Origin: Collimonas fungivorans Ter331
Lineage (GTDB): Bacteria > Pseudomonadota > Gammaproteobacteria > Burkholderiales > Burkholderiaceae_D
Direction of reading: 5' to 3'
Assembly (NCBI RefSeq): GCF_000221045.1
Contig: NC_015856.1
Coordinates: 2,810,542-2,874,541 of the forward strand
DNA: 64,000 bases
Made by a program: the position numbers and the translations under genes. The notes beneath the pieces are model-generated. The model saw only the letters and a list, made by a program, of their open reading frames with translations. It was not told the origin of the DNA and ran no database searches. This document shows positions 1 through 64,000 of this stretch, piece after piece; within the stretch, counting starts at the first letter, position 1; every line of letters starts with the position of its first letter.

Positions 1-694
1 AGCGCCGTGTCCGCCACAGCAGCTTCATGGCTGCGTTCATGCTCGGCGCTTCCAGCATCTTGCGCCGCACCAGCACCAGCGGCACATCGGCCAGCAGGCG
101 GTAATCGCGGTCCGAACTCAGGAAATTGCCGGTCAGGGACAGGCCGGCGCTATTGAAACCGTGCCGCGCCAGGCTGCCGGCTTCGGTGAAGACGAGCAGG
201 TCCGGCTCCAGCGCATCGCCGCCGCGCCGGACGCGCAGGACGATGCCGGTATCCAGGCACTCTTCCCGCCAGTCCCAGTTGTGGGCATGCATCAGGCGCC
301 CGCTTTCCGCGTTTTCCGGCAACACCACCAGGTTGGTGCAGCCGTCGTCCAGCTCCTTGCATATTGCGGCGAGCTCGCCATGGCCAAACAGCATTTCGGT
401 CCGGCAGTTGATCAGGATGACATCCTCCAGCGGCACGCCGGCGCCGCGCGCAATGCCCTGCATTTCCTCCAGGTAGTCGGGATCGAAGCCCTTGATCGCC
501 GGCAGCATGCCCAGCGCCAGGGCGCTTAGCCGTTCGGCGCAGACGTTTTGCCGCGCCAGCTGCTGGCGGTAAAGGCGCGCGCTGCGCACGATGCGTTCAG
601 GCACTGCCGCGCCATGCTGCCGTCCGCGCTGGAAAGGCGAACCGCAAACATCCACCTCCGGAAACGATTCGATCGCCGCTGCAATGCCATGCAT
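1..694 (-). CDS. C45 family peptidase / acyl-CoA:6-APA acyltransferase-like protein (C-terminus cut by window edge)
   Basis: I read this frame directly from the minus strand; it stays open from an ATG at 694 to the window edge, giving about 231 residues. The ATG is preceded by a strong GGAGG ribosome site near 703-707. The segment LDDGCTN places a Cys at about residue 119 after roughly 118 residues, followed by HNWDW. This matches the N-terminal-nucleophile Cys of the C45 / isopenicillin-N acyltransferase-like family, in which the precursor is cleaved before Cys to expose the nucleophile; the preceding QGIARGAG-type segment also fits. Members hydrolyse or transfer acyl-amide bonds, but the substrate cannot be told here. 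It is divergent from a GntR regulator, which may control it. The downstream part lies outside the window. Confidence 0.8.
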   Translation of the reverse strand, partial: MHGIAAAIESFPEVDVCGSPFQRGRQHGAAVPERIVRSARLYRQQLARQNVCAERLSALALGMLPAIKGFDPDYLEEMQGIARGAGVPLEDVILINCRTEMLFGHGELAAICKELDDGCTNLVVLPENAESGRLMHAHNWDWREECLDTGIVLRVRRGGDALEPDLLVFTEAGSLARHGFNSAGLSLTGNFLSSDRDYRLLADVPLVLVRRKMLEAPSMNAAMKLLWRTRR

Positions 695-757
695 ACAAGT
701 AGCCTCCGAAATTGTCTCATTGACAATTAATAGATAATTTCGGAGTATCTTGTATTA
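692..757. promoter_or_regulatory. Imperfect inverted repeat over the C45 gene leader (candidate operator)
   Basis: The left arm (693-716, minus sense GACAATTTCGGAGGCTACTT and on) and the right arm (733-755, plus sense GATAATTTCGGAGTATCTTG and on) match almost throughout and face outward from a short spacer. The left arm contains the ribosome site and start codon of the C45 gene. An inner palindrome ATTGTC-TCATT-GACAAT lies at 711-727. It is in the divergent region with the GntR gene, so it could be a regulator site, but that is inference. Confidence 0.45.
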
Positions 758-901
758 ACTTTTTGATAAAATCAATTCAATGTTACCTTTTGAGAATTGC
801 CTTATCCATTGCAGGCGCTCGCCCCGCTTGCCCTATAGTTTACTCATATGATATTAATCATTTAACATTGAGCGAATGTAAACCTAAACAGCGGCACCTG
901 A

Positions 902-1789
902 ATGAGCAAAACCATAAAACCTAGCCGCCCCAGTCCTTTGCAACTTGACCTGGCAAATCGCCTGATCCAGCAGATCACCACCGGCGAACTGCCCGCCGGC
1001 ACCCACCTGACCGAAGAAGGCCTGGCCAGCCAGTTCGACGTCTCGCGGACCCCGGTCAAAGCTGCATTGCGGCTGGTGGCGGAGCAAGAGTTGCTGGACT
1101 ATCACGTCAACAGCGGCTACTTCGTCAGCAGCAATGCGCGGCCTGAAAGCGCGGCGGAAATGGTGGTCGACGGCATCAGCGGCGACACCCTGTACCTGCG
1201 CCTGATCGACGACCGCGCCCGCAACCTGCTGCCCGACACCATGACGGAAACCGATTTCCTGGAGCGCTATGCGGTGCCGCGCAGCCTGTTGCGGGGGACG
1301 CTGGTGCGCATGGCGGCGGACGGCCTGATCGAGAAGCGCCGCGGCCAGGGCTGGAATTTCCCGCCGACCATAGGTTCACCTGAGCTGATGACCGAAAGCT
1401 ACCAGTTCCGGATCATGGTGGAGTGCGGCGGACTGCTGGAAAGCAGCTTCCGGATCGACCCCGTCCAACTGCAGAACAGCCGCCTGGCGCACGAAAAATT
1501 ATTGCAGCAGACACCCGGCGACTATTCGGCTGCGGCGTTTTTCGCCCTCAACGCCGCCTTCCATGAAATGCTGGCGCGCTTCTCCGGCAACCGCTTCGTG
1601 CTGCAGGCGGTGCAGCAGCAAAACCAGCTCAGGCGGCTGGGCGAACATATCGCATTCCACCGCGATCCGCGCCAGATCGATTCATGCAAGGAACACCTGC
1701 AAATCATCCAGGCGCTGGAAAACGACAACCGGGAATGGGCATCTGCCCTAATGCGGCACCATCTTGGCATCGCCCGCGATATTAAGTGA
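902..1789 (+). CDS. GntR/FCD-type transcriptional regulator with two winged-helix domains
   Basis: This 295-residue protein starts with a canonical GntR winged helix-turn-helix (about residues 13-77; PAGTHLTEEGLASQFDVSRT is the typical signature). A second, more diverged winged-helix unit follows at about 94-155 (TETDFLERYAVPRSLLRGTL, then a wing ending GQGWNFPP). The C-terminal third is a helical FCD-like effector domain (FHEMLARFSGN, then a final HH pair), which in this family binds carboxylate ligands, often with a metal. FCD regulators normally have one DNA-binding domain, so the doubled head is unusual. It is divergent from the C45 peptidase gene and probably controls it and/or itself. 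The start has only a weak ribosome site. Confidence 0.85.
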   Translation: MSKTIKPSRPSPLQLDLANRLIQQITTGELPAGTHLTEEGLASQFDVSRTPVKAALRLVAEQELLDYHVNSGYFVSSNARPESAAEMVVDGISGDTLYLRLIDDRARNLLPDTMTETDFLERYAVPRSLLRGTLVRMAADGLIEKRRGQGWNFPPTIGSPELMTESYQFRIMVECGGLLESSFRIDPVQLQNSRLAHEKLLQQTPGDYSAAAFFALNAAFHEMLARFSGNRFVLQAVQQQNQLRRLGEHIAFHRDPRQIDSCKEHLQIIQALENDNREWASALMRHHLGIARDIK

Positions 1790-1812
1790 TTGAAATGACG
1801 ATGTATTTATAA

Positions 1813-2007
1813 ACCCAAAAGATCGGCGCCGGTTTGGAACCCCTGGCGGCCGATTCGCCCCTACTGAAAATGGCGAATGTTGTCGCCTTGCCGCATATAG
1901 GCTCGGCTAACCATGAAACCAGACACGGCATGGCGCTCTGCGCGGCCCACAACCTGCTGGATGCCTTGAGCGGCAAGGCAACGCCCAACGCGGCGAATCG
2001 CGCCTAG
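1813..2007 (+). pseudogene. Remnant of a D-isomer-specific 2-hydroxyacid dehydrogenase (C-terminal tail)
   Basis: The plus frame ending in TAG at 2005-2007 reads [20 protein letters not shown] followed by [13 protein letters not shown]. This is the conserved end of the glyoxylate/2-ketogluconate reductase (GhrB-like) family, containing the catalytic His in PHIGSA and the following C-terminal helices. There is no start codon, an in-frame stop lies at 1810-1812, and the motif just before EPL is shortened. Only about 65 residues of an enzyme of about 320 remain. It follows the GntR gene on the same strand, suggesting a deletion of an intact downstream dehydrogenase. Confidence 0.7.
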
Positions 2008-2026
2008 GAACGGTTTGCGTCGTGGT

Positions 2027-2365
2027 TCAGACAGGATGCGGCAAGCGGGCGTCGGCAGCGGCCAGACGTGCCTCCAGCGCCTGGATCCGTTGCAGCAGAT
2101 TGAGCGCCACCGCCAGGCCTTGCGTATCGAGTTCAAAGTCGTCACGCAGGCGCCGTGCGGTCCTGGCCACCACAATAGTCTGCGACCTGAATATATGTGC
2201 GGGCGCCGGGCTGCCGGGCGCCGGGCCGCGGTCCGGTTCGATGGCGCCCAGCGCCACCAACTCCGCCAGCTCGGCGTGGCTGAGTCCGGAATATTCCGCC
2301 AGCTCTTCCAGCGTGCAGGCGTCCGCATCGTTCAGCCAGACGGCTTCTACTAACAGGCTAGTCAT
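2027..2365 (-). CDS. cbpM: Chaperone modulator CbpM
   Basis: This small protein (about 112 residues) has a MerR-like helix-turn-helix start (CTLEELAEYSGLSHAELAEL) and a C-terminal helix that could coil (LALNLLQRIQALEARLAAAD-like). This is the layout of CbpM, the specific inhibitor and partner of the DnaJ-like CbpA: it binds the CbpA J domain and blocks both co-chaperone and DNA-binding activity. It lies 11 bases after cbpA on the same strand, as is usual for the pair. I chose the ATG at 2365 because a GGAGAG ribosome site stands just before it; an in-frame ATG five codons upstream lacks one. Confidence 0.85.
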   Translation of the reverse strand: MTSLLVEAVWLNDADACTLEELAEYSGLSHAELAELVALGAIEPDRGPAPGSPAPAHIFRSQTIVVARTARRLRDDFELDTQGLAVALNLLQRIQALEARLAAADARLPHPV

Positions 2366-2376
2366 TGCCACTCTCC

Positions 2377-3297
2377 TCAATGCAAATGCTGACGCGGATC
2401 AAAAGCCGATTCCGCAGCGAGCTGCTCAAACAACTCACGCTCGCGCGCCGTGGGCGTCTTCGGCACCTCTATCCTGACTACCGCATACATATTGCCCTGC
2501 TCGCCGCCGGCGGACGGCAGCCCGCGCTTGGCCAGGCGGAACTGGCGGTTGGCGGCGGTGCCGGCGGGGACATTCAATTCCACCTTGCCGCCCAGAGTCG
2601 GCACCTGCACTACCGCGCCCAGCACGGCTTCCCACGGCGTCAGCGGCAGATCGAAATACAGGTCCTTGCCGCTAACCCGGTACAGGGGATGCGGGATCAG
2701 CTTCATCACCACGTACAGGTCGCCATGCTTGCCGCCATCGCTGCCCTGCCCGCCCTTGCCTGACAAGCGCAGGCGCTGGCCGTCTTCCGCGCCTTTCGGT
2801 ATGCGTATCCGGAAGGTGCGCGGCACCCGGTGCAATTTGCCGTGCTCGTCGTATTCAGGCATGCTCAGCCGGACATCGGTTTCACCGCCCTCGTAAATCT
2901 GCTCCAGCGTGACGGGCGTGTTGACTTCGTAGTCCTCGCCCCTGCTCGGCCGCGGCCGGCCACCCTGGCGCGACGCGGCAAAAGCAGCCAGGATGTCGGC
3001 CATGTCGACGTCGCCAAAGGACGTTCCGCCATCGCTGAACCCCTGCTGCCAGGCAGGCGGCGGCTCAACGTTTTCACCGGGCTGGTGGCTGCCCAGCTGG
3101 TCGTAGGCGGCGCGTTTTTCCGTATCCTTCAGGGTCGAATAAGCTTCCGCGATTTCCTTGAATTTCTCTTCCCCGGCCGGATCCTTGGAGACATCCGGAT
3201 GGTATTTGTGCGCCAGCTTGCGGTAAGCACTCTTGATCTCGGCGGCGCTGGCCGTGCGTTCAACGCCAAGGGCGCTGTAATAGTCTTTGAATTTCAT
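2377..3297 (-). CDS. cbpA: DnaJ-like co-chaperone / curved DNA-binding protein CbpA
   Basis: The 306-residue protein opens with a complete J domain (DYYSALGV, helix [20 protein letters not shown] with the essential HPD, helix IV AYDQLG). A Gly-rich linker follows, then two C-terminal beta domains of class II J proteins ([31 protein letters not shown]) without the DnaJ zinc fingers. This architecture and the neighbouring cbpM identify CbpA, which stimulates DnaK and binds curved DNA in stationary phase. Its start is two bases after the end of the FMN reductase gene, so the two are probably co-transcribed. Confidence 0.92.
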
Positions 3298-3299
3298 GT

Positions 3300-3851
3300 T
3301 CAGTTTTTCAAGAACTCGACAAAATTCCGGTTGAATTCCCTGAGCTGCTCGCGCACCTGCTCGTCGACCAGCTCACCGCTTTCGTTGAATGCCTTGCCGG
3401 CGTGCGACACCATCAGGCGGCCGCCGAACCACGGTTGCATGCCCAGCGTGCGCAATACCGGCAGCCAGGCGTTCTGCGACAGCACGGTGCCGAAACCGCC
3501 GGGCGAGGCGCCGATCACCGCCACCCGGCGGCCGCGGAAGATGCGGGCGCTGTCGGCCGGCGGCCTGGACAGCCAGTCAAGCGCGTTCTTGAACACGCCT
3601 GGCATCGAATTATTGTATTCCGGCGTCACCAGCAGCAGCGCATCGGCCACCGCGATCTGTTCTTTCAGCAGCGCCACCGCGGGCGGGATACCCTCGGCCT
3701 GTTCGAGATCGCCGTCATACAGGGGGATCCCTTTGATGGTGCCGATTTCCAGCTCTGAACCGGCCGGCATCAGCTCGGCTGCCGCACGCAGCAAGGCGGC
3801 GTTCAGCGAACCGCTGCGCAGGCTGCCGGCCACTCCAACGATCTTCGACAT
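3300..3851 (-). CDS. NAD(P)H-dependent FMN reductase (chromate/quinone reductase type)
   Basis: A 183-residue flavodoxin-fold protein. The N-terminal [16 protein letters not shown] is the phosphate-binding loop of the NADPH-dependent FMN reductase family, and [20 protein letters not shown] is its second signature (PEYN...P...KN.LDWLSR), which holds the isoalloxazine ring. Such enzymes (ChrR, YieF, azoreductase-like) reduce quinones, azo dyes or chromate and help against oxidative stress; the natural substrate is unknown here. A clear GAGGAG ribosome site precedes the ATG at 3851. It lies between the OsmC-like gene and cbpA on one strand, consistent with a stress operon. Confidence 0.85.
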
Positions 3852-3871
3852 GCGTTTCTCCTCAGGACAGG

Positions 3872-4282
3872 TCAGGCGCGCGGCTCAAGCGGGGCCGGAT
3901 TCAAGGTAGTCTGGATTTCCGTACCTTGCCTGATGGTCTTGGTGACCGGCGTCTTTTCACAGATCTCGCCCAGCCTGCCGATCTGTTCCGGGCTGAGCCG
4001 GGCGCCGAAAGCGACCGTGCGATCGATCTTTTCGCGCCCTTGTTCGTCGCGCGAAAAGCGCATCCGCACATCGATCAGCCCCAGCTCCCATTGTTTACGA
4101 TCGGCGTACATGCGTAAAGTCAAGGAGGTGCAGGCGGCCAGGCCGGCCAGCAGCAGTTCATAGGGCGCCGGACCGCTATCGGTGCCGCCGTTATCGAGCG
4201 GTTCGTCGGCCTGCAACTGGTGCGACCTGGCCTGGATTTGCTGGACATATCCAGTAATGCTTTGTAAGTGTACAGACGCCAT
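3872..4282 (-). CDS. OsmC family peroxiredoxin-like protein
   Basis: The 136-residue sequence has the OsmC/Ohr fold pattern: GPAPYELLLAGLAACTSLTL with the first reactive Cys, and EICEKTPVTKTI with the second Cys near the C-terminus. Both redox Cys are kept, so thiol-dependent peroxide reduction is plausible. It resembles the YhfA-like branch more than Ohr, judged from the AACTSLTLRMYADRK stretch. It leads the minus-strand group OsmC - FMN reductase - cbpA - cbpM. The ATG at 4282 follows a short AT-rich leader. Confidence 0.85.
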   Translation of the reverse strand: MASVHLQSITGYVQQIQARSHQLQADEPLDNGGTDSGPAPYELLLAGLAACTSLTLRMYADRKQWELGLIDVRMRFSRDEQGREKIDRTVAFGARLSPEQIGRLGEICEKTPVTKTIRQGTEIQTTLNPAPLEPRA

Positions 4283-4345
4283 GAGTTCCCCATATCAGGT
4301 TGGAATTTGATATGGAGACTATAGCTGTTTTAAGGGAAGGATATG

Positions 4346-4666
4346 CTAAAGCAGCTCGATCTGATGGCGCAAGGCGGCGCAGGCCGCCTCCAGCTGCGCC
4401 TGATCGACGGCCAGGCCGGTATTGAGCACGGCTTCAATGTGCAGCGTGGCGTCGACCATGGCTGCCATGCGGAAAATCATGGCCGCGCCTTTCAGCCGGT
4501 GCGTCGTCTGCTGCACGGCACTGTAGTCGCGGCTGGCCAGGGCTTGCTCGATGCCGGCCAGATCATGCCTGGCGCTGGCCAGGAACAGATCGTCCAGTCC
4601 AAGCTCGGATTCGTCCAAAGGCAATAGCGGATCTGGTGGCGGCTGGCTACCTTTGCTCTTGTTCAT
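4346..4666 (-). CDS. Free-standing HPt (histidine phosphotransfer) domain protein
   Basis: This protein of about 106 residues is little more than one HPt helical bundle. The phosphoacceptor signature THRLKGAA puts His at about residue 56, with supporting helices after it (QAQLEAACAALRHQIELL). HPt proteins relay phosphate between a hybrid kinase and a response regulator. No kinase or response regulator is adjacent, but the wsp signalling operon begins about 6 kb away, so a link is possible but unproven. The ATG at 4666 was chosen; a GTG three codons upstream is the alternative start. Confidence 0.8.
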   Translation of the reverse strand: MNKSKGSQPPPDPLLPLDESELGLDDLFLASARHDLAGIEQALASRDYSAVQQTTHRLKGAAMIFRMAAMVDATLHIEAVLNTGLAVDQAQLEAACAALRHQIELL

Positions 4667-4954
4667 TTCATCCACTTCTAGTGTTTATCCCGGAATGCCG
4701 CGACGACTGCCCGCATGTACAGCAGGCAAGGCGCGCGGCCTGTATCCATCCTTTTATCGCCAGATGAACAGAGATAGCCTAGATTTGGAGCTTACTTGCA
4801 GCAATGGCAAACTTATATATTTCACAATCGTTAACATTGGGTAACAACAATCCGTCGGCCGCAGCCGCAAAAAACCGACGAATTTACAACATTTATTTGC
4901 CGCATGGCAATGAAAAGCGAATATTTTTCACTGGCCCGATTTAAGCCACTCGAT

Positions 4955-6100
4955 TCAAGCTGCCCCTAGCCGCCACAGCGAAGTCAGCTCAGCGGCGCGC
5001 GCGGCGTGCAGCGGATCGGCCTCATCGCTGGCCTTGGGATGCTGCGGCCGGATATCGGTTTTTCCCAGCACTTTCAAGCCGGCCGCCTCGATCGCCGCCA
5101 GCAGCTCGGCGCGCGAACGCAAGCCCAGGTGCTCAGCCAGGTCGGACAGGATCAGCCAGCCCTCGCCGCCCGGTTCCAGATGTTGCGCCAGGCCGCCCAG
5201 GAAACCGCGCAGCATGCGGCTCTCGGGATCGTATACCGCGTGTTCGATCGGCGAGCTGGGGCGCGCCGGAATCCAGGGCGGATTGCAGATCACCAGCGGC
5301 GCCCGGCCCTCAGGAAACAAATCGGCCTGCAGCAGGGTGACCTGGCCGTCCAGCTCCAGCCGCACCAGGTTCTCGCGCGCGCAACGCAGGGCGCGCGGGT
5401 CCATATCGGTCGCCACGATGCGCTCTACGCCGCGCTTAGCCAATAACGCCGCGAGTACGCCAGTGCCGGTGCCGATATCAAAAGCCAGCTTGGTGGACGG
5501 CAACGGCGCCGCCTCCACCAGTCCGATATATTCGCCGCGCACCGGCGAATACACGCCGTAGTGTGGATGGATGCGCGCGCCCAGGGCGGCGATCTCGACG
5601 CCCTTCTTGCGCCACTCGTGGGCCCCGATCAGGCCCAGCAATTCACGCAGCGAGGCCACGAACGGCTCGGCTGGCGCGCCATAGGCTTCGTTGCAGGCGA
5701 GCTGCACATCGGGTGCGCGGCGCAGGGGGATGCTGTAGTCGGCGTCGAACGGCAGCAGCAGCATGCCCAGGGTGCGCGCCCGCTGCGACTGGGCCTGGCG
5801 ATGCAGGTTGAAGGCATCGGTCGGCGACACCGGCTGTTTGCGCGGCTTGCCGCGCTTGTCGGCTTTCGGTTCGGCGCGGCGCGCCAGCGCCTGCAGCAAT
5901 TGGCGGGCGTTCTGGAAATCTCCGCGCCACAGCATGCCGGTGCCTTCGCAGGCCAGGCGGTAAGCGCTGTCGGCGGTCATCCGGTCGTCCGCAATCACCA
6001 CCCGCTTGGGCGCCGGATTGCCGTTTTCCGAGCGCCAGCGCGCCGAACGCGGCTGATCTTCCTCGATCCAATGGATCATCGGCTGTTCGCTCGCCGTCAT
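4955..6100 (-). CDS. Class I SAM-dependent methyltransferase (NPPW-type)
   Basis: A 381-residue protein. The C-terminal half is a Rossmann methyltransferase: motif I LAFDIGTGTGVLAALLAKRG, acidic motif II ATDMDPRALRCARENL, and the motif IV sequence VICNPPWIPA. The NPPW form is typical of enzymes that methylate amide or exocyclic amino groups (HemK/PrmC, RsmC or RlmG types). The N-terminal half (about 1-190, with RMTADSAYRLACEGTGMLWRG) is probably a substrate-recognition part and resembles no PrmC N-domain that I recognise. The true target (protein, rRNA or other) cannot be assigned. No operon partners. Confidence 0.75.
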   Translation of the reverse strand: MTASEQPMIHWIEEDQPRSARWRSENGNPAPKRVVIADDRMTADSAYRLACEGTGMLWRGDFQNARQLLQALARRAEPKADKRGKPRKQPVSPTDAFNLHRQAQSQRARTLGMLLLPFDADYSIPLRRAPDVQLACNEAYGAPAEPFVASLRELLGLIGAHEWRKKGVEIAALGARIHPHYGVYSPVRGEYIGLVEAAPLPSTKLAFDIGTGTGVLAALLAKRGVERIVATDMDPRALRCARENLVRLELDGQVTLLQADLFPEGRAPLVICNPPWIPARPSSPIEHAVYDPESRMLRGFLGGLAQHLEPGGEGWLILSDLAEHLGLRSRAELLAAIEAAGLKVLGKTDIRPQHPKASDEADPLHAARAAELTSLWRLGAA

Positions 6101-6353
6101 AGGACGCCCGCGGGACGGTCGGCCGAAGTCAATTCGACAGTAGTGGAATTCAAACGCATGGATTGGTCTCGATCAGTGTAGGTAGGCAGGAAGCAGGTCA
6201 CGATGCCTTGCAAAACATCGTCCGCGCTGTCCGTTTGCCATCATGGCAGGCGGACATCTTCGATAGCCCCAAGTATACCTCCTGACCGCGGCTATGCGCC
6301 GTTTCTTTCATCCGGACAAATTCAGGGCCGCCGGCGCCCTGCAAACCACCCTG

Positions 6354-8135
6354 TCAAAACGTCTCCCAGTCATCCGCATTGGACGCCGCCAGCTTGACCG
6401 CAGGGGCTTTCCATGATGTTGGCTGCGCCTTGCCGGCTGCAAGCTTGCCAGCGCCAGTGCGCGTCTTGCCAGCGGCGACAGTCTTCAGGACCGGGGGTGA
6501 GGCACGTCTAGCCGGCGCCGGTCTGGCGCTTGGCAGCGGCTCCGCACGCTTGGCCAGCGCCGGCGGCGCACTGCTGCGCGGCTGCTCAGCCATGCGGAAT
6601 ACCGACACCGCATCCTGCAGGCGCAGCGCCTGCCCTTCCAGCGAACCGGCCGCGGCCGCCACCTGCTCCACCAGCGCGGCGTTCTGCTGCGTCACCTGGT
6701 CCATCTGCGTAACCGCCTGGTTGACTTGTTCGATGCCGCTGCTCTGTTCTTCCGACGCCACCGTGACTTCCGCCATGATGTCGGTCACGCGCTTGACCGC
6801 CTGCACGATTTCATCCATGGTCTGGCCGGCCCGGGCCACCAGCTCGGAGCCGCCGTCGACCTTGTCGACCGAATCCCCTATCAGTTCCTTGATTTCCTTA
6901 GCCGCCTGGGCGCTGCGCTGGGCCAGGCTGCGCACCTCGGCCGCCACCACCGCAAAACCGCGCCCTTGCTCGCCGGCCCGGGCCGCCTCCACCGCTGCGT
7001 TCAGCGCCAGGATATTGGTCTGGAACGCAATGCCGTCGATTACCCCGATGATGTCGGCGATGCGCCTGGAGCTGTCGGTAATGCCTTGCATGGTGTGAAC
7101 CACCTGCCCGACTACTTCGCCGCCCTTGGCGGCGATGCTGGAAGCGCTCTGCGCCAGCTGCCCGGCCTGCCTGGCGTTGTCGGCATTCTGCCGCACGGTG
7201 GCGGTCAGTTGCTCCATGCTGGCGGCGGTCTGCTGCAGCGAAGCGGCCTGCTGTTCGGTGCGCGCCGACAAATCGCTGTTGCCGGCGGAAATTTCCTTGA
7301 TCGAAGCGCCGATGTTGTGGGTGCCTTCGCGAATCTCGGTGATGGCCGCCGCCAGCTGCAGCTGCATCTGCCGCATCGCATGCAGCAGGCTGGACTTGTC
7401 CTTGCCGTCGACCAGCACCGCCAGGTCCAGCTCGCCGCCGGCGATCCTGGCGGCGATGGCGGCAGCATAACTCGGTTCTCCGCCCAGGCTGCGCGTCACG
7501 CTACGGATAATCAGCAGCATGGTGGCCGACACTGTCGCACCGATGACGAACATGATCAGCAGCTGCTTGAGCAGGTTGTCGTAAAACGCCGCCTGCACAT
7601 CGTTGACGAACACGCCCGACACCAGGAACCAGTCCCACGGCGCGAAATAATTCACCTGGCTGATTTTCTCGGCGCGGGTGTCGGCGGTGCCCGGCAAGCG
7701 CCCCATGTAATGGACGATGCCCTGCTGTTGCTGTTTGCCCAGCTTGACCATTTCCACGTAATACAGCTTGCCATCGGTATCCTTGCGCTCGCCGACGTTC
7801 TTGTTGACGATATCCTTGCTGGTCGGGTGCATCAGCACCACCGGCCGCGAATCGAAGACAAACACATAGTTGTCCTGCGCATAGCGCATGCTGCTGATGC
7901 GCTGCAAGGCCTGGCTTTGCGCGTCCGCCAGGCTAAGCCGGCTGGCGGCGACATCGTCGGCATACCCCTTGACGATGCCGGCCGCGGTTTCCACCACATT
8001 CTTCAGCCCGGCTTCGCGTTCCTTCATCATGGTGTCGCGCGTGTTCAGGGCGGACCAGCCGGCCAGCAGCAGCAACCCCAGCCACATGACCGCCAGCACC
8101 AGCCACAACTTTGCTTTCAGACTCAGATTTTTCAT
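6354..8135 (-). CDS. Methyl-accepting chemotaxis protein with Cache sensor and a WETF tail
   Basis: A 593-residue receptor. It has TM1 (about 10-30), a periplasmic single Cache-like domain (about 35-185, with [19 protein letters not shown] and [15 protein letters not shown]), TM2 (about 190-213), HAMP, and a cytoplasmic signalling domain with the hairpin [20 protein letters not shown]. The last residues are DDWETF, close to the NWETF pentapeptide that tethers CheR and CheB in Tar/Tsr. It lies 29 bases after a second Cache receptor, so the two are likely co-transcribed. Cache receptors of this kind often sense small organic acids; the ligand is unknown. An Ala/Pro/Lys-rich linker precedes the tail. 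Confidence 0.92.
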
Positions 8136-8164
8136 GCCTGCGTACTTTCCTTAAAAAATAAAAT

Positions 8165-9823
8165 CTAGGCTGCTACCCGCCGCGCCGCCGGCCTGTTTCC
8201 CAATTGCGCCTGGTGCGGCGTGATATCCAACGGCCGCCTGGCGGCGCCGGCATGCAGTGCCGGGCTGGCAGGTCCGCTGTCGGTCTTGAACACGCTCACC
8301 ATCTGCGCCAGGCTGACCGCCTGTTCCTGCAGCGAGGCGGCGGCAGCGGCAGCCTGCTCCACCAGCGCCGCATTTTGCTGGGTGACCTCGTCCATTTGCG
8401 TGATCGCGTGGTTGACCTGCTCGATGCCGCTGCTTTGCTCCTGGCTGGCGGTCGCGATCTCGCCGATGATGTCGGTCACCCGCTTGACGCTGGTCACCAC
8501 CTCGCCCATGGTGGCGCCGGCCTGCTCCACCAGCCGGCTGCCGCTGCCGACCTGGCTGACGGAATCGTCGATCAGCACCTTGATTTCCTTGGCCGCTGCC
8601 GCCGAGCGTTGGGCCAGGCTGCGCACTTCCGCCGCCACCACGGCGAAGCCGCGTCCCTGTTCGCCGGCACGCGCTGCTTCCACCGCGGCGTTGAGGGCCA
8701 GGATATTGGTCTGGAAAGCGATGCCGTCGATGACGCCGATGATGTCGACGATTTTCTTCGATGAGCTGCGGATATTGCCCATGGTGTCGACCACCTGCGA
8801 CACCACCGCGCTGCTGTTGCTCGCCACTTGCGATGCGGTCACCGCCAGCTGGTTGGCCTGCCGTGCGTTATCGGCGTTCTGCTTGACGGTCGAGGTCAGC
8901 TGTTCCATCGCCGACGCGGTTTCTTCCAGCGATCCGGCTTGCTGTTCGGTGCGGCTCGACAGGTCCAGGTTGCCGCTGGCGATCTGGCCGGAGGCGGTGG
9001 CGATGGTGTCGGCCGAACTCTTGATGTTGGTGATCGTGTGCAGCAGCGATGCGCGCATGCATTTCATCGCATACACCAGGCTGCGCGTATCGCCGGGCCG
9101 GGTCGCGATGTCCAGGCTGAGGTCGCCGCCGGCGATGCGGTTGGCGATATCGGCTGCATGGCCGGGATCGCCGCCGATCGCGGCCAGCATGCTGCGGTTG
9201 GAATAGATCACCAGCGCTACCAGCGCCAGCGCAACCGCCAGCAGGATGGCGCCGGCCTGGTACAGCGATTGCATGAAAGCCCGGTTGAGGTCGTCCACAT
9301 AAATGCCGGTGGTGGCGATCCAGTCCCACGGCTGGTAGCCAAGCGCGAACGACATCTTCGGCACCGCCTCGGCCGCACCGACGCGCGGCCAGACGTAGTT
9401 GATGAAACCGCCGCCGCTCTGGCTGCCGGCCTTGGAAATCAGGACGAACACCAGGTTGCCGTCGGGATCCTTGAAGTCGCTCATCTTGCGCCCATCCAGC
9501 TCCGGCTTGATCGGGTGCATGACCATCACTTCATTCGAGGTCGACACCGAAAAATAGCCATCCTTGCCGTAGCGCATGGCCTTCAACCGTGCCAGCGCCT
9601 GCTGCTGCGCCTCGCTCTTGCCGAGGGCGCCGCTGGCGGCCATGGCGCCGTATTCCTTGATCACGTTCATGGCGACATTGGAGACATTGACCAGATCGCT
9701 TTTACGTTCGTCCAGCCGGATCTGCCGCGCCTGGTAGGCATTGAAGACGGAGATTGAAAATAGTGCGACCAGGCTGACCAGCAGCGGCAGCCACAGTTTC
9801 TGCGTAAAAGACAATCTGTTCAT
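8165..9823 (-). CDS. Methyl-accepting chemotaxis protein with Cache sensor
   Basis: A receptor of about 552 residues with the same layout as its neighbour: TM1, a Cache domain ([40 protein letters not shown]), TM2, HAMP, and a signalling hairpin with the same [20 protein letters not shown] core. Unlike its neighbour it ends in RRVAA with no tether pentapeptide, so its methylation may depend on receptors that carry one. The sequence similarity and tandem position suggest duplication. The ATG at 9823 is preceded by GGAGA; a longer in-frame extension upstream has no ribosome site. First gene of a likely two-receptor transcript. Confidence 0.92.
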
Positions 9824-10321
9824 GAATGGGTCTCCGTTTGCCTTGGCAATTATCGATGGCGTGCGGCGTCGAAGCGCCGGCACGGGACGCAATTACTGCG
9901 TTCCTTTGCTGCTTTCTTTTACGTTAACGGCAGCGTCGCTGCATAACTGAAGGGGGGACAAAAAGAATAGTGCGCAACCACGCCGGGCACGGCTGCCGCG
10001 GCAGAATCTGCCGGACGCCAGTTTGACAATCGGAATCGCCGCTGGCGCAGGCGTAAGGGATTATCGATTGTTACCTTTGAGATTTCACAATGATATACAA
10101 ATCAGTATCCAAAAATCTGCAATAATCGGCGCCCGGCACTGGTCCGGCATCGCCAAAAATTCGCCCGCTTTCGATCTGGCTGGTTTATTGTATCCACTTA
10201 GAAACTCACCGGAACGGCGCAGTTGTCAGTTCAGCAATTCAGGCCGTTCTCAAGCCGCAGACCAGGAGAACGCAGCGATCATCGCGCAGTAATCATCGAT
10301 TAACGACAGGAGAGATAACAC
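9824..10321. other. Divergent intergenic region between receptor gene and wsp operon
   Basis: About 500 bases without a gene. It should hold the promoter of the two-receptor transcript (leftward) and the wsp promoter (rightward). I see a palindrome CTGCCGCGGCAG at 9993-10004 and a possible weak sigma70 promoter for wspA (TTGTTA at 10068, GATATA at 10092). A purine-rich AGGAGAGATAACA ribosome site stands just before the wspA GTG. I saw no sigma28 (TAAA-N15-GCCGATAA) site for the receptors. Confidence 0.4.
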
Positions 10322-11950
10322 GTGAAGCAATGGACTATTCGGCAAAGAATGCTGGTCAGTTTTGGGCTTATCCTGGCGTTGATGGGATTCATGGCTGGCA
10401 TCACCTATCTCAAGCTGGCGGCGATCGAACACGAAACCATCAGCTTCCAGACCGATTCCATGCCCGGCCTCGAATTGAGCACCGGCATACGCTCGACCTG
10501 GTTCCAGAGTTATCTGCTGGCGCTGCAGGTAGTGGCGCTGGACAATCCGGATGAACGCAAGCAGGACCTGGCCACCATGCGCGCCGACGCCGAAAAAATG
10601 GACAAGCTGATCGCAGACTACGACAAGACCATTTTCGAAAGCGAGGACAGGACCAACTTCAACGCCTTCAAGGCTGCGCGCGCGCAATACGACCGGCTCA
10701 TGGCGGAAGTATTGAAACTGGACGACTTGCAAAAGAATCCGCAAGCGCGCGCGCTGCTGATCCAGCAGTTGGAACCGGCCTGGCAATTGGGGCGCAGCGC
10801 CGCCACCCAGCTGCGCGACTTCAACCAGCAGGCAGAAGTCCGTTCGGTGGACAAGATCGAAGCCGCGGTAGTGGTCGCCAAGAGCACCTTGCTGGTAGCG
10901 CTGGTAATCGCCCTGGTAGCGGCCCTGATCTGCGGTTTCTTCCTGCTGCGCGCCATCACGCGGCCGATGGCGGACCTGATCGCGGCGTTGGAAGTGATCC
11001 GTTCCGGCGACCTGTCGCAGCGCCTGAACCTGAATCGCCATGACGAATTCCAGGCGCTGGAAGTGGGCCTCAACCGCATGTCGGACGAATTGACCGGGCT
11101 GGTCGGGCAAGCGCAGAAATCGGCGGTGCAGGTCACCACCTCGGTGGTCGAGATCGCCGCCACCGCCAAGCAGCAGCAAGCCACCGCCAACGAAACCGCC
11201 GCCACCACCACCGAGATCGGCGCCACTTCGCGCGAGATCTATTCCACTTCGCGCGAACTGGTCAACACCATGAACGAAGTCTCGTCCGGCGCGGAGGAAG
11301 CCGCGCGGCTGGTCGGCACCGGCCAGGCCGGACTGACCCAGATGGAAGACACCATGCACCACGTGATGGATGCAGCCGGCTCGGTCAACGCCAAGCTGGC
11401 CATCCTCAACGAGAAGGCCAGCAATATCAACCAGGTGGTGACCACCATCACCAAGGTCGCCGGCCAGACCAACCTGCTGTCGCTGAACGCCGCCATCGAG
11501 GCTGAAAAAGCCGGCGAATACGGCCGCGGGTTTTCCGTGGTGGCGACCGAAATCCGCCGCCTGGCCGACCAGACCGCGGTGGCGACCTACGACATCGAAC
11601 AGATGGTCAAAGAGATCCAGTCCGCGGTATCTGCCGGCGTCATGGGCATGGACAAATTCTCCGAAGAAGTGCGGCGCGGCATCGCCGACGTGCAGAACGT
11701 CGGCACCCAGCTGTCGCAAATTATCCAGCAAGTGCAGGCTTTGACGCCGCGCTTCCAGTCGGTCAACGAAGGGGTGCAAGCGCAAGCCGTCGGCGCCGAG
11801 CAGATCAGCCAGGCGCTGACGCAGCTGAGCGAAGCGGCCCAGCAAAGCGTGGAATCGCTGCGCCAGTCGAGCCAGGCGATCGATGAACTGACGCTGACCG
11901 CCAACGGCTTGCGCAACGGCGTATCGCGCTTCAAACTGAAATCCGGCTGA
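10322..11950 (+). CDS. wspA: WspA-type methyl-accepting receptor of the Wsp surface-sensing system
   Basis: The 542-residue protein starts with GTG (ribosome site AGGAG before it). It has TM1 (about 10-30), a periplasmic four-helix-bundle type sensor (about 31-188), TM2 ([20 protein letters not shown]), HAMP ([20 protein letters not shown]), and a signalling domain with the hairpin [20 protein letters not shown]. That hairpin differs from the one in the two upstream Cache receptors and is the WspA-like variant. As first gene of a cluster in the order wspA-B-C-D-E-F-R, it should be the membrane sensor that activates the WspE kinase on surface contact or envelope stress. No C-terminal CheR tether is present. 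Confidence 0.88.
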
Positions 11951-11989
11951 GGCAGCCGCAGAGTTGCGGAGTTACCGGAGTTACATACA

Positions 11990-12448
11990 ATGCTTTTTTT
12001 ATTGTTCCAAATCGGCCAGGACCATTACGCACTCGACACCCGCCAGGTGGCGGTGGTGCTGTCGCTGGCCAACCTGAAACAGATACCGGCAAGCGCGCCC
12101 TGGGTGGCCGGCGTGTTCACCTATCGCGGGCAGTCGGTGCCGGTGATCGATCTCAGCCAGCTGGCGCTGGGCCGCCCTGCCCAGCGCCGCCTCAGCACCC
12201 GCATGGTGCTGGTGCATTACCCGACGCCAGGCCCGGACAGCCGCCTGCTGGGGCTGGTGCTGGAAAAATCCAGCGAAATCATGCGCCGCGAACCTTCCGA
12301 GTTTCGCGACAGCGGCCTCGACCACAGCGATGCTCCCTACCTGGGGCAGGTCACCGACGATGCGCGCGGGCTGATCCAGTCGGTCCAGGTGCAAGACCTG
12401 TTGCCGCCTGAAGTCCGGGCGCAGCTGTTTCCGGCAGCGGAGCAATAA
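11990..12448 (+). CDS. wspB: CheW-like adaptor WspB
   Basis: A 152-residue single-domain CheW-like protein (LFQIGQDHYALDTRQVAVVL; GVFTYRGQSVPVIDLSQLAL, the conserved beta-strand and turn of CheW). It should couple the WspA receptor to the WspE kinase. The reading frame ends in TAATG overlap with wspC, which indicates translational coupling. GGAG lies about 10 bases before the start. The identity as WspB rather than a chemotaxis CheW comes from its position between a receptor and a CheR-TPR gene. Confidence 0.85.
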   Translation: MLFLLFQIGQDHYALDTRQVAVVLSLANLKQIPASAPWVAGVFTYRGQSVPVIDLSQLALGRPAQRRLSTRMVLVHYPTPGPDSRLLGLVLEKSSEIMRREPSEFRDSGLDHSDAPYLGQVTDDARGLIQSVQVQDLLPPEVRAQLFPAAEQ

Positions 12449-13695
12449 TGCCGCTGGCAAAATTCGAAACCATGCTGAAACGTACAATGGGGCTGGATGT
12501 CCAGTCCATCGGCCGGCCCATGCTGGAGCGCGCCTTGCATGAGAGACGCGACAAAAGCGGGGTCGACGACCTTGACGCCTACTGGCTGCTGCTGCAGATG
12601 TCGGAGCAGGAACAGCTGCACCTGATCGAATCGGTGATCGTGCCGGAAACCTGGTTCTTCCGCAACCGCGAAGCGTTCAATGAAATGGCGCAGCTGCAGC
12701 CGCAGCGGCCGATCAGCGCCGGCCAGCCTTTGCGCATCCTGAGCCTGCCCTGCTCCACCGGCGAAGAACCGTACTCGATTGCGATGGCCTTGCTGGACAT
12801 CGGCATGCCGCCGCAGCATTTCCGCATCGACGCCATCGACATCAGCGCACAATCGCTCGCCGTCGCGCGCCAGGCGGTATACGGCAAGAACTCGTTCCGC
12901 GGCAATTCGCTGGCGTTCCGCGACCACTATTTCGCCCTCAATGAACAAGGCTACGCGCTGTCGGAGACAGTGCGCCAGCAGGTGCGCTTCATCCAGAGCA
13001 ACCTGTTTGCACCAACCCTGCTGTACGGCGAAGCGCCCTACGACATCGTCTTTTGCCGCAACCTGCTGATCTATTTCGACCGCACCACCCAGCACCAGGC
13101 CGTCACTATCCTGACCCAGCGGCTGGCGCCCGAGGGCCTGCTGTTTGTCGGCCCGGCGGAAAGCGCGCTGATGATGCAGCATGCGCTGACGCCGATCAAG
13201 GCGCCGATGGCCTTCGCCTTCCGCCAGGGCGCGCCCAAACAGGAGCCGGTCAAGCCTGCAGCGGCGCCAATCGCAGCCTTTGCGCCACAGCCGCCGGCGC
13301 CGTTGCGGCCGGCGCCAAGAGCAGCCGCCGCGCGCGCAGCGCCGTCAAGGATCCGGCCTGCGGCAGAGCTGCCTGTGCTGCCGCAGACCACCCTGGCGAC
13401 AGTGCAGCTGCTGGCCGACCAGGGCCAGCTGAGCGAAGCCGCCAGCCTGTGCGAACAGCTGATCCAGCGCCACGGCCCGTCGGCCGCGGCATATTACCTG
13501 ATGGGCGTGATCCATGACGCCGCCGACCGCAAGCAAGCCGCGGCGGACTGCTATCGCAAAGCCTTGTACCTGGAGCCGGCCCATGCCGGCGCCATGACCC
13601 ACCTGGCGGCCCTGCTGCAAACCCAGGGCGACACCGCCGGCGCCAGGCTGCTGCAGCAGCGGGCACGGCGTTCGGCAGAAAACAACCCGTCCTGA
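12448..13695 (+). CDS. wspC: CheR-type methyltransferase with TPR region, WspC
   Basis: The 415-residue protein has an N-terminal CheR helical part, a SAM-binding CheR catalytic domain (ILSLPCSTGEEPYSIAMALL is the nucleotide loop; YDIVFCRNLLIYFD is the conserved motif), a Pro/Ala-rich linker (about 260-310), and C-terminal tetratricopeptide helices (LSEAASLCEQLIQRHGPSAA; AYYLMGVIHDAADRKQAAAD). CheR plus TPR is the WspC architecture; it methylates glutamates on WspA. It overlaps wspB by one base and is followed by a 177-base palindromic element before wspD. Confidence 0.88.
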   Translation: MPLAKFETMLKRTMGLDVQSIGRPMLERALHERRDKSGVDDLDAYWLLLQMSEQEQLHLIESVIVPETWFFRNREAFNEMAQLQPQRPISAGQPLRILSLPCSTGEEPYSIAMALLDIGMPPQHFRIDAIDISAQSLAVARQAVYGKNSFRGNSLAFRDHYFALNEQGYALSETVRQQVRFIQSNLFAPTLLYGEAPYDIVFCRNLLIYFDRTTQHQAVTILTQRLAPEGLLFVGPAESALMMQHALTPIKAPMAFAFRQGAPKQEPVKPAAAPIAAFAPQPPAPLRPAPRAAAARAAPSRIRPAAELPVLPQTTLATVQLLADQGQLSEAASLCEQLIQRHGPSAAAYYLMGVIHDAADRKQAAADCYRKALYLEPAHAGAMTHLAALLQTQGDTAGARLLQQRARRSAENNPS

Positions 13696-13754
13696 CATGC
13701 GCTTGATGCTGATATCTTCCTTCAAGGGCGTTGCCGCTTCGGGCTGGCCGAAGT

Positions 13755-13931
13755 TAGTGGACTGCAACAACCGAATCAAGAGCGCTTGTCACGTATCCGA
13801 CGTGCATGGCGGCGTTGCAAATGCTCGCAATAGTCTCGCTATTGCTGCGCTTCGCGCGGGGCGGCCATCCGCCTTGCCCTGCGCATCGGATACGCGCCCT
13901 TCACTCTCGATTCGGCTATTACAGTCCACTA
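13755..13931 (+). repeat. Large imperfect palindromic element (copy A) between wspC and wspD
   Basis: The element begins TAGTGGACTG and ends CAGTCCACTA. The arms pair over most of their length (for example CCGAAT with ATTCGG, CGTATCCGA with TCGGATACG). Its central part, 13814-13857, contains GTTGCAAAT, CTCGC, a short stem ATAG...CTAT and TTCGCGC. The same core and the same TAGTG/CACTA ends occur in the element at 29591-29754. It carries no gene and is probably a MITE-like or structured repeat. The TA at each end might be a duplicated target, as in IS630-type insertions; that is inference. Confidence 0.7.
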
Positions 13932-13950
13932 GTCGTATGATGTGCCAATC

Positions 13951-14646
13951 ATGACTACATCACTTGATTATCAAACCGACACCATGGCATTGATCGACGA
14001 TTGCTGGAACCGCATCGGCGTACGCGGCGATTCGTCCTGCGAACGCCTGGCGCTGCATATCGATTGCCGCAACTGCCCGGTCCATGCGCGCGCCGCGGCC
14101 GAGCTGCTGGACCGGCTGCAGCTGGACGGCGGCAGCGACGGCTGGCTTGAGCCGGGCGAAGAGCCGCAGCAAGACGACGCCGACCTCCACTCCCTGCTGC
14201 TGTTCCGCATCGGCGAAGAGTGGCTGGCGCTGCCGACCGCGCTGCTGGAAGAAATCACCGAACTGCGCAGCGTGCACCGCTTGCCGCACCGGCAAAACGC
14301 GGTTGTGCTCGGCATCACCAACATCCGCGGAGCGCTGGTGACTTGCGTGTCGCTGGCGGCGATGCTCGGCATCGGTGACAGCAGCAGCGACAGCAAGGCC
14401 AGCGCGCGCCAGGAACTGCTGCGGCGCATGCTGATCGTCAGGCACAACGGCCAGACCACTGCGTTCACCGCGGATGAAGTGCACGGCACCTTGCGCGTCG
14501 CCGCCTCGGCCCGGCAGCCGGTGCCAACCACCCTGATCCGGGCCACCGGCCACTTCACCGACGCCGTGATCCAGTGGAACGGGCATAGCGTCGGCCTGCT
14601 GGACCAGGAACTGCTGTTTCACACGCTGGATCGGAGCCTGGCATGA
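13951..14646 (+). CDS. wspD: CheW-like adaptor WspD
   Basis: A protein of about 231 residues. The N-terminal 60-70 residues carry a Cys cluster (SSCERLALHIDCRNCPVHAR), the typical head of WspD. A CheW domain follows (LLFRIGEEWLALPTALLEEI; VVLGITNIRGALVTCVSLAA). It is the second adaptor, linking kinase and receptor. An in-frame GTG nine bases upstream is an alternative start. No convincing ribosome site is visible because the palindromic element ends only about 20 bases upstream. The stop overlaps the wspE start (ATGA). Confidence 0.85.
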   Translation: MTTSLDYQTDTMALIDDCWNRIGVRGDSSCERLALHIDCRNCPVHARAAAELLDRLQLDGGSDGWLEPGEEPQQDDADLHSLLLFRIGEEWLALPTALLEEITELRSVHRLPHRQNAVVLGITNIRGALVTCVSLAAMLGIGDSSSDSKASARQELLRRMLIVRHNGQTTAFTADEVHGTLRVAASARQPVPTTLIRATGHFTDAVIQWNGHSVGLLDQELLFHTLDRSLA

Positions 14647-16988
14647 ACGCCGACGAATTGCGCGACGCCTCCATGCTCGACCTGTTCCGCATGGAGGTAG
14701 AAACCCAGGCGCAAGTGATGAGCAGCGGCCTGCTGGCGATTGAACGCGCGCCGCAACATGAGCCGCCGCAACAGCAGCTGGAAGCCTGCATGCGCGCCGC
14801 CCACTCGATCAAGGGCGCGGCGCGGATTGTCGGCGTCCAGGCCGGGGTCGACGTCACCCATGTCATGGAGGACTGTTTTGTCTGGGCGCAGCAGGGAAAA
14901 GTGCAGCTTGGACCGCGCCGCATCGACCTGCTGCTGCACGGCGTCGACCTGCTGCAGCGGATCGCCGCCAGCGCAGAGGACCTGGAACTGTGGCAGGCCG
15001 GCAGCGGCCGCAAGGAAATCGAAACTTTCCTGCGCGGCCTGGAAACCAGCTTGCAGCAAGCCGATGACCGCGCCCGCGAAGCGGAATCGGTCCCGGAATT
15101 GGTCCCGTTCTCGGTCCCGATCTCGGAACCGGCAATTGTGGCGGCGGCAGAAACGGACGACGCCGTACCGGCAGCCGATGAGGCGATGACAGGCCAGAAC
15201 CAGGGCAAAAACCAGGACAAGATCAAGAACCAGGACCAGGGCGACCGCATGCTGCGCGTCACCGCCGCGCACTTGAACCAGCTGGTCAGCCTGTCCGGCG
15301 AATCGCTGGTGGAATCGCGCTGGCTGCCCGCCTTCAACCAATCCCTGCTGCGCTTGAAACGGCTGCAGCAGAACACCGCGCAATCGCTGGAAGCCTTGCA
15401 TGATTCGCTGCGCGAGGGCAATCTCGCAGGCGCCCACCTCAAGGCCTTGCAGGATGTCCGGCAAAATATCGACGCCAGCCAGAAGATGCTGGCCGAGCGC
15501 CTGACTGAACTGGAGCTGTTCGAACGGCGCAACAGCAGCCGCGCGCAGCGTCTGTACGACCAGGCGCTGGCCAGCCGCATGCGGCCGTTCGCCGATCGCG
15601 TGGTCGGCTACGACCGCATGGTGCGCGACCTCGGGCGCACGCTGGGAAAGCAGGTCAAGCTGGAGATCAACGGCCAGACCACCCAGGTTGACCGCGACAT
15701 CCTCGAGCAGCTGGACGCGCCGCTGGTGCACCTGCTGCGCAATGCGCTCGACCACGGCATCGAAACGCCGCAGCAGCGGCGCGCCGCCGGCAAGGATGAA
15801 GAAGGCCTGGTCACGCTGACCGCGCGCCATCATGCCGGCCTGCTGCAAATCACCATCAGCGACGACGGCAACGGCGTCGACCTGGAACAATTGCGTGCCG
15901 CCGTGGTGCGGCGCGGCCTGGTGGACCACGCCACCGCGGGCCGCCTGAGCGATGCCGAGCTGCTGCATTTCCTGCTGCTGCCCGGCTTCAGCATGCGCGA
16001 CACGGTGACCGAAATTTCCGGGCGCGGGGTCGGCCTGGATGTGGTCCACAACATGCTCAAGCGCATGCGCGGCACCGTCCAGATTTTCAGCGAAGCCGGC
16101 CACGGCATGCGTTTCCAGCTGCAATTGCCGCTGACGCTGTCGCTGGTGCGCAGCCTGCTGGTCAGCATTGGCGGCGAGCCCTACGCCTTTCCGCTGGCGT
16201 ACGTCAACCGCACCATGATATTGGAGCGGAGCCAGATCGAATCGCTGGAAGGCCGCCAGCATTTTGCCTTTGAAGAACGCCAGATCGGCCTGGTCGCTGC
16301 CAGCCAGATCCTGCAGAGCGGCGATGCGGCCGCAAGCGGCGACCGCATTGCCCTGGTAGTGATCGGCGACCAGACCCAGACCTACGGTTTGCAGGTTGAC
16401 CGACTGCTGGGCGAACACATGCTGGTGGTGCAACCGCTGGATGCACGCCTGGGCAAGATCAAGGATGTGGCGGCGGCGGCGCTGATGGAAGACGGCTCCC
16501 CGGTGCTGATACTGGACGTGGCCGACATGCTCAATTCGGTTGAGAAACTGATTGCCCAGGGCCAGCTCAGCAAGATCCAAGGCAACAGCAGCCAGCAGCA
16601 GGTGCAGACCAGCAAGCGGGTGCTGGTGGTCGACGATTCGCTTACCGTGCGCGAACTGGAACGCAAGCTGCTGAGCAACCGCGGTTATACGGTGCGCGTC
16701 GCGGTGGACGGCATGGACGGCTGGAACGCCCTGCGCAGCGAACCGTTCGACCTGGTGGTGACCGATATCGACATGCCGCGCATGGATGGCATCGAGCTGG
16801 TCACCTTGATCAAGAAAAACCTGCAGCTGAAAGCCATCCCGGTCATGATCGTGTCATACAAGGACCGCCAGGAAGACCGCCAGCGCGGGCTCGAAGCCGG
16901 CGCCGATTATTACCTGGCCAAAGCCAGCTTCCATGACGAAACCCTGCTGCAGGCGGTGGAAGACCTGATCGGCGAGGCCCACTCATGA
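14643..16988 (+). CDS. wspE: Hybrid CheA-type histidine kinase / response regulator WspE
   Basis: A 781-residue hybrid kinase. Domains in order: HPt with phospho-His in AAHSIKGAARIVG (about residue 54); a low-complexity acidic then Gln/Asn/Lys linker (about 140-200); dimerisation helices; HATPase with LVHLLRNALDHGIE, DDGNGVDL and GRGVGLDVVHNML; a CheW-like domain; and a C-terminal receiver (VLVVDDSLTVREL; Asp in VVTDIDMPRMDG). WspE autophosphorylates on receptor signal and passes phosphate to WspR and WspF. Its start overlaps wspD and its end overlaps wspF, so expression is coupled. Confidence 0.9.
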   Translation: MNADELRDASMLDLFRMEVETQAQVMSSGLLAIERAPQHEPPQQQLEACMRAAHSIKGAARIVGVQAGVDVTHVMEDCFVWAQQGKVQLGPRRIDLLLHGVDLLQRIAASAEDLELWQAGSGRKEIETFLRGLETSLQQADDRAREAESVPELVPFSVPISEPAIVAAAETDDAVPAADEAMTGQNQGKNQDKIKNQDQGDRMLRVTAAHLNQLVSLSGESLVESRWLPAFNQSLLRLKRLQQNTAQSLEALHDSLREGNLAGAHLKALQDVRQNIDASQKMLAERLTELELFERRNSSRAQRLYDQALASRMRPFADRVVGYDRMVRDLGRTLGKQVKLEINGQTTQVDRDILEQLDAPLVHLLRNALDHGIETPQQRRAAGKDEEGLVTLTARHHAGLLQITISDDGNGVDLEQLRAAVVRRGLVDHATAGRLSDAELLHFLLLPGFSMRDTVTEISGRGVGLDVVHNMLKRMRGTVQIFSEAGHGMRFQLQLPLTLSLVRSLLVSIGGEPYAFPLAYVNRTMILERSQIESLEGRQHFAFEERQIGLVAASQILQSGDAAASGDRIALVVIGDQTQTYGLQVDRLLGEHMLVVQPLDARLGKIKDVAAAALMEDGSPVLILDVADMLNSVEKLIAQGQLSKIQGNSSQQQVQTSKRVLVVDDSLTVRELERKLLSNRGYTVRVAVDGMDGWNALRSEPFDLVVTDIDMPRMDGIELVTLIKKNLQLKAIPVMIVSYKDRQEDRQRGLEAGADYYLAKASFHDETLLQAVEDLIGEAHS

Positions 16989-18043
16989 AGATCGGTATTG
17001 TCAACGATGCGCCGATTGCGGTGGAAGCGCTGCGCCGCACGCTGGTCCAGCGCCAGGACCACGAGATCATCTGGATTGCCGAGGATGGCCAGCGCGCCAT
17101 TGAGCTGTGTGCATGGCAGGTGCCGGACCTGATCCTGATGGACCTGATGATGCCGGTGCTGGACGGCGTCGCCGCCACCCGCCACATCATGGCGCATACG
17201 CCATGTGCGATCCTGATCGTCACCGGCGACGTCGGCGCCAATGTCTCGGCAGTCTATGATGCCATGGCTTACGGCGCGCTGGATGCGATCGATACCCCGA
17301 GCACCCTGAGCGGTTACCAGCGCAACGACGTCAACACCATGCTGGCCAAGATCGACTCTATCGAAAAACTGCTCAACCAGCGCCAGTCGCTGCCGGAACA
17401 GCGGGCGCCGGCTGCCGCGGCGGTCACCACGACTGCCGCCGCCGGCGCTAAAAGAACATCGCTGCCGGCCCCCGACTCAAAATACCTGATCGCCATCGGC
17501 GCTTCCGCCGGCGGTCCCGCGGCGCTGGCCACCCTGCTGTCGCAGCTGCCGGCCGATTTCCCGGCGGCCCTGGTGGTGGTGCAGCATGTGGATGCCCAGT
17601 TCGCTTCCGGCATGGCCGAATGGCTCAGCGGCCAGTCGAAACTGCCGGTGCGGCTGGCGCAGGCCGGCGACAGCCCGGCGCCAGGCCAGGTGCTGCTGGC
17701 CGGGACCGACGACCATCTGCGCCTGACCCGGCCGTTCCAGCTCGGCTACACCGAACAACCCAGCGGCTATCCCTACCGGCCGTCGATCGACGTTTTTTTC
17801 CAGAGCGTGGTCGAATTGTGGGCGGGGAAAGCGGTCGGCATCCTGCTGACCGGCATGGGCCGCGACGGCGCCCTGGGGCTCAAAGCCATGCGCGACAAAG
17901 GTTACTACACGATCGCCCAGGACCGTGAATCCAGCGCTGTGTATGGCATGCCGAAGGCAGCCGCCCTGCTCGATGCGGCCGACGCCATCCTGCCGGTGAA
18001 CCAGATAGCGGCAAAGCTGGTCAGCATCATATGCAAACGATAA
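16985..18043 (+). CDS. wspF: CheB-type methylesterase response regulator WspF
   Basis: The 352-residue protein has an N-terminal receiver (MKIGIVNDAPIAVEALRRTL; phosphoacceptor Asp about 53 in LILMDLMMPVLDG), an Ala/Thr-rich linker, and a CheB methylesterase domain. The catalytic triad is visible as Ser in AIGASAGGPAAL, His in VVVQHVDAQF and Asp in TGMGRDGALGL. WspF demethylates WspA and resets the system; loss of it in pseudomonads gives high cyclic-di-GMP and wrinkly colonies. It overlaps wspE by four bases. Its 3' end runs into a tandem repeat of 15-base units. Confidence 0.9.
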   Translation: MKIGIVNDAPIAVEALRRTLVQRQDHEIIWIAEDGQRAIELCAWQVPDLILMDLMMPVLDGVAATRHIMAHTPCAILIVTGDVGANVSAVYDAMAYGALDAIDTPSTLSGYQRNDVNTMLAKIDSIEKLLNQRQSLPEQRAPAAAAVTTTAAAGAKRTSLPAPDSKYLIAIGASAGGPAALATLLSQLPADFPAALVVVQHVDAQFASGMAEWLSGQSKLPVRLAQAGDSPAPGQVLLAGTDDHLRLTRPFQLGYTEQPSGYPYRPSIDVFFQSVVELWAGKAVGILLTGMGRDGALGLKAMRDKGYYTIAQDRESSAVYGMPKAAALLDAADAILPVNQIAAKLVSIICKR

Positions 18044-18091
18044 CTGCGCAAACGACAACTGCGCAAACGACAACTGCGGCAAACGATAGCT
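18031..18091 (+). repeat. Four tandem copies of a 15-base unit at the wspF 3' end
   Basis: Units read ATGCAAACGATAACT, GCGCAAACGACAACT, GCGCAAACGACAACT and then a last copy of 16 bases (GCGGCAAACGATAGCT). The first unit contains the wspF stop codon; the rest fill the gap before wspR. The spacing keeps the reading phase, so copy-number change would alter the wspF-wspR distance without a frame effect. Confidence 0.85.
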
Positions 18092-18118
18092 ACAATCAGT
18101 ACAGATACGGAGTAAGTC

Positions 18119-19129
18119 ATGCCTAAAGAACTCAATCTCGACATCGATCAGCCGCCGGACGACTATCCGGTCATGGTGCTGCTGGTCGACGACCAGGCCA
18201 TGGTGGGCGAAGCCGTCAGGCGCGCGCTGGCGAACCAGATCAACATCGATTTCCATTACTGCGCCCATCCCGATGAAGCGATCGAAGCCGCCCAGAAAAC
18301 CCGGCCCACGGTCATCCTGCAAGACCTGGTGATGCCCGGCATCGACGGCCTGACGCTGGTGCGCCAGTACCGCGCCAATCCGGCCACCCGCAACGTGCCT
18401 ATCATCGTGCTGTCGACCCGCGAAGATCCCGCGGTCAAGAGCGCGGCGTTTACCGCCGGCGCCAACGACTATCTGGTCAAGCTGCCCGACACCATAGAGC
18501 TGGTGGCGCGCATCCGCTACCATTCGCGCTCTTACGTCAACCTGCTGCAGCGCGACGAGGCCTATCGCGCGCTGCGCCAGAGCCAGCAGCAGCTGCTGGA
18601 AACCAACCTGGAGCTGCAGCGCCTGACCAATTCGGACGGCCTCACCGGGCTCGCCAACCGCCGTTATTTCGATGAATATTTCAGCGCCGAATGGAAGCGC
18701 GCCGAACGCGAGCAAAGCTCGCTGTCGCTGCTGATGATCGATGTCGACGATTTCAAGCTGTATAACGATACCTACGGCCATCTGGCCGGCGACACCGCGC
18801 TCAAGCAGGTGGCGGAAAGCATCGGCCACTTTGCAAGGCGCCCGACCGATCTCGCGGCGCGCATCGGCGGTGAGGAGTTTGTACTGGTGCTGCCGTCCAT
18901 GTCGCGCGAGCACATGGAGATCCAGGCCGACAAGCTGCAGGCGGCGGTGCATGCGCTGGGCATCGCTCATGCCTCATCCAGCAATGACGCCAGAGTCACG
19001 GTCAGCGTCGGTGGCGCCAGCATGGTGCCGCAGCGCGGCAGCTCGCAGGAAAAACTGGTGGAAGCGGCCGACCAGGCGCTGTATCGCGCCAAGCGCGGCG
19101 GCAAGAACCGGGTCGAGATCGCGCAGTAA
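18119..19129 (+). CDS. wspR: Diguanylate cyclase response regulator WspR
   Basis: A 336-residue output protein. The receiver (about 17-135) has acidic residues VDD at about 23-25 and phosphoacceptor Asp69 in VILQDLVMPG. A helical stalk follows (about 140-170), then a GGDEF domain. The active site is GGEEF at about 250-254, and an inhibitory site RPTD stands at about 241-244, five residues before it. It should therefore make cyclic-di-GMP when phosphorylated and be product-inhibited. It is the last gene of the operon, with a GGAG ribosome site, and is separated from wspF by a short tandem repeat. Confidence 0.93.
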   Translation: MPKELNLDIDQPPDDYPVMVLLVDDQAMVGEAVRRALANQINIDFHYCAHPDEAIEAAQKTRPTVILQDLVMPGIDGLTLVRQYRANPATRNVPIIVLSTREDPAVKSAAFTAGANDYLVKLPDTIELVARIRYHSRSYVNLLQRDEAYRALRQSQQQLLETNLELQRLTNSDGLTGLANRRYFDEYFSAEWKRAEREQSSLSLLMIDVDDFKLYNDTYGHLAGDTALKQVAESIGHFARRPTDLAARIGGEEFVLVLPSMSREHMEIQADKLQAAVHALGIAHASSSNDARVTVSVGGASMVPQRGSSQEKLVEAADQALYRAKRGGKNRVEIAQ

Positions 19130-19132
19130 GAC

Positions 19133-19161
19133 AAGCTTGCGGCGCGTTCCGGCCGCAGCTT
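19133..19161. terminator. Stem-loop between wspR and the PepSY gene
   Basis: AAGCTTGCGGC pairs with GCCGCAGCTT (one bulged base) around a short loop. It lies in the convergent gap and touches the stop codon of the minus-strand gene. There is no T-run on either strand, so the terminator role is only suggested by position. Confidence 0.35.
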
Positions 19162-20425
19162 ATTCGGCGACCGCCGTACGTCGCCTGCTTGCCTTCGGCA
19201 AAGCCAGTTGCGCCGCATGCCGCGCCGCCAGCATGCGTGCGCGGCGCTTGCGCGCCCAGATGATCACGCCGGTCGCGCTCAGCAAGGCCACTACCGCCCC
19301 CATCAAGGAAATCAGGATGCGTCCGGTAAGGCCAAGGATGCGTCCCGAATGCAAAGGAAACTGCGCCTGCATGAAAATGTCTCCGGCGCTGCCGCTGCCG
19401 GGGATCTTGGCGCCGGCAGCATGGCCGTCGGCGGCATCGTAATACAGCCAGCTGTTGCCCAGGCCGACATCGCCATGGTCGTTGCCGGCTTCGAAAAACC
19501 CGACGCCGTACAAACCGAAGGCGGAAGAATAGAATACCCCGCCGACCGGTACCATCCAGCCGCGGCGCTGTCCGTCCTCGCGCGCCAGTTGCGCTACCCG
19601 TTCGCGGCTGACCGCCGGTTCTGTCTTGGCAGCCAATGCCGGTGCGACCGGCTTGCGGCTGTCGAACGGATCCGGCGTCAGCGTCGAGAAGGTTTGCACG
19701 ATGGGACGCATCACCGGGTTATACAGGTTCATCGAAACCGAGGTCACCGCCAGCAACAGCAGCAACATCCAGAGCCAGACGCCGCCGGAGCGATGCAGGT
19801 CGAAATTGAACTTGTGCCCGCCCTGGCGCCAGCGGAATGCGAACGACTTGCGCCAGCTGCGCCAGTTGGGGAACGACAGCCACAAGGCGATGAAACAGTC
19901 CAGCACCCAGACGATGCCGATGAGACCCATCAGCCATACCCCCAGCTCGATGCCACCGACCTCGGGCAGATGCATGGTGTAGTGCAGCTTGTACAGGAAC
20001 GGCAGCAGGTTCTCGCGGCTGAGCGAGATGGCGCCCCACATGCGCTTGCCCTGTATCTCGGCGCTGACCGGATCGACCGCGACCTGGTTGAAGCCGAGGT
20101 CGTAGGGCTTGCCGCTGGCCGGATCGATGCGCCCTTCCACCATCATGCTGCTGGTATGCCCGGGTTCGCTTTCCGTCATCACGTAGGTGACGCGCAGGCG
20201 CGGATCCTGCGCTTCCACCCGGTTCGCCAGCTCCAGCCCTGGCAAGGCCTTGCCGGACAAGGGCTGGTCGGCGCTGTAGGCATGGAACAGCTGCGGATTA
20301 AGCCAGGCGTCGAGTTCATGATCCCAGGAAATGACGGCGCCGGTAGCGCCGGCGATGAACAGGAACACCGCAGCCGCCAGGCCGAACCAGCGATGCAGGA
20401 TGACCATGAAAGGACGTGTCGTCAT
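19160..20425 (-). CDS. PepSY-associated membrane protein (iron-uptake-linked)
   Basis: A 421-residue inner-membrane protein. It opens with the PepSY_TM signature VILHRWFGLAAAVFLFIAGA and has further membrane segments near 160-190 (LGVWLMGLIGIVWVLDCFIA), 225-245 (LWMLLLLLAVTSVSM) and 370-395. The HRWFG and LHYTMHL/DLHRSGG histidines are typical of this family, some members of which (FpvG/FoxB/PiuB-like) help reduce or release siderophore-bound iron in the periplasm. It starts eight bases after the TonB-dependent receptor gene, so the two form an iron-uptake operon, probably under Fur. Basic C-terminal tail. Confidence 0.85.
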   Translation of the reverse strand: MTTRPFMVILHRWFGLAAAVFLFIAGATGAVISWDHELDAWLNPQLFHAYSADQPLSGKALPGLELANRVEAQDPRLRVTYVMTESEPGHTSSMMVEGRIDPASGKPYDLGFNQVAVDPVSAEIQGKRMWGAISLSRENLLPFLYKLHYTMHLPEVGGIELGVWLMGLIGIVWVLDCFIALWLSFPNWRSWRKSFAFRWRQGGHKFNFDLHRSGGVWLWMLLLLLAVTSVSMNLYNPVMRPIVQTFSTLTPDPFDSRKPVAPALAAKTEPAVSRERVAQLAREDGQRRGWMVPVGGVFYSSAFGLYGVGFFEAGNDHGDVGLGNSWLYYDAADGHAAGAKIPGSGSAGDIFMQAQFPLHSGRILGLTGRILISLMGAVVALLSATGVIIWARKRRARMLAARHAAQLALPKASRRRTAVAE

Positions 20426-20433
20426 GATCGGCT

Positions 20434-22647
20434 TCAGTATTTCCAGTTAATCGCAACGCTGCCGTTGATCGGCTCGCCATAATAACCCTGGCTCGCATAC
20501 AGGCTGGAAATGTACTTTTTGTTGGTGAGGTTGTTGAGGTTGGCGGTGACGCTGACCTGCTTGCTGATGTCGTAGCGCGCCATCAGGTTGAGCAAGGCAT
20601 AACCTTGCTGCACCGTGGTGACGTTCTGGGTCGCGGTCAGCGCATCGGTGCGGCTGGTATTGCCTTGCCAGTTGACGCTGGCGCCTACTTTCAGCTGTTC
20701 CAGCTGCGGCAGCCGGTAGGTGGTGGCCAGCCGTACGGTCTTTTTCGGGACGTAGTTCTTGGCCGAATTGCCGTCCTGGTCCTTGATGGTCATCACGGTG
20801 TAGCCGAGGCTGCCCTGCAAACCCTTCGCCAGTTCGCCGGACAATTCCAGCTCCAGGCCTTCCGAATGGGCGTCGATGGCACGGTAATAGGCCTTGGCGC
20901 CGAGATAACCGGCCTGTTCCGCCGTGTTGTTCTGCTCCACCCTGAACAGGGCTGCCGATGCATTCAGCTTGCGGTTGAAAAATTCGCTCTTCAAGCCCAG
21001 CTCGTAGCTCTTGCCTTCGACCGGCTTGAGCGTGGCGCCGCTGATGTCGGTCTGGTACTGCGGATTGAAAATCTCGGTATAGCTGGCGTAAGCCGATACG
21101 TTGCGGTTCAGGTCGTACACCAGGCCGGCGTATGGCGTGGTGGAGCTGGCGCTGGTCTGTTGGCTGACGCCGTAGGCAATGCCGGCGGTGCTGGCGTCGG
21201 TGTAGTTGGCGCCAAGCAGCAGCTTGAGATTGTCGGCCAGGTTGAGGCGGGTTGCGCCGTACAGGGTCTTGCGCTTGCCGGTGTAGGAGCTCCCGTCGAT
21301 CGAGGCGTCGAAGCTCGGTTGCGGATAACTGCCGTCGAATGCGCCCGAGGCTGTCAGCGCGGCGCCGATTCCTTGTCCGTAATGGGAAATGTCGTCCAGC
21401 GTCGAACGCGACCAGCTGGCGCCGAAAGTCAGGTCGTGCTCGCGTCCGCCCAATGCATATTTGCCGCTGACATAACTGTCGACCACGGTCTGCCGGTTGT
21501 CGGAATTGTACAGCGACGGATAACTGAACAGGCCGGCGCCGCTAGCCCGGTCCGGCGTGCCGTAGACATAGAACAGCTTGCCGTCGGTGCTCAGCTTATT
21601 GTGGCTGAGGGTGGTTTTCCATTGCCAGTCGTTGCCGAAGCGATGGTTCAGTTCGGCGAAGGCGCGCTGCTCCTCCGAATTCCAGGACGACCAGCTGGCT
21701 GAGGTGCTGGTGCCGACGCCGTAACTGGTCGGCGTGCCGTCGGTGTAATATAGCGGCAAAGCGCCCCAGATGGCGCCCTTGCCGTCGTTTTTCTGGTAGC
21801 TGTAACCCAGGGTCAGCAAGGTGTCGTTGCTCAGGTCGGCTTCGATCACGCCGTAGAACACGTCCTTGCTGGGCTGGTAGCGGTCCAGGTAGGAGTTGCC
21901 GTCTTCATGGGCCACCACCACGCGCGCCGCCACGGTCTTGTCGCTGTTGAGCGCGCCCGAGACGTCGGCATCGATGCGGCGCGTATTCCAGGAACCGTAG
22001 CTGACGCCGGCGGCGGCCTGGAAATCGTAGGTCGGACGCTTGCGCACGAAGTTGACGGTAGCCGAAGGATTGCCGGTGGAAGAAGTCAGGCCATTGGCGC
22101 CGCGCACCACTTCGACGCGATCATACAAGGCGGTATCCAGGTCGCCGTCCTGCAGGCCGAAGGTGAGCGGGATGCCGACGCCGTCGAACTGGAAATTGGT
22201 GATGTCGAAACCGCGCGCGGTGTAGTAAGTGCGGTTGGTTTCCACTTTTTCGACGGAAACGCCGGTGGTGCCGGCCAGTACCCGGTCGACGTTGTCCAGC
22301 TTGAAATCATCCATCTTGGCGCGGGTGATCACCGATACCGACTGCGGCGTTTCGCGCAGCGACATGTCCATCTTGGTGGCGGAATTGCTCCTGCGCACGG
22401 TGTAGCTGCCGGTCTTCTCGGTCGGGGCTTGGTCGTTGCCCGCCGTGACCACGACTTCCGGCAGCGCGGCATCGTTGCCTGCGGCCGCCAGCTGCTGCGC
22501 CGCAGGTTGTGCTGAAGTCAACTGCGGCGCCATGGCCGACAGCGCCAGCGTTACCGCCAGGCTCATGACGCGAAGCGATGGCTTGACTGGCGCTGTGCGT
22601 GAAAGAATACCTGCCGACGGCGTCGTCGCGGCGCTATAAGTTGTCAT
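20434..22647 (-). CDS. TonB-dependent siderophore receptor (FhuE/FpvA-like)
   Basis: A 737-residue outer-membrane receptor. It has a long signal peptide (to about residue 46), a possible TonB box (EVVVTA), a plug domain (SLRETPQSVSVITRAKMDDF; RGFDITNFQFDGVGIP; RVEVVRGANGLTSSTGNPSA), and a beta-barrel with alternating strands ending in a terminal aromatic residue (INWKY). The plug sequence is closest to receptors for hydroxamate siderophores such as coprogen or rhodotorulic acid; the ligand is inferred only by resemblance. No siderophore synthesis genes are nearby, so it may take up siderophores from other microbes. A Fur-box-like palindrome lies upstream. Confidence 0.92.
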   Translation of the reverse strand: MTTYSAATTPSAGILSRTAPVKPSLRVMSLAVTLALSAMAPQLTSAQPAAQQLAAAGNDAALPEVVVTAGNDQAPTEKTGSYTVRRSNSATKMDMSLRETPQSVSVITRAKMDDFKLDNVDRVLAGTTGVSVEKVETNRTYYTARGFDITNFQFDGVGIPLTFGLQDGDLDTALYDRVEVVRGANGLTSSTGNPSATVNFVRKRPTYDFQAAAGVSYGSWNTRRIDADVSGALNSDKTVAARVVVAHEDGNSYLDRYQPSKDVFYGVIEADLSNDTLLTLGYSYQKNDGKGAIWGALPLYYTDGTPTSYGVGTSTSASWSSWNSEEQRAFAELNHRFGNDWQWKTTLSHNKLSTDGKLFYVYGTPDRASGAGLFSYPSLYNSDNRQTVVDSYVSGKYALGGREHDLTFGASWSRSTLDDISHYGQGIGAALTASGAFDGSYPQPSFDASIDGSSYTGKRKTLYGATRLNLADNLKLLLGANYTDASTAGIAYGVSQQTSASSTTPYAGLVYDLNRNVSAYASYTEIFNPQYQTDISGATLKPVEGKSYELGLKSEFFNRKLNASAALFRVEQNNTAEQAGYLGAKAYYRAIDAHSEGLELELSGELAKGLQGSLGYTVMTIKDQDGNSAKNYVPKKTVRLATTYRLPQLEQLKVGASVNWQGNTSRTDALTATQNVTTVQQGYALLNLMARYDISKQVSVTANLNNLTNKKYISSLYASQGYYGEPINGSVAINWKY

Positions 22648-22834
22648 TTACTACCCCTGAGTTGATTGCTTGTTTTTTGTTTTAGTGTGCTGCGGTTTTG
22701 ATGGAGAACAACAGTGCCGGAAACACAGGAAACCCTCTTCGCGAGAGCCTGCGCCATGCCGCGGCTGGCGCGGGATGGGAGGCACGGATCCGGAAGAATG
22801 GTGTTTAAAGCAGAGAAATTCTTCAAAAGAAGAA

Positions 22835-22861
22835 TGATAATGCGAACGATTGCTATTATCA
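22835..22861. promoter_or_regulatory. Fur-box-like palindrome upstream of the siderophore receptor
   Basis: TGATAAT and ATTATCA flank GCGAACGATTGCT, giving a 27-base dyad with the GATAAT half-sites of Fur operators. It lies about 190 bases before the receptor start in an AT-rich stretch, so it fits iron control of receptor and PepSY gene. Confidence 0.6.
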
Positions 22862-22950
22862 ATCAAATATTTGGGGGATTTACATAAGGAAATAACTGCG
22901 CGTGGAATCCGCGGCGAACCGGCGATCGGCCGTCCACACTGGCCGTCCAC

Positions 22951-22984
22951 AAATGAAAACGGATGCATGCCAGGCATGCATCCG
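22951..22984 (-). terminator. Rho-independent terminator of the cation-efflux gene
   Basis: On the minus strand CGGATGCATGCC pairs perfectly with GGCATGCATCCG around one base (22960-22984), followed by TTTTCATTT. It lies about 22 bases after the stop codon of the efflux gene. The palindrome is unusually perfect. Confidence 0.8.
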
Positions 22985-23006
22985 TGTGGTTTACATCAAT
23001 GTCGCC

Positions 23007-23936
23007 TCAGGCATGCACGTGTACCTCCTCAGGCGCACTGTAATTGCAGCCGTCCTCGGTATGGGCGCAGGGACTGAGCTCGAACTGCAGCGTGGTGTGA
23101 TACACCGCAAACTGCGACGCCAGGACTTCCTTCAGCACCGGCAGCAATTGTTCCGCCGGATAAGCCGGGTCGTACACCACATGCGCGGTCAGGCTGGCCT
23201 TGCCGCTGGTGACCGCCCATAAGTGGAAATCATGCACGCTCACCACCCCTGGCACCGCGCGCAGCGCGCCCTGCACCTGTTCGATGTCCATCCCTTCCGG
23301 TACCCCTTCCAGCAGGATATTGATGCTCTCCTTGAGCAGGATCCAGGTGCGCGGCAAGACCCAGAAGCCGATCAACACCGCAATCAGCGAATCGACCCAT
23401 TCCCAGCCGGTATAGCGGATCACCAGCGCGCCGACAATCACGCCGACCGAACCCAGCATGTCGCTCCAGACTTCCAGGTAGGCTCCCTTGACGTTCAGGC
23501 TGGCGTCCTTGCCGCCGCTCAGCAGGCGCATGCTGACCAGGTTGACGAGCAGGCCGAAGACGGCGATCACCAGCATGCCGGTCGACTGGATTTCAGCCGG
23601 ACTGCGGAAACGCTGGTAGGCCTCGTACAGGATGTACATCGCCACCAGGAACAACAAGACGGCGTTGAATGCTGCAGCCAGGATCTCGAAACGGTGGTAG
23701 CCAAAGGTACGCTTGGCGTCCGGCGCCCTCCTGGCGATGCGGATCGCCGCCAGCGCAATCGCCAGCGCCATGGTATCGGTCAGCATGTGCGCTGCGTCCG
23801 AGATCAGCGCCAGGCTGCCGGTGATCAGGCCGCCGATCACTTCGACCACCAGGAAGGTCGAAGTCAGTCCTAAGGCGATCCAGATGTATTTTTCGTTCTG
23901 GCTGGTGGGTAAGGCGTGCGAGTGGCCTGCGCTCAT
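23007..23936 (-). CDS. Cation diffusion facilitator family metal exporter (CzcD/ZitB-like)
   Basis: A 309-residue transporter with six membrane segments. It carries the two metal-site motifs of the family: SDAAHMLTD in TM2 (HxxxD) and LEVWSDMLGSVG in TM5. The cytoplasmic C-terminal domain includes VVSVHDFHLWAV and TAHVVYD, which bind metal and mediate dimerisation. The N-terminus (SAGHSHA) and extreme C-terminus (EVHVHA) add His residues. It should export Zn2+, Co2+ or Cd2+ in exchange for protons. It has its own terminator and a GGA-type ribosome site, so it is probably monocistronic. Confidence 0.92.
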   Translation of the reverse strand: MSAGHSHALPTSQNEKYIWIALGLTSTFLVVEVIGGLITGSLALISDAAHMLTDTMALAIALAAIRIARRAPDAKRTFGYHRFEILAAAFNAVLLFLVAMYILYEAYQRFRSPAEIQSTGMLVIAVFGLLVNLVSMRLLSGGKDASLNVKGAYLEVWSDMLGSVGVIVGALVIRYTGWEWVDSLIAVLIGFWVLPRTWILLKESINILLEGVPEGMDIEQVQGALRAVPGVVSVHDFHLWAVTSGKASLTAHVVYDPAYPAEQLLPVLKEVLASQFAVYHTTLQFELSPCAHTEDGCNYSAPEEVHVHA

Positions 23937-23972
23937 GATTGTCCTTGGGTTAAGTGAGGCTAATGTACCGCC

Positions 23973-24245
23973 TTATTGCGGCACGCCGCAATTGCCGCAG
24001 AATTTTGCACCTGCGACCTTGGCAATGCCGCAACCGCTGCAACCCGGCGCTTGCAGGGAATTGCCGCACTGCTGGCAAAAACGTGCGCCGGCGACATTGC
24101 CGGCATTGCATTTCAGGCAATTATTCTGGGCGGGTGCGGCCGCACCCCAGGTATTCTGCTGGGCGCCGCCGTGCTTGCCGCGGTATGGCGCATTGTGGCC
24201 GCCGCCATGGTGTCCTAGGCCCAGCAGGTTTTTGAAAAAGCTCAT
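23973..24245 (-). CDS. Small double zinc-ribbon protein
   Basis: A 90-residue protein with a Gly/His-rich N-terminal half (LGHHGGGHNAPYRGKHGG) and two zinc ribbons: CLKCNAG...FCQQCGNS and CSGCGIA...FCGNCGVP. Each provides four Cys ligands. Such DZANK-like ribbons mediate protein or nucleic-acid contacts; no function can be named. A strong AAAGGAG ribosome site precedes its start. Confidence 0.8.
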   Translation of the reverse strand: MSFFKNLLGLGHHGGGHNAPYRGKHGGAQQNTWGAAAPAQNNCLKCNAGNVAGARFCQQCGNSLQAPGCSGCGIAKVAGAKFCGNCGVPQ

Positions 24246-24327
24246 TTTCTACTCCTTTGCGGTTGTACTTACGTTTGCATGGCTCCATTTAAAACCCTGT
24301 AGTAACTATAGGGTCAAGCAAATACAT

Positions 24328-24354
24328 AAAAAAATCCGCAAGAAAGAAAGCGGA
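24328..24354 (-). terminator. Terminator-like hairpin with no matching upstream gene
   Basis: Read on the minus strand, TCCGC pairs with GCGGA around a 10-base loop and is followed by seven T. The next minus-strand gene upstream is over 2 kb away, so this may be fortuitous, stop antisense transcription, or end a small RNA. Confidence 0.25.
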
Positions 24355-24401
24355 CTACACTATTGCTTGCTTTCCCCTATAACCTGCACGAAGGAAAACA
24401 C

Positions 24402-24845
24402 ATGACTACCCTACTAAAAAATGTAAAGCCATCGTTGTTCGCTTCTGTTGCACTGGCCCTGCTGCTTGCGGCGTGTTCGACAATGTCCGCCGATACCAAC
24501 CATAGCAGCGAAGTAACCCTGGACGGCGCCCATGAAGTGCCGGCCAACGGCTCGAGCGCAAGCGGCGCCGGCACCATCGTGGTCAAGGCCGACAAATCGG
24601 TCAGCGGCAGCGTCACCACCCGCGGCATACAAGGGAAAGTGGCGCATATCCATGAAGGCGCGCTGGGCAAGAACGGCCCCGTCCTGGTGGGCCTGACCAA
24701 GACCGGCGACAACATGTGGTCGGTGCCGGACGGCACCAAGTTCACCGATGCCCAGTACGCCAGCTACATGGCGGGCAACCTGTATATCAACGTCCACAGC
24801 GCCACCAATCCCGGCGGCGAAATCCGCGGCCAGCTGCTGCCCTGA
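24402..24845 (+). CDS. CHRD domain lipoprotein
   Basis: A 147-residue protein starting at the ATG after GAAGGAAAA. It has a lipoprotein signal peptide (LALLLAAC, Cys about 25) and then a CHRD fold (VTLDGAHEVPANGSSASGAG; VAHIHEGALGKNGPVLVGLT; YINVHSATNPGGEIRGQLLP), first described in chordin. The HIHEG and NVHSATNPGGEIRGQ strings are the conserved signature. In bacteria the domain is found in secreted or outer-membrane proteins of unknown function. It is followed by a long inverted repeat. Confidence 0.9.
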   Translation: MTTLLKNVKPSLFASVALALLLAACSTMSADTNHSSEVTLDGAHEVPANGSSASGAGTIVVKADKSVSGSVTTRGIQGKVAHIHEGALGKNGPVLVGLTKTGDNMWSVPDGTKFTDAQYASYMAGNLYINVHSATNPGGEIRGQLLP

Positions 24846-24857
24846 GCAGGACGCCAG

Positions 24858-24897
24858 CAGCCGCCATGCACGCAGCGCAAGCCGGCCATGGCGGCTG
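24858..24897. repeat. Inverted repeat after the CHRD gene
   Basis: CAGCCGCCATG pairs with CATGGCGGCTG (11 of 11) around an 18-base loop. No T-run follows, so it may be a factor-dependent terminator aid or an RNA-stability hairpin for the CHRD message. Confidence 0.55.
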
Positions 24898-24918
24898 ACA
24901 TGAAACCTTAAGCAGCTT

Positions 24919-25524
24919 ATGCATCCAACCATCCGGATTTTCGGCGCCTTCTTCTTGGCCATCGCGCTTGCCAGCGGCGTTCTGTATGCGATCGACCATT
25001 CGCTCGGCAACGGCAAGAGCGTCGAGCAGCCGGCAAAAACAGTGGCCGCCGCGCCGCTGGCAGGCAATCCCGCGCCACTCGCTACGCCGGCATTGGCGCC
25101 GCCGGCAGCCAGCGACACTGCTCCGCCGCCGGCCGCCCCGCTCTCTGCCGACAATACCGGCGCCATCGCCAAATGCAGCATAGACGGCAAGATCGTCTAT
25201 ACCGACAAAGGCTGTCCGCAAGGCAGCAAGGCAAAGTCCTTGCAAATCACCGACAACGCCGTCATCCCCGGCGTCGACCAGGCGACCATCGAACGCACGC
25301 TGCGCCAGCCACTGCCTCCGCTGGCCCAGGCAGCGCCGCCCGCGGCCGTCATCGAGCCGGTGACCACGATCGGCACCGAGCCCGGCGTCAACTGCCCGGC
25401 GCTTGGACGGCGCCTTGCATGGCTGGGCGACATGGGACACCGCCGGCAACCGCCGCACATACGCGACCGCATGCGGCGCGAACGCGACGAACTGCAGACC
25501 AGGTGGTTCTGGGCCCATTGCTAG
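24919..25524 (+). CDS. DUF4124-like protein with N-terminal membrane anchor
   Basis: A 201-residue protein. One N-terminal hydrophobic segment (FGAFFLAIALASGVLYAI) is followed by a Pro/Ala-rich linker (about 35-88) and then the short KCSIDGKIVYTDKGCPQGSK motif. The last matches DUF4124, a small domain with two Cys common in envelope proteins of beta- and gammaproteobacteria. The C-terminal 60 residues are basic and aromatic (MGHRRQPPHIRDRMRRERDE). Function unknown; probably periplasmic and membrane-anchored. Confidence 0.65.
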   Translation: MHPTIRIFGAFFLAIALASGVLYAIDHSLGNGKSVEQPAKTVAAAPLAGNPAPLATPALAPPAASDTAPPPAAPLSADNTGAIAKCSIDGKIVYTDKGCPQGSKAKSLQITDNAVIPGVDQATIERTLRQPLPPLAQAAPPAAVIEPVTTIGTEPGVNCPALGRRLAWLGDMGHRRQPPHIRDRMRRERDELQTRWFWAHC

Positions 25525-25548
25525 TCCGGCGGTCCTTGTCCGGCAAAG

Positions 25549-26691
25549 ATGCTTGATATGCAAGCAGTTATTGATGCATCATTCGAGCCCATGACCCGAA
25601 CCGAAAAATATCAATGCTGCATGGTGATGGCGGGCGGCGGCTTCCGCTTCGGCTACTACCTCGGCATGTACGCCGCGGCAGTCGAAACAGGCAACCGGCC
25701 GGACCTGCTGCTGGCCAGCTGCGGCGGCTCGATCGCCGCCGCCGTGATCCAGGCGCTGCCGGACGATGCGCAGCGCAAGGCCTGGATCAGCTCGCCGGCC
25801 ATGTACCAGTTCCTGTGCGGCTTGCAATCGACACCCAAGGCGGCCATCGGCCGCTCGTTCATCCATGCGGTCAAACGCCGCCTGACCGCCAGCCGCGCCG
25901 CGCTCATCCCGGACCTGTTCAACGATTATTTCTTCGACATCCCGCCGCAATTGCCGCTGCCGCCGCTGCAGGCGCAAGCGCAAGACCTGCCTGCGGTCGC
26001 CATCGTCGGCGGCAAAATGCTGTTTTCCAAGGACCAGGTGGGACAGCCCAGGGCCGGCCGCAAGCTGTTTGCCGAGACCGTGTTCTGCGATCCGCGCACG
26101 GCAGCGCTGCTGGACAGCATGCCCTCGCCCATGAGCGATCCGATGTGGGGCGACAACGCCATCGCGCCGCAATTGCTGACCGACGTCCAGATGCCGATCG
26201 GCGACGCCGTGCGGATTTCGATTTCCGACATGTTTTATTTTCCCTGCCACTCGCACCAGGGCGGGCACTATACCGGCGGCGTGGTCGACCTGTTTCCCAT
26301 CGAGCTGGCGAAAAAACTGGCGCAGCGGGTGGTGATGGAATTGAAGGCGCCGTTCAGCCAGGCGCTGGCGATCCCAGCCTGGCGCGCGGTGCTGGGCGTG
26401 GACGGCAACCAGCGCCTGCGCCACGTGCACAGCCAGCATGCCGACGTCTGGATCGATGCCTCGGATGTGGAAAGCGTATTCCACAAGCGCGGCATGCAGC
26501 AGAAACTGTCGTGGCCGAAAAACCGCCTGCGCCTGCTGATGCCGGCCCGCCATGAAACTTACCTGGAACATGTGGAAGCGCAATGGCAGTATGGCTATCA
26601 GCGCGGGCTGGAAGCCTTTGGCCAGCCTGGTCCTAATTACAAGCAGCACATGCGTCACGCCACCAGGCATAACAAGGCCTCGCCAGGTTAG
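25549..26691 (+). CDS. Divergent patatin-like phospholipase with Cys at the nucleophile position
   Basis: The 380-residue protein has the patatin oxyanion loop MAGGGFRFGYYLGMYAAAVE (about 25-44) and, 22 residues on, PDLLLASCGGSIAAAV. Aligned with the usual GTSAGA, the catalytic Ser is Cys at about residue 58 and the first Gly is Ala. The later DGG motif reads HYTGGVVDLFPI, with Thr in place of the catalytic Asp. So the fold is patatin but both dyad residues differ, and hydrolase activity is uncertain. No signal peptide is visible. It starts 24 bases after the DUF4124-like gene. The nearer upstream start has only a weak ribosome site. Confidence 0.75.
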   Translation: MLDMQAVIDASFEPMTRTEKYQCCMVMAGGGFRFGYYLGMYAAAVETGNRPDLLLASCGGSIAAAVIQALPDDAQRKAWISSPAMYQFLCGLQSTPKAAIGRSFIHAVKRRLTASRAALIPDLFNDYFFDIPPQLPLPPLQAQAQDLPAVAIVGGKMLFSKDQVGQPRAGRKLFAETVFCDPRTAALLDSMPSPMSDPMWGDNAIAPQLLTDVQMPIGDAVRISISDMFYFPCHSHQGGHYTGGVVDLFPIELAKKLAQRVVMELKAPFSQALAIPAWRAVLGVDGNQRLRHVHSQHADVWIDASDVESVFHKRGMQQKLSWPKNRLRLLMPARHETYLEHVEAQWQYGYQRGLEAFGQPGPNYKQHMRHATRHNKASPG

Positions 26692-26702
26692 GCCCCAGCC
26701 TC

Positions 26703-27278
26703 CTAGTTTTTCAGCCAGCCCTGCAGCGCTACCCGGCGCGGCTCGCCGTCCAGGTCGCCGCGCACCAGAACCTTGGAACGCATTGCGATGTAGGCCGCCA
26801 TGCCCGGCTGGGCCAGTATCGGCTGGATCTTTTCCAATTCGGCGATCAGCTCAGGCGTCAGCCGGTCCAGCACCGGCCGCACATCGCGCCCCAGGTCCGG
26901 CGCGTCGTCGAAACGGCCCTGGCCTTGGCGGCGCCATTGCGCATGCAGGCCGAGCTGCATGGCCTTGCTGGCGTCGAACTGGGCCTGGAAGAAACGCCGG
27001 GCAAACACCGGATCCAGCCCTTTAGCCTGGGCCACCACGGCATCCAGTATCAATTGCTCGCGCGGCGGATCGTTGACGGCGCCGCCGGAATTCCATTTCG
27101 CCTTGGCGACCAGGGGAGCAACCGCCAGCCGCTGGTCTATCAGCGTCAGCAGGCGGTCGACCTGGGCGGCGTCGGCAGCGCCGGGCGCCGGCGCCATGCC
27201 CTGGCAGCCCGCCAGAAGAAATAACAGGAACCAGCAGGCAAAGAATTTGCCCAAGGATGGCGTTTTTGAAAATTTCAT
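26703..27278 (-). CDS. Secreted/lipoprotein chorismate mutase (*AroQ gamma type)
   Basis: A 191-residue protein. A lipoprotein signal sequence (WFLLFLLAGC, Cys about 25) is followed by an all-helical mutase: VDRLLTLIDQRLAVAPLVAK with the active-site Arg and Lys, PPREQLILDAVVAQAKGLDP, and FFQAQFDASKAMQ. This is the periplasmic gamma-subclass (*AroQ) which converts chorismate to prephenate outside the cytoplasm; the physiological reason is unresolved in most bacteria. It is convergent with the patatin gene and divergent from the Gcr-like gene. Confidence 0.85.
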   Translation of the reverse strand: MKFSKTPSLGKFFACWFLLFLLAGCQGMAPAPGAADAAQVDRLLTLIDQRLAVAPLVAKAKWNSGGAVNDPPREQLILDAVVAQAKGLDPVFARRFFQAQFDASKAMQLGLHAQWRRQGQGRFDDAPDLGRDVRPVLDRLTPELIAELEKIQPILAQPGMAAYIAMRSKVLVRGDLDGEPRRVALQGWLKN

Positions 27279-27378
27279 GGACTCTCTTTCAGCAACAAAT
27301 CAAAACATAACATTCATTAACAACCGATTTCGATAAACTAACCGTACACTATCGACTTTGCATTTTATAAAATTTTGC

Positions 27379-29490
27379 ATGCTATCAACACTAAAACTCA
27401 TTTCCGCCGACCCCAACTCTGACAATATCGACCATCTGGTGGCCTTGATAAAGACCCTGCGCCCCAGCAAACCAGAGCTCGGACAGGAAGCGGCAGAGAA
27501 TGTGCGGATGCTGGTGCAATTGCTGCACGGCGAGCCGGTACAGGCCAGCGCCCTGCGCCACTATATCCTGCGGCTGTTTTCGACACGGCGCCAGATCAGC
27601 CTGTACACCGATACCGGCATCCTGCCGAACGCCGGCTTTTTTACCGAACTGTTCCAGCGCCTGTCGTTTCGCATGCTGCCGCCGGCGCTGGATGAAAACT
27701 ACCTGCGCGATTGCCTCGACCGCCTGCTGCCGGTGGAGACCGATTACCTGTGGATCAACGCCGTACCCGCGGCAGATTGGCTAAGCCTGTTCGACCTGCT
27801 GAGCCAGGCCGCGCCGTATACAGACGCCGAGAACAACGCCGCCAGCGACGCCGTCGATCGCCACAAGACCGTGGGCGAACTGCTGGAGGCGATCCAGACC
27901 CTCTCTTACCGTATCAGCGCCATGGGGCTGGAGCCGGCGCTGCTGCGGCTCTACCCGAGCATCGACGAGTTCGAATCGCCGTTCCTGATGCAGAACGTCG
28001 AACTGCACCTTTACCTGAACAGCTATCGCCGCCACCTGGCTGCCGCCGACTCGGCCTTCGACCTGGGCGAGCTGCCGCCGCTGGAAGACGCCCGCCATCT
28101 GTCGGTGATGCTGGACCAGTGCGAAACCATCGTCCTCAAGATCCGCAAGAACGCCTTGCGCATGGGCAGCAGCGTCTCCCTCACCTACCTGCTGGTGCGG
28201 CTCGAGCAAAGCATCGCGCGCCTGCGCAAGCTGCTCGACCTGGTCGACGTCGGCCCGGCCGAGGCCAGCCAGGCAGATGCAGCGCCCGATCCCGCCGCCG
28301 CCGAGGCCAGGCAACTCGCCAAACGCAGCCAGGCGCTGGCGCTGGGCCAGGAACTGATCGAAGGCCATAACCGCAAATACGCGGTGCGCGAACTGTTCAC
28401 CGACAATATCAACCTGCTGGCGCGCAACGTCACCGAAAACGCCAGCCGCACCGGCGAACACTATATCGCCGAAGACCGCTCCGAATACGGCGCGATGTTC
28501 CGCTCCGCTTCCGGCGCCGGCCTGATCATCGGCTTCATGTCGCTGCTGAAGATCCTGGCGTCCTACCTGCGCGCCGCGCCGCTGGTGGAAGCATTCTTAT
28601 TCAGCATGAACTATTCGTTCGGTTTCATGCTGATCCATGTCCTGCATTTCACGGTAGCCACCAAACAGCCGGCAATGACGGCGTCGCGCATCGCTTCCGG
28701 CCTGCAAAGCCGCGACGGCCGCAATATCGACCTCGACAGCCTGGTGGAACTGATCGTCAAGGTGATCCGCACGCAATTCATTGCGGTCGCCGGCAACCTG
28801 CTGCTGGCTTTTCCGGTGGCTTACCTGATCGCGCTCGGCTACCAGGCGCTGTTCGGCCATCACCTGGTGACGCCCGACAAGGCGGCGCACCTGCTGCACG
28901 ATATCGATCCGTTTGCCAGCCTGGCGCTGTTCCATGCGGCGATCGCCGGCGTCTGCCTGTTCCTGGCCGGCCTGATCTCCGGCTACTACGACAACAAGGC
29001 GCTCTACACCCACATGGCGCAACGGGTAGCGCGCGCACACTGGCTGCGCAAGCTGCTGGGACAGGAACGGCTGGCCCGCTTCGGCGAATACCTGGAGCGC
29101 AACCTGGGCGGCCTGATGGGGAATTTCTACTTCGGCATCCTGCTCGGCACCATCGGCACCATCGGTTTCATGCTGGGCCTGCCGATCGACATCCGCCACA
29201 TCACGTTTTCGGCGACTAATTTCGCCACCGCCCTGGTCGGCCTCGACAACCACATGAGCTGGCAAACCGCGGCCGTTTCGGTCATCGGCGTGCTGGGGAT
29301 AGGCACGGTCAACCTGTGGGTCAGCTTTTCGCTGGCGCTGTTCGTCGCTCTGCGCGCGCGCCAGGTGCGCTTCCGCCATGGCCTGGCGCTGGCCAAAGGG
29401 GTGTTCACGCGTTTCAGGAAAGGTCCCAAGGATTTTTTCATTCCGCCGAAAAGACTGGTGCCGATGGAAGAGGAAAAGCCTAGCGTTTAA
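27379..29490 (+). CDS. Gcr-like 'site-specific recombinase' family membrane protein
   Basis: A protein of about 703 residues. The N-terminal 370 residues are soluble and helical (LRHYILRLFSTRRQISLYTD; GILPNAGFFTELFQRLSFRM). The C-terminal half has several membrane segments (SGAGLIIGFMSLLKILASYL; LLLAFPVAYLIALGYQALFG; NFYFGILLGTIGTIGFMLGL; VSVIGVLGIGTVNLWVSFSL). It matches the family named after gonococcal Gcr and annotated 'site-specific recombinase', but no recombinase active-site motif is visible and a polytopic protein makes that role unlikely. Real function unknown. An in-frame ATG seven codons upstream is the alternative start. Confidence 0.8.
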   Translation: MLSTLKLISADPNSDNIDHLVALIKTLRPSKPELGQEAAENVRMLVQLLHGEPVQASALRHYILRLFSTRRQISLYTDTGILPNAGFFTELFQRLSFRMLPPALDENYLRDCLDRLLPVETDYLWINAVPAADWLSLFDLLSQAAPYTDAENNAASDAVDRHKTVGELLEAIQTLSYRISAMGLEPALLRLYPSIDEFESPFLMQNVELHLYLNSYRRHLAAADSAFDLGELPPLEDARHLSVMLDQCETIVLKIRKNALRMGSSVSLTYLLVRLEQSIARLRKLLDLVDVGPAEASQADAAPDPAAAEARQLAKRSQALALGQELIEGHNRKYAVRELFTDNINLLARNVTENASRTGEHYIAEDRSEYGAMFRSASGAGLIIGFMSLLKILASYLRAAPLVEAFLFSMNYSFGFMLIHVLHFTVATKQPAMTASRIASGLQSRDGRNIDLDSLVELIVKVIRTQFIAVAGNLLLAFPVAYLIALGYQALFGHHLVTPDKAAHLLHDIDPFASLALFHAAIAGVCLFLAGLISGYYDNKALYTHMAQRVARAHWLRKLLGQERLARFGEYLERNLGGLMGNFYFGILLGTIGTIGFMLGLPIDIRHITFSATNFATALVGLDNHMSWQTAAVSVIGVLGIGTVNLWVSFSLALFVALRARQVRFRHGLALAKGVFTRFRKGPKDFFIPPKRLVPMEEEKPSV

Positions 29491-29590
29491 CTATTAAAAA
29501 CAGACGTTGCGGGTTAGTCCGCAATACGATTAATCAAGCAAAAACCGGCGCAACACGGTAGTATCCGAACGGCAATATATTTGAATCCGC

Positions 29591-29754
29591 TAGTGTGGTG
29601 TTTCGTACGTAATGGCACTTAAGAAATGGTGGATTTTCGTGCCAGGCTAGGCGCGAACCGGAGCGATAGTGGCGCTATCGCGAGGATTTGCAACGACGCA
29701 TGGCGCGAAAAGACGCCGTTTATTAAGTGTCATTATGTGCGAAACACTACACTA
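29591..29754 (-). repeat. Large imperfect palindromic element (copy B) upstream of the phospholipase D gene
   Basis: It runs from TAGTGTGGTGTTTCG to CGAAACACTACACTA with arms that pair through most of their length (GGCACTTAA with TTAAGTGTC, and so on). Its core, 29651-29694, is the reverse complement of the core of the element at 13755-13931 at most positions. It ends about 11 bases before the phospholipase D start, so it may supply part of that gene's leader or promoter. No coding capacity. The outer bases give CTAG at each end. Confidence 0.7.
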
Positions 29755-29765
29755 GGTCTGAAGAC

Positions 29766-31115
29766 ATGCTGAACGCTCAGTTGCAAAGATTATTTCTAAG
29801 ATACGCCGCCGCCCTGCTGTGCGTCCTGACCGCGGCTTGCTCGACCTTGCCCGACGTCAGCAACCTGGGCGCCTCTGTATCGCAGGTATCCGCAGCCAGC
29901 AGCGGCCCGATGAGCGCCTCGGCCCGGCTCAACGCGCTGGCCGCGATGGAAGAAGCGGTGACCGGCAGCCCGCTGGTCAAGGGCAACAAGGTCACCCTGC
30001 TGTTCGACGGGCCGGAGACCATGACGGCGATGATGGCCGCCATTCAACAGGCCAAAAGCACGATCAATTTTGAAACCTATATTTTCGACCAGGACCAGCT
30101 CGGCCTGCAGTTTGCCGATCTGCTGATTGAAAAGCAGCGCGCCGGCGTCCAGGTCAACATCATCTATGACAGCGTCGGCAGCATCGGCACCCCCGCCGAA
30201 TTTTTCGAGCGCATGCGCGCCGCCGGCATCAAGCTGATCGAATTCAATCCGGTCAACCCGCTCAAGCGTTTCGGCCGCTGGCAGCTGAACCATCGGGATC
30301 ACCGCAAGATACTGGTGGTGGACGGCAAGATCGGTTTTACCGGCGGCGTCAACATCAGCGCCGCGTACGCCAACAGCTCTCTGTTCCGCTCGCGCCGCCG
30401 TGCCAGTACCGGCGCAGGTCCAGGAACCATCGGCTGGCGCGATACCCACCTGCAGATCGAAGGGCCGGCAGTCGCTTCCCTGCAATTGCTGTTCATGCAA
30501 ACCTGGGGCACCCAACACGCTGAAGATTTGCCGGACCTCGATTATTTTCCCAAGCTGGACAACGCCGGCGACAAGACCGTACATGTGCTGAGCACCCAGC
30601 CCGACAGCGACTACAGCCTTTACAAGGCCTATATCCTGGCGATCCAGCAAGCGCGCAAAAGCATACACATCACCACGCCCTACTTCACTCCCGACCGTCA
30701 GCTGGTGGATGCGCTGGTGGCCGCGGCCGGGCGCGGCGTCGATGTCACCCTAATCTTGCCGAGCGTGACCGACATCGGCCTGATGTTCTACGCCGGCCAA
30801 TCGTTTTATACGCAATTGCTGAGCGCCGGCATCCGCATTTATCAGCTGCAGGTTGCAGTGCTGCACGCCAAGACCGCCGTGATCGACGGCAGCTGGTCCA
30901 CCGTCGGCTCCGCCAACCTGGACATCCGCAGCTTCCTCCACAACTATGAAGCCAACGTGATCGTGATCGACGAACAGTTTGGCCGCGAAATGGAAAAAGC
31001 CTTCCGCGAAGACATCCGCGGCTCTCAGCAAATCACGCTGGAGCAATGGCAGCAGCGGCCGTTTTCCGACCACATCAAGGAATGGGCCGCGCGCTCGCTC
31101 GGCTACTGGTTGTAA
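29766..31115 (+). CDS. Phospholipase D / cardiolipin synthase-like lipoprotein
   Basis: A 449-residue protein. An N-terminal lipoprotein signal (ALLCVLTAAC, Cys about 25) is followed by two PLD domains. Both HKD motifs are complete: HRKILVVDGKIGFTGGVN in the first half and HAKTAVIDGSWSTVGSAN in the second. This is the cardiolipin synthase / phosphatidyl-transferase superfamily, acting on membrane phospholipids; a periplasmic side is implied by the lipobox. I chose the ATG at 29766 because the longer frame starts inside palindromic element B. It is convergent with hutG, four bases between the stops. Confidence 0.87.
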   Translation: MLNAQLQRLFLRYAAALLCVLTAACSTLPDVSNLGASVSQVSAASSGPMSASARLNALAAMEEAVTGSPLVKGNKVTLLFDGPETMTAMMAAIQQAKSTINFETYIFDQDQLGLQFADLLIEKQRAGVQVNIIYDSVGSIGTPAEFFERMRAAGIKLIEFNPVNPLKRFGRWQLNHRDHRKILVVDGKIGFTGGVNISAAYANSSLFRSRRRASTGAGPGTIGWRDTHLQIEGPAVASLQLLFMQTWGTQHAEDLPDLDYFPKLDNAGDKTVHVLSTQPDSDYSLYKAYILAIQQARKSIHITTPYFTPDRQLVDALVAAAGRGVDVTLILPSVTDIGLMFYAGQSFYTQLLSAGIRIYQLQVAVLHAKTAVIDGSWSTVGSANLDIRSFLHNYEANVIVIDEQFGREMEKAFREDIRGSQQITLEQWQQRPFSDHIKEWAARSLGYWL

Positions 31116-31119
31116 GGAA

Positions 31120-31941
31120 TCAGTTCGATGCGTGGCTGTCGGCCCAGGCCAGCATCGTTTCCATGAAGCGCCGCAAAGTCGGCCGCACCCGCGCCGCACG
31201 CTGTTCGTCGAAAGCAAACGGCAGCTGCTCTTCCATATAGGTGAGTTGCGCCTGCTCCAGCTGCACCGCGTGGATATTCTGCTGCGGCTGGCCGTAATGG
31301 CGGGTAATGTGGCCGCCCTTGAAACGGCCGTTCACCGCATGGCTGTAACCGGCCTCGGCAGCCTGGGCGGCGATGGCTTGCAATTGTTGCGTCAATTCCG
31401 GCGCGCAGGAGCTGCCGGCGCCGGTGCCCAGGTTAAGGTCGGGCAAGCGCCCTTCGAAAAAGCGCGGCACCACCGATGCGATCGAATGCGCATCCCATAG
31501 CATCGCGACGCCATGTTCGGCGCGCATGCGCTGCAGCTCCTGCTCCAGCTGCTGATGGTAGGGACGCCAGTATTGCGTGATGCGGCGCTGTACTTCGGCC
31601 TCATCGGGATCTTTCCCGACCTGATACAAGGCTTGCTTGTGGAAGGTATCCAGCGGACACAGCCCGGTCGTATCCTGCCCCGGGTAGAGGTTGACATTGT
31701 CCTCCGGCCGGTTGAGGTCGATCACGTAACGCGAATGGGTCGCCACCAGGACCGAGGCGCCCATCTCTTCCAGGAAATCATATAAGCGCGGCATGTGCCA
31801 GTCGGTATCGGCAATCTCCAGTGCTGCGGCGCTCATGCCGGCAGCGATATCGGGCGGGATATGCTCTCCCGCATGCGGCATCGACACCAGCAGCGGCAAT
31901 CTGCCGCGATGAAACAGGAATTTTTCCACAGGCAAGCTCAT
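31120..31941 (-). CDS. hutG: N-formylglutamate deformylase HutG
   Basis: A 273-residue amidohydrolase of the N-formylglutamate family (LLVSMPHAGEHIPPDIA; AMLWDAHSIASVVPRFF; NGRFKGGHITRHYG; His and Asp metal ligands visible). It removes formate from N-formyl-L-glutamate, the last step of the five-step histidine route, giving glutamate and formate. It is the last gene of the minus-strand hut cluster, about 25 bases after hutF. Length is usual. Confidence 0.92.
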   Translation of the reverse strand: MSLPVEKFLFHRGRLPLLVSMPHAGEHIPPDIAAGMSAAALEIADTDWHMPRLYDFLEEMGASVLVATHSRYVIDLNRPEDNVNLYPGQDTTGLCPLDTFHKQALYQVGKDPDEAEVQRRITQYWRPYHQQLEQELQRMRAEHGVAMLWDAHSIASVVPRFFEGRLPDLNLGTGAGSSCAPELTQQLQAIAAQAAEAGYSHAVNGRFKGGHITRHYGQPQQNIHAVQLEQAQLTYMEEQLPFAFDEQRAARVRPTLRRFMETMLAWADSHASN

Positions 31942-31949
31942 CGTCTATC

Positions 31950-31977
31950 CTTAATCCAGCAATGCTTAATCCAGCAA
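31950..31977. repeat. 15-base tandem duplication at the hutF stop codon
   Basis: CTTAATCCAGCAA occurs twice, 15 bases apart (31950-31962 and 31965-31977). In the sense of hutF each copy encodes LLD followed by a stop, so the second stop lies just past the first. It looks like a slip duplication of the gene end. Confidence 0.8.
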
Positions 31978-33345
31978 CTTCTTCATGGCGCCAGCATAAG
32001 CAGCGGCACTCTGCTCCTGCCGGCCGTGCTTATGGTCGCGGATGACCCAATGGCCGCCGACCATGACATCGCGCACCGGCGTTTGTCCGTGCTGGCAAAA
32101 CACAAAACTGTCGAGCAGCTGATCGCCGTGCTTGCCGCTCAGGTCTGCGTGATGCGGATCCAGCACCAGCAAGTCGGCGCGCTGTCCGATTTCCAGGCCG
32201 CCCACCGGGCGGCCGCTGGCGGCAGCGCCGCCGCGCAGGGCTTGCCGATACAGATAACCGCCCACCGCGGCGCCGTCATTACTACTGCCGACCAGCATGT
32301 TGCGCTGGCGGTGCTGCAGGCGCTGGCTGTATTCATACAAGCGCAGTTCTTCGCTGACGCTGGTGCTGATGTGGCTGTCGGACCCTATGCCCCACACGCC
32401 ATCGGCGCCGGCATAGGCGACGCCATTGAAGATGCCGTCGCCCAGGTTGGCTTCGGTAGTCGGGCAGATGCCGGCGACCGCTCCGCTGCGCGCCAGTTTT
32501 TCCGTTTCGGCGGTAGTCATGTGGGTAGCGTGCACCAGGCACCAGCGGCGGTCGACCTCGACATTCTCCAGCAGCCAGGCCACCGGCCGCGCGCCTAAAG
32601 CGGCGACGCAGTCTTCAACTTCCTTGTTCTGTTCAGCGATGTGGATATGCACGGGCGCCTGCGCATCCCATTGCCCGAGCAGCGTCAGCAACTGCAGCAG
32701 CGATTGCGGCGCTACTGCCCGCAGTGAATGGGGCGCAACGCCGTAACGCAAGCCGGCGTGCTGCGGATGGGCCGCCTGCAAGCGCTGCAGCACATCCATG
32801 ATCCATTCCGGCGAATTGATGAAACGCGCCTGCCCGGCATGCGGCGCCTGGGCGCCGAAGCCACTGTACTGGTACATCACCGGCAGCAAGGTCAGGCCGA
32901 TGCCAGCCTCTTGCGCCGCTTCGATCAGGCACACCAGGTTTTCGGCCGGGTTGGCATAGGGCTTGCCATCCTTGTCGTGATGCAGGTAATGGAATTCGCA
33001 GACCGAGGTGTAGCCGGCCTGCAGCATCTCGATGTACAGCTGAACCGCAATCGCCTTCAGGTCGGCCGGCGCCAGCTTGCCGGCGAACTTGTACATCAGG
33101 GTGCGCCAGCTCCAGAAACTGTCGTTCGGATCGGAGCGGTATTCGGTCAGGCCCGCCATCGCCCTCTGGAATGCGTGCGAATGCAGGTTGGCGATGCCAG
33201 GCAATACCGTGCCCGTAACAGCCAGGGCGACAGCATCGGAATCGGGGCTGACGCGGGTCAGGAGGCCGTTGTCGTCCCACTCCAGAAAGACATTGTTGCG
33301 CCAGCCTTCAGGCAACAGGGCGCGGTCGGCAATCACTTGTTTCAT
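31966..33345 (-). CDS. hutF: Formimidoylglutamate deiminase HutF
   Basis: A 459-residue amidohydrolase. The metal-binding [44 protein letters not shown] and [14 protein letters not shown] motifs are in order. HutF turns N-formimino-L-glutamate into N-formyl-L-glutamate and ammonia, so its presence with HutG shows the five-step route rather than the formiminoglutamase route. Its start overlaps the hutI stop by four bases, indicating coupling. The 3' end carries a 15-base duplication. Confidence 0.93.
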
Positions 33346-34625
33346 GACATTTCCTTTCGCGATTCGGTGCTGAATACAGTGCTGAATCTACCGCCGCGCA
33401 CTATCGCACTGCAGGGATTGAGTCCCGACCAGTAGGCAAGTTCCGCCAGCGATTCCACCGACCAGAGCACGAAGTCGGCGGCGCGTCCCGCCGCCAGCAA
33501 GCCGTGGCGGTCCGCCTTGCCGAGCGCCAGCGCGGCATTAGCGCTTACCCCCATCAAGGCTTCCGCCACAGTCATGCGGAACAAGGTGCAGGACATGTTC
33601 AGCATCAGCAGCAAGGAGGTGCTGGGCGAGGTGCCCGGATTGCTGTCGGTGGAAATCGCGACCGGGATCCGGTAGCGCCGCAACAGTTCCAGCGGCGGCT
33701 GTTTTGTTTCGCGGATGAAGTAATAGGCGCCGGGCAGCAGCACGGCGACCGTGCCGTTTTGCTGCATCTCCACCACATCCGCTTCATTCAGATGCTCCAG
33801 ATGATCGACCGACAGCGCCTTGTAGCGCGCCGCCAGCTGGGTTGCGCCGATATTGGAAAGCTGCTCGGCGTGCATTTTTACCGGCAGGCCGAGCTTGCCG
33901 GCGGCGATGAATACCTGCTCGCTCTGCGCCACGGAAAAGCCTATGTTCTCGCAAAACACATCGACCGCGTCGATCAGCCCTTCCGCATGCAAGGCCGGCA
34001 GCATCTGGTCGCACACCAGCCTGATATAGTCGTCGGCGCGGCCCTGGTATTCCGGCGGCAAGGCGTGGGCACCAAGGAAGGTGGTGTAGACGGTGACCGG
34101 ATAAGACGCGTCCAGGCGCCGCGCCACCCGCAGCATCTTGCGTTCGGTATGCAGGTCGAGGCCGTAGCCGGATTTGATTTCAATCGTGGTCACGCCTTCC
34201 GCCAGCAGGGCTTCCAGGCGCCGCGCCGATTGCCGGAACAGGCTGTCTTCATCGGCCAGGCGGGTGGCCCGCACGGTCGATACGATGCCGCCGCCGCTCC
34301 TGGCGATTTCTTCATAACTGGCGCCGGCCAGGCGCATGGCGAATTCGTCGGCGCGGTTGCCGCCATACACCAGGTGGGTATGGCAGTCGATCAAGCCGGG
34401 CGTGATCCAGCGGTTGCCGGCATCGTGGTATGCCAGCCCGGCCAGCCCCGCTTGCCTGAACTCGTCCGGCAGCTCTGCTTCGCTGCCGATCCAGGCAATC
34501 AGGCCGTCGCGCACCACCATGGCGCCGTCGATAATGACTTGATCGGGATTGCCGGCCGGTGCGATCCTGGCCTTGTGCCAGATGCCGTCGGCTAACCGGG
34601 CTGGTTCAACTTGACTCTGCGGCAT
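33342..34625 (-). CDS. hutI: Imidazolonepropionase HutI
   Basis: A protein of about 427 residues. Motifs: [18 protein letters not shown] (metal HxH), [37 protein letters not shown] and [13 protein letters not shown]. It opens 4-imidazolone-5-propionate to N-formimino-glutamate. I chose the ATG at 34625 (MPQSQVEP), because an upstream extension overlaps hutD and is shadow sequence. It overlaps hutF by four bases. Confidence 0.93.
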
Positions 34626-34635
34626 GCTGATTTTC

Positions 34636-35205
34636 CTATAGCAGATTGATGCTGACACTGATAACGATACTGCCGCCCTGCAGCGAACGCAACGCCAGTC
34701 CGCCTGCCTGGTCGTCGCAGACCAGGGTCTGGCGCGGCTCCAGTGTTGTCTGTTCGCCATTCTCGGTCAGCACGTCCCAGCGCCCTTGGGCGCAAAACAG
34801 CAGGCTGCAGCCGTGCGGCAGGTCCCGGTCGGCATGCCAGACGTTAACTTCGCCGGTAGCCGCGCCGCGCCGCAGCATCAGGTTGAAATCCCGGCAGGCG
34901 CCGCCTTCCAGCTGCGCGCTGACCTGTTCCTCGCCGCGAAAACGATGCGGTTGCAAAGGCAGCAACAAGACCGGTTGGCCGCCGGCCGAGGACAGCTGCA
35001 TGCCCTCTCCCTCCAGCAAGGTAATCACCCGGTCGACGCCGGGAAAACTGGAAAACGCGCCCGACTGGCTGACATCGGCAATGCTCACCCGCCATAAAAA
35101 TGCATCGAATGAAGCGCCGGCCGGATAACCATGCAGCTCGCGCGTGACACCGCCGCCGTTTTTCCAGGGCGTGGCCTGCAGCTCCTCGAACTTGAGCCGC
35201 CGCAT
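34636..35205 (-). CDS. hutD: HutD family protein
   Basis: A 189-residue bicupin-like protein ([20 protein letters not shown], then [20 protein letters not shown] and [14 protein letters not shown]). These are the conserved signatures of HutD, found within hut operons and proposed to temper pathway flux or bind urocanate-like ligands; the biochemical role is not settled. The ATG at 35205 is one base from the hutH stop, so the start is set by coupling rather than a free ribosome site. Confidence 0.88.
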
Positions 35206-35206
35206 G

Positions 35207-36754
35207 TTACTGGCCGTACAGGCCGGCAAACAAGGCATGGCAGCTGCCGCTGACCGCGCCCTGCAGCACCAGCTGCTTGGCGGCTTCGATATCCGGCGCG
35301 AAGAAACGGTCCTTGTCGTAGAACGCGACCTGCTTGCGCAACCGCTGCTGCACCTCGTCCAGCATAGGCGAAGTAGTCAGCGGCAAATGGCAATCCACGC
35401 CCTGCGCCGCCGCCAGCAATTCAATCGCGACGATGGTGGCGGTATTGTGCGCCATCTCGTGCAGGCGGCGGCCGGCGAAAGTCGCCATGCTGACGTGGTC
35501 TTCCTGGTTGGCGGAAGTCGGCAGGCTGTCGACGCTGGCCGGGTGCGCCAGCGATTTGTTCTCGGACGCCAGCGCCGCCGCGGTGACATGCGCGATCATG
35601 AAACCGGAATTGAGGCCGGACGATTGCACCAGGAATGGCGGCAGGCCCGACAGGGAGGAATCGATCAGCAAAGCGATGCGGCGTTCCGACAAGGCGCCGA
35701 TTTCGGCAATCGCCAGCGCCAGCGTGTCGGCGGCAAACGCCACCGGCTCGGCATGGAAATTGCCGCCCGAGATGACTTCGTCGTGCTCGGCGTAAATCAG
35801 CGGATTGTCGGTGACCGCATTGGCTTCGATCAACAAGGTGCGCGCGGCATTGCCGATCAGGTCGACGCAAGCGCCCATCACCTGCGGCTGGCAACGCAAG
35901 CTGTAGGGATCCTGCACCCGTTCGTCGTTGACCAGGTGCGACTGGCGGATAGCGCTGCCACTCAGCAGCTGGCGGTAAATCTTGGCGGTGGCGATCTGCC
36001 CCGGCTGGCCGCGCACTTCATGCACGCGCGGGTCGAACGGCGCATCGCTGCCGCGGGCGGCGTCGACCGCCAGTGCGCCGGTGACGGTGGCCGCTTCCAG
36101 CACGCGCTCGGCCAGGAACAGGCCGTTCAAAGTCAATGCAGTGGAAACCTGGGTGCCGTTGATCAGCGCCAGTCCTTCCTTGGCCGCCAGCACGATAGGC
36201 GCGATGCCAGCCTTGGCCAGCGCATCCTTGGCGTCGACCAGCTTACCGTCGACCCGCACCTGGCCCTCGCCCAGTATCGCCAGGGTCATGTGCGACAACG
36301 GCGCCAGGTCGCCGGAAGCGCCGACCGAACCCTTGACCGGGATGCAAGGCATGATGCCGGCGTTGTAGATCGCCAGCAGAGTATCGATCACCTGCGCCCG
36401 GATGCCGGAGAAACCGCGCGCCAGGCTGCCGATCTTCATGGCCAGGATCAGGCGCACGGCGCCATCGTCGATCAGGTCGCCGGTGCCGACCGAGTGCGAC
36501 AGGATCAGGTTACGCTGCAGCAGCTCCAGCTGCTCGTCCGGGATGCGGGTCTTGGCCAGCTTGCCGAAGCCGGTATTGATGCCGTAGGCGGCATCGCCGC
36601 GTTCGACGATGCGGGCCACGGTGGCGGCGGAAGCATTGATGGCGGCATACGCCGCCGGCGGCAATTCGAGCGGCACGGCCTCGGCCCAGATGCGGCGGAT
36701 CTCTGCCAAAGACATTTTTCCTGGCTGCAGAGTCAACGGTGTTTTCATGGTCAT
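35207..36754 (-). CDS. hutH: Histidine ammonia-lyase HutH
   Basis: A 515-residue enzyme of usual length. It holds the MIO-forming Ala-Ser-Gly in [15 protein letters not shown] and the N-terminal [15 protein letters not shown]. It makes trans-urocanate and ammonia from histidine, the first step of the pathway. Two start codons in tandem (ATG ACC ATG) are possible; the first has GAAAG before it. It follows a deleted transporter and leads into hutD with one base between. Confidence 0.95.
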
Positions 36755-36798
36755 TTCTTTCAGATTAGCGTAAAGCAGAATGCGATTTTATGGCAAGG

Positions 36799-37239
36799 TC
36801 AGCCGATCGGCCGGCCCGCCTTTTCTTGTATCAGGGGCAGCGACAATATGGCGATCAAGGCGCAGCCGATTACATACCACGAGGGCGCCAGGTTGCTGCC
36901 GGACAGCGCCATCAGCTCGGCCGCGAAAAACGGCGCGAAGCCGCCGAAGATGGAAACGCCGACACAGTACACCACGGACATGCCGGTGACGCGCACCGCG
37001 CGCGGAAACAGTTCCGGCAGCATCACCAGGCCAGGCACCGCAATAAAAGTCGTCAGCAATGACAGCAAGGCGATGGTCGGCAGCAATACAGGCAACGCTG
37101 TATGGGCGTTGATCAGCGCGAATGCCGGGTAGATCGCCAGCGACAATAGCAGGCAGAATGCGGCAAACACTTTCTTGCGGCCGACCCGGTCCGACTTTCC
37201 CGTAACCGGGAGGCTGGCCTCAGCCTGGCTTATTTCCAT
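36799..37239 (-). pseudogene. Internally deleted MFS transporter (C-terminal half only)
   Basis: The frame encodes 146 residues: a short N-terminus (MEISQAEASLPVTG) joined directly to SDRVGRKKVFAAFCLL and the last four or so membrane segments of a metabolite:H+ symporter type permease (PGLVMLPELFPRAVRVTGMS; CVGVSIFGGFAPFFAAELMA). A normal family member is about 430 residues, so close to 300 are missing with the frame kept. A good AGGAG ribosome site precedes the ATG, so a short product could be made but is unlikely to transport. Its place between hutU and hutH suggests the original was a histidine or urocanate permease. Confidence 0.75.
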
Positions 37240-37353
37240 GAACCGTCTCCTGCTTGGTTTCCTACTGAGTTCCGGCTTATCTGGCGGCGCCGTTGCCTGC
37301 TGTTTTGGATATATGGCAACGGCGCAGCATTCGCCAGCGCTATCGGCGCAATA

Positions 37354-39054
37354 TCAACGATCAATCATCGGCAGGTTCAGCTTATGCCGCTTGGCGCACT
37401 CGATCGCCGCTTCATAGCCGGCGTCGGCATGGCGCATCACGCCGGAGGCGCAATCGTTGACCAGCACCCGCGCCAGGCGCTTGGCGGCCGCTTCGGTGCC
37501 GTCGGCGACGATCACCATGCCGGCATGCTGCGAATAACCCATGCCGACCCCGCCGCCATGATGCAGCGAAACCCAGGTAGCGCCGCCGGAAGTATTCAGC
37601 AAGGCGTTCAGCAAAGGCCAGTCGGAAACCGCGTCGGTGCCGTCTTTCATGCTTTCGGTTTCGCGGTTCGGGCTGGCGACGGAGCCGGTATCCAGGTGGT
37701 CGCGGCCGATCACGATCGGCGCTTTCAATTCACCGGTGCGCACCATTTCGTTGAACGCGAGGCCGGCGATATGGCGTTCGCCCAGTCCCAGCCAGCAGAT
37801 CCGCGCCGGCAAACCCTGGAAGGAAATGCGTTCGCGCGCCATGTCGAGCCAGCGGTGCACATGCTTGTTTTGCGGGAACAGTTCTTTGATCTTGGCGTCG
37901 GTCTTGTAGATATCCTCGGGATCGCCCGACAAGGCGACCCAGCGGAACGGCCCCTTGCCTTCGCAAAACAGCGGCCGGATATAGGCCGGCACGAAACCGG
38001 GGAAATCGAAGGCGTTCTTGACGCCCTGGTCGAATGCGACCTGGCGGATGTTGTTGCCGTAGTCGACGGTCTTGATGCCCATCGCGTGGAAATCCAGCAT
38101 TGCTTGCACGTGCTGCGCGCAGGATTGCGCCGCGTCGGCAGTCAGCCGCGCCTGCTGCGACGGATCGTTCTGCGCCGCTATCCATTGCTCGACGCTCCAG
38201 CCCAGCGGCAGATAGCCGTTGATCAGGTCATGCGCCGAGGTCTGGTCAGTCACCAGGTCGGGCTTGATGCCGCCGGCCTTGGCGCGCCTGACCAGCTCTG
38301 GCAGCACTTCCGCGGCGTTGCCGAGCAGGCCGATGGAAATCGCTTCCTTGCGTTCGGTATGGTATTTGACCAGCTCCAGTGCATCGTCCAGGTTCTTGGC
38401 CTGCTTGTCGAGATAACGTGTGCGCAGGCGGAAATCGATGCTGGACTGCTTGCATTCGATAGTCAGCGAGGCGGCGCCGGCCAGGGTTGCCGCCAGCGGC
38501 TGCGCGCCGCCCATGCCGCCCAGGCCGGCGGTCAGGATCCAGCGTCCGGCCAGGTCGCCGCCAAAATGCTGGCGCCCGGCTTCGGCAAAGGTTTCAAACG
38601 TGCCTTGCACGATACCCTGGCTGCCGATGTAGATCCAGCTGCCGGCGGTCATCTGGCCGTACATAAACAGGCCTTTGCGGTCGAGTTCGTTGAAATGTTC
38701 CCAGTTGGCCCATTTCGGCACCAGGTTGGAGTTGGCCAGCAGCACCCGCGGCGCATCGGCGTGGGTCTGGAATACGCCGACCGGCTTGCCGGACTGGATC
38801 AGTAGGGTCTGGTCGTCGTCCAGCTTGGTCAGGGCCTCGACGATCTTGTCGAAACAGGCCCAGTCGCGCGCGGCGCGGCCGATGCCGCCGTAGACCACCA
38901 GGTCGTTCGGCCGCTCCGCCACTTCCGGATCGAGATTGTTCATCAACATGCGCAGCGGCGCTTCGGTCAGCCAGCTCTTGGCGGTCAGGGTGGCGCCGCG
39001 CGGGGCACGGATGGTGCGGCTGGGGTCGCGCCGCGGATCTGTATTGGTGCTCAT
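37354..39054 (-). CDS. hutU: Urocanate hydratase HutU
   Basis: A protein of about 566 residues. The tightly conserved core includes [60 protein letters not shown] and [20 protein letters not shown]. It uses bound NAD+ to hydrate urocanate to imidazolone propionate. The ATG at 39054 is preceded by GGAGATCAGCC; the longer frame upstream crosses the promoter and is not coding. First gene of the minus-strand hut operon, with the promoter and operator just upstream. Confidence 0.95.
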
Positions 39055-39124
39055 GTTGGCTGATCTCCTTAAAAGTGGCTGCAGACCGATCTTTATCATT
39101 AAGATCGCTGGAAAACAAAACGGC

Positions 39125-39164
39125 AAGTTGTATAGTCCAGTAAAATATAATGCCTATACAACTT
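39125..39164. promoter_or_regulatory. Candidate HutC operator upstream of hutU
   Basis: AAGTTGTATAG (39125-39135) and CTATACAACTT (39154-39164) are exact inverted copies 18 bases apart. They contain TTGTATA/TATACAA halves like known HutC sites in other bacteria, and they overlap the hutU promoter. Repression by the divergent hutC product is the simplest reading. Confidence 0.7.
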
Positions 39165-39170
39165 AGTCAA
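39142..39170 (-). promoter_or_regulatory. Sigma70-type promoter of the hutU operon
   Basis: On the minus strand, TTGACT (39170-39165) and TATTTT (39147-39142) stand 17 bases apart. One operator half-site lies in the spacer and the other just downstream of the -10 element. The start codon of hutU is about 90 bases downstream. Confidence 0.65.
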
Positions 39171-39201
39171 CCGAATTTGAGCAGACTGGTAAAAATTTAT
39201 G

Positions 39202-39230
39202 TTGACTTCAAGGCCACTTGAACTTGCATA
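39202..39230 (+). promoter_or_regulatory. Possible hutC promoter with internal palindrome
   Basis: TTGACT at 39202-39207 and a weak TGCATA at 39225-39230 are 17 bases apart. The palindrome TTCAAG-GCCA-CTTGAA (39207-39222) fills the spacer and could be a second regulator site. The promoter call is tentative since the -10 element is poor. Confidence 0.35.
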
Positions 39231-39302
39231 CTTGGCTGATCGGCAACTGCGCTGGTAACTGAGTTAGTATCCGTGATGAATTTCTTGAGTAGGAGCCTGC
39301 AT

Positions 39303-40013
39303 ATGCATGGCGCAACAACAAACAAAGCTGTCCCGGCATTTCAACAGGTCAAGGACCATGTCTTGCAGCAGATCCGCAGCGGCGATTGGAAACCGGGCGA
39401 CCTGATTCCCTCGGAACGCGAACTGATGCTGCAATTCAGCCTGTCGCGCATGACCGTCAATCGCGCCCTGCGCGAACTGACCGACAACCAGCTGCTGGTG
39501 CGGATCCAGGGTTCAGGCACTTACGTCGCGCCCGGCAAATACCAGTCTACACTGGTCGAGATACACAGTATCGACGACGAACTGGTGGCGCGCGGCCACC
39601 GCTACCGCAGCCAGGTGCTGACGCTGGAAGCCAGCAATGCGCCGGTCGCCTTGAAGGCGCTGGAGCTGGAAAGCGGCCCGGCCTTCCATTCGGTGATCGT
39701 GCATTTTGCCGACGACATCCCGATCCAGCTGGAAGACCGCTACACCAATCCGCAGCTGTTTCCCGACTACCTGCAGCAGGATTTCCACCGCATCACGCCG
39801 AATCACTACATGGTGCAGATTGCACCGCTCGACAAAGCCGAATACAGCATCGAATCCAAGATGCCGGACGCCGCGGTGCGCAAGCTACTGCAGATGGAAG
39901 CCGGCGAACCGTGCCTGCTGCTGTCGCGCCGCACCTGGGTGCGGCAGGCGGTGGCGACTTCGGTCGCCTTGTGGCATCCCGGCTCAAGATATCAGTTCAC
40001 CGGCGGATTCTGA
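39303..40013 (+). CDS. hutC: GntR/UTRA histidine-utilisation repressor HutC
   Basis: A protein of about 236 residues. The N-terminal GntR winged helix (PGDLIPSERELMLQFSLSRM, then TVNRALRELTDNQLLVRIQG) is followed by a UTRA effector domain (HFADDIPIQLEDRYTNPQLF; NHYMVQIAPLDKAEYSIESK), the layout of HutC, which senses urocanate. The start is placed at 39303 because AGGAG at 39291 lies seven bases before it; an earlier ATG ten codons upstream lacks a site. Divergent from hutU. Confidence 0.93.
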   Translation: MHGATTNKAVPAFQQVKDHVLQQIRSGDWKPGDLIPSERELMLQFSLSRMTVNRALRELTDNQLLVRIQGSGTYVAPGKYQSTLVEIHSIDDELVARGHRYRSQVLTLEASNAPVALKALELESGPAFHSVIVHFADDIPIQLEDRYTNPQLFPDYLQQDFHRITPNHYMVQIAPLDKAEYSIESKMPDAAVRKLLQMEAGEPCLLLSRRTWVRQAVATSVALWHPGSRYQFTGGF

Positions 40014-40092
40014 TCCGCGCGGACAGACTACGACGGCCGGGCGGCCGCAGTAAAATTTCAATCAGAACGCAGCAAACAGGACATATCGATTC

Positions 40093-41574
40093 ATGTCAGC
40101 CACCCCTACTTCGCCCGACGCACCCTCCGCCAGCTGGGCCGACCTGCTGTCGGGGCGCAATGCCTTGCGCTCCATCACGCTGGCCGGCGGCATCGGCATG
40201 CACGCCACCAATGTCTATATCGTCACCACCATCCTGCCGTCGGTAGTCAAGGACATCGGCGGCCTGGAATACTATGCTTGGGCCACCTCGCTGTTTGTGG
40301 TGGCTTCCATCATCGCCGCCGGCCTGGCTTCGCGGCTGGTCGAATGGATCGGCTATCGTCCCGCCTGCCTGCTGGCGCTGCTGGTGTTTTCGCTGGGTTC
40401 GGCCGGCTGCGCGCTGGCGCCGCACATGGTGTGGCTGCTGCTGGCGCGCACCGTGCAAGGTTTCGGCGGCGGCGTGCTGGTGGCGCTGTCCTACGCCATG
40501 ATCCGGGTAGTATTTGCCCCGCCGCTGTGGTCGCGCGCGATGGCATTGATGTCGGGCATGTGGGGGATTTCCACGCTGTCCGGCCCGGCCATCGGCGGCA
40601 TGTTTGCGCAGGCCGGCAGTTGGCGCGGCGCGTTCTGGTCGCTATTGCCGGCAGCCGTCATACTTGCGCTGCTGGTGCAGTTCACTCTGAAGGTTCCGGC
40701 AGAAACGCGTGCGGAAGAGAAAGCGAACAGCATTCCCATCACAAAAATCCTGCTGCTGGCGGCGGCGGTGCTGTCGGTGTCGGCGGCCAGCCTGTTCAGC
40801 AGCGCCATCTTCAATCTCGGCGGCATCCTGCTCGGCATCGCCCTGGTCGGCCTGATCGCCTGGCTGGAGCAGCGCGGTGGCACCCGTTTGCTGCCGACCG
40901 GGGCGTTTTCCCTGCGCAGCCGCATCGGCGCCCTGTACGCCACCATGATCTTGATGATCCTGGGACTGACCACCGAAATCTACGTGCCGTATTTCCTGCA
41001 AGTGATCCAGGGCCACTCGCCGCTGCTGGCCGGCTACCTGACCGGCATCATGTCCTGCGGCTGGACTTTGGCGGCGCTGCTGTTCTCCAGTTATGGCGGG
41101 AGCCGTGCGAAATTTGTCATGAAAGCCGGGCCGCTGGTGGTGATCGCGGCATTGCTGGCGCTGTCGTTCATGCTGCCGTCGGCCGCGGCGCTGAACGACT
41201 ACGGCCTGCTGCCCCTGTGCATCGCGCTGATACTGGTCGGTTTCGGCATCGGCATGGGCATGCCGCACCTGATGGCGAAGATATTGAGCAGCGCGCCCCC
41301 GGATGAAGGCAATCTCGCCGCCTATTCGCTCACCACCGTGCAATTGTTCGCCACCGCCATCGGCGCCGCCCTGGCCGGGATGGTGACCTCGCTGGCCGGG
41401 CTGGCCGACCCGGGCGGTTTGCCCGGCGCTGCAAATGCGGCACAATGGCTATTCATCTGCTTCGCGGCGGCGCCGCTGCTGGCTTTCTTTACGGTGCGCC
41501 AAGCCTTGCGCCTGAACGCCCCAGCCGTCGCCGGTGCAGTCCGCAGCGAACAACTACAGGAACCCCTGTCATGA
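40093..41574 (+). CDS. MFS drug-efflux-type transporter
   Basis: A 493-residue major facilitator protein of the multidrug (DHA2-like) type. Membrane segments are spread across the full length; the N-terminal motif LASRLVEWIGYRPACLLALL replaces motif A, and the motif C-like region is SGPAIGGMFAQAGSWRGAFW. Substrate unknown. It is directly upstream of, and overlaps by four bases, a ferredoxin-NADP reductase gene. It lies about 80 bases after hutC on the same strand, so read-through from hutC is possible. Confidence 0.8.
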   Translation: MSATPTSPDAPSASWADLLSGRNALRSITLAGGIGMHATNVYIVTTILPSVVKDIGGLEYYAWATSLFVVASIIAAGLASRLVEWIGYRPACLLALLVFSLGSAGCALAPHMVWLLLARTVQGFGGGVLVALSYAMIRVVFAPPLWSRAMALMSGMWGISTLSGPAIGGMFAQAGSWRGAFWSLLPAAVILALLVQFTLKVPAETRAEEKANSIPITKILLLAAAVLSVSAASLFSSAIFNLGGILLGIALVGLIAWLEQRGGTRLLPTGAFSLRSRIGALYATMILMILGLTTEIYVPYFLQVIQGHSPLLAGYLTGIMSCGWTLAALLFSSYGGSRAKFVMKAGPLVVIAALLALSFMLPSAAALNDYGLLPLCIALILVGFGIGMGMPHLMAKILSSAPPDEGNLAAYSLTTVQLFATAIGAALAGMVTSLAGLADPGGLPGAANAAQWLFICFAAAPLLAFFTVRQALRLNAPAVAGAVRSEQLQEPLS

Positions 41575-42374
41575 GCAGCTCGCCTCCAAAAACGCCGGTT
41601 TCCCAGCTCAAGGCCAGTACCGAAACCGTCACCAGTGTGCATTACTGGACCGACAAGCTACTGTCGTTCCGCACTACGCGGCCGGCCGGCTACCAGTTCA
41701 CGCCGGGCCAGTTTGCCCGGCTCGGGGTGACGGCCGGCGAGGAAACCCTGTGGCGCGCCTATTCGGTCACCTCGGCGGCCGGCGAAGATGAGCTGGAATA
41801 TTTCCTGGTCCAGGTTCCCGGCGGCTTGTTCACTGAACAGTTGAAAAGCCTGAAGCCGGGTTACCCGATCCTGGTGGAAAAATTCAGCTACGGCTTCATG
41901 ACCGTGGACCGGTTTGTAGACGGCGAAGATCTGTGGATGCTGGCCACCGGCACCGGTCTCGGCCCGTTCATCTCGATCCTGCAGGATCCGGCGGTATGGA
42001 AAAAATTCCGCAACCTGGTCCTGGTCCATTGCGTCAGGAACAGCGACGAGCTGGCCTACCAGGAACTGCTGTCCGCCCTGCCGCAGCGGCCGGAGCTGGT
42101 AGCCGGCGGCGCCAGGCTGCAACTGATACGCTCCACCACACGCGATCAGCAGGCGACCGCTCCCGGCAACCTGCAAGGCCGCATCACTACCCTGCTGAGC
42201 AACGGCGAACTGGAAGCGGCGGCCGGGCTGGATATCACAGTGGAAAAATCGCGCATCATGATGTGCGGCAATCCGGAAATGATTACCGCTACCCGCGACA
42301 TCCTCTACCAGCGCGGCTTGCGCCCATGCCGGCGCGCGGTGCCTGGGCAGTTTGTGACGGAAGATTACTGGTGA
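41571..42374 (+). CDS. fpr: Ferredoxin/flavodoxin-NADP+ reductase
   Basis: A 267-residue FAD enzyme. The flavin motif is LWRAYSVTSAAGEDELEY (RAYS), the NADP-binding part is LWMLATGTGLGPFISILQDP, MMCGNP is visible near the C-terminus, and the sequence ends in TEDYW with the terminal aromatic residue of bacterial Fpr. It passes electrons between NADPH and ferredoxin or flavodoxin, in defence against oxidative stress and in Fe-S supply. The ATG at 41571 overlaps the stop of the MFS gene, unusual for an fpr gene and indicating coupling. Confidence 0.9.
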   Translation: MSSSPPKTPVSQLKASTETVTSVHYWTDKLLSFRTTRPAGYQFTPGQFARLGVTAGEETLWRAYSVTSAAGEDELEYFLVQVPGGLFTEQLKSLKPGYPILVEKFSYGFMTVDRFVDGEDLWMLATGTGLGPFISILQDPAVWKKFRNLVLVHCVRNSDELAYQELLSALPQRPELVAGGARLQLIRSTTRDQQATAPGNLQGRITTLLSNGELEAAAGLDITVEKSRIMMCGNPEMITATRDILYQRGLRPCRRAVPGQFVTEDYW

Positions 42375-42423
42375 CCTAGGGCCTGCCGCGCGTTCGCACT
42401 CCCAAATCAAATGAGGACAGACC
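42375..42423. other. Short intergenic stretch with REP-like end
   Basis: CCTAGGG and ACCCTAG flank a 40-base centre ending AAATGAGGACAGACCC. GGACAGACC-type strings recur near REP-associated transposases of Burkholderiales, but only one end-like stretch is present and no transposase is seen, so it may be a remnant or chance. Confidence 0.3.
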
Positions 42424-43116
42424 CTAGACTTCCAGCCATTTCTGTCGTATCTCCGGATTGGCGCGCAATTCGTCCGGAGTACCGGCAAACACGATCTGTC
42501 CGTGTCCCATCACCAGCACGCGGTCGGAGATTTCCAGCGCGATGCCGAGTTTCTGCTCCACCAGCAATACACCCAGCCCTTGCGCCCGCAATAACTGCAA
42601 ATGCCGGGCCACCGACTGCACCATGTGCGGCGCCAGGCCTTCGGTCGGTTCATCCACCATGATCAGCCGCGGTTTGCCCATCAGGCTGCGGCACAGGCTG
42701 AGCATCTGCTGTTCGCCGCCGGACAGCAAACCAGCGGCCACATGCTTGCGCGCCGCCAGCTGCGGCATCAGTTGCCACATTTCCTCAATCGCCACGCGCT
42801 CGCGCTGCTGGCCCAAGAGCAGGTTCTGCTGCACCGTCAGCGTCGGAAACACGGCCCGTTCTTCCGGCACGTAAGCCAGGCCGTGGCGGGCAATCTGGAA
42901 GGTTTTCAAACCGTTCAGCTCGACGCCGCTGAAACGCACCGAGCCGCGGCTGCGCAGCATGCCCATGAGCGCTTTCAGGGTCGAGGAACGGCCGGCGCCG
43001 TTGCGCCCCAGCAGGCTGACGATTTCACCCGCTCCGACATCAAGATCGACGCCGTGCAAGACGTGGCTCTGGCCGTAAAAAGCGTGCAAGCCGCGCACTT
43101 CGAGCAAGGCCGTCAT
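42424..43116 (-). CDS. livF: Branched-chain amino acid-type ABC transporter ATP-binding protein LivF
   Basis: A 230-residue ATPase. It has the LivF start ALLEVRGLHAFYGQSHVLHG, the Walker A loop as GRNGAGRSST, the Q-loop at GLAYVPEERAVFPTL, the signature LLSGGEQQMLSLCRSLMGKP, Walker B RLIMVDEPTEGLAP and a switch region. The Walker A Lys is Arg (about residue 43), which departs from GKST. The ATG at 43116 was chosen; a longer frame overlaps livG. It starts four bases inside the livG stop region, as usual for liv operons. Confidence 0.9.
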   Translation of the reverse strand: MTALLEVRGLHAFYGQSHVLHGVDLDVGAGEIVSLLGRNGAGRSSTLKALMGMLRSRGSVRFSGVELNGLKTFQIARHGLAYVPEERAVFPTLTVQQNLLLGQQRERVAIEEMWQLMPQLAARKHVAAGLLSGGEQQMLSLCRSLMGKPRLIMVDEPTEGLAPHMVQSVARHLQLLRAQGLGVLLVEQKLGIALEISDRVLVMGHGQIVFAGTPDELRANPEIRQKWLEV

Positions 43117-43886
43117 GCTGCAGGCTCCGCCTCGACGCTGCCGAGATAAGCTGCCTGCACCGCGCGATTGCCGCGGATTGCCTCTGGCGTGTCGCAAGCG
43201 ATAATGCGGCCTTCGACCAGCACAGCGATCCGGTCCACCAGCCCGAACACCACTTCCATATCATGTTCGATCATCAGCAAGGTCTTGCCGACGCTGACGC
43301 TGCGGATCAGCTCGGCGGCAGCCGCCGATTCGTCCCGGCTCATGCCGGCGGTCGGTTCGTCCAGCAGGATCAAGCTGGCATCGCCGGCGATCGTGATGCC
43401 GATTTCCAGTGCGCGCTGGGCGGCATAACTGAGGTCGCCGCCAAGGGTGTCGCGCTGCGCATGCAAACCGCACGACAGCAATACTTCTTCAGTGCGCTGG
43501 TTGACAGCACGCAGGGTCGACAGGCGGCGCCAGAACACATTGCGGTAACCATGCGACGACATTACGGCGGCGCGCAGGTTTTCCCGGACGCTCAACTGCG
43601 GGAATATATTGGTGATCTGGAAGCTGCGCGCCAGGCCCAGGCGATTGACCTGGAACGGGCTGAGGCCGCTGATATCGCGGCCATGCAGCAGGATCTCGCC
43701 GCTGCTGGCGACGGTGCGGCCCGAGATCAGGTTGAACAGCGTCGATTTTCCGGCGCCGTTGGGGCCGATCAACGCCAGTCTTTCACCTTGTTTCAATTGC
43801 AGGTCTGCGCCGCGGATGATAGGCGTGTCTCCGAACTGCCTGTGCAGCTTGCGCAATTCCAGAATAACCAGGTCAGTTGCGCTCAT
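43113..43886 (-). CDS. livG: Branched-chain amino acid-type ABC transporter ATP-binding protein LivG
   Basis: A 257-residue ATPase with a normal Walker A (GPNGAGKSTLFNLISG), Q-loop (LARSFQITNIFPQLSV), signature (LSYAAQRALEIGITIAG), Walker B (LILLDEPTAGMSRDE) and switch His (LLMIEHDMEVVFGL). It energises uptake with LivF. Its start overlaps the livM stop by four bases. Confidence 0.9.
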   Translation of the reverse strand: MSATDLVILELRKLHRQFGDTPIIRGADLQLKQGERLALIGPNGAGKSTLFNLISGRTVASSGEILLHGRDISGLSPFQVNRLGLARSFQITNIFPQLSVRENLRAAVMSSHGYRNVFWRRLSTLRAVNQRTEEVLLSCGLHAQRDTLGGDLSYAAQRALEIGITIAGDASLILLDEPTAGMSRDESAAAAELIRSVSVGKTLLMIEHDMEVVFGLVDRIAVLVEGRIIACDTPEAIRGNRAVQAAYLGSVEAEPAA

Positions 43887-44953
43887 AGGCCCGCCGTCCG
43901 CCGGTACAGCATTTCAATCAAGAATACGGATCCGCCCGCCAGCAGCAACAGGGCGGCAGAACGCAGCAAAAACGGCAGCAGAAATGGTAACGTCAGCCGT
44001 CGAACAGAGGCCAGCCGCACCAGAACGCCGGCGATGCCGCCGGGCGCAAACAGCACCACGATCACAAACAGCAGGCCAAGGTACAGCTGCCAGCCTCGCG
44101 TATAGGTCGAAAGCAAGCCAGAAAACAGCACGCCGACCAAAGCTCCTATCATCGGCCCGAAGAAATAGCCGGCGCCGCCGATAAAGGTAAACAGCAGGAT
44201 TTGCGCCGAACGCAGCAAACCCAGGTTTTCGGCGCTGGCGATTTCGAAATTGATGGCGGTCAGCGCGCCGCCGACGCCGGCGAAGAACGCCGACAGCATG
44301 AACATCAGGTAACGCACGCGGCGCGGATCATAGCCGATGAAAGCCGCCCGCTCCGGGTTGTCGCGCACGGCGTTGGCGATGCGGCCCAGCGGCGTACGCG
44401 TCAGTCCGTACATGGCGGCGGCAGAGACGAACAGCCAGCAGGCGATCAGGTAATACACCTGCAACTGCGAAGCAAAATCAATGCCGAACATCGGCGCGCC
44501 GAGCACGCGATCGGTGCTGATTCCGCTCTCGCCGCCGAACCATCCCGGCAGCATCAAGGCCCCGGCTGCCACCAGCTCGACCAACGCCAGGCTGATCATC
44601 GACAAGGCAGTACCCGATTTGCGGGTAGTAATGAAACCGAACACGGCGCCGCACAACAAACCGGCGCAACCGCCGACCAGCGGCACCAGCGCCAGCGCGG
44701 CAGGACTGCCGCCGGCCCACCGGTTCATCACGTGCACTGCCGCAAACGCGGCCAGGCCGGCGTACACGGCGTGGCCGAAGGACAGCATGCCGGTCTGCCC
44801 CAGCAGCATGTTGAAAGAAAGCGCCAGGATCATCATGCTGCCGCATTGCGACAGCAGCGACAGCGCCGCGCTTTGCGGAAACACCCAGGGCGCCGCCAGC
44901 AACACCAGCGCAAACGCCAGCCAGATCCATTTTCGCGTCAAGCGTTTCTTCAT
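43883..44953 (-). CDS. livM: Branched-chain amino acid-type ABC transporter permease LivM
   Basis: A 356-residue permease with eight to nine membrane segments and the family core ALSFNMLLGQTGMLSFGHAVYAGLAAFA; GKSGTALSMISLALVELVAAG is a second conserved region. Its end overlaps livG by four bases and its start meets the stop of livH. It forms the channel with LivH. Confidence 0.9.
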   Translation of the reverse strand: MKKRLTRKWIWLAFALVLLAAPWVFPQSAALSLLSQCGSMMILALSFNMLLGQTGMLSFGHAVYAGLAAFAAVHVMNRWAGGSPAALALVPLVGGCAGLLCGAVFGFITTRKSGTALSMISLALVELVAAGALMLPGWFGGESGISTDRVLGAPMFGIDFASQLQVYYLIACWLFVSAAAMYGLTRTPLGRIANAVRDNPERAAFIGYDPRRVRYLMFMLSAFFAGVGGALTAINFEIASAENLGLLRSAQILLFTFIGGAGYFFGPMIGALVGVLFSGLLSTYTRGWQLYLGLLFVIVVLFAPGGIAGVLVRLASVRRLTLPFLLPFLLRSAALLLLAGGSVFLIEMLYRRTAGL

Positions 44954-45897
44954 CAGTCGCGCACTCCAGACAAACCGCGCGGACGCAACAGCATGACCAG
45001 CACCAGCAGCAGGTACGGCAGCACCGGCGCCAGCTGGGCCAGCGTCAGTTGCAGCAGCGGATAAGCCGCTGCCTCAGGATCGACGGTTACGCCCCAATGC
45101 GCCAGGCCGCCGGCCAGGGATACATCCAGCGCCACCGCAAAAGTCTGCAGGATGGCGATCAGCAGCGACGCCAGGAACGCCCCGCGCAGCGAACCCAGGC
45201 CGCCGACCACTACCACCACGAAGATGATGCTGCCGACCCCGGCCGCCATGCCCGGTTCGGTGACAAAGGCATTGCCGCCCACCACTCCCGCCAATCCGGC
45301 CAGGCCGCAACCGGCCGCAAACACCAGGGTGAACATGCGCGGCACGTTGTGGCCGAGCGCTTCGACCATCTGCGGATGGGTCAGCGCCGCCTGAATCAGC
45401 AAGCCAGTGCGCGACCGTTTCAGCAGCCAGCCCGCGGCCAGCAGGACCAGCAACGCCAGCAGCATCATGAAGCCGCGATAAATGGGAAACGTGGTCGAAT
45501 AAAAGGTAAACAGCGGCCCGTCTAGCTGCTTTGGTATCGCATACGGCAGCGCCGATTTGCCCCAGGCCAGCTGCACCAGTTCGACGATCACGTAGGAAAG
45601 GCCAAAAGTGAACAGCAGCTCCGCCACCTGCCCGTGGCGCCGCACATGGCGCAGCCCGAAGCGCTCGACTAGCGCTCCCAGCAGGCCAACCAGCAACGGC
45701 GCCAGCAGCAGCGCCGGCCAGAATCCGAGCTTGATGCTGATCGCATAAGCGAAATAGGCGCCCAGCATGTAGAAACTCGCATGCGCAAAATTCAGCACGC
45801 CCAGCATGCTGAAGATCAGCGTCAGTCCCGACGACAACAGGAACAGCAGCAAGCCGTAACTGAGGCCGTTCAGCAAAGTGATGAGGGTAAATTCCAT
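44953..45897 (-). CDS. livH: Branched-chain amino acid-type ABC transporter permease LivH
   Basis: A 314-residue permease with the LivH start LNGLSYGLLLFLLSSGLTLI and the core MLGVLNFAHASFYMLGAYFA. Several later segments are hydrophobic (IIFVVVVVGGLGSLRGAFLA). First gene of the minus-strand livHMGF set. No substrate-binding protein gene is adjacent, so substrate (amino acid, urea or amide) cannot be fixed; the LivF/LivG pair excludes nothing. Confidence 0.9.
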   Translation of the reverse strand: MEFTLITLLNGLSYGLLLFLLSSGLTLIFSMLGVLNFAHASFYMLGAYFAYAISIKLGFWPALLLAPLLVGLLGALVERFGLRHVRRHGQVAELLFTFGLSYVIVELVQLAWGKSALPYAIPKQLDGPLFTFYSTTFPIYRGFMMLLALLVLLAAGWLLKRSRTGLLIQAALTHPQMVEALGHNVPRMFTLVFAAGCGLAGLAGVVGGNAFVTEPGMAAGVGSIIFVVVVVGGLGSLRGAFLASLLIAILQTFAVALDVSLAGGLAHWGVTVDPEAAAYPLLQLTLAQLAPVLPYLLLVLVMLLRPRGLSGVRD

Positions 45898-45943
45898 TGC
45901 GCAGGATTATGTGAAACGGTAACGACGGGCAGTCCGGCATTCT

Positions 45944-45988
45944 ACCGGTTTGCCGGCCACCGGTTTGCCGGCCACCGGTTCGCCGGCC
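45944..45988. repeat. Three tandem copies of a 15-base GC-rich unit
   Basis: Two units are ACCGGTTTGCCGGCC and the third has C in place of one T (ACCGGTTCGCCGGCC). Each unit contains ACCGGT and CCGG, so the array can fold in several ways. It lies upstream of livH between divergent transcripts. Confidence 0.9.
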
Positions 45989-46018
45989 ATTATCGATACA
46001 AAATAAGCATTCTTATTT

Positions 46019-46062
46019 TTACCAAGGTAATATTGACACGCAAATTAAACCCGGGTAATATT
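46019..46062 (+). promoter_or_regulatory. Sigma70 promoter with repeated motif upstream of the DUF2239 gene
   Basis: TTGACA (46033-46038) and TAATAT (46056-46061) stand 17 bases apart, a near-consensus promoter. GGTAATATT occurs twice, at 46026 and 46054, and TTACC-AA-GGTAA at 46019-46030 is a palindrome over the region just before -35. Binding by a regulator is plausible; none is known for this gene. Confidence 0.65.
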
Positions 46063-46091
46063 TATCCATCCACACATTCCATGAGAAACAG

Positions 46092-46718
46092 ATGAGCACC
46101 ATTACCCCCCACGCGGTCATCGCTTTTGCCGGCGCCCACCGCATCGCTTCCGGCCAGCTGGCCCTGGTGGCCCTGAAAGCCAAAGAACTGCTCGACAGGA
46201 ACGACGCCGCAACCGTCCTGATTTTCGACGATATCACCAGCGAACAGGTCGAGGTCGACTTCCGCGGCAGCGCCGAGCAGGTGCTGCAGCGCCTGTCGGC
46301 AACCGCAGCCGCTGCTGTCGCGGCAGAACATCCCGCCGGCGCCAACGTGCAGGAAACGGCGCGCGGCCCGGGACGCCCGAAACTGGGCGTCGTCGGCCGC
46401 GAGGTCACCCTGCTGCCGCGCCACTGGGACTGGCTCAACCAGCAGTCGGGCGGCGCTTCGGTGGCGCTGCGCAAGCTGGTCGAGGAAGCGAAACGCCGCG
46501 GCGAAGAGCGCGACCTGGTACGCAAGGCGCAGGAATCGGCCTACCGCTTCATGTCGGCCATGGCCGGCAACCAGGTCAATTTTGAAGAAGCCACGCGTGC
46601 CTTTTTTGCCGGCGACCAGCTGCGCTTCGAGGAATTGAGCGAGCCCTGGGAGATCGACATCCGCGATCATGCCAGGACCCTGGCCGCCCGGGCCTTGGCT
46701 CCAGCTTCGGCCGAATAG
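46092..46718 (+). CDS. DUF2239 family protein
   Basis: A 208-residue protein. It opens with IAFAGAHRIASGQLALVALK and TVLIFDDITSEQVEVDFRGS, with a middle ARGPGRPKLGVVGREVTLLP (an AT-hook-like GRPK), WDWLNQQSGGASVALRKLVE, and a conserved C-terminal YRFMSAMAGNQVNFEEATRA. This matches DUF2239. Members are widespread in proteobacteria and uncharacterised; the basic middle and C-terminal helices may bind DNA. Near-consensus promoter upstream and a GAGAA ribosome site. Confidence 0.8.
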   Translation: MSTITPHAVIAFAGAHRIASGQLALVALKAKELLDRNDAATVLIFDDITSEQVEVDFRGSAEQVLQRLSATAAAAVAAEHPAGANVQETARGPGRPKLGVVGREVTLLPRHWDWLNQQSGGASVALRKLVEEAKRRGEERDLVRKAQESAYRFMSAMAGNQVNFEEATRAFFAGDQLRFEELSEPWEIDIRDHARTLAARALAPASAE

Positions 46719-46782
46719 AACAGGCGACGGGCAGCCGTGCGATACTTGAGGTTTCCCTTCTTGCCATCAGGATCAAGCTGTC

Positions 46783-48288
46783 ATGAACAACCGCCTGGCT
46801 TTCTCCGAAGCGCCTGGAATCGAACATCTGCGCTTCGCCAATTCATTTGCCAACGCCTTCGCTGACTCGCCCGCTGCCTACACCAGGCTGGCGCCGACCC
46901 CGCTGCCGGCGCCCTACCTGGTCGCCGCCAGCGAGCAGGCGGCGCAGCTGATCGGCCTGACGCCGGCGGCATGCGGCAGCGACGATTTCATCCAGACTTT
47001 TTCCGGCAACCGTGCCGCCGCCGATTCGCAATCTCTAGCCGCAGTCTATTCCGGCCACCAGTTCGGCGTCTGGGCCGGACAACTGGGCGACGGCCGCGCC
47101 ATCCTGCTGGGCGATGTCGCCGCCAGCGACGGCGGACGACTGGAACTGCAGCTCAAAGGATCGGGATCGACCCCCTATTCACGCATGGGCGACGGCCGCG
47201 CGGTGCTGCGCTCGTCGATCCGCGAATACCTGTGCTCGGAAGCCATGGCAGCGCTCGGCATCCCTACTTCGCGCGCGCTGTCGGTGATCGGTTCGGACCA
47301 GCTGGCGATGCGCGAGCGGCCGGAAACCACCGCCGTGGTGACGCGCATGGCGCCCAGCTTCGTGCGCTTCGGCTCGTTCGAGCACTGGTATTACAATAAC
47401 CGCCCCGAGCAGCTGAAAACCCTGGCCGACTACGTGATCGCCGGTTTTTACCCGGAATTGCAGGCGGCCGCCAATCCTTACCAGGCGCTGCTGGCCGAAG
47501 TAACGCGCCGCACCGCCCATCTGATGGCGCAATGGCAGGCGGTCGGCTTCATGCATGGCGTGATGAATACCGACAATATGTCCATCCTCGGCCTGACCCT
47601 GGATTACGGTCCGTTCGGTTTCATGGAAGCCTACGACCCGCGCCACATCTGCAACCATACCGACCAGCAAGGCCGTTACGCTTACAACCAGCAACCGCAG
47701 ATCGGCCACTGGAACTGCTTTGCGCTGGGCCAGGCGTTGCTGCCGCTGATCGGCAGCGTCGAGCAAACCGAGGCTGCGCTGAGCAATTACCAGGCCTTGT
47801 ACGGTGCAAAACTGGATGAATTGCTGCACGCCAAACTTGGCTTGTTGACCCACCAGGCGGACGATGACAAGCTGCTGGACGCCATGTTTGCCCTGATGCA
47901 GGGCAGCCACGTCGATTTCACCCTGTTTTTCCGCCGCCTCGGCAATCTGCGCCTGGACGGCAGCGGCGGCGACGAAACCCTGCGCGACCTGTTTATCGAC
48001 CGTGCAGCGTTCGACGCCTGGGCGTTACAATACCGGGCGCGCTTGAAACTGGAAAATAGCCAGGATCACGAGCGCAAGCTTGTTATGGATGCAAGCAACC
48101 CCAAATACGTATTGCGAAACTATTTGGCACAGACAGCTATCGAACGAGCCCAGGAGAAAGACTTCTCGGAAGTCAGGAAACTGCAGCAGATTCTTGAAAA
48201 CCCGTTTGACGAACAGCCGCAGCATGCGCAGTACGCCGAATTGCCCCCGGACTGGGCGCGCGGACTGGAAGTCAGTTGTTCGTCTTAG
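46783..48288 (+). CDS. selO: Protein adenylyltransferase SelO (YdiU)
   Basis: A 501-residue pseudokinase-fold enzyme. Visible family parts: [60 protein letters not shown] (catalytic loop and DYG) and the C-terminal SCSS. SelO transfers AMP to Ser/Thr/Tyr of redox proteins such as glutaredoxin. The C-terminal Cys-Ser-Ser corresponds to the selenocysteine end in eukaryotes. msrB starts 15 bases later, fitting a redox-repair unit. Confidence 0.92.
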
Positions 48289-48303
48289 ATTGGATTAAAC
48301 GAT

Positions 48304-48702
48304 ATGAGCAGCAAAGTCATCAAAACCGACGCCGAATGGCGCAGCGAGCTGGAACCGATGGAATACGAGGTGACCCGCCACGCCGCCACCGAACGGGCGT
48401 TCACCGGCAAGTTCTGGGATCATCACGAACATGGCGTATACACCTGCGTGTGCTGCAACACGCCCTTGTTCGAATCGGACGCCAAATTCGATTCCGGCTG
48501 CGGCTGGCCGAGCTATTTCAAGGCAATCAATCCCGACAACGTCGAAGAGCGCGTTGACCGCAGCCATGGCATGATGCGCACTGAAATTTTATGCAAGGTG
48601 TGCGACGCCCATCTCGGCCATGTATTCCCGGACGGACCGCCGCCCACCGGCCTGCGCTACTGCATCAATTCGGCATCGCTGCGTTTTGATCCGGCCGGCT
48701 GA
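48304..48702 (+). CDS. msrB: Peptide methionine (R)-S-oxide reductase MsrB
   Basis: A 132-residue enzyme. Zinc ligands appear as CVCC (Cys48, Cys51) and CKVC (Cys97, Cys100); the catalytic Cys is about 120 in RYCINSASL, and the possible resolving Cys is about 66 in SGCGWPSY. It reduces the R-sulfoxide of methionine in proteins. Co-transcribed with selO. Confidence 0.95.
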
Positions 48703-48744
48703 AGCACCGGCCATCATTTATCCTGACTGAAAGCAAAAACACCC

Positions 48745-49378
48745 ATGAAGTTCCTGTTCGACCTGTTCCCGGTAATCCTGTTCTTCGGCATCTTCAAATG
48801 GAGCGAAGGCCACGCCGATGCCGCGCAAGCGCTGGCCAGCCAGTACCTGTCGGGTTTTGTCTCCGGCGGCGTGGTGACAGTGGCGCAAGCGCCGGTGCTG
48901 CTGGCGACCGCGGTGGCGATCGTCGCCACGGTGGCGCAAATCGGCTACCTGCTGCTGCGCCGGAAAAAAGTCGATGCGATGCTGTGGGTATCGCTGCTCA
49001 TCATCTGCGTGTTCGGCGGCGCCACCATCTACTTCCATAACGATACCTTCATCAAATGGAAGCCGACCGTGCTCTACTGGGCGTTTGCGGTGGTGCTGCT
49101 GGTCAGCCAGCTGCTGCTCAAAGAAAAACCTGATCCGCACCATGATGGAAAAACAGCTGGCACTGCCCGACCCGATCTGGCAGCGCGTCGGTTTCGCCTG
49201 GATCGCCTTCTTTATCGCCATGGGCTGCCTGAACCTGTACATCGCCTTCAACTTCCCGACCGCGACCTGGGTCAACTTCAAGCTGTTCGGCGGCATGGGA
49301 CTGATGTTCGCTTTCGTGATCGGCCAAAGCATCCTGCTCTCCAAATACATCAAGGACCCAGATGAACCCAAGGCTTGA
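48745..49378 (+). pseudogene. yciB: Septation/intracellular-membrane protein YciB, frameshifted
   Basis: The first frame encodes [20 protein letters not shown] and four membrane segments up to VSQLLLKEK, then loses homology. The +1 frame continues [40 protein letters not shown] and [20 protein letters not shown], the C-terminal half of the YciB (IspZ/IspA-like) family, stopping at 49378. The break is in CTCAAAGAAAAACCTG (49117-49132) and is cured by removal of one base. Either a true mutation or a homopolymer sequencing error; the rest of the frame is intact. BolA starts inside its end. Confidence 0.85.
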
Positions 49379-49640
49379 TACCATTCGTAACAAATTGACA
49401 GCAACACTTGCACCGTTGCAATGTATAGTTGAGGACGAATCGGCGCTGCATGTGGGACACGCCGGTGCGGCCTCAGGCGGCGGACACTATAAAGTACGGA
49501 TAGTTTGCGCAGTTTTTGAAGGCCAAAACCGCTTAAATCGGCATAGGCTGGTGTATGATTGCTTGGCTGATATGATGCATACCGAAATCCATGCACTGGC
49601 TATCACTGCCTTGGCACCATCCGAAACTAAAGCTGCATAA
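49362..49640 (+). CDS. BolA family protein
   Basis: A 92-residue protein with the BolA core [20 protein letters not shown] and [12 protein letters not shown], plus the N-terminal helix [20 protein letters not shown]. BolA proteins bind glutaredoxin and Fe-S clusters and modulate stress genes and cell shape. Start overlaps the end of yciB by about 17 bases, and a parvulin gene follows about 100 bases on; this yciB-bolA-parvulin order is common in betaproteobacteria. Confidence 0.9.
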
Positions 49641-49745
49641 AATATAGTGATCTTAAAGAATAATTGTCCTTCAAACATACTTCAGTTATTCTGCCTTTGC
49701 CTCGCATTGATTTATTAACAACCTCCCCAAATTTAGGATTTGATA

Positions 49746-50525
49746 ATGACATTTAAACCTTCACGTTTACTGGTGGTACTTTTTGCAGCTGCTACATTGC
49801 CTGTCATGGCACAAAACCTTGCAGTCGTGAATGGTAAGGCAATCCCTTCGTCGCGCGCCGACATGATGGTCAAGCAATTGTCCGCACAAGGCGGCCAGGC
49901 CGACACCCCGGAACTGCGCAACATGGTCAAGGACGAACTGATCAATCGTGAAGTGCTGATCCAGGAAGCCGACAAGCTCGGCCTGGGCAATAACGCCGAC
50001 GTCAAGGCGCAAGCCGACATCGCCCGCCAGTCGATCCTGATCCGCGCCCTGGTTGCCGACTTCGTCAAGAAGAACCCGATCAAGGATGCCGACATCCAGG
50101 CTGAATACGACAAGTTCAAGGCACAAGCCGGCGACAAGGAATATCACGCACGCCACATCCTGGTCGAAAACGAAGCCGATGCGAAATCCATCATCACCAA
50201 GCTGAAAGCCGGCGGCAAGTTTGAAGACCTGGCCAAGCAATCGAAAGATCCAGGTTCGGCAGCCAACGGCGGCGACCTCGGCTGGGCGACTCCAGCTTCT
50301 TTCGTCAAGCCTTTCTCCGACGCGCTGGTGGCTTTGAAGCCGGGTCAACTGACCGAAACGCCGATCAAGACCCAGTTCGGCTACCACGTGATCAAGCTGG
50401 AAGAAGTACGCGCAGCCAAGATCCCTACCCTGGCTGAAGTCAAACCGCAAATCACCGAAGCGCTGCAACAGAAGAAACTGCAAGCTTACCAGGCTGATCT
50501 GCGCGCCAAAGCCAAGGTGCAATAA
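49746..50525 (+). CDS. Periplasmic peptidyl-prolyl isomerase (parvulin type)
   Basis: A protein of about 259 residues. It has a signal peptide (LLVVLFAAATLPVMA), a helical N-terminal chaperone part (VNGKAIPSSRADMMVKQLSA; LINREVLIQEADKLGL), and one PpiC parvulin domain (YHARHILVENEADAKSIITK; SKDPGSAANGGDLGWATPAS; TQFGYHVIKLEEVRAAKIP). It should fold outer-membrane proteins in the periplasm. The ATG at 49746 follows AGGA; a TTG two codons upstream is in frame. A strong terminator follows. Confidence 0.9.
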   Translation: MTFKPSRLLVVLFAAATLPVMAQNLAVVNGKAIPSSRADMMVKQLSAQGGQADTPELRNMVKDELINREVLIQEADKLGLGNNADVKAQADIARQSILIRALVADFVKKNPIKDADIQAEYDKFKAQAGDKEYHARHILVENEADAKSIITKLKAGGKFEDLAKQSKDPGSAANGGDLGWATPASFVKPFSDALVALKPGQLTETPIKTQFGYHVIKLEEVRAAKIPTLAEVKPQITEALQQKKLQAYQADLRAKAKVQ

Positions 50526-50556
50526 GACCTCGGCAGCAGCAAAAACGCAGTCAATA

Positions 50557-50586
50557 AAAAAGCGCTCCTCGGAGCGTCTTTTTTTA
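50557..50586 (+). terminator. Rho-independent terminator after the parvulin gene
   Basis: AGCGCTCC pairs with GGAGCGT around TC and is followed by CTTTTTTT. It lies about 30 bases after the stop codon. Confidence 0.85.
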
Positions 50587-50592
50587 CGTCAT

Positions 50593-50676
50593 GTAGGGTG
50601 GGCACCTGTGCCCACGCGGAACGCTGGTCGTTCGAGGAGCGAATACAGCGTGGGCAGAAATACCTGCCCACCCTAC
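50593..50676. repeat. 84-base palindromic repeat of the GTAGGGTGGGCA type
   Basis: GTAGGGTGGGCA at 50593 pairs with TGCCCACCCTAC ending at 50676. Inner stems (CCCACGC and ACGCTG against CAGCGTGGGC) pair as well. It is similar to scattered intergenic palindromes in many proteobacteria and lies between a terminator and the purL end. Confidence 0.75.
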
Positions 50677-50701
50677 TCCTACTTGCTTCGACCAGGCAGG
50701 A

Positions 50702-53700
50702 TTATCCCACCCACTTGCGCGCATTGCGGAACATGCGCATCCATGGCGAATCCTCGCCCCACGACTCAGGGTGCCACGATTGCTGCACCGTGCGGAACAC
50801 CCGTTCGGCGTGCGGCATGCAGACCGTGAAGCGGCCGTCCGGCGTGGTCACCGCGGTGATGCCTTGCGGCGAACCGTTCGGGTTGTACGGATAGGCTTCG
50901 GTCACCTGCCCCTTGTTGTCGGTGAAGCGCATGGCGACCAGCGCTTCCTTGATATCGCCGGTTTGCGAGAAGTCGGCGAAACCTTCGCCGTGGGCGATGG
51001 CGATGGCGCTTTGGGTGCCGGCCATGTCTTGCAGGAAGATCGATGGCGACGACTCGACTTGCACCATCGAAAAGCGCGCTTCGAATTTTTCCGACTTGTT
51101 GCGGGTGAACTTCGGCCAGGCCTGGGCGCCGGGAATGATCGCCTTCAGGTTGCTCATCATCTGGCAACCGTTGCAGACGCCGAGCGCAAAAGTGTCGCCG
51201 CGCTGGAAGAACAGCGAGAACTGCTCCGCCAGCTTGGTGTTGAACAGGATGGTCTTGGCCCAGCCCTCGCCGGCGCCCAGCACATCGCCGTAGGAGAAAC
51301 CGCCGACCGCGATGAAGCCCTTGAAATCGTCCAGCCGTGCGCGGCCGGCGATCAGGTCGCTCATGTGGACGTCGACCGCGGAGAAGCCGGCCTGGTGCAT
51401 CACGTACGCAGTCTCGACATGCGAGTTGACGCCCTGCTCGCGCAAGATCGCTACCCGCGGCTTGGCCGCCAGGTTGAGGAAAGGCGCAGCGATATTGTCT
51501 TGCTGGTCGAACGATATCTTCGGCGTGATGCCAGGATCGGCCGCATCCAGGATGCGGTCGTATTCGGCGTCGGCGCTGGCCGGATTGTCGCGCAGGCGGG
51601 CGATGCGCCAGCTGGTTTCACTCCACAGGCGTTGCAGGTCGATGCGGGTCTGGCTGTAGATGGTCTTGGCGTCGCGGCTGAATTCGATGACGTCGCGCGC
51701 ATTCGGCTTGCCGATGATGTGGCTACAGGCGCCCAGGTTGAAGCTGCGCAGCACGTTCATGACTTCCGACTTCTGCTCGGCGCGTACTTGCAGCACCGCG
51801 CCCAGCTCTTCGCTGAACAGCGCGCGCAAGGTCAGTTCGTTGCGGCGCTCGGCCACCTGGCCGGTCCAGTTCTTGGAATCGCCCCAGTCGGCTGCGTGTT
51901 CGCTTTCCATGGTCAGGATGTCGAGATTGATCGACAGGCCGCTATGGCCGGCGAAGGCCATCTCGCACAGGGAGGTAAACAAGCCGCCGTCGGAACGGTC
52001 ATGGTAAGCCAGCAGTTTCTGTTCGCTGTTGAGCTGCTGGATGGCGGCGAAGAAAGCTTTCAGGTCTTCCGCGCTGTCGACGTCCGGCGTTTCATTGCCG
52101 ATCTGCTGCATCACCTGGGTCAGCGCCGAAGCGCCCATGCGGTTCTTGCCGCGGCCGAGGTCGATCAGGATGATGGCGGTGTCGCCGAGATCGGTGCGCA
52201 GCTGGGGCGTCAGCGAACGACGCACGTCGCTTACCGGAGCAAATGCGGAAACGATCAGCGACACCGGTGAAGTCACGGCCTTGGCCTGGCCTTCATCTTT
52301 CCAGGTAGTGCGCATCGACAGCGAATCCTTGCCGACCGGGATGCTGATGCCCAGCGCCGGGCACAGCTCCATGCCGATCGCCTTGACGGTATCGAACAAG
52401 GCGGCGTCCTGGCCAGGCTGGCCGCAAGCGGCCATCCAGTTGGCGGACAGCTTGACGTCGGAAATGTCGGCAATCGCCGCGGCGGCGATATTGGTCAATG
52501 CTTCGCCCACCGCCATGCGGCCCGATGCGGCGGCGTTGATGACCGCCAGCGGCGTGCGCTCGCCCATCGCCATCGCTTCGCCCAGGTAGCCTTCGAAACT
52601 CATGCTGGTGACCGCACAGTCGGCCACCGGGATCTGCCACGGGCCGACCATCTGGTCGCGCACCGAAGTGGCGCCCACGGTGCGGTCGCCGATGGTGATC
52701 AGGAAAGATTTGTCGGCCACCGTCGGCAGCTTCAGCACGCGCTGCGAGACTTCCAGCAGGTCCATGCCGGTCAGGTCGACCGCCGGCAGCACCGGATTGA
52801 GGTGCTTGACGTCGCGCAGCATTTTTGGCGGCTTGCCGAGCAAGACATCCATCGGCATGTCGACCGGGTTATTGTCGTGTTGTGGATCGATGACCTTCAA
52901 CTGGCGCTCTTCGGTGGCGGTACCGACCACCGCAAACAGGCAGCGTTCGCGCTGGCAGAAGTATTCGAACAGCGGCAGGCTCTCAGGCGCAATCGCCAGC
53001 ACATAACGCTCCTGCGATTCATTGCTCCAGATTTCCTTGGGCGCCATGCCGCTTTCTTCCAGCGGCACTTTGCGCAAATCGAAAATCGCGCCGCGCTTGG
53101 CGTCGTTGGTAATTTCCGGGAAGGCGTTCGACAGGCCGCCGGCGCCGACGTCATGGATCGACAGGATAGGATTCTTGTCATCCATGGCCCAGCAGGCGTT
53201 GATCACTTCCTGCGCGCGCCGTTCCATTTCCGGATTGCCGCGCTGGACCGAATCGAAATCGAGGTCGGCGGTATTCGAACCGGTCGCCATCGACGACGCC
53301 GCGCTGCCGCCCATGCCGATGCGCATGCCGGGACCGCCCAGCTGGATCAGCAGGCTGCCTACCGGCAGCTCGTTCTTCTTGGTGTGCTTGTCGGAGATGC
53401 TGCCGATGCCGCCGGCGATCATGATCGGCTTGTGGTAACCCTGCACATTGCCGCCGACGTTCTGTTCGTAGGTGCGGAAATACCCGCCCAGGTTGGGACG
53501 GCCGAATTCATTGTTGAACGCGGCGCCGCCGAGCGGGCCGTCGATCATGATCTGCAAGGCTGAAGCAATGCGTTCCGGCTTGCCGTACTGGCTGGCATCG
53601 GCCTGGCCGGCAGCGGTGACGTCGCCGGCATTTTCCCAGGCTTGCTGCGCATCCGGCAGCAGCAGGTTGGAGACGGTGAACCCGGTCAGGCCAGCCTTCG

Positions 53701-54706
53701 GCTTGGCGCCGCGGCCGGTTGCGCCTTCGTCGCGGATCTCGCCGCCGGCGCCGGTGGAGGCGCCAGGAAACGGTGAAATCGCGGTCGGGTGGTTATGCGT
53801 TTCGACCTTCATCAGGATGTGCGTCAGCTCATCCGACGCGCGGTAGGTATTGCCTTCGGCGGCGCCGCGCGCGTAGAAGCGCGATACGGTGGCGCCTTCG
53901 ATGATGGACGAGTTGTCGCTATAGGCGACGATGGTGCCCTTCGGCGCCAGCTGGTGGGTATTCTTGATCATCGCGAACAAGGACTTGTCCTGCGCTGCGC
54001 CGTCGATGATCCAGTCGGCGTTGAAAATCTTGTGGCGGCAATGTTCGCTGTTGGCTTGCGCAAACATCATCAGCTCGACGTCGGTCGGATTGCGCTTGGC
54101 GCTGGTGAATGCAGCCAGCAGGTAATCGATTTCGTCGTCCGACAAGGCCAGGCCCAGCTCGGTATTGGCTTGCTCCAGGGCGCCCTTGCCGCCCGCCAGC
54201 AGGTCGACGAACGCCAATGGTTTGGCGTCCAGTTCGCGGAACAGGCCGGCTGCCTGTTCGGCGCTGCGCAAGACCGTTTCGGTCATGCGGTCATGCAGCA
54301 CGTCGGCGATGGCGCGCGCGCTGTCGTCGCTGAGCTTCTTGGCGCCGCCCAGCAATCCGCTCTTCAGCTTGACTTGGTAGGCGATGCCGCGCTCGATGCG
54401 CTTGATATGCGCCATGCCGCAGTTATGGGCGATGTCGGTGGCTTTGCTGGCCCATGGCGAAATGGTGCCGAAACGCGGGATCACTATGAATTCCTCGCCG
54501 TCGTCGCCCGCAATGAACGGATCGCCGTAGGTCAACAAGGCGTTCAGGCGGCCGATATCATCCTGGCTGAGCGTGGTCGAAGCGTCGACAAAATGGTCGA
54601 AACGTCCTGTCACTTCGACGACATTGCTGTCGATCGCTTGTAACTGGGCTAGAAGACGTTGGGAACGGAAGGCAGGAAGGGCGTTGGAACCGGGCAAAAT
54701 CAACAT
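50702..54706 (-). CDS. purL: Phosphoribosylformylglycinamidine synthase PurL
   Basis: A 1,334-residue one-chain enzyme, usual for beta- and gammaproteobacteria. It contains an N-terminal PurS-like domain, a linker, two AIRS-like halves ([80 protein letters not shown]) and a C-terminal glutaminase ([20 protein letters not shown]; nucleophile Cys in [15 protein letters not shown]). It makes FGAM from FGAR, ATP and glutamine in purine synthesis. No neighbouring purine genes. Confidence 0.96.
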
Positions 54707-54833
54707 GGCGTGGGGGGAGTTGATGCAGCGTGGCTGCGGGTTAAATCAGAAGCCGTCATTATACAGTGCTGCTCTGCCCGCCGCCCCCTGAACTGATGAC
54801 AAAATCACCTTGCCGCAGCGCGTAAAAAGCGCA

Positions 54834-54867
54834 ATGGGCCGGAAAAGCGCAAGCGCTCCCGGCCCAT
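54834..54867 (-). terminator. Stem-loop after the medium-chain reductase gene
   Basis: ATGGGCCGG pairs with CCGGCCCAT and an inner AGCGC-AA-GCGCT adds to the stem. On the minus strand TTTTT follows within six bases of the hairpin. It is the likely terminator of the reductase message upstream of purL. Confidence 0.6.
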
Positions 54868-54903
54868 CGTTGCAATTAAGGCAACCAAAGAGTTGATTAA
54901 GGC

Positions 54904-55941
54904 TTAAAAGTCCTTGAGGACAATCTTGCCGATCGCGCGCCCGCCTTCCAGCGTGGCGTGGGCCTGGCGCAGGTTGGCGGCATTAATCGGCGACAACACC
55001 TGGTTGACCGTGGTGACAACCACCTGTTTGTCGATCAGGCGCGCCACCTGGTCCAGCAGGTTGCCCTGTTGCTGCATGTCGGCGGTCTGGAACATCGAAC
55101 GGGTAAACATGAATTCCCAGATGAAACCGGCGCTCTTGGCTTTCAGCAGGCTGACATCGAGCGGCCCACTGTTCTCGACGATGGTGCAGATCATGCCTTG
55201 CGGCGCTACTGCTGCCGCGGCGGCCGGGAAATGGCGGTCGGTATCGTTCAGGATCAGCACATAGTCGACGTTGTCGAAGCCTTGCTGCTTGAGCTGCGCC
55301 GGCAAGTCGCCGAAATGATTGATCACGTGCTGCGCGCCCAGTTCGCGCACCCATTTTTCCGACTCCGGACGCGATGCCGTGGCGATCACCGTCAGGCCGG
55401 CGACCTTGACCGCCAGCTGGATCGCAATCGAGCCGACGCCGCCGGCGCCGCCGATGATCAGGATGGATTTGGCCGATGCCGTCGTTGCGGGCGGGGTTGG
55501 CGCGAAGGTGGGTGATATGCGCAGGCGCTCGAACAGGGCTTCCCAGGCCGTGATCGTGGTCAGCGGCAAGGCCGCCGCCTGTTCGAAAGACAGCGATTGC
55601 GGCATGTTGCCGACGATGCGTTCATCGACCAGCTGGAATTCGCTGTTGCTGCCGGGACGGGTGATGTCGCCAGCATAAAACACGCGGTCGCCGACCTTGA
55701 AACGGCTGACCTCAGGCCCGACCGCCTGCACCACGCCGGCGGCGTCCCAGCCCAGCACGCGCGGCGTCTTTTCGATGGTGTCCTTGGGCGCCCGCACCTT
55801 GACGTCGACCGGGTTGACGCCGATGGCCTTGATCTCGACCAGCAGGTCGCGGCCCTGCGGCGCCGGCTTGTCGAGCTGGACGTCGAGCAGCGATTCGGGG
55901 TTCTCGATAGGCAGGTATCGGGTTAAGGCGATGGCTTTCAT
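54904..55941 (-). CDS. Zinc-independent medium-chain alcohol dehydrogenase/quinone reductase
   Basis: A 345-residue protein. It has a GroES-like N-terminal domain (LGWDAAGVVQAVGPEVSRFK; VGDRVFYAGDITRPGSNSEF) and a Rossmann domain with SILIIGGAGGVGSIAIQLAV (NADPH loop). The Cys ligands for catalytic or structural zinc are missing, so it resembles the quinone-oxidoreductase-like branch (TIGR02817-type) rather than classical alcohol dehydrogenases. Divergent from a LysR gene, which is likely its regulator. Confidence 0.87.
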   Translation of the reverse strand: MKAIALTRYLPIENPESLLDVQLDKPAPQGRDLLVEIKAIGVNPVDVKVRAPKDTIEKTPRVLGWDAAGVVQAVGPEVSRFKVGDRVFYAGDITRPGSNSEFQLVDERIVGNMPQSLSFEQAAALPLTTITAWEALFERLRISPTFAPTPPATTASAKSILIIGGAGGVGSIAIQLAVKVAGLTVIATASRPESEKWVRELGAQHVINHFGDLPAQLKQQGFDNVDYVLILNDTDRHFPAAAAAVAPQGMICTIVENSGPLDVSLLKAKSAGFIWEFMFTRSMFQTADMQQQGNLLDQVARLIDKQVVVTTVNQVLSPINAANLRQAHATLEGGRAIGKIVLKDF

Positions 55942-55996
55942 GTGCTAACTCCTGGAGATAACGATAGATTCACGATGAATCTGGTCTGGTGCCAGT

Positions 55997-56009
55997 CATT
56001 ATGATAATG
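55997..56009. promoter_or_regulatory. Palindrome in the reductase-LysR divergent region
   Basis: CATTAT-G-ATAATG is a perfect 13-base dyad about 55 bases from both starts. LysR proteins bind dyads of similar length, so it is a candidate operator for the LysR product. Confidence 0.45.
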
Positions 56010-56065
56010 TTGAAATATTTTATAAATAGCCTTATATTTGATTCACTTTCAATCAGAATTTGATA

Positions 56066-56977
56066 ATGTACTCAACCACTGACCTCCAGCTTTTCATCCA
56101 CACCGCCGATCTCGGCAGCCTGTCGAATGCAGCGCGCCAGCTCGACCTGCTGCCGGCCACCGCCAGCGCCAGCCTGAAGCGGCTGGAGCAGCAGCTCAAC
56201 ACCAGGCTGTTCGTGCGCTCGACCCGCAGCATGCGGCTGACGCCGGAGGGAACCTTGTTCCTGGAATACAGCCGGCAGGCGCTGGCCCTGCTGCAGGAAG
56301 GCCAGGCCCTGCTCACCGCCGGCGGTCCCGTGAGCGGCCATCTGCGGTTGTCGATGCCGTCCGATGTCGGCCGCAACGTGCTGCTGCCCTGGCTCGACGC
56401 TTTCCAGGAAAACCATCCGCAGGTCACCCTGTCGCTGCAGTTTTCCGACCGCGTGGTGGACCTGTTCCGCGATCCGGTCGATGTGGCTTTCCGCTACGGT
56501 CCGCTGGACGACTCGACCCTGGTGTCGCAGATACTGGCGCCCAGCCGCCGCGTGGCGGTAGCGGCGCCCTCTTACCTGGCCCGGCACGGCAGGCCGGCCG
56601 CGCCGAAAGACCTGGCAAGTCATAACTGCCTGCTGTATTACCTGCAGCACGGCTTGTTCAACAACTGGCGCTTTTACTCCGGCAAGACCGCGCTCGACGT
56701 CAAGGTGCGCGGCGACCGCATGACCGACGACGCCGCCATCGCCCGCGCCTGGGCCATCGCCGGCATCGGCATCGCTTATAAATCGTGGCTGGACGTGCGG
56801 CAGGACGTGGCCGACGGCCGCCTGGAAATCATCCTGGAACAGTTCGTGGGCGAAGAAACCCCGCTCAGCATGGTGTATCCGCACCGCAGCAGCATGTCGC
56901 CCTCGCTGCGCGCCTTGCTGGCCTTCCTGCGCGCGCAGTTCGCCGCGCTAACGGGGGACCTTAATCCGGCGCCGTGA
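56066..56977 (+). CDS. LysR-type transcriptional regulator
   Basis: A protein of about 303 residues with the LysR helix-turn-helix at the N-terminus (LGSLSNAARQLDLLPATASA, ASLKRLEQQLNTRLFVRSTR) and an effector domain (GHLRLSMPSDVGRNVLLPWL). The ATG at 56066 fits; a TTG two codons before is in frame. Divergent from the reductase gene. Its 3' end overlaps the next LysR gene by 17 bases tail to tail. Ligand unknown. Confidence 0.9.
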   Translation: MYSTTDLQLFIHTADLGSLSNAARQLDLLPATASASLKRLEQQLNTRLFVRSTRSMRLTPEGTLFLEYSRQALALLQEGQALLTAGGPVSGHLRLSMPSDVGRNVLLPWLDAFQENHPQVTLSLQFSDRVVDLFRDPVDVAFRYGPLDDSTLVSQILAPSRRVAVAAPSYLARHGRPAAPKDLASHNCLLYYLQHGLFNNWRFYSGKTALDVKVRGDRMTDDAAIARAWAIAGIGIAYKSWLDVRQDVADGRLEIILEQFVGEETPLSMVYPHRSSMSPSLRALLAFLRAQFAALTGDLNPAP

Positions 56978-57872
56978 ACGATCCGGCGTCGCGGCCGAAA
57001 TGCTCGACCACGAATTCGATGAACGATGTCAGCTTGGGCGTCATCTTGCGGTTGGACGCCACCACGATGTGCATCGGGCGGTGCTCCAGTTCATAGCCGC
57101 TCAGCAGGCGCCGCAGCCGTCCCGCCGCAATTTCCCCGCACAGCAGGGCTTCCGGCTGCATGATGATGCCGATGCCGTTGAGGGCCGCGGTGCGCAGGGC
57201 CAGGCCGTTGTTGGCGCGGAAGTTGCCGTGCACTTCTATCTCCTGCTCGACGCCGTCCCTGGAAAAACGCCAGCGGTCGTAATGGTTGCCGTGGACGAAG
57301 CTCATGCAATTGTGGCCGCGCAATTGCTGCGGAGTCTGCGGCGTGCCGCAACGCGCCAGGTATTCCGGCGCCGCGCACACCAGCGCCCGGTACGGCTGCA
57401 AAGGCCGCGCCACCAGGGTCGAATCGGGCAGCGCGCCGATCCGGATCGCCACCTCGAAACCCTCCTCCACCAGGTCGACTACGCGGTCATTCAGGGACAG
57501 GTCGAGTTCGACATCCGGATAACGCTCCAGGTAGGCGCGCACCACGGCGCTCAGCATCTGGCCGCCGAAGGTGGCAGGCGCGGTCACCCGCAATACGCCG
57601 CGCGGCAGCAGCTGCATTTGCTTGACCGAAGCGTCGGCCGCCTCGATTTCCAGCAAGGCCTGCTTGCAGCGTTCAAAGTACAACTGGCCGATCTCGGTCA
57701 GACTTTGGCGGCGTGTAGTTCGGTTTAGCAAACGCACGCCGAGCTGCTCTTCCAGCTGGCGCACGTGCTTGCCCACCATTGTGGGCGAAATCCGGGCTTC
57801 TTCCGCTGCCGCGGAAAAACCGCCCTTTTCGACCACACGGACGAAAATCTGCATACTGGTCAATCTGTCCAT
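56961..57872 (-). CDS. LysR-type transcriptional regulator
   Basis: A 303-residue regulator with the standard start (GGFSAAAEEARISPTMVGKH, VRQLEEQLGVRLLNRTTRRQ) and effector part (GVLRVTAPATFGGQMLSAVV). Convergent overlap with the preceding LysR gene and divergent from the SDR gene, which lies 122 bases away and is its likely target. Confidence 0.9.
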   Translation of the reverse strand: MDRLTSMQIFVRVVEKGGFSAAAEEARISPTMVGKHVRQLEEQLGVRLLNRTTRRQSLTEIGQLYFERCKQALLEIEAADASVKQMQLLPRGVLRVTAPATFGGQMLSAVVRAYLERYPDVELDLSLNDRVVDLVEEGFEVAIRIGALPDSTLVARPLQPYRALVCAAPEYLARCGTPQTPQQLRGHNCMSFVHGNHYDRWRFSRDGVEQEIEVHGNFRANNGLALRTAALNGIGIIMQPEALLCGEIAAGRLRRLLSGYELEHRPMHIVVASNRKMTPKLTSFIEFVVEHFGRDAGSFTAPD

Positions 57873-57994
57873 AAATTCGATTAAACACTATTGGTTTCAA
57901 GTTATAGGAATAGTACGCCATTTATCCACCATGAAGAAGCAATCATAATGTAAGCCTGATTCCCTTACCTCTCTCGTTTTTTACGGAGCACAAC

Positions 57995-58597
57995 ATGAAA
58001 ATAGCAGTCATCGGCGCCACAGGCACCATCGGCAAGGCAGTCGTCAAGCAGCTGGCGAGCCGCCATGAAATCATCGAGGTCGGCAACAGCAGCGGCCAGT
58101 ACCAGGTCGACATCACCGACATCCGCAGCGTCGAAGCCTTGTTCGCAAAAATCGGCAAGATCGATGCGATCGTCTCGACCGCCGGCAAGCTGCATTTCGG
58201 CCCGCTGCAGGAACTGACGCCGGAAAAATTCGAAATCGGCCTGCGCGACAAGCTGATGGGCCAGATTAACCTGGCGCTGGTGGCGCAGCACCACCTGAAC
58301 GACGGCGGCTCGATCACGCTCACCAGCGGCATTCTCAGCGACGAACCGATCCTGCAAGGCGTCAACGCCAGCACCGTCAACGCAGCGCTGGACGGTTTTG
58401 TGCGCGCCGCCGCGATCGAACTCAAGCGCGGCATCCGCATCAATGTCGTCAATCCGACCGTGCTGGAAGAGTCGCTGGAGGTCTACGGCCCGTTCTTCTA
58501 TGGTTTCGAGGCGGCGCCCGCGAGCCGCGTCGCCCAGGCTTACAGCCGCAGCGTCGAAGGTGCACAGACCGGCCGCGTATACCGGGTCTGGCAATAA
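57995..58597 (+). CDS. Short-chain dehydrogenase/reductase lacking the usual Tyr-Lys pair
   Basis: A 200-residue SDR. The NAD(P) loop is GATGTIGKAVVKQLASRHEI, an NAG-like motif is VSTAGKLHFGPL, and the active-site Ser is in TLTSGILSD (about 111). At the usual YxxxK place the sequence reads GVNASTVNAALDGF, putting Asn at the Tyr position (about 124) and Val at the Lys position (about 128). It resembles the small SDR group annotated PRK07578. Enzyme activity is doubtful or uses other residues. Good GGAG ribosome site. Divergent from the LysR gene. Confidence 0.82.
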   Translation: MKIAVIGATGTIGKAVVKQLASRHEIIEVGNSSGQYQVDITDIRSVEALFAKIGKIDAIVSTAGKLHFGPLQELTPEKFEIGLRDKLMGQINLALVAQHHLNDGGSITLTSGILSDEPILQGVNASTVNAALDGFVRAAAIELKRGIRINVVNPTVLEESLEVYGPFFYGFEAAPASRVAQAYSRSVEGAQTGRVYRVWQ

Positions 58598-58705
58598 AAA
58601 TTTCCTGGAACGCCGGATAGTTTTTATCAGAATTTTGCCATCGCGATGAATTAAGATTGGTCGTAGCAGTATTACGGCCAATCCACATCTTCAAGAGGCA
58701 ACGTC

Positions 58706-59908
58706 ATGGTGAATGTAGTCAGGCGCATCCAGGAATACAACGCAGGCCGCGATCCGCAGCGCCTGCAGCTGAAATACGACAGCATTCGCAGCGATCCGTT
58801 TACCTTCCTGCGCGGGACCTGCCACCTGTTCTATGAACGCCTGCCGCAGACCGGCCTGATGCGGACGGCGCCGCTGGCCTGGGTTTGCGGCGACCTGCAC
58901 CTGGAAAATTTCGGCAGCTACAAGGGCGACAACCGGCTGGTGTATTTTGACCTCAACGATTTCGACGAATCGGCGCTGGCGCCGGTCAGTTGGGAGCTGG
59001 TGCGCTTGCTGACCAGCGTGCTGATTGCCGCCGACGGCTCGCCGCACGGCGCCGACGGCAGCCAGCTGCTGTGCCGCAGTTTCATCGACGCCTACGGCGT
59101 CGCGCTGGCTGCCGGCAAGGCCCGCTGGATCGAACGCGACCTGGCGCAAGGCATGGTCGGCGACTTGCTGAACGGCTTGCGCGGCCGCCAGCGCGTGGGC
59201 TTCCTGAATAACCGCACGGTGCGCAAAGGCAAGCGGCGCACGCTGCGCGTGGATGGCAAGAAAGCACTGCCGGTGACCGACAAGCAGCGCGCCAAGGTCA
59301 CCGCATTCATGAAGCGCTTCGCCGCCGAACAACCCAATCCCGATTTCTACAAGGTGCTCGATGTAGCGCGCCGCATTGCCGGCACCGGCAGCCTCGGCGT
59401 CGACCGCTACGTCATCCTGGTGCACGGCAAGGGTTCGCCGGACGGCAACTACCTGCTTGACCTGAAGCAGGCGCTGCCGTCGTCGCTGGTGCCGCACCTG
59501 AAAGTGGCGCAGCCGAAATGGAACAGCGAGGCAGAGCGCGTGGTGACGGTGGAGCGGCGCTGCCAGGCGGTTTCCATGGCGTTCCTGCAGCCGGTCACGA
59601 TGGGCAAGATCGATTATGTATTGCGCGGGCTGCAGCCAAGCGAAGACCGGGTCTCGCTCAAGCAGCCGCGCCATTCGCTGGCCGAGATCCAGCAAGTCAT
59701 GACGGTCATGGGCAGCCTGGTGGCCTGGTCCCAGCTGCGCAGCGTCGGTCGCCAGGGATCGGCGCTTGCCGATGAACTGATGGTTTTCGGGCAAAGCAAG
59801 AAATGGAAGAGGCAATTGCTGGAGATTGCCCACGGTTGCGCGGCGCAAGTGCGCAAGGATTGGCAGGCCTACAGTAAAGCATATGATGCCGGCGCATTTA
59901 AATTGTAG
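58706..59908 (+). CDS. DUF2252 family protein (kinase-like fold)
   Basis: A 400-residue protein. Family hallmarks: FTFLRGTCHLFYERLPQTGL, WVCGDLHLENFGSYKGDNRL, VYFDLNDFDESALAPVSWEL (an HxD and DFD pair as in aminoglycoside-kinase folds) and YVILVHGKGSPDGNYLLDLK. DUF2252 proteins are widespread and uncharacterised; the kinase-like motifs suggest phosphotransfer on a small molecule or protein. No operon partners. Confidence 0.85.
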   Translation: MVNVVRRIQEYNAGRDPQRLQLKYDSIRSDPFTFLRGTCHLFYERLPQTGLMRTAPLAWVCGDLHLENFGSYKGDNRLVYFDLNDFDESALAPVSWELVRLLTSVLIAADGSPHGADGSQLLCRSFIDAYGVALAAGKARWIERDLAQGMVGDLLNGLRGRQRVGFLNNRTVRKGKRRTLRVDGKKALPVTDKQRAKVTAFMKRFAAEQPNPDFYKVLDVARRIAGTGSLGVDRYVILVHGKGSPDGNYLLDLKQALPSSLVPHLKVAQPKWNSEAERVVTVERRCQAVSMAFLQPVTMGKIDYVLRGLQPSEDRVSLKQPRHSLAEIQQVMTVMGSLVAWSQLRSVGRQGSALADELMVFGQSKKWKRQLLEIAHGCAAQVRKDWQAYSKAYDAGAFKL

Positions 59909-60097
59909 CCGGCATGCTCTTGCCCAGGTGCACATTCGAGCCGCCACGAGGCGCGCATGCCGGGCCTCGGCGCACCTTTGCACAAGCGCTGGCGATGAGG
60001 TAATTGTGCGCTCTGCTGTCCTCTTATCAAGTAATTCAAGGTATCATTCTGATCGCCTGCAACGCGTCGTGCCGCGCAGAACCCCTTGAGAACAATA

Positions 60098-61363
60098 GTG
60101 ATACAGCAGCAGACACAGAAACAAATCGTGGTTATCGGCGGCGGCGTGATGGGAGTCTGCAGCGCTTATTTTCTGGCCGAAGCCGGGCATCAGGTTGCCG
60201 TAGTCGAACAACGCAGCAACGTCGCGGAGCAGTCGACGCTCGGCAATTCCGGCATCCTGTCGGCCGGCGCGGCGCTGCCGTGGGCCGTGCCCGGCATGCG
60301 CCGCAAGATCCTGGCCGGCATGTTCAACCAGGAAGCGCCGAACGTGCTCAACGCCCGCTTCGATCCCACGCTGTGGCGCTGGATGCGGCGCTGGATGGCC
60401 GAATCCGAAATCCAGCGGTTTCGCTCCCATACCCACCAGATGCAAAGACTGGCCTCTTACAGCCAGGACCTGCTGGAACAGATACAACAGCATTTCCAGC
60501 TCGACTTTGAGCAGAGCCCCGGCTTGCTGCGCCTGTTTCGCAGCGAAGCGGAACTGGCGGCGCTGGCTCCTACCCGTGAATTGCTGACCGAATGCGGCGT
60601 GGCGCACCAGTTGCTCGACGAAGCTGGCGCGCGCCTGCAGGAACCGGCCCTGGCCAGCGCCGGCAAGCTGGCCGGCGGGTTGTATTTCCCGGACCTCGGT
60701 TCCGGCAATTGCACCTTGTTCACCAAACAGCTGAAAGCCATCCTGCAGGGACTGGGAGTCCAGTTTCATTTCGACAGCAAGGTCTCCGCCATCGTGCCGC
60801 AAGGCGCGCAAGTCGCCTTGCACATAGACGGCAACGTGCTGCTGGCCGACGCCGTGGTATGCGCCACCGGCGGCGCCAGCGCTCAGCTGCTGAAACCGCT
60901 CGGCCTGCGCCTGCCGCTGCACGCGATCAAGACCTATACCGCCACCGCCACCGTAAAAAACTATGAGGTTGCGCCGCGGATGGCGATGCTGGACGGCAGT
61001 TACCAGGTCACCATGGCGCGCATCGGCGACCGCATCCGGCTGGCGGGAATTGCCGAGTTCGGCGCCCAGGACATGACGTTCGACGACAAGGCCATGCGTA
61101 CGCTGCTGAAAGTGGCGCACGACTGGTTTCCCGACGCCGCCAATTTCAACAGCGCCAGTTTCTGGTGCGGCCACACGCCGATGCTGGCCGACGAAGTGCC
61201 GCTGGTCGGCCACACCGGCGCCAGCAACGTGTTTGTCAATATCGGCCACGGCGGTTCCGGCTGGAGCATGGCGTTGGGCGCCGCCAAGGTGCTGGCCGAC
61301 CAGGTCGACGGCCGGGCGCCCGAGATTGACCTGGACGGCTTGACAGTCGCCCGCTATCGCTGA
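60098..61363 (+). CDS. dadA: FAD-dependent D-amino-acid dehydrogenase DadA-like
   Basis: A protein of about 421 residues. The N-terminal FAD fold is IVVIGGGVMGVCSAYFLAEA; STLGNSGILSAGAALPWAVP and SFWCGHTPMLADEVPLVGHT follow, and VFVNIGHGGSGWSMALGAAK closes the flavin site. These fit the DadA branch of the glycine-oxidase family, which oxidises D-amino acids and feeds electrons to the respiratory chain. The start is uncertain: GTG at 60098 has GAG before it, TTG at 60086 is in frame upstream. Confidence 0.87.
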   Translation: MIQQQTQKQIVVIGGGVMGVCSAYFLAEAGHQVAVVEQRSNVAEQSTLGNSGILSAGAALPWAVPGMRRKILAGMFNQEAPNVLNARFDPTLWRWMRRWMAESEIQRFRSHTHQMQRLASYSQDLLEQIQQHFQLDFEQSPGLLRLFRSEAELAALAPTRELLTECGVAHQLLDEAGARLQEPALASAGKLAGGLYFPDLGSGNCTLFTKQLKAILQGLGVQFHFDSKVSAIVPQGAQVALHIDGNVLLADAVVCATGGASAQLLKPLGLRLPLHAIKTYTATATVKNYEVAPRMAMLDGSYQVTMARIGDRIRLAGIAEFGAQDMTFDDKAMRTLLKVAHDWFPDAANFNSASFWCGHTPMLADEVPLVGHTGASNVFVNIGHGGSGWSMALGAAKVLADQVDGRAPEIDLDGLTVARYR

Positions 61364-61440
61364 CAACAACGGCAGACCGAGGCCGGCCCTCCTTTTGCGA
61401 TATGCTGGGAACCCTGGCTCCCGCTAACGGACAACACACC

Positions 61441-62946
61441 ATGAGCGCCATCTATCCCGTTGCCGAAATCCGCAGCATCGAACAGGCAGCCTTGCGCGCG
61501 CTGCCGCCTTACAGCCTGATGCAGCGCGCCGGCCAGGCGGCGGCGCAAGCCGCTTTACGCATCCTCCCTGGCCCGCCCCACACCTCCGCCATCCTGGTGC
61601 TGGCGGGCCCCGGCAACAACGGCGGCGACGCCCTCGAAGCCGGCGCCGGGCTGGCCAAGGCCGGCGCCGAAGTGGTGGTGCTGCTCAAGGCCGTCCCCTC
61701 GCAACTGCCGGCCGATGCGGCCCAGGCGCTGGCCCGCGCCCAGCGCCACGGCGTGCACCTGATGCCGCCCGAGCAGTTTGCCGAAATCGACAGCAGCCAA
61801 TGGTCCCTGGTGGTAGACGGCTTGTTCGGCATCGGCCTGAGCCGGCCGCTGGACGGCGACTGGCGCAGCCTGGTGCAAGCCGTCAATACGATGGCCTGCC
61901 CGGTGCTGGCGCTGGACCTGCCGAGCGGCCTGGACGCCGACACCGGCGCCGTGGTGGGAGGCGCTGCCGGCATTGCGGTCAAGGCCAGCCATACCGTCAC
62001 CTTCATTGCCGACAAGGCCGGCCTGCATACCGGCGACGGTCCCGATTACGCCGGCAAGGTCGAAGTGGCGACGCTGGCCATCGCCGACAGCCATTTCCCC
62101 GCACCGCACATGTGGCTCAGCCAGCCAGCACTGTTCAGCGAATACCTGCGGCCGCGCCGGCGCAATTCGCACAAGGGCAGTTTCGGCGACGTCGCAGTGA
62201 TAGGAGGCGCCGCCGGAATGGCCGGCGCGCCGATCCTGGCGGCGCGCGCCGCCGCCAAGTGCGGCGCCGGACGGGTGTTTGTCGGCTTCCCGGAAAACCC
62301 GCCGGCCTACGACAGTGCACAACCGGAACTCATGTGCCGCCATGCGGCCGACCTCGATTTTTCCTCGGCGGTGCTGGTGGTCGGCCCCGGCCTCGGCCTA
62401 GCCGATACCGCACTGGACTTGCTGACGCGCGCGCTGGATGCGCTCAGCTGGCTGGTGCTGGACGCCGACGCCCTCAACCTGCTGGCGCGTCAGCCGCAAC
62501 TGCAAGCGCGAGCGGCGCAACGCCAGCATGCCGTGCTGATGACGCCGCATCCCCTGGAAGCCGCCCGTCTGCTAGGCGTCAGCACCAGCGAGGTCCAGGC
62601 CGACCGTGTCGCCGCCGCCCGCACCCTGGCCAGCCGTTTCAATGCCGTAGTCGTGCTGAAGGGCGCCGGCAGCATCATCGCCCGCGCCGACGGCGCAGCG
62701 GTGGTCAATTCGACCGGCAACCCCGCCCTCGCCACCGCCGGCAGCGGCGACGTCTTGTCGGGCATTTGCGGCGCCTTGCTGGCGCAGGGCTGGCCGCAGT
62801 GGGAAGCGGCGCTGGCAGCGGTATGGCTGCACGGCCGCGCCGCCGACCAGCTGGTAGCGCAAGGAATCGGCCCGGTCGGCCTGACTGCCAGCGAACTGAT
62901 CCCGGAAGTCAGGCTGGTGTTGAACCAGCTGCTGCAGGAACGCTGA
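61441..62946 (+). CDS. nnr: Bifunctional NAD(P)H-hydrate epimerase/dehydratase
   Basis: A protein of about 501 residues. The N-terminal epimerase (YjeF_N) has VLAGPGNNGGDALEAGAGLA and ALDLPSGLDADTGAVVG. The C-terminal ADP-dependent dehydratase has KGSFGDVAVIGGAAGMAGAP, LMTPHPLEAARLLG and STGNPALATAGSGDVLSGIC. It repairs NADHX and NADPHX formed by heat or side reactions. I chose ATG 61441, which starts the homologous part; an upstream ATG has no ribosome site. The epimerase loop reads GGDA in place of the usual GGDG. Confidence 0.92.
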   Translation: MSAIYPVAEIRSIEQAALRALPPYSLMQRAGQAAAQAALRILPGPPHTSAILVLAGPGNNGGDALEAGAGLAKAGAEVVVLLKAVPSQLPADAAQALARAQRHGVHLMPPEQFAEIDSSQWSLVVDGLFGIGLSRPLDGDWRSLVQAVNTMACPVLALDLPSGLDADTGAVVGGAAGIAVKASHTVTFIADKAGLHTGDGPDYAGKVEVATLAIADSHFPAPHMWLSQPALFSEYLRPRRRNSHKGSFGDVAVIGGAAGMAGAPILAARAAAKCGAGRVFVGFPENPPAYDSAQPELMCRHAADLDFSSAVLVVGPGLGLADTALDLLTRALDALSWLVLDADALNLLARQPQLQARAAQRQHAVLMTPHPLEAARLLGVSTSEVQADRVAAARTLASRFNAVVVLKGAGSIIARADGAAVVNSTGNPALATAGSGDVLSGICGALLAQGWPQWEAALAAVWLHGRAADQLVAQGIGPVGLTASELIPEVRLVLNQLLQER

Positions 62947-62961
62947 CGGCTTGACTCGATA

Positions 62962-63357
62962 TCACGCGCCCCAAGGCACAACCGCCACACCCATCAGTTG
63001 GCGATGGAATGTCATCGCCGGCACAGCCAGCAGCAGGCCCGAGACACAGGCAATCACATCGAACTTCAGCGCCGGGGTAAATGGCTTGTAGCTCTTGCGC
63101 TGGATCACGGAAAACAGATCGATCACGGCGTAAGCCAGGAAAGCGGCAAACAGCAGCGTTGCCTTGGCATGCCCGTTCGCCAGCAAATGCACCAGCGACC
63201 AGATCACCAGACCCAGCGCCGACAGCAAGGCAAACAATCCCTTGTAGCGATTTTCACCGAAAGCATGGACCAATTGCACCTTCAAGGGCGGCACGACGGG
63301 AATCAGATGGAGGCCGAGAAAGAGCAGCAGCCCCAGGCTCAATATTTCCAAGATCAT
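62962..63357 (-). CDS. NnrU-like membrane protein, internally shortened
   Basis: A 131-residue membrane protein. The start (LSLGLLLFLGLHLIPVVPPL; ENRYKGLFALLSALGLVIW) and the later part (LVHLLANGHAKATLLFAAFL, then AYAVIDLFSVIQRK) match the two ends of the NnrU family, whose members are about 190-230 residues. The middle, with two membrane segments, is missing with the frame kept. So it is either a deleted copy or a reduced relative. Convergent with the NAD(P)HX repair gene. Confidence 0.6.
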   Translation of the reverse strand: MILEILSLGLLLFLGLHLIPVVPPLKVQLVHAFGENRYKGLFALLSALGLVIWSLVHLLANGHAKATLLFAAFLAYAVIDLFSVIQRKSYKPFTPALKFDVIACVSGLLLAVPAMTFHRQLMGVAVVPWGA

Positions 63358-63408
63358 TCTCCTTCATGACAATCACTCGGCGGGCATCGCCGCCAGACAG
63401 ATGCAATG

Positions 63409-63443
63409 AAAAATCCCTCGGGGCGTGGCCGCCGCGAGGGATT
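63409..63443 (-). terminator. Rho-independent terminator of the S46 peptidase gene
   Basis: On the minus strand AATCCCTCG pairs with CGAGGGATT around a GC-rich loop, followed by TTTTT and CATT. It lies about 55 bases after the peptidase stop codon. Confidence 0.7.
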
Positions 63444-63498
63444 CATTATAGATACCAATTCACGGACTCCGGCGCAGTTTTACCAGGTCCGCCGGGCT

Positions 63499-64000
63499 TC
63501 AATGCGCCTGGATTTCCTTGACCAGGTCAGCGCCGCCATAGACCTTGCCCAGGGTTTCCAGGATGGCGCCGCTATGCACGGCGATCGAGCGGTTGTCGCG
63601 CGGATCGAACCAGAATGCGCCGCCCAGCGAGTGGATGTTGCCATCGAAAATCAGGCCGACGATTTCACCGTTGCGATTGATCATCGGACTGCCCGAATTG
63701 CCGCCGATGATGTCGTTGGTGGTGGCAAGGTTGTAGCGTTGCGCCAGGTTCAGCTTGCTCTTGGCGGCATGCCAGGAAGCCGGCAAGGCGAACGGATCGG
63801 CGCCAGTGTCACGCTCGAAGGCGCCGCCGATCGTGGTGAACGGCGGGATCTTTTTATCGCCTTCCTGCCAGCCCTTGACTTCACCATATGACAGACGCAA
63901 AGTGAAGGTCGCATCCGGGTAAGCGCTGGTGCCTTGCTCGGCAAAACGGGCCTGTGCGATCAGCTCGGAATTCTTCTGCTGCACGGAATCCACTTCTTTT
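63499..64000 (-). CDS. S46 family peptidase (dipeptidyl-peptidase 7-like), 5' part outside window
   Basis: The frame is open to the window edge and gives about 166 C-terminal residues of a family of roughly 700. It carries TNDIIGGNSGSPMINRNGEI with the catalytic Ser, and IFDGNIHSLGGAFWFDPRDN, the conserved C-terminal part of DPP7/DPP11 enzymes. These periplasmic peptidases clip dipeptides from peptide N-termini. The catalytic His and Asp lie in the missing part. Confidence 0.9.
   Translation of the reverse strand, partial: KEVDSVQQKNSELIAQARFAEQGTSAYPDATFTLRLSYGEVKGWQEGDKKIPPFTTIGGAFERDTGADPFALPASWHAAKSKLNLAQRYNLATTNDIIGGNSGSPMINRNGEIVGLIFDGNIHSLGGAFWFDPRDNRSIAVHSGAILETLGKVYGGADLVKEIQAH

What the first reader, a model, noticed from the sequence alone, without database searches (positions are those of the whole stretch)
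29591..29754. A second copy of the same palindrome family: common core and ends, unlike arms that still pair
Elements at 13755-13931 and 29591-29754 both start TAGTG and end CACTA, and share a 44-base core (GTTGCAAAT.CTCGC.ATAG....CTAT.GCT.CG.TTCGCGC) in opposite orientation. Their arms differ in sequence but stay complementary within each copy. Such paired change suggests selection for folding or repeated gene conversion between arms. The TA at both ends might be an IS630-like target. This is the most unusual repeat in the window.
Basis: partly seen in the sequence, partly recalled or inferred. Interest (0 to 1): 0.72.

Follow-up and report, generated by a model that had tools for sequence, protein, structure and literature searches.

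The report
Jumping DNA hairpins with one core
Two palindromes in this bacterial genome belong to a widespread family of tiny jumping DNA elements that keep one folded core while wearing the end sequences of different transposons, and whose folding looks selected on one strand only, which hints at a working RNA inside what seemed to be parasitic DNA.

Summary
In detail: 13755-13931 and 29591-29754 are TAGTG...CACTA palindromes sharing a core in opposite orientation. They are two of 14 model-found copies in the genome. The 13755 copy is absent from two relatives, leaving a single TA, so these are small non-autonomous transposons (MITEs). Core-bearing elements occur in 12 of 15 genomes of the genus, 68 of 369 of the class and 63 of 398 of a phylum sample. 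The core sits in the middle of ~160-bp palindromes with 56-58-bp arms, but the ends differ: IS630-type here, several IS5-type ends elsewhere. Insertion sequences with ends of some of these types exist. Arm mismatches on the GTTGC strand are mostly A.C, not G.T (748 against 160 cells; 144 elements against 6), so the other strand pairs with G.U wobbles; it folds more stably in 196 of 203 elements. One strand thus seems selected to fold, most likely as RNA. What the RNA does is inferred, not shown. A link to Neisseria's Correia elements is possible but weakly supported.

The parts
29591..29754 (-). Element 2, whole palindrome (164 bp); GTTGC strand is the minus strand, so the well-folding strand is the plus strand
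   Evidence: Sequence; R2 match 29645-29699 minus, E 1.9e-13; RNA fold -102.4 on plus against -66.3 on minus; absent in G004 and G008
13755..13931 (+). Element 1, whole palindrome (177 bp); GTTGC strand is the plus strand, so the well-folding strand is the minus strand
   Evidence: Sequence; R2 match 13809-13863 plus, E 1.2e-11; RNA fold -88.5 on plus against -109.7 on minus; single TA in G004 and G005
29645..29699 (-). Core hairpin of element 2 (5' GTT tag, stems, 3' GCCT tag)
   Evidence: covariation of the core over 65 sequences
13809..13863 (+). Core hairpin of element 1
13858..13873 (+). 16-bp GC-rich insert GGGGCGGCCATCCGCC just after the core stem of element 1
   Evidence: Sequence; the same insert at the same place in L011 and L014 of this genome
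29591..29592 (.). TA at the left end of element 2 (presumed half of the target duplication)
   Evidence: empty sites in G004 and G008 do not show a clean TA here
29753..29754 (.). TA at the right end of element 2
13755..13756 (.). TA at the left end of element 1 (target duplication)
13930..13931 (.). TA at the right end of element 1 (target duplication)

Best explanation
The two palindromes are copies of a superfamily of non-autonomous DDE transposons (MITEs) made of two separable modules. The outer part (about 20-25 bp) is a transposon end, used in trans by whichever transposase recognises it: IS630-type TAGTG ends with a TA target in this genome, IS5-type ends in other bacteria. The interior is a structured module: a ~46-nt core hairpin with a 5' GTT and a 3' GCCT tag, plus inner arms that keep the element near 160 bp. 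Selection maintains folding of one strand, the complement of the GTTGC strand, with G.U wobbles allowed, so the module most likely works as an RNA hairpin when transcribed, for example as an RNase III-type processing or protein-binding structure that makes insertions tolerable or helps the element spread. Shown here: anatomy, one clean insertion with TA duplication, covariation, strand-specific folding. Inferred: mobilisation in trans, RNA rather than single-stranded DNA, and what the RNA does.
For: Single-TA empty sites for the 13755 copy in two relatives. Insertion sequences with ends of the same types: DDE_3 with TAGTG/TAGTA ends (4 distinct of 30 loci examined); DDE_Tnp_1 with GGATCCTCTGCA, CTAG|GGAAGGTCTGCACAAA and TTA|GAACGTGTTCA ends. 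Same core with different ends at nearly constant arm length: 111 of 169 elements with recognised ends on both sides; two end types in one 8-kb locus of Simplicispira hankyongi. Core covariation: 10 of 12 pairs change on both sides in 65 sequences, 72 cells against 12.1 +- 2.9, 0/500 shuffles. Arm covariation: 24 of 55 pairs. Strand polarity: A.C 748 against G.T 160 on the GTTGC strand, 144 elements against 6; complement more stable in 196 of 203. In the genus alignment the polarity is confined to paired columns: 24 to 7 there, 5 to 19 at unpaired ones (p 4e-5). The well-folding strand is kept off the lagging-strand template in 46 of 61 copies, which speaks against a DNA hairpin as the selected form.
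Against: No transcript is known; no expression data could be examined. DNA parameters give the same strand preference (-52.0 against -33.9), so RNA is not separated from single-stranded DNA. The folding strand is sense to neighbouring genes in only 9 of 26 codirectional contexts, by crude gene calls, so read-through mRNA would mostly carry the other strand. In five other classes the paired/unpaired contrast is weak (24:17 paired, 59:80 unpaired, summed). No DDE_3 transposase in this genome. The 29591 empty sites are not a clean TA. Copies are related, so counts overstate independence.
Confidence: 0.55

Rival explanations
1. Ordinary IS630- and IS5-derived MITEs whose arms are kept complementary by template switching or gene conversion between the arms during replication; the core is only the inherited middle of an old element and has no function.
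For: Palindromes are known to be corrected between arms (general knowledge). Both-side changes in the arms would also follow from conversion.
Against: Conversion predicts no strand preference among the remaining mismatches, yet A.C exceeds G.T in 144 elements against 6. Left/right differences recur at the same places in many copies. The core covaries across the class with constant unpaired tags. A functionless middle would not be expected to stay alike between elements with unrelated ends.
Confidence: 0.2
2. The selected form is a single-stranded DNA hairpin of the folding strand, recognised in replication or transposition, not an RNA.
For: DNA folding parameters give the same strand preference. 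Orientation is biased with respect to replication (46 of 61).
Against: The bias puts the well-folding strand on the leading-strand template, where it is least often single-stranded (with general knowledge of replication). DDE transposases act on double-stranded DNA (general knowledge).
Confidence: 0.15
3. The A.C excess is a mutational trace, for example cytosine deamination on the folding strand, without selection on folding.
For: G>A on the GTTGC strand, the expected trace, is common at paired columns of the genus alignment (13 distinct).
Against: T>C, which deamination does not predict, is about as common (11 distinct), and unpaired columns of the same copies show the opposite direction (5 against 19). 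The weaker contrast in five other classes keeps this open.
Confidence: 0.07

Closest known systems
Correia repeat enclosed elements (CREE/NEMIS) of Neisseria
   Same: TAGTG at the ends with TA, a directional conserved core, most common sizes 153-157 and 104-108 bp (PMC2649163, passages). Colinear core alignment GCGTTG..CCTCGCC..CTGCGG.TT.G.CGCCTTG.CCTGA between a fetched 106-bp CREE and the family (score 35; dinucleotide shuffles 22.9 +- 2.5, 0/200).
   Different: The letters after TAGTG differ, and the central hairpin differs. Support for common origin is weak: 6 of 573 random windows of the same contigs reach the score, R1 finds no CREE at E up to 1, R2 only E 0.15 with the middle skipped, the 157-bp CREE scores 31 with 1/200 shuffles reaching it, and the two strands of the CREE fold about alike (-33.3/-34.3, -49.4/-57.0). 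Papers call CREE unique to Neisseria (PMC5039591, passages).
MITEs of the IS630 family in bacteria (e.g. RUP of pneumococcus, reviewed in PMC2229807, part 1 of 3 read)
   Same: 100-200 bp, TA at the termini, terminal inverted repeats, mostly intergenic, stable hairpin transcripts predicted.
   Different: Here the interior is shared with elements whose ends are of the IS5 type, and one strand folds clearly better than the other.
GTAG- and CGTC-tagged REP palindromes
   Same: A palindrome with a conserved unpaired tag at its foot (PMC3733652, abstract only).
   Different: REPs are 20-40 bp; here the core lies inside a ~160-bp element with IS-type ends that inserts whole with a TA duplication.

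Membership tests
MITE (non-autonomous DDE transposon) | Target site duplication shown by an empty site | tested here: met
   13755 copy: single TA in G004 and G005; not clean for the 29591 copy
MITE (non-autonomous DDE transposon) | Terminal inverted repeats, many copies, under ~500 bp | tested here: met
   14 copies in the genome, about 160-195 bp, inverted ends
MITE (non-autonomous DDE transposon) | Mobilised in trans by a transposase | not testable with these tools
   Needs an experiment
Derivative of IS630 family | TA target and ends shared with an IS630-family (DDE_3) element | tested here: met
   TAGTG-type ends of L176, L180, L183/L195, TAGTA of L196; best match to a MITE end is in another genus, not in this genome
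Derivative of IS630 family | Transposase source in the same genome | tested here: not met
   No DDE_3 match in this genome
Derivative of IS5 family (copies in other bacteria) | Ends and target shared with a DDE_Tnp_1 element in the same genome | tested here: met
   L228 in G079, L230 in G076, L235 in G073; shown for some end types only, none of the 28 loci examined has GAGGCTGAGAG ends
Correia repeat enclosed element | The 26-bp Correia repeat at both ends | tested here: not met
   Only TAGTG(G) is shared with the fetched CREE
Correia repeat enclosed element | Homologous core | tested here: inconclusive
   0/200 shuffles but 6/573 random windows; covariance models weak
Correia repeat enclosed element | IHF site in the long form | not tested
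   No scan was made
REP / RAYT element | 20-40 bp unit moved alone by a tyrosine transposase | tested here: not met
   The mobile unit is the whole element with a TA duplication; a RAYT gene was not searched for
Known RNA family (Rfam 15) | Match at gathering score | tested here: not met
   No match to the elements in the window and 11 loci, none up to E 10 for window 29500-29850

The most novel reading that the evidence does not exclude
A selfish RNA module, independent of any particular transposase, that has repeatedly acquired the ends of different transposon families (IS630 and several IS5 groups), is kept by selection for folding of one strand across the class and in at least one further class of the phylum, and includes the Correia elements of Neisseria as its best-known branch. 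It spreads, or is tolerated, because of what its RNA does.
Probability: 0.33. Interest if true: 0.87.

Novelty: new variant of a known kind. Interest (0 to 1): 0.74.

Why it matters
MITEs are usually read as dead deletion derivatives of one insertion sequence. Here one interior is shared between elements with ends of different transposon families and carries a strand-specific folding signature, so the question whether the inside of a MITE does anything becomes directly testable. If the Correia link holds, elements studied for decades in Neisseria would be one local branch of a widespread family, and their RNA processing could be studied in harmless relatives.

Tried and rejected
Rfam gave no family for the elements. 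Exact 14-15-letter core words are in no held paper; six 11-letter core words returned 28 papers whose listed titles show none on such elements (listing only). Searches by term (listings, with passages of PMC2649163, PMC4853749, PMC5896051, PMC2755013, PMC10969869 and PMC5039591, part 1 of PMC2229807 and the abstract of PMC3733652) showed no described family with one core and several end types; most subscription journals are not held.

Rejected: REP/RAYT element (the mobile unit is the whole element). Integron attC was considered and set aside by reasoning only, no search made. A distant copy (L410) has no match in E. coli genomes or plasmids; the 29591 element has 7 partial plasmid hits covering 30-41%, around the core. 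The distant core pattern is in no viral contig. A weak R1 match near an IS630 gene in L174 (E 0.0012) has no pairing arms.

Rows dropped: 6 of 19 pattern matches (L015-L020, no palindrome); 58 of 169 elements without recognised ends on both sides from class counts; elements with fewer than 28 paired arm positions (5 of 155 are ties or skipped); the two copies of G011 on its second contig; loci without a traceable core or end. The labels IS1031, IS427 and IS5 group come from recall of end motif and target length; only Pfam transposase domains were tested.

Full report
Observation. Both palindromes are in the window as described. The core pattern matches twice with up to 3 mismatches, 0.03 expected. 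Folding is far beyond shuffles.

Copies in this genome. The window is C1:2810542-2874541 of a 5.19-Mb single-contig genome. The pattern with up to 3 mismatches gives 19 places: 13 palindromes of this kind and six places without a palindrome. Model R1, built from 49 cores, finds 14. By my reading the 13 have TAGTG-like ends (7 with TAGTG at both ends, the others with changed letters at one or both) and fall into four arm families. In the genus, 12 of 15 genomes have a match with up to 1 mismatch.

Context. The 29591 element lies between a SpecificRecomb-family gene (27358-29490) and a PLD-like gene whose in-frame ATG is at 29766, 11 bases beyond the element; the 13755 element lies between a CheR-type gene (ends 13695) and a CheW-type gene (in-frame ATG at 13951).

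Insertion. At the 13755 site G004 and G005 read GGCCGAAGT-TA-G(C/T)CGTATG, the occupied site minus the element and one TA. At the 29591 site G004 and G008 lack the element but read CCGCCGCAAGGTCT where CCGCTAGGTCT would be expected, so that junction is not a clean TA. I made eight such alignments; four were readable, the other four (G009 and G014 at 29591, G008 and G009 at 13755) too diverged. This genome has no DDE_3 transposase match; 17 of 60 genomes of the family do.

One core, several kinds of ends. Of 169 elements in the loci then held, 111 had recognised ends on both sides, 32 on one, 26 on neither. The 111: TAGTG 47 and TAGTAC 3 (TA target, IS630-like); TNA-target types GAGGCTGAGAG 25, GAAGGTGTGAACGAA 8, GAGCCTGTGAA 4; T(A/T)A|GAACGTGTTCA 14; CTAG|GG...CTCTGCACGAA or GGCAACGCTGAACAAG 10. 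Among 30 DDE_3 loci, L176, L180, L183/L195 (one element) and L196 have TAGTG or TAGTA ends, 16 to 21 of 22 letters alike between the two ends. Among 28 DDE_Tnp_1 or DUF4096 loci of seven genomes, L228 (GGATCCTCTGCA), L229, L230 (CTAG|GGAAGGTCTGCACAAA), L235/L251 (TTA|GAACGTGTTCA) and L245/L254 have ends of these types; none has GAGGCTGAGAG. In L235 such an IS sits exactly at the end of a core element. Of 48 loci searched with R1 (30 IS630, 10 IS5, 8 Correia), no IS carries the core inside by a confident match. Simplicispira hankyongi has an IS630-type and an IS5-type core element in one 8-kb locus (L134).

Fixed geometry. With the presumed target bases taken off, the modal distance from element end to core is 56-58 bp in every class. 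Of 70 distant loci, 45 trace to 55-65 bp including target bases; in the rest the automatic trace stopped earlier or ran on, or no core was found. Versions with arms of about 26-36 bp occur in G303, G645, G784 and G526.

Breadth. R1 finds 68 of 369 genomes of the class (54 of 314 of good quality; 56 of 272 genera). R2, from 65 cores, finds 63 of 398 in a phylum-wide draw (38 of 338 of good quality), 36 of them in one family (f207) outside the class, where many copies have 57-61-bp arms and IS5-like ends. In the window R2 finds only these two elements with E below 0.05.

Core structure. On 65 cores 93.3% of cells pair, 10 of 12 pairs change on both sides, 72 cells against 12.1 +- 2.9 (0/500 shuffles), and sliding partners by 1-3 columns destroys this. 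On this strand the tags GTT (5') and GCCT (3') are nearly constant and unpaired. Some apparent constancy of ATAG/CTAT reflects the search pattern; L013 has another apical stem.

Strand of selection. In 29 copies of the genus 24 of 55 predicted pairs change on both sides, and the broken cells are mostly A.C, seldom G.U. Over 155 elements in ten groups A.C exceeds G.T on the GTTGC strand by 748 to 160 cells, in 144 elements against 6; one group of a single element goes the other way. RNA folding agrees: the complement is more stable in 196 of 203 elements, by about 11-23 kcal/mol on average per group; window copies -102.4 against -66.3 and -109.7 against -88.5. DNA parameters give the same preference for 29591. 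Check on mutation bias: distinct one-sided changes in the genus alignment are 24 (G>A, T>C) to 7 (C>T, A>G) at paired columns but 5 to 19 at unpaired ones (Fisher p 4e-5). Summed over five other classes the contrast is in the same direction but weak, 24:17 paired and 59:80 unpaired; in two of the five the paired columns show no excess. Copies are related, so these numbers are indicators.

Orientation. In five genomes, with origin and terminus fitted from sampled GC skew, 46 of 61 copies have the GTTGC strand in leading-strand sense (7/11, 12/16, 10/12, 12/16, 5/6; p 9e-5). By left flanks, 39 of the 61 were among the loci compared, and no insertion site was shared between these genomes. The well-folding strand is thus usually the leading-strand template, as expected if DNA hairpins on the lagging template are harmful (general knowledge). 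Against neighbouring genes, called crudely in 40 loci, the GTTGC strand is sense in 17 and antisense in 9 of 26 codirectional contexts; 14 are convergent or divergent.

Correia elements. Copies fetched from the viral collection share TAGTG ends and a colinear core alignment (106-bp copy: 35; shuffles 22.9 +- 2.5, 0/200; 157-bp copy: 31, 1/200). The control with random windows of the same contigs is less generous (6 of 573), the covariance models are weak, and the two strands of these copies fold about alike. Common origin is plausible but open. RNase III cleavage of Correia-bearing transcripts is reported in a review (PMC10969869, passages) and is the model for my guess at function.

Conclusion. 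These are MITE-like elements whose interior is shared between elements with different transposon ends and appears to be selected to fold on one strand. Mobilisation by IS transposases is inferred from the ends and the empty site; the RNA role is inferred from strand polarity and the Correia precedent.

Noticed in passing
window 13858-13873; L011, L014: A 16-bp GC-rich insert GGGGCGGCCATCCGCC sits at the same place after the core stem in three of the 13 pattern-found copies of this genome, and in copies of relatives such as L025 and L029. It looks like a small added hairpin.
   Followed up: no
L010, 1324-1422 minus: A fluoride riboswitch (Rfam RF01734, 44.2 bits) lies close to one of the genome's copies.
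   Followed up: no
L235, about 1090-2000: An IS with DDE_Tnp_1 is inserted exactly at the end of a core element, both sharing GAACGTGTTCA at the junction.
   Followed up: partly
L260, L398, L399; L279, L419; L277, L278, L416: Further end types (ACTTCTNGCGTTCAAGAATACCCC, ATACCCGTGGCGTTTGAGATTT, ATGGGTGAGTCGCTACGACCTG) surround the same core in distant genomes; their transposases were not sought.
   Followed up: no
L257, L395-L397, L546, L547, L559: Short-arm versions of the core palindrome (arms about 26-36 bp) without recognisable IS ends.
   Followed up: no
genome G010: One genome listed in the same genus is only 1.7 Mb at 99% completeness and has no core match with up to 1 mismatch, only weak partial matches to the elements.
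   Followed up: no
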